10,283 nucleotides of DNA from Spirochaetaceae bacterium (GTDB taxonomy: Bacteria; Spirochaetota; Spirochaetia; SZUA-6; Bin103): NCBI GenBank assembly GCA_028820215.1, contig JAPPKD010000180.1:14126-24408 (forward strand). The letters are read 5' to 3'. Below are positions 1 to 10,283 of the stretch, piece by piece; positions within the stretch are counted from its first letter, which is position 1; every line of letters begins with the position of its first letter. Under the pieces are notes generated by a model. That model was not told the origin of the DNA, did not search any database, and saw only the letters and a list, made by a program, of their open reading frames with translations. The position numbers and the translations under genes were made by a program.

Positions 1-75
1 CCCCCCCGGTCCCCCCCCCGCCCGCGGGCGCCCCCGCCCCCCGCGGGGGCGGGGGGCGGCGCCCCCCCCCCCGCC
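1..75. repeat. G/C homopolymer low-complexity contig edge
   Basis: The first ~75 bases are almost only C and G, with one T at position 10, in long C and G runs. They include self-complementary blocks such as CCCCGCGGGG around 36-50. Normal sequence of the window begins abruptly after that. The run sits inside the reading frame of the nuclease gene, where it would encode an implausible Gly/Arg/Pro/Ala tail. I infer an assembly or sequencing artefact at a contig end. A genuine GC-rich hairpin cannot be excluded. Confidence 0.7.
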
Positions 76-643
76 GATGCCGATACGCAGCCATCATCAT
101 GAGCTGCGTGATGCGCCCTCGCAACGCACCACGCACCGCCCGCGGTTTCACCTGTGACTGGTCGAACAGCAGATGCTCGAACCGCGGCACCCACGGCCAC
201 GCTCGCACCGACGGGGCGAACAGTTCGGAGAGCTCCGCGGCGTGCCGCCAGCGGCGGCGTCCCTGGTAGAACACCATCGGCACGATTGGCCGCAGTTCCC
301 GCTCACCCCGGCGCGTACGGCGATCCCGGTCCCAGATGCGACAGCAGTACTTCAGGAGCCGGAACGGCATCCACCGATCCGGCTTCGACTGGTGCTCCAA
401 CAGCAGGTACAGCCAAGCGGGCGGGTCGCCGGCCGTGCGCTCGATTGCGTACAGCAGGTCGGATTCGCTGTCGCGCATCTGCTCGTCGACGAAGCTGGCG
501 TCCTGCAACGTCAGGCTGGACCACACCAGGTCCCCTGCGAGCGACTCCGGCAGGTGGGCACGCAGGAGGGCAGCCGCCTCCGTGGGGTCGGCGAACACGG
601 TCCGAAACAGCTTGTCGTGCGGCCGCTGCACCTCGTGGGCCAT
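1..643 (-). CDS. Rpn family recombination-promoting nuclease/putative transposase (partial, 3' end missing)
   Basis: Reading leftward from the ATG at 643-641, the frame stays open to the window edge. About 191 residues (to ~71) are believable. The protein starts with the family signature HDKLFRTVFADP (residues 9-20) and continues with SFVDEQMRDSESDLLY (50-65), YLLLEHQSKPDRWMPFRLL (79-97) and PIVPMVFYQGRRRW (119-132). This is the order seen in PF04754 (Rpn/YhgA-type, PD-(D/E)XK nuclease fold). The Asp of SDLLY (62) and the Glu and Gln of EHQ (83, 85) are the likely metal-site residues. Family members in Escherichia coli are DNA endonucleases that promote RecA-independent recombination. They are usually around 300 residues, so roughly a third is missing here. 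No clear Shine-Dalgarno sequence precedes the ATG. The start was chosen because the family N-terminus follows at once. The gene lies 108 nt downstream of the glycoside hydrolase, on the same strand. Confidence 0.85.
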   Translation of the reverse strand, partial: MAHEVQRPHDKLFRTVFADPTEAAALLRAHLPESLAGDLVWSSLTLQDASFVDEQMRDSESDLLYAIERTAGDPPAWLYLLLEHQSKPDRWMPFRLLKYCCRIWDRDRRTRRGERELRPIVPMVFYQGRRRWRHAAELSELFAPSVRAWPWVPRFEHLLFDQSQVKPRAVRGALRGRITQLMMMAAYRHRRGGGRRPPPPRGAGAPAGGGGTGG

Positions 644-751
644 CGACAGAGTAAGCGCAGATGTCCGCGCTGGCGCTTTCGAGGACGGTGACAGCTCTGT
701 CTCGGCGCTCGGATCGGTGGGACAACCACCCCGCTCGGGGGCCGCCGCGGA

Positions 752-3371
752 TCATTCGAAGCCGATGCTCACGGGTCCGCAAAGGCCGCTCCTGGTGCAG
801 CCCTGCTCCAGGGCCAGGCACTGCTTGTGGTAGATGCCCAGGACGTTGTCCGGCCAGCGGTCGAGCTTCCTGGTATGCAGGAACTGGTTGGCCATCGTGT
901 TGGTGACGGTCACGCTCAGCGTGTTCGTGCCCGCCTTCGCCGCGCCATTCAGATCGAGGCGGAACGGCTCCCAAGCCCGCCGCCCCAGGGGGACGCCGTT
1001 CAGGACGACCTCCGCCACGCCCCACACCTGGCCCAGATCGAGCGTGGACGCGCGCGCCGCTTCCGGCCCGTCGAGCTCGAACGCCACCCGGTACTCCGCG
1101 TCACCGGTGAAGTCGTGGCCGACCGCGCCGCTCCAGTCGCCGAGCGCGATGGGGGAGGCTTCTTGGTGCACGTCCTGAACCTCGAACTCCTCGTCTCCGA
1201 TCCAAAACGCGCGCGTTCTCCGGCAGGTCCATCCTTCGTCGATGGGTATGCGGCTCTCGGGATGCGGCGAACGTGCCGGTTCCGACGGAATGTCGTCGTC
1301 CGTGAACAGGAACACGTACGACTCGGCGAAGCGCATGCGTAGCGGCACCGAGCACGTCCCGTCCACATGGGCCGCGTCCTCCGGCGTGCTGCACGTGCCC
1401 GTCTCCGGGTCGATCCGGATCACGGGGCGGTGGTCCTTGAAGAAGATCGTGGCGCCGGCCGGTACCGCCTCTTCCTTGCCGACGCCGGTGCCCTCGTTGG
1501 TCAGGAAGTAGAGGGTGCCATTCTCCAGGTCCCGCCTGCACACGCGCACGCCGGCATTCGCCGGGTGCACGTCGACCAGGGGTTCCACGTGGCGCGCGTC
1601 GAGCTCGTCCAGCTCGATCGAGGTGCTGCCTGCCGGGGCCTCGGACCCGTCGCCGTTGTCCACCCAGTACACCCTGCCGCCGGCGGCGATGAAGCGGTCG
1701 AGCTTCTCCCGCGAGCCGCCGCTCATGTGCCTGGTTCGGGACACGTACACGGTGTCGTACCGCATCGGCCCGGCCTGTATGCAACCGTCGCGGACGATCG
1801 TCGCCTCGTCCTCCAGCAGGTCGTCGTCGATCATGTCGAAGTCGCACTGGTGCGCAAGCAGCGTGCGCGCGAGCATGTCGTTCGACCCGGCTACCCGGTC
1901 GAGCTCGGCGCCGCCCGCCCAAATGTCCCGCACCGGGAAGTAGAGGGCGGCGCGGATCGCCGGCCTGCCCAGGCTCAGCAGGTAGCTCAGCCGTGCCGTG
2001 TACGCGTGGTAGAGGTCCATGTGGCGGAACAGCGGGTTCTCGCGCACGAACATCGGGCGGATGGAGCCCATGTAATGGCCCTTCGTCGACAGGAGCGCCT
2101 GGCCGGAGATGAGCAGGTTGATGCCGCGCACGAACTGGAAGTCGGTGATCCACTTCATCTCCTCCAGGGTCAGCGCGCAGCCGTACGCCGAGAACGACTC
2201 CGTCCACGACCACGGCGTGCCGCGCTGATGCGCGACCGAGGACGCGTACTTCGGAAAGTGGTGGTTGTCCGCGACCGGCAGCGAGCCCTCGGTGTCGTCC
2301 CAGTGGACAGGCAGGACCGCTTTCCTGCCGGGATGGAGCTGCTTCCAGATGGTGTCCACGCCGGGGATGTCGTACTTCCTGAGGACGCGCATCACGTGGC
2401 CGAACCCGTACTTGCGCGAGCCGATGGTGAGATCCTCGCCGCCCAGGTGGCCGATCGACCACAGGCCGTTCCGGGCAGACCACTCCTGGATCTGTCCGAA
2501 GAACGCCTCCGCGAATCTCCTCGACCACCAGTCGAAGTAGTCGATGCGGACCTGGGCCGTCGCCTCGTCGTCCCGGAAGATCGCCGGCAGGACGTCCCGG
2601 ATGTCGTAGCCCTTCTGGGCCTGAAAACGCGTCCGCCAGGTCGCCGGTCCAGGGCGGATTGTCCACGCGCGGCTCGTCGGAGACGACCAGCGGGATCGTG
2701 TCCCCGAAGTGCCGGCCCAGCGCCCGCTTGTACGCCTCGTGGCTGCCGGCGATGAACGTCTTGGTGACCTCCGGGTTCAGCAGGTCCGGGTAGGAGGGGA
2801 CGAGGGCTGTCTCGTGCCCGAGCCGGGCGAGATACAGCTCCGCTCCGTGCCCGGCGTCGAGTCGCTCCCCGGGGCCGAGGCGTCTGCCGCCGCCGTTCCC
2901 GCCGGGCTGGAAGGCCGCGATGCAGTCGTCGGGTACCCGGTCGAGCTCGCCCGGCGCGATGTCCCGCTTCGCCAGCGTCTGACGAGCCCACGCCGGGTGC
3001 TCCCGGACGATGCGCCCGCAGTTGCCGCCGGAAGGCCATCCGCCCTCGTCGTACAGCCAGAGCTTCATGCCCCGGCGCCGCATCTCCACGACCAGGTCGT
3101 CGAGGATCGCCAGGTACTCCTCCGACAGGTACTCGGGCTGCAGGTTGGTCTTCATGGAGTTCGGCCTGAAGTCCGCCGGAACCGGAAGGATCCAGATGTT
3201 CTTCGCACCTACGGAGTCCATGTCCCGGAGCTGCCGGAACAGCGCTTCCCGTTCCAGGACATCGTTCCAGAACCAGAACAAGCCCGGCCAGTGGATGGCG
3301 TCCGGGTCAGCGAGCACTTCGACGTCGAAGCGGGTCATCTCAGTCAGGTCGCGCACGCTGATCGTCTTCAT
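752..3371 (-). CDS. GH106/GH2-like glycoside hydrolase, interrupted by a one-base frameshift
   Basis: Two overlapping frames join into one 872-residue protein if one T of the TTTT run at 2627-2624 is removed. Residues 1-249 are read before the shift and 250-872 after it. The N-terminal part has a TIM-barrel-like pattern: GLFWFWND (30-37), GAKNIWILPVP (55-65), then KLWLYDEGGWPSGG (103-116), and VVSDEPR (229-235). SIGHLGGEDL (305-314) lies just after the shift. Glu233 and Glu311 are possible acid/base residues, by inference only. The C-terminal ~150 residues form a GH2/galactose-binding-type beta-sandwich (LDLGQVWGVAEVVLNGVPLG, then NTLSVTVTNTMANQFL). This architecture resembles GH106-like alpha-L-rhamnosidases and related unclassified plant- or algal-glycan hydrolases. 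The substrate is unknown. No signal peptide is evident. The ATG at 3371 has a GGAG seven bases upstream. An alternative ATG at 3338 lies just after the upstream gene's stop codon. Confidence 0.8.
2624..2627 (-). other. Frameshift site in the glycoside hydrolase (A4 run on +, T4 on -)
   Basis: Upstream of this run the protein is coherent in one frame, ending ...TGDLADAF. Downstream the same frame turns into Arg/Pro/Gly-rich nonsense. The frame one base away reads on sensibly as QAQKGYDIRDVLPAIF and onward to the stop at 752. Deleting one base of the homopolymer restores the whole gene. A homopolymer indel is either a sequencing error or a recent inactivating mutation. Confidence 0.85.
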
Positions 3372-4788
3372 TGAACGTCTCCAGGGCCTGCCGGCCGGGC
3401 TTCGTCGTCCGGTACTTCTGTCGGCGGCTGGTAGGCTTGTCCGGGACGGTCATTTCCAGCCAGCCGGCCTTGAGCAAGGGTTTCAGGACCTGATTCCGGA
3501 ACTTGGTGCGGTCCTGCCTCCCCGTGTGTGCCATCAGTTCCAATATCGACTTGTCAGAAAGGCAGTTACGCAAGATCGAGACTTGGTGCCGACTTGGTGC
3601 CGACTTGGTGCCGGCTTCCGTCTCGATCTGCCCGTCTCCTGGCTCCGTCGTCACTGACGCAGACCGCGCACCGGCCGGGGTCATCGGCCGTTTGAAGGTC
3701 GTCGTGACCCAGTGCTCGGAGACCTCGATCAGCGGCTCCGCGACGCCGTAGCCGCGGCACTCCTGTCGAATGCGTCGAATCCCGCTGCCGATCTGCTCGA
3801 CCATGCCCATGCGGTGGAACATCCCGAACAGCAGGCGATTGCGCGGTACGCTCTTGATCCCCAGGTCTTCCTCGCGCATCCCCGCGGGCAACCCGCCCGG
3901 CGTCACGATCTCCAAGCGGTCGTGGAATATGTACATCTGCACGTTGGCGGTCGACCGATAGTCCCGGTGTGCGATGGCATTCACCAGCGCCTCGCGAATC
4001 GCGTCCTCGGGAAGCTCCAGGCGCTCATCTCTGCCGTGGACGTGCGGGATCAACGCCGTGTTCAGTTTGGCCTGGGCGTAGGCGATGCACTCCTCGTAGA
4101 TGGAGTAGAGGTCACCCGTGAAGTTCTTGAGGTCGAGGATGTGGGTCTTGGTCACGCCCCGCAGCAGAGCGCACGTCACCGCGGCCTGCAGGCTGTACTT
4201 GGTGACGTCCTCTGCCAGCAGCCATGCGCCGGCCTGCGTCATCTGCCCGTCCCTGAAGAGATGCAGATTCTCCAGTGCGATCAGCGGCTCCAGGTCGTCG
4301 GGGATGCGAGCGCGCGCGGCGAAGCGCGACCATGCTTCCGGCGTCAGATCGCGCTGCAGATCGAAGCGCGGGCAGGGCGTCTCGTCGAAGCGGATGAGTC
4401 CTTCCTTGTAGAAGGACTCGCGGATCTCGTCGCGGGACATCTGCTGGCAGTTCGCGCCTTCACGGACGTAGAACCTGCCTCTGAAGGAGTAGGGCTTGCC
4501 ATGCTGCTCCGGCACCGTCACGACCAGTACGTCGTCGACCGACTCCACTTCGACCGCGATCGGCGGATCTGCGGAGCGCGCGGTGGTCTGAACCTGCGAC
4601 TTCAGCCTGTTGTGGTTCTCGACGCCGACAGCATCGCCTTCGTCGGTGACGCCGATGAGGATCACCCCACCTGTGGCGTTTGCGAACGCGCAGACTTCGG
4701 CACCAAGGTTGGAAGGCACCGAGCGCTTGAACTCGGTGGTGAATCCCTCGCCGAGCGCCGTCAGATGGGCGAGCCTGGTCTCACTCAT
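3340..4788 (-). CDS. AlbA_2 (Schlafen-like) / HATPase ATP-binding protein, putative transcriptional regulator
   Basis: From the ATG at 4788 this is 482 residues. The frame is open back to 4917, but MSETRLAHLTALGEGFTTEF is the usual family beginning. Residues ~12-125 are an AlbA_2 domain (PF04326): EGFTTEFKRS, then FANATGGVILIGVTDEG, GRFYVREGANCQQMSRDEI. Residues ~255-370 form a GHKL-type HATPase_c_4 module: LPEDAIREALVNAIAHRDY, IVTPGGLPAG, RNRLLFGMFHRMGMVEQIGS. The last ~75 residues (LSDKSILELMAHTGRQDRTK, then LLKAGWLEMTVPDKPTSRRQ) look like a winged helix. Proteins of this architecture are common in mobile or accessory regions and are annotated as ATP-dependent DNA-binding regulators. The true role is seldom known. 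The linker contains three exact 11-bp tandem repeats (3580-3612). The 3' end overlaps the glycoside hydrolase start by 32 nt, so the two are probably co-transcribed. Confidence 0.85.
   Translation of the reverse strand: MSETRLAHLTALGEGFTTEFKRSVPSNLGAEVCAFANATGGVILIGVTDEGDAVGVENHNRLKSQVQTTARSADPPIAVEVESVDDVLVVTVPEQHGKPYSFRGRFYVREGANCQQMSRDEIRESFYKEGLIRFDETPCPRFDLQRDLTPEAWSRFAARARIPDDLEPLIALENLHLFRDGQMTQAGAWLLAEDVTKYSLQAAVTCALLRGVTKTHILDLKNFTGDLYSIYEECIAYAQAKLNTALIPHVHGRDERLELPEDAIREALVNAIAHRDYRSTANVQMYIFHDRLEIVTPGGLPAGMREEDLGIKSVPRNRLLFGMFHRMGMVEQIGSGIRRIRQECRGYGVAEPLIEVSEHWVTTTFKRPMTPAGARSASVTTEPGDGQIETEAGTKSAPSRHQVSILRNCLSDKSILELMAHTGRQDRTKFRNQVLKPLLKAGWLEMTVPDKPTSRRQKYRTTKPGRQALETFNEDDQRARPD
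3379..3382 (-). promoter_or_regulatory. Ribosome binding site for the glycoside hydrolase
   Basis: GGAG on the minus strand lies seven bases before the ATG at 3371, inside the 3' end of the upstream gene. It favours the 3371 start over the ATG at 3338, which lacks such a motif. Confidence 0.5.
3580..3612 (+). repeat. 11-bp tandem repeat, three exact copies, in a coding linker
   Basis: GACTTGGTGCC occurs three times head to tail (3580-3590, 3591-3601, 3602-3612). On the coding (minus) strand it is GGCACCAAGTC x3. Because 11 is not a multiple of three, the copies are read in three successive frames and encode the 11-residue string GTKSAPSRHQV. Three copies restore the frame. The unit lies between the ATPase module and the C-terminal winged-helix-like region. 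Confidence 0.95.
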
Positions 4789-4834
4789 GTCGATCAACAA
4801 TCGCGAGTGCCCATTGGGCGTCATGAGAGGGCGT

Positions 4835-4899
4835 TCTCGCAAGCCGTGGAGTCGAGCGATCACAGCTCTATCCGAGTTTCGGGCAGTCCTCTTGCGAGA
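4835..4899. repeat. 9-bp inverted repeat in the divergent intergenic region
   Basis: TCTCGCAAG at 4835-4843 and its exact complement CTTGCGAGA at 4891-4899 lie 47 bp apart, between the divergent starts of the ATP-binding protein gene and cobQ. Such a pair could be an operator for either promoter. It could also be chance, since no -10/-35 pair is convincing here. Confidence 0.35.
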
Positions 4900-4949
4900 G
4901 GGTGACGGAAGCCTCATCTTGGCCCCGGATCGTCATGCAGAAGAACGAA

Positions 4950-6428
4950 ATGGGCGTGCGGGCGCTGATGATCCAAGGGACGGCGTCCGACGCGGGGAAG
5001 TCGGTGGTGGTCGCGGGGCTGTGCCGGGCGGCCAAGCGCCGAGGCGTGCGCGTGGCTCCGTTCAAGCCGCAGAACATGTCGAACAACGCCGCGGCCTGCG
5101 CGGACGGGGGCGAGATCGGGCGGGCGCAGGCGGTGCAGGCGCGGGCGGCCGGGCTTGCGCCTCGGACGGACTTCAATCCGGTGCTGCTGAAGCCGCAGAC
5201 CGACCGGGGCTCGCAGGTGGTCGTGCACGGCCGGCCGGTGGGGATGCTGCATGCGTCGGACTACCGGGCGGGGCGTGCCCGGCTGATGGACGCGGTCATG
5301 GAGAGCTTCGGGCGGCTGGTGGCCGAGTTCGATCTGGTGATCGTGGAGGGGGCCGGCAGCCCTGCGGAGGTCAACCTGCGCGCCGGGGACATCGCCAACA
5401 TGGGGTTCGCGCGGCGGGCGGAGGTGCCGGTCTGCTTGGTCGGGGACATCGACCGCGGCGGTGTGATCGCGGCGGTGGTGGGGACCGGGGCGGTGCTGGA
5501 CGCCGAGGATCGGGCGCTGATCGCGGGGTTCCTGATCAACAAGCTGCGCGGCGACCCGGCGCTGTTCGAGGACGGCGTGCGCATCATCGAGCGGCACACC
5601 GGCTGGCCCTGCTTCGGGGTGATTCCCTGGGAGCCGGCGGCGCTGCGCCTGCCGGCCGAGGACGCCGCATCACTGCCGCCGGCCGGCGACTCGCGGGGCG
5701 GGCGGGTGAAGGTCGCCGCGCCGGTGCTGTCGCGCCTGGCGAACTACGACGACGCCGATCCGCTGCGCCTGGAGCCGGACGTGGAGTTCGCGTTCGTGCC
5801 GGCCGGCCGGCCGATCCCGCGCGACGCCGACGTGGTGCTGCTGTTCGGCACCAAGTCGACGATCGGCGACCTGGCGTTCCTGCGGGAGCAGGGGTGGGAC
5901 CATGACATCCTGGCGCACGCGCGGGCCGGCGGGCGCGTGGTGGGCGTGTGCGGGGGGCTGCAGATGCTGGGCCGGCGCGTGCACGATCCGGCGGGGGCGG
6001 ACGGGCCGGCCGGGTCGGCCGACGGGCTGGGGCTGCTCGACGTGGAGACCACCATGCACGCCGAGAAGACCGTCCGCCCGGCGCGGGGGCGATGCGCGCT
6101 GAGCGATGCTCCGGTGGCGGGCTACGAGATCCACACGGGACGCTCGGCCGGCGCGGATCAGGCGCGGCCGATGTTCCGCCTGGAGACGGGCGCTGACGGC
6201 GCGCGCAGCGCGGACGGACTGGTCGAGGGGACCTACCTGCACGGGCTATTCGCGAACGACGCGTATCGGCGCGCGTGGCTGGAGCGCGTCGGGGCGGGCG
6301 CGGACTCATCCCTGCAGTACGAGGCGGCCGTGGACGCGGCCCTGGACGCGGTGGCGGACACGTTGTCCGTGACAATCGACCTGGACGCGCTGTTCGGGGC
6401 GGCCCGCCGGCCAACTGTCGCGGAGTGA
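4950..6428 (+). CDS. cobQ: Cobyric acid synthase CobQ/CbiP
   Basis: CobQ catalyses the glutamine- and ATP-dependent amidation of the b, d, e and g carboxyl groups of adenosylcobyrinic acid a,c-diamide to give cobyric acid, in the cytoplasm. The protein from the ATG at 4950 is 492 residues, the normal family length. It starts [18 protein letters not shown] (P-loop-like synthetase motif, residues ~10-18), followed by [10 protein letters not shown] and the [12 protein letters not shown] motif (~132-143). The C-terminal half is the class I glutamine amidotransferase domain, with nucleophile Cys334 in [12 protein letters not shown] and His431 in GTYLHGLF. Earlier in-frame starts exist at 4902 (GTG) and 4935 (ATG). 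I chose 4950 because it fits the family N-terminus and has a weak AGAAG upstream. The gene is divergent from the ATP-binding regulator and convergent with the remaining cob genes. No cobalamin riboswitch is visible upstream. Confidence 0.97.
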
Positions 6429-6438
6429 TTCGAATCGC

Positions 6439-6466
6439 GGCTCGTCAATCTGCACACCGACGAGCC
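6439..6466 (+). terminator. Stem-loop after cobQ, possible terminator
   Basis: GGCTCGTC (6439-6446) pairs perfectly with GACGAGCC (6459-6466) across a 12-base loop, 11 nt after the cobQ stop codon. No clear T-run follows, so it is not a canonical intrinsic terminator. Its position still suggests transcript ending or 3' stabilisation. Confidence 0.45.
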
Positions 6467-6698
6467 CTAATCAGTTGTTCCGGCAGACCCGATGAGTGTT
6501 TGACGCAGCCCCGAGGGGAGTGCTCGGCCCCAAGCGTCCGCGTGAGTCGAGCGCGCCGCGATCAAGAAACGAAGACGACTAACCTGCGGCGATGATCGAA
6601 TCGTCTGCGCGGGCTCGGCAGCATTCAAAATCAAGCGTTGAACGCTCAGGCCAAGCATGGGAGATGCGGTACTTGTCATCAAACGTGCTCCCCGAGAA

Positions 6699-6727
6699 TT
6701 GACCGATACGCCTCCATCTGCTATCAA
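6699..6727 (+). promoter_or_regulatory. Candidate sigma-70-type promoter for the membrane protein gene
   Basis: TTGACC (6699-6704; five of six match to TTGACA) and TATCAA (6722-6727; four of six match to TATAAT) are separated by 17 bp. The pair lies about 80 nt upstream of the ATG at 6809. It would give the inserted gene transcription independent of cobQ. Confidence 0.35.
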
Positions 6728-6792
6728 AGAACAGGAATTCGGAAAGGGAAGGTCCGGGTGTCGCCATTTCCTCGAAGAAAATCAGTCTGGAA

Positions 6793-6798
6793 AGGAAG
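6793..6798 (+). promoter_or_regulatory. Ribosome binding site for the membrane protein
   Basis: AGGAAG lies ten bases before the ATG at 6809. This decides the start: the frame is open further upstream, to 6638, but that stretch has no comparable site and its translation looks non-coding. Confidence 0.5.
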
Positions 6799-6808
6799 AC
6801 AATCAGCC

Positions 6809-7576
6809 ATGATCGACAATCTCCAGCAATGGCTACAGTGGTTGATAGGAATATTGATTGGCAGTGTCGCTGGGTACATAGCTAGCTGGATTGTTGCCCG
6901 AGCATCCCATAGGTTAGTGTACCAGTGTTCTTCGCAAGCCGTGATTGATCTAGACAAGCACGTCGTTCCAGAAAGAATGCGCATACTTGTGGACAATGCC
7001 GAAGTAGAGCGGTTAGTTGTGACGCGACTCGTTCTATGGAATCGAGGGTCTCGTTCCCTGCGTGCTTCAGACGTTGCGCAACCGATTAGAGTGTGCCTTG
7101 ATGAGAATGCGAGAATATTTGAGTGCTCGATATTGAGGAGGTCCCGCAATGACAACGCTCTGTCAATAGATCAGGGGGACAGATCCATCGAGATATCGTT
7201 TACGCATCTCGACAGAAACGACGGAGTCTACTTACGTATTCTCCACGATAGTGATGATTCGCAACCGAAGTTGGAGGGAACGATCGTCGGCAGCCGGATT
7301 CCATTTCGCAATTTGGGCGAAGTGACTTATCGCAACACGGGGTCGTTCTGGAGCAGGGTGCTGCGGTGGGTGGCTATATTGCTTCCCGGAGCGTATGCTG
7401 GGTCCGGTGTACTGCTCTACATATTTCCTCCGGAGTGGGGTCCAGTCGATGGCGCGATGATAATGATCGGTGTCGGGGGAACGCTGTTTGCTATTGGTGC
7501 GTCCAAAGCATGGGAGGACAAACGCAGATGTCCTCGATCGCTCGACATCACTCGGCCAAGTGAATCAACTTCATAG
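6809..7576 (+). CDS. Hypothetical membrane protein, three predicted TM segments, lower-GC gene
   Basis: The 255-residue protein is not recognised. It has a hydrophobic helix near the N-terminus (~10-30, WLIGILIGSVAGYIASWIVA). A ~150-residue hydrophilic part follows, rich in beta-type alternation (VERLVVTRLVLWNRG, SIEISFTHLDRNDGVYLRIL, KLEGTIVGSRI). Two more hydrophobic helices lie near the C-terminus (~186-206 and ~213-231), with a charged tail after them (KAWEDKRRCPRS). The middle resembles a beta-sandwich domain that I have seen in hypothetical proteins with the pattern 'LxNxG...F..Ld..DG..I.ILH', but no function is known to me. Base composition and codon use (AGA, AGG, ATA, TTG and GTT codons) differ strongly from the neighbouring cob genes, which suggests recent transfer. 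It stands alone between two converging cob units, with its own RBS and possible promoter. Accessory roles such as defence are only speculation. Confidence 0.7.
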   Translation: MIDNLQQWLQWLIGILIGSVAGYIASWIVARASHRLVYQCSSQAVIDLDKHVVPERMRILVDNAEVERLVVTRLVLWNRGSRSLRASDVAQPIRVCLDENARIFECSILRRSRNDNALSIDQGDRSIEISFTHLDRNDGVYLRILHDSDDSQPKLEGTIVGSRIPFRNLGEVTYRNTGSFWSRVLRWVAILLPGAYAGSGVLLYIFPPEWGPVDGAMIMIGVGGTLFAIGASKAWEDKRRCPRSLDITRPSESTS

Positions 7577-7765
7577 TGGAGTCCGTTGCTAGGCGCGACA
7601 GAAAATGACGTGGATCGCAACATGTGTCGGCTCCTGAGGAAACGAAGCGGTCTACGGCTTCGGCGTTCAGTTGAACAATCTCCGGTCTGCGTTGATGCGC
7701 GGTGCGACCGTGAGCATTCGGAGGAGATATGCGAGAGAGGGTGAGGAGTCGGGTGGAGTACAGAC
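7577..7765. other. Intergenic region between the membrane protein gene and cobU
   Basis: This 189-base gap between two converging genes contains a small hairpin, CGAAGC (7643-7648) with GCTTCG (7657-7662) across an eight-base loop, without a T-run. It could serve both strands as a weak terminator. A purine-rich GGAGGAG at 7720-7726 is followed by an ATG, but the resulting 18-codon frame is not credible. Confidence 0.4.
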
Positions 7766-8332
7766 CTACCGGCCCAACTGAGTGAGCGGCTGCGCGTTCA
7801 GGGCGTTCAGCTCCAGGGCCAGCCCGGCGACGATGAGGTAGACGCGGCCGGCGCGGGCGGCGGCGAGCTGGTTCACGCGGCCGAGCGCGTCGCGGTACGC
7901 GCGTCCGAGCGGCGACGGGGGCACAACGCCCAGGCCGACCTCGTTGCTGATTACGATCCAGGTCGCCGTGGAGCGCTCGATCAGGGCGAGCAGCCCGCCG
8001 GCGGCGTCGAGGATCAGCTCCTCGGCGCCGGGGTCGTCCTCATGCCGGAGCAGCAGGTTGCTGACCCACAGGGTGAGGCAATCGAGCACCACCGTGTCGT
8101 AGCGGCTCAGGATCGGCGCGGCCTTCCCGGCCGGGTCGAGCGGCTCCTCCAGGGTGTCCCACCCGCTCGGCCGGCGCTCGCGGTGGGCGGCGATGCGGCG
8201 GGCCATGTCCTCATCCAGTGCCTCTGCCGTGGCGATGAACAGCACGCGGCGGCCCGCCTGCGCGAGCCGTTCCGCGGCGGCGCTCTTGCCGGAGCGGGCG
8301 CCGCCGAGCAGCAGGATGAGCTCGCCGCTCAT
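7766..8332 (-). CDS. cobU: Adenosylcobinamide kinase / adenosylcobinamide-phosphate guanylyltransferase CobU
   Basis: The bifunctional CobU phosphorylates adenosylcobinamide and then transfers GMP to it, giving adenosylcobinamide-GDP for CobS. The protein has 188 residues (family about 180). The P-loop GGARSGKS is at 10-17. His50 in RRIAAHRERRPSGWDTLEEP matches the guanylylated histidine of Salmonella CobU (His46). Next come VVLDCLTLWVSNLL and the signature VISNEVGLGVVPPSPLGRAYR with GRVNQ. The ATG overlaps the cobC stop by four bases (ATGA, 8329-8332), so translation is probably coupled. It is the last gene of the minus-strand cob train and ends 189 nt from the converging membrane-protein gene. 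Confidence 0.96.
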   Translation of the reverse strand: MSGELILLLGGARSGKSAAAERLAQAGRRVLFIATAEALDEDMARRIAAHRERRPSGWDTLEEPLDPAGKAAPILSRYDTVVLDCLTLWVSNLLLRHEDDPGAEELILDAAGGLLALIERSTATWIVISNEVGLGVVPPSPLGRAYRDALGRVNQLAAARAGRVYLIVAGLALELNALNAQPLTQLGR

Positions 8333-8952
8333 GGCGCGGTTCCGAGGTGCGCGGTGTCGTTCAGCAGTTTGAGCGCCGCGGAGCCGTCGTCGTAGACGGT
8401 GACGGCGGACAGACCGCAGTTGTCGAACAGGAAGCGCTCCATGCTTCCGGACGGCAGTCCCAGCAGGCGGACGATCGCCGCGGACAGCGATCCGCCGTGC
8501 GCGATCACCAGCAGGTCACCGTCGTCGCCGCCGTGGCGCTCCAGCAGGCCGTCCACGCCGGCCGCGACCCGCTCGTACAGTTGCCGCTCGCTCTCGCCTC
8601 CCGGAGTCGCGGCGGTGTCGTCGCCGGTGAACAGCGTCGCATAGCGCTCCGGGTCGCGCGCCTCCATCTCGGTGAAGATCATGCCTTCCCATTCGCCGAA
8701 GCCCCGCTCCCGCAGCGCGGGCAGGGTGACGAGCGACACGTCCCGGCCGCGCATGATCGGCTCCGCGGTTTGCGTGACGCGGCGCAGGTCGCTCGCGTAC
8801 ACGGCCGTGAAGGGCATCGGCCGCAGGCGCGCGGCGATCGCCTCTGCCTGCGCCAGTCCCTTGTCGTTGAGCGGCACGTGCAGTTGGCCCTGCGCGCGGC
8901 CCTCCACGTTCCAGTCCGTTTCGCCGTGCCGTACCAGAAACCATCTACCCAT
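8329..8952 (-). CDS. cobC: Histidine phosphatase family protein, probable alpha-ribazole phosphatase CobC
   Basis: CobC removes the 5'-phosphate from alpha-ribazole phosphate or from adenosylcobalamin 5'-phosphate, at the end of nucleotide-loop assembly. The 207-residue protein shows the phosphoglycerate-mutase-like fold signature LVRHGETDWN (6-15, phospho-accepting His9), SDLRRVTQTAEP (54-65), acid Glu82 in LRERGFGEWEG, and the second histidine in VIAHGGSL (His152). The sequence alone cannot separate CobC from other phosphatases of this superfamily. Its place between cbiB and cobU, with four-base overlap to cobU, makes the cobalamin role likely. Its start codon lies inside the 3' end of the cobD relic (8-base overlap). 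An AGGAGG at ~8967-8972 is rather far (14 nt) from the ATG. Confidence 0.9.
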   Translation of the reverse strand: MGRWFLVRHGETDWNVEGRAQGQLHVPLNDKGLAQAEAIAARLRPMPFTAVYASDLRRVTQTAEPIMRGRDVSLVTLPALRERGFGEWEGMIFTEMEARDPERYATLFTGDDTAATPGGESERQLYERVAAGVDGLLERHGGDDGDLLVIAHGGSLSAAIVRLLGLPSGSMERFLFDNCGLSAVTVYDDGSAALKLLNDTAHLGTAP

Positions 8953-9139
8953 CGCTCTTCGCCATAGCCTCCTGCATCGCGCCGGCCCGCCGCCGGCAGT
9001 CCTTCAAGCGCCGGACGCCGATGCGCACATGCTCCGGCAGCCCGAACGACGCGCAGTCTCGCACACACACGCGGTGCTCCCGGAGCAGCCGTGCACGGGC
9101 CGGGAAGGTTCCACCGCGCAGTACCAGGTTCTCCCCAGG
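8945..9139 (-). pseudogene. cobD: 3' remnant of cobD (L-threonine-O-3-phosphate decarboxylase)
   Basis: Directly after the cbiB stop (TAG, 9142-9140), and in the same frame, 64 codons read PGENLVLRGGTFPARARLLR, then EHRVCVRDCASFGLPEHVRI, then GVRRLKDCRRRAGAMQEAM, up to TAG at 8947-8945. This matches the C-terminal end of CobD/HisC-type PLP-dependent aminotransferase-fold enzymes ('LL..H.v.vRDC.sFgLp.yvRi.vR...eN..l...l'). CobD makes (R)-1-amino-2-propanol O-2-phosphate for CbiB. The PLP-binding lysine and about 80% of the ~360-residue enzyme are missing, and no start codon with an RBS precedes the fragment. The remnant still overlaps the cobC start by eight bases, as an intact cobD would. I infer deletion of the 5' part of cobD between cbiB and cobC. 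(CobD here is the Salmonella naming.). Confidence 0.75.
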
Positions 9140-10105
9140 CTATCCCCAGATCAGTCCACGGACGGCGGCCACGGTGATGGCCGCCGGCGCCGCGAGCAGG
9201 GCGACGCTGTATACCAGCCGCGCGGCGGCGCCCACGTCGTACCAGAACGGGTCACGGAAGCCGTCGCCGATGCGGTAGTGGCAGGTCTTTTCCAGGGCGA
9301 CGCCGAGGAGGCCGGCGCAGGCGGCGATCGTCCAGCCGGCGTTGGGGCTGGCCGTGCGTCCGTGGTCCCGCCGGGCGATCTCCCAGCCGCGGCGTGCGGG
9401 CAGGCGGTGGAGCGCTCCGGCGGCCAGCATCAGCAGCGCGGCGAGGCGCGCCGGCAGCAGGTTGACCAGGTCGTCCAGCCTGGCCGATGCCTTGCCCAGG
9501 TGCTCGTAACGGCCGCGATAGCCGATCATGCTGTCCAGCGTGTTCACGGCCCGGTAGGCCACGGCGCCCGGCAGGCCGAACAGCGCGAACGCCAGCCAGG
9601 GAGCGACGTAGCTGTCGGTCGTGTTCTCGGCGGCTGACTCGATCGCGGCCATCGCGACCTGCGGGCCGGTGAGAGAGCGCGCATCGCGGCTCACGAGGCT
9701 CCGCAGACTGTCGCGCGCGCGATCGAGGTCCCCGCTCTGCAGGGCGTCCCGGGCGCCGGCCACGGCGCGGCTGAGCCCCTTTACCGCGAACGTGGTCTTC
9801 AACAGGGCCGCCGTTCCCAGCAGGTAGGGGAGGGGCCCGGCCGCGCGCAGTGCGGTCGCCGCGAGCCATGCCAGCGCGCCGCAGCCGGCCGGCACCAGCA
9901 CGGCTATCGCGAGCCCGGCAGCCAGCGACGCCGCGGGCCGGTCCGCCGGCGGAGAACGGCGCTCCAGGAACCCGATCAGTCTGCCCATCCACACGACGGG
10001 ATGGAGCGCCGCAGGCGGCTCCCGCAACGCCAGGTCGAGCGCCACAGCCAGCAGCAGCGCGCCGGCATCCAGGCCCCACTCGCCTGGCCATGGGGACAGC
10101 GCCAT
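9140..10105 (-). CDS. cbiB: Adenosylcobinamide-phosphate synthase CbiB (CobD in Pseudomonas naming)
   Basis: CbiB is the integral membrane enzyme that joins aminopropanol (phosphate) to adenosylcobyric acid. The protein has 321 residues, normal for the family. Key motifs are HPVVWMGRLIGFLER (35-49), LLKTTFAVKGLSRA (101-114), AMAAIESAAENTTDSYVAPW (151-170), YRAVNTLDSMIGYRGRYEHL (184-203) and the LDDLVNLLPARL block (210-221). Several hydrophobic stretches (about 15-30, 60-85, 170-185, 220-235 and the C-terminal LVYSVALLAAPAAITVAAV) are membrane segments. The start at 10105 lies six bases after the cobS stop, so the two are in one operon. The end is followed in the same frame by the cobD remnant. 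Everything in the sequence suggests CbiB itself is intact. Confidence 0.96.
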   Translation of the reverse strand: MALSPWPGEWGLDAGALLLAVALDLALREPPAALHPVVWMGRLIGFLERRSPPADRPAASLAAGLAIAVLVPAGCGALAWLAATALRAAGPLPYLLGTAALLKTTFAVKGLSRAVAGARDALQSGDLDRARDSLRSLVSRDARSLTGPQVAMAAIESAAENTTDSYVAPWLAFALFGLPGAVAYRAVNTLDSMIGYRGRYEHLGKASARLDDLVNLLPARLAALLMLAAGALHRLPARRGWEIARRDHGRTASPNAGWTIAACAGLLGVALEKTCHYRIGDGFRDPFWYDVGAAARLVYSVALLAAPAAITVAAVRGLIWG

Positions 10106-10111
10106 CCCGAT

Positions 10112-10283
10112 CTACCCCGCGAGCACGAGCACGGCGAGTCCCAGTACGGCCACCTCGGAGATCTCGTTCACCGCGCCGTATATGTCCCCAGTCACCCCGC
10201 CGAGCAGCCGGGTCGCCCACGCGCCGACGGCCCACGCGACCGCGGCGGCCAGCGCCGCGAGCGCCAGCCCCGGCAGCCCGGTC
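10112..10283 (-). CDS. cobS: Adenosylcobinamide-GDP ribazoletransferase CobS (partial, only the C-terminus)
   Basis: Only the last 56 codons are inside the window; the 5' end lies beyond the right edge. The frame reads hydrophobic Ala/Leu-rich sequence, then RLLGGVTGDIYGAVNEISEV and a final membrane segment AVLGLAVLVLAG. GGxTGDxYGAxNE near the C-terminus is the CobS (PF02654) signature. CobS, a membrane protein, condenses adenosylcobinamide-GDP with alpha-ribazole (phosphate) to give adenosylcobalamin (phosphate). The stop at 10112 is six bases before the cbiB start, so it is the upstream gene of the minus-strand cob operon. Confidence 0.92.
   Translation of the reverse strand, partial: TGLPGLALAALAAAVAWAVGAWATRLLGGVTGDIYGAVNEISEVAVLGLAVLVLAG

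Follow-up and report, generated by a model that had tools for sequence, protein, structure and literature searches.

A probable cobD pseudogene between cbiB and cobC in a Spirochaetaceae bacterium, and recurrent cobD lesions among its relatives

The cobalamin gene cluster and the remains of cobD

The analysed window, a stretch of 10,283 nucleotides from a Spirochaetaceae bacterium, carries a cobalamin gene cluster that on the minus strand runs from the end of cobS through cbiB, a gap of 187 nt and cobC to cobU (Table 1). A preliminary description of this DNA had noted that cbiB, cobC and cobU look intact, and all three are indeed whole frames with matches to the expected families; the cobS end likewise matches CobS. 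The cobQ gene lies beyond cobU on the opposite strand; in two related loci (L001 and L026) cobQ sits between cobD and cobC, and in P0142, within the clade of the window, cobC directly follows cobD. Search of the whole window against Rfam at the gathering score returned no family and thus no cobalamin riboswitch. Divergently from cobQ, the window encodes a protein of Schlafen AlbA_2 type whose C-terminal domain is RecG-like (3340-4917, minus strand). The same strand carries a glycoside hydrolase-like gene (752-3371; PF17132, E 6.9e-10, in the 3' part) with one frame switch at about 2620, apparently a frameshift, which means either that another gene of the window is damaged or that an indel error occurred, and a gene for an Rpn-type nuclease/putative transposase (2-643; PF04754, E 4.8e-43) that enters the GC-rich, low-complexity end of the window.

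Table 1. Cobalamin genes and cobD remnants in the window
Feature	Position	Strand	Evidence or remark
cobS, 3' end	10112..10282	-	PF02654 E 1.1e-8, TIGR00317 E 1.1e-9; runs past window edge
cbiB, 321 aa, whole frame	9140..10105	-	PF03186 E 4e-83; TIGR00380 233 bits (cut-off 165.9, exceeded)
cbiB stop TAG	9142-9140	-	
cobD 5' remnant: GTG (likely start) and nine codons, VEPSRPVHG	9088..9114	-	17-18/21 residues match P0122, P0126, P0127
Predicted product from the remaining GTG, 36 residues	9004..9114	-	translation; stop 9006-9004
CGGC common to both cobD ends, inferred deletion junction	9088..9091	-	
cobD 3' remnant: last 47 codons (LLREH...SDG) and stop	8945..9088	-	stop 8947-8945 overlaps cobC start
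cobC start ATG	8952	-	
cobC, 207 aa, whole frame	8329..8952	-	PF00300 E 2.1e-59; TIGR03162 131 bits (below cut-off 162.9)
cobU, 188 aa, whole frame	7766..8332	-	PF02283 E 1.5e-54; NF004469 178 bits (cut-off 161, exceeded)
cobQ (cobyric acid synthase), whole frame	4902..6428	+	NF001989 614 bits (cut-off 273, exceeded)

The stop codon of cbiB is followed, in frame, by an open stretch of 64 codons (9139-8948, minus strand, stop at 8947-8945) that had been taken for the C-terminal end of CobD. The proposed similarity of this fragment to CobD/HisC enzymes holds, with profile scores that are low: the fragment alone matches no Pfam family, its NCBIfam matches (PRK08354, E 1.3e-5, 24.8 bits; TIGR01140, E 0.033, 13.3 bits) are far below the cut-offs, and the PDB search retrieved 3p1t (E 1.5e-4). 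Among CobD proteins encoded at the equivalent operon place, the best match is that of L004 (E 2.6e-17, 59% over 58 residues), and the nine best proteins overall share 72-75% identity with the fragment over 94% of its length. The whole relative P0123 has Salmonella CobD (1lc5, 8.4e-42) as its best PDB match and TIGR01140 as its best NCBIfam model, with 263 bits; the cut-off of this model, 290.55 bits, is missed even by intact CobD relatives. Given these matches of P0123 and the place beside cbiB, we identify the lost gene, by sequence comparison, as cobD.

The relic consists of more than a C-terminus. Only the last 47 of the 64 codons, which include the C-terminal CobD segment RDCASFGLPEHVRIGVR, belong to CobD, and the first 16, PGENLVLRGGTFPARA, are the 5' end of cobD in the wrong frame. 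In the neighbouring frame this end reads SGDSLGRTWYCAVEPSRPVHG, in agreement with P0122 and P0126 at 18 of 21 residues each and with P0127 at 17 of 21; the cobD of P0122 and P0126 begins MDCSGDSLGTTWYYAVEPVRPVHGGLN, and the matching sequence extends upstream into the end of cbiB. A start codon, which had been considered missing, is therefore likely present as the GTG at 9114. Since this start and nine codons remain, we rejected the idea that cobD had lost its 5' end; we likewise rejected a working mini-protein encoded by the 64-codon frame, as codons 1-16 of that frame are the beginning of cobD read out of frame. Both ends of the gene are thus present and collinear at the ancestral place, and the reading frame is broken: the nine and the 47 codons lie in different frames, so that this locus, which has no full-length CobD frame (about 330-366 residues), cannot yield an L-threonine-O-3-phosphate decarboxylase. 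By arithmetic against P0123, the missing middle is estimated at about 910 nt, that is, 303 codons and one base. It includes, as the preliminary description had it, the region of the catalytic lysine, which left no trace in either remnant and is present in P0123 and other relatives, where the lysine of the SMTKD motif is the one we take to bind PLP. Taken together, these features make it probable that the window cobD is a pseudogene that arose by an internal, out-of-frame deletion while the neighbouring genes stayed whole.

The 3' remnant itself bears on this reading. Over the 43 comparable C-terminal residues, a short stretch, the window carries three changes at columns that are invariant in 20 other proteins, each of which has 0-2 such changes (for this comparison P0137 was set aside, as were those tails of P0142, P0146 and P0173 that are shifted in frame). 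The three changes fit a gene no longer under selection, within the limits of so short a stretch.

The genome might contain, at another place, an undamaged cobD or a further decarboxylase of the CobD/HisC type, with the locus studied here as the scar of a relocation. The wholeness of cbiB and cobQ, for which a linker is presumably still needed, speaks for such a gene, as does a survey (PMC6461909) according to which cobD annotation is absent in most verified cobamide producers, so that other sources seem common. In the 10-kb window, however, tblastn with eight CobD proteins (E up to 1) detected no further pieces of cobD: E values below 1e-10 were obtained only at 9139-8948, and all other matches were at 0.04 or weaker. 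We regard relocation as possible but somewhat doubtful.

The locus in relatives

To place the window among its relatives, 39 loci around a cbiB relative were compared, namely L001-L028, 24 of which carry the label Chloroflexi, Chloroflexota, Dehalococcoidia or SAR202, and 11 further loci. Judged by its nearest CbiB relatives, the window would itself come from Chloroflexota. The cobD gene adjoining cbiB is whole in 33 of the 39, including L014, where the flagged stop is the normal end of the gene; in the window, by contrast, cobD is probably dead within an otherwise intact stretch of the operon. The cbiB gene is in one frame in all 39 loci, which had been chosen by cbiB (38 whole, and L017 at a coverage of 0.89); L017 cbiB and L027 cobC had been flagged solely for coverage of 0.88-0.89. 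In the six loci where cobD is not whole, it is disrupted by frameshifts (L025 and L100) or a nonsense codon (L099), reduced to a relic (L010 and L021) or missing (L027).

Between cbiB and cobQ of L010 (4985-5125), there is only VATVHGGLDEAGLRSLG and, directly attached, what may be a CobD end, LLAQAPKEVMEHE; this C-terminal similarity is weak and covers few residues, and the relic may represent an independent internal loss of cobD with both ends kept. In L021, cbiB is followed, after position 2672, by a stub resembling the CobD N-terminus, GLNVVELRSLGLEQERG, and then by unrelated sequence; no match to cobC, cobU or cobQ was found at this locus. In L027 (10837-10997), part of a Dehalococcoidia chromosome, cobC follows cbiB with no cobD in between. 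When five genomes were searched with TIGR01140, none produced a match above the cut-off. Three of them have an operon cobD, which scores 261-278 bits, and their next match, presumably HisC, scores 184-203 bits. The maxima in the other two are 195 bits (L027, a contig of 2.75 Mb) and 199 bits (L010), so that no CobD is evident in either genome.

Damage is not confined to cobD. In L099 (2695-4175), cobQ has an in-frame internal deletion of 354 codons beside the cobD with the nonsense codon, and in L100 both cobD and cobQ contain shifts; hence, cobD is not the sole gene affected in these loci.

A contig scan of the best 80 of 573 relatives yielded no close relative with DNA, the best CbiB identity being 65%. 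Searches of whole genomes at set E limits, in sets that overlap, detected CbiB in 8/395, 8/138, 6/12, 0/299, 0/185 and 1/396 genomes, with a best identity of 66%; the sets of 299 and 185 held no known positive at those limits. No relative of the window was found among 131 stretches of viral contigs, and in 59 plasmid records identities of 60-80% extended over no more than 20% of the query. Pairing of CbiB with CobD clusters by the length of their contigs matched two pairs (P0015/P0139 and P0016/P0141) and was given up, as the contig figures may refer to cluster representatives alone.

Lesions of cobD in the clade

The CobD proteins nearest to the window fall into clade A, to which the window belongs (12 clusters; support 94/93), and its sister clade B (12 clusters; 100/99), the clusters being defined at 90% identity without strain weighting. 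Lesions are present in 8 of the 12 clusters of clade A (P0122, P0124, P0126, P0127, P0128, P0142, P0146 and P0173) and in a single cluster of clade B (P0139). Internal residues are missing from P0126 (53), P0127 (123) and P0128 (27); P0124 is cut off and scrambled; stretches shifted in frame occur in P0122, P0146 and P0173; and P0142 starts late and is carried into CobC by a frame shift. P0139 lacks 86 residues and is otherwise 99% identical to P0141. The segment NPNNPTG is missing from P0126 and P0127, and GNGATE from P0127 and P0139. P0123 and P0130 are whole members of clade A; P0125, which begins only at residue 27, and P0129, shorter by one codon, entered the count as unlesioned. No large internal deletion was seen in 100 outer CobD clusters, an absence biased by ranking because the list comprises the best 120 of 3420 proteins and damaged outer CobD would rank lower.

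For CbiB of clade A, in a count that leaves aside the window's own cluster P0002, 2 of 11 clusters are damaged (P0018 and P0094) and nine are full length. By Fisher's test, CobD of clade A differs from CobD of clade B (p 0.009) and from CbiB of clade A (p 0.036); when only lists of equal design are compared (5/9 CobD vs 2/11 CbiB), the difference is not significant (p 0.16). The excess of lesions in cobD over cbiB is therefore suggestive.

Part of this pattern might be technical, and the window itself could be a case in point: 0.9 kb of GC-rich DNA with short repeats may have been lost in library preparation or assembly although the cell itself has the full gene. Near-identical CobD proteins differ in their lesions, which means that the losses either are very recent or are partly sequencing or assembly errors; the single-base shifts of P0146 and P0173 resemble indel errors, and the frameshifts in two genes of L100, the 354-codon gap in L099 cobQ and the frameshift in the glycoside hydrolase gene of the window point the same way. 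Yet the changes at invariant columns of the 3' remnant would be unexpected if the gene were whole in the cell, and CobD is whole in 11 of the 12 clusters of sister clade B, as is CbiB in 9 of the 11 of clade A. The preliminary description had kept in view a loss of about 800 bp in assembly at 9140; about 910 nt are missing, between ends that meet at 9091-9088, and assembly error may explain part of the pattern. An artefact at the window locus appears to us unlikely.

Alternatively, the whole pathway might be in early decay, with cobamide synthesis no longer needed and cobD lost first by chance. The joint damage of cobD and cobQ in L099 and the two damaged CbiB clusters, P0018 and P0094, are compatible with such decay, but cbiB, cobC, cobU and cobQ are all whole in the window and most CbiB clusters of clade A are of full length, so we give this explanation limited credence. 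The best reading of the clade is recurrent, recent loss of cobD with cbiB kept.

Origin and possible meaning of the loss

A single deletion inside the gene, some 0.9 kb long and probably bounded by short CGGC repeats, would account for the cobD pseudogene; this microhomology is derived from the proteins of relatives, the ancestral DNA being unseen. The deletion is presumably real in the cell and recent, and the 3' end of cobD may persist because the start region of cobC lies within it. In the known pathway, CobD makes aminopropanol phosphate and CbiB joins it to cobyric acid, according to PMC7242693. That cbiB and cobQ are whole leaves two readings: the pathway may only have started to decay, or CbiB may still be in use, which would explain why its gene is kept, with aminopropanol phosphate or a comparable amine that a different enzyme or an external source provides. 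The cobyric acid steps would be missing from a cell confined to cobinamide salvage; cobQ and cbiB are both whole in the window, which argues against pure salvage because salvage would not need them. In Salmonella, aminopropanol feeding of cobD mutants is possible.

CbiB might also join ethanolamine phosphate, the cell then making norcobamides. Cobamides with an ethanolamine linker do exist (PMC6759758), but nothing in the window supports this linker, and the ethanolamine linker of Sulfurospirillum is attributed, in the account of PMC4585668, to SMUL_1544, a distant CobD homologue; with a CobD homologue at work even in the known route, the idea is weakened, and we consider it very improbable.

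Returning to the loss of cobD as such, one may speculate that a clade of uncultured bacteria, probably Chloroflexota, repeatedly loses CobD and keeps CbiB, obtaining aminopropanol phosphate or a different amine from another enzyme, a host or neighbouring microbes; in this full form the proposal is unlikely. If true, it would offer a natural experiment on why many cobamide producers have no recognisable cobD: a clade in which cobD is breaking and cbiB is mostly whole would make it possible to investigate what replaces CobD, be it an enzyme or an external supply. Should the lesions turn out to be assembly errors, they would caution against taking apparent losses of B12 genes in MAGs at face value. 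The pseudogene in the window is likely real and ordinary as a kind, and the part worth following is the repeated damage to cobD in the clade with cbiB mostly spared. A search of the literature, covering titles and the beginnings of abstracts, found no account of such cobD decay, which does not prove its absence from print.

Among the systems available for comparison, the relic of L010 (MAG IRC4_bin_30) comes close to that of the window, in that the start of cobD and its apparent end are joined and cbiB and the next gene are present; unlike the window, it is in frame (31 codons) and the next gene is cobQ. Internal loss with both ends kept also characterizes P0126, P0127, P0128 and P0139, whose losses, in contrast to that of the window, are in frame and smaller; in-frame losses are favoured among these four because they were found as proteins. 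Compared with the characterized CobD of Salmonella enterica (1lc5), the window remnants correspond to the two ends of such an enzyme, lacking about 303 codons, the catalytic lysine included, and with the frame broken.
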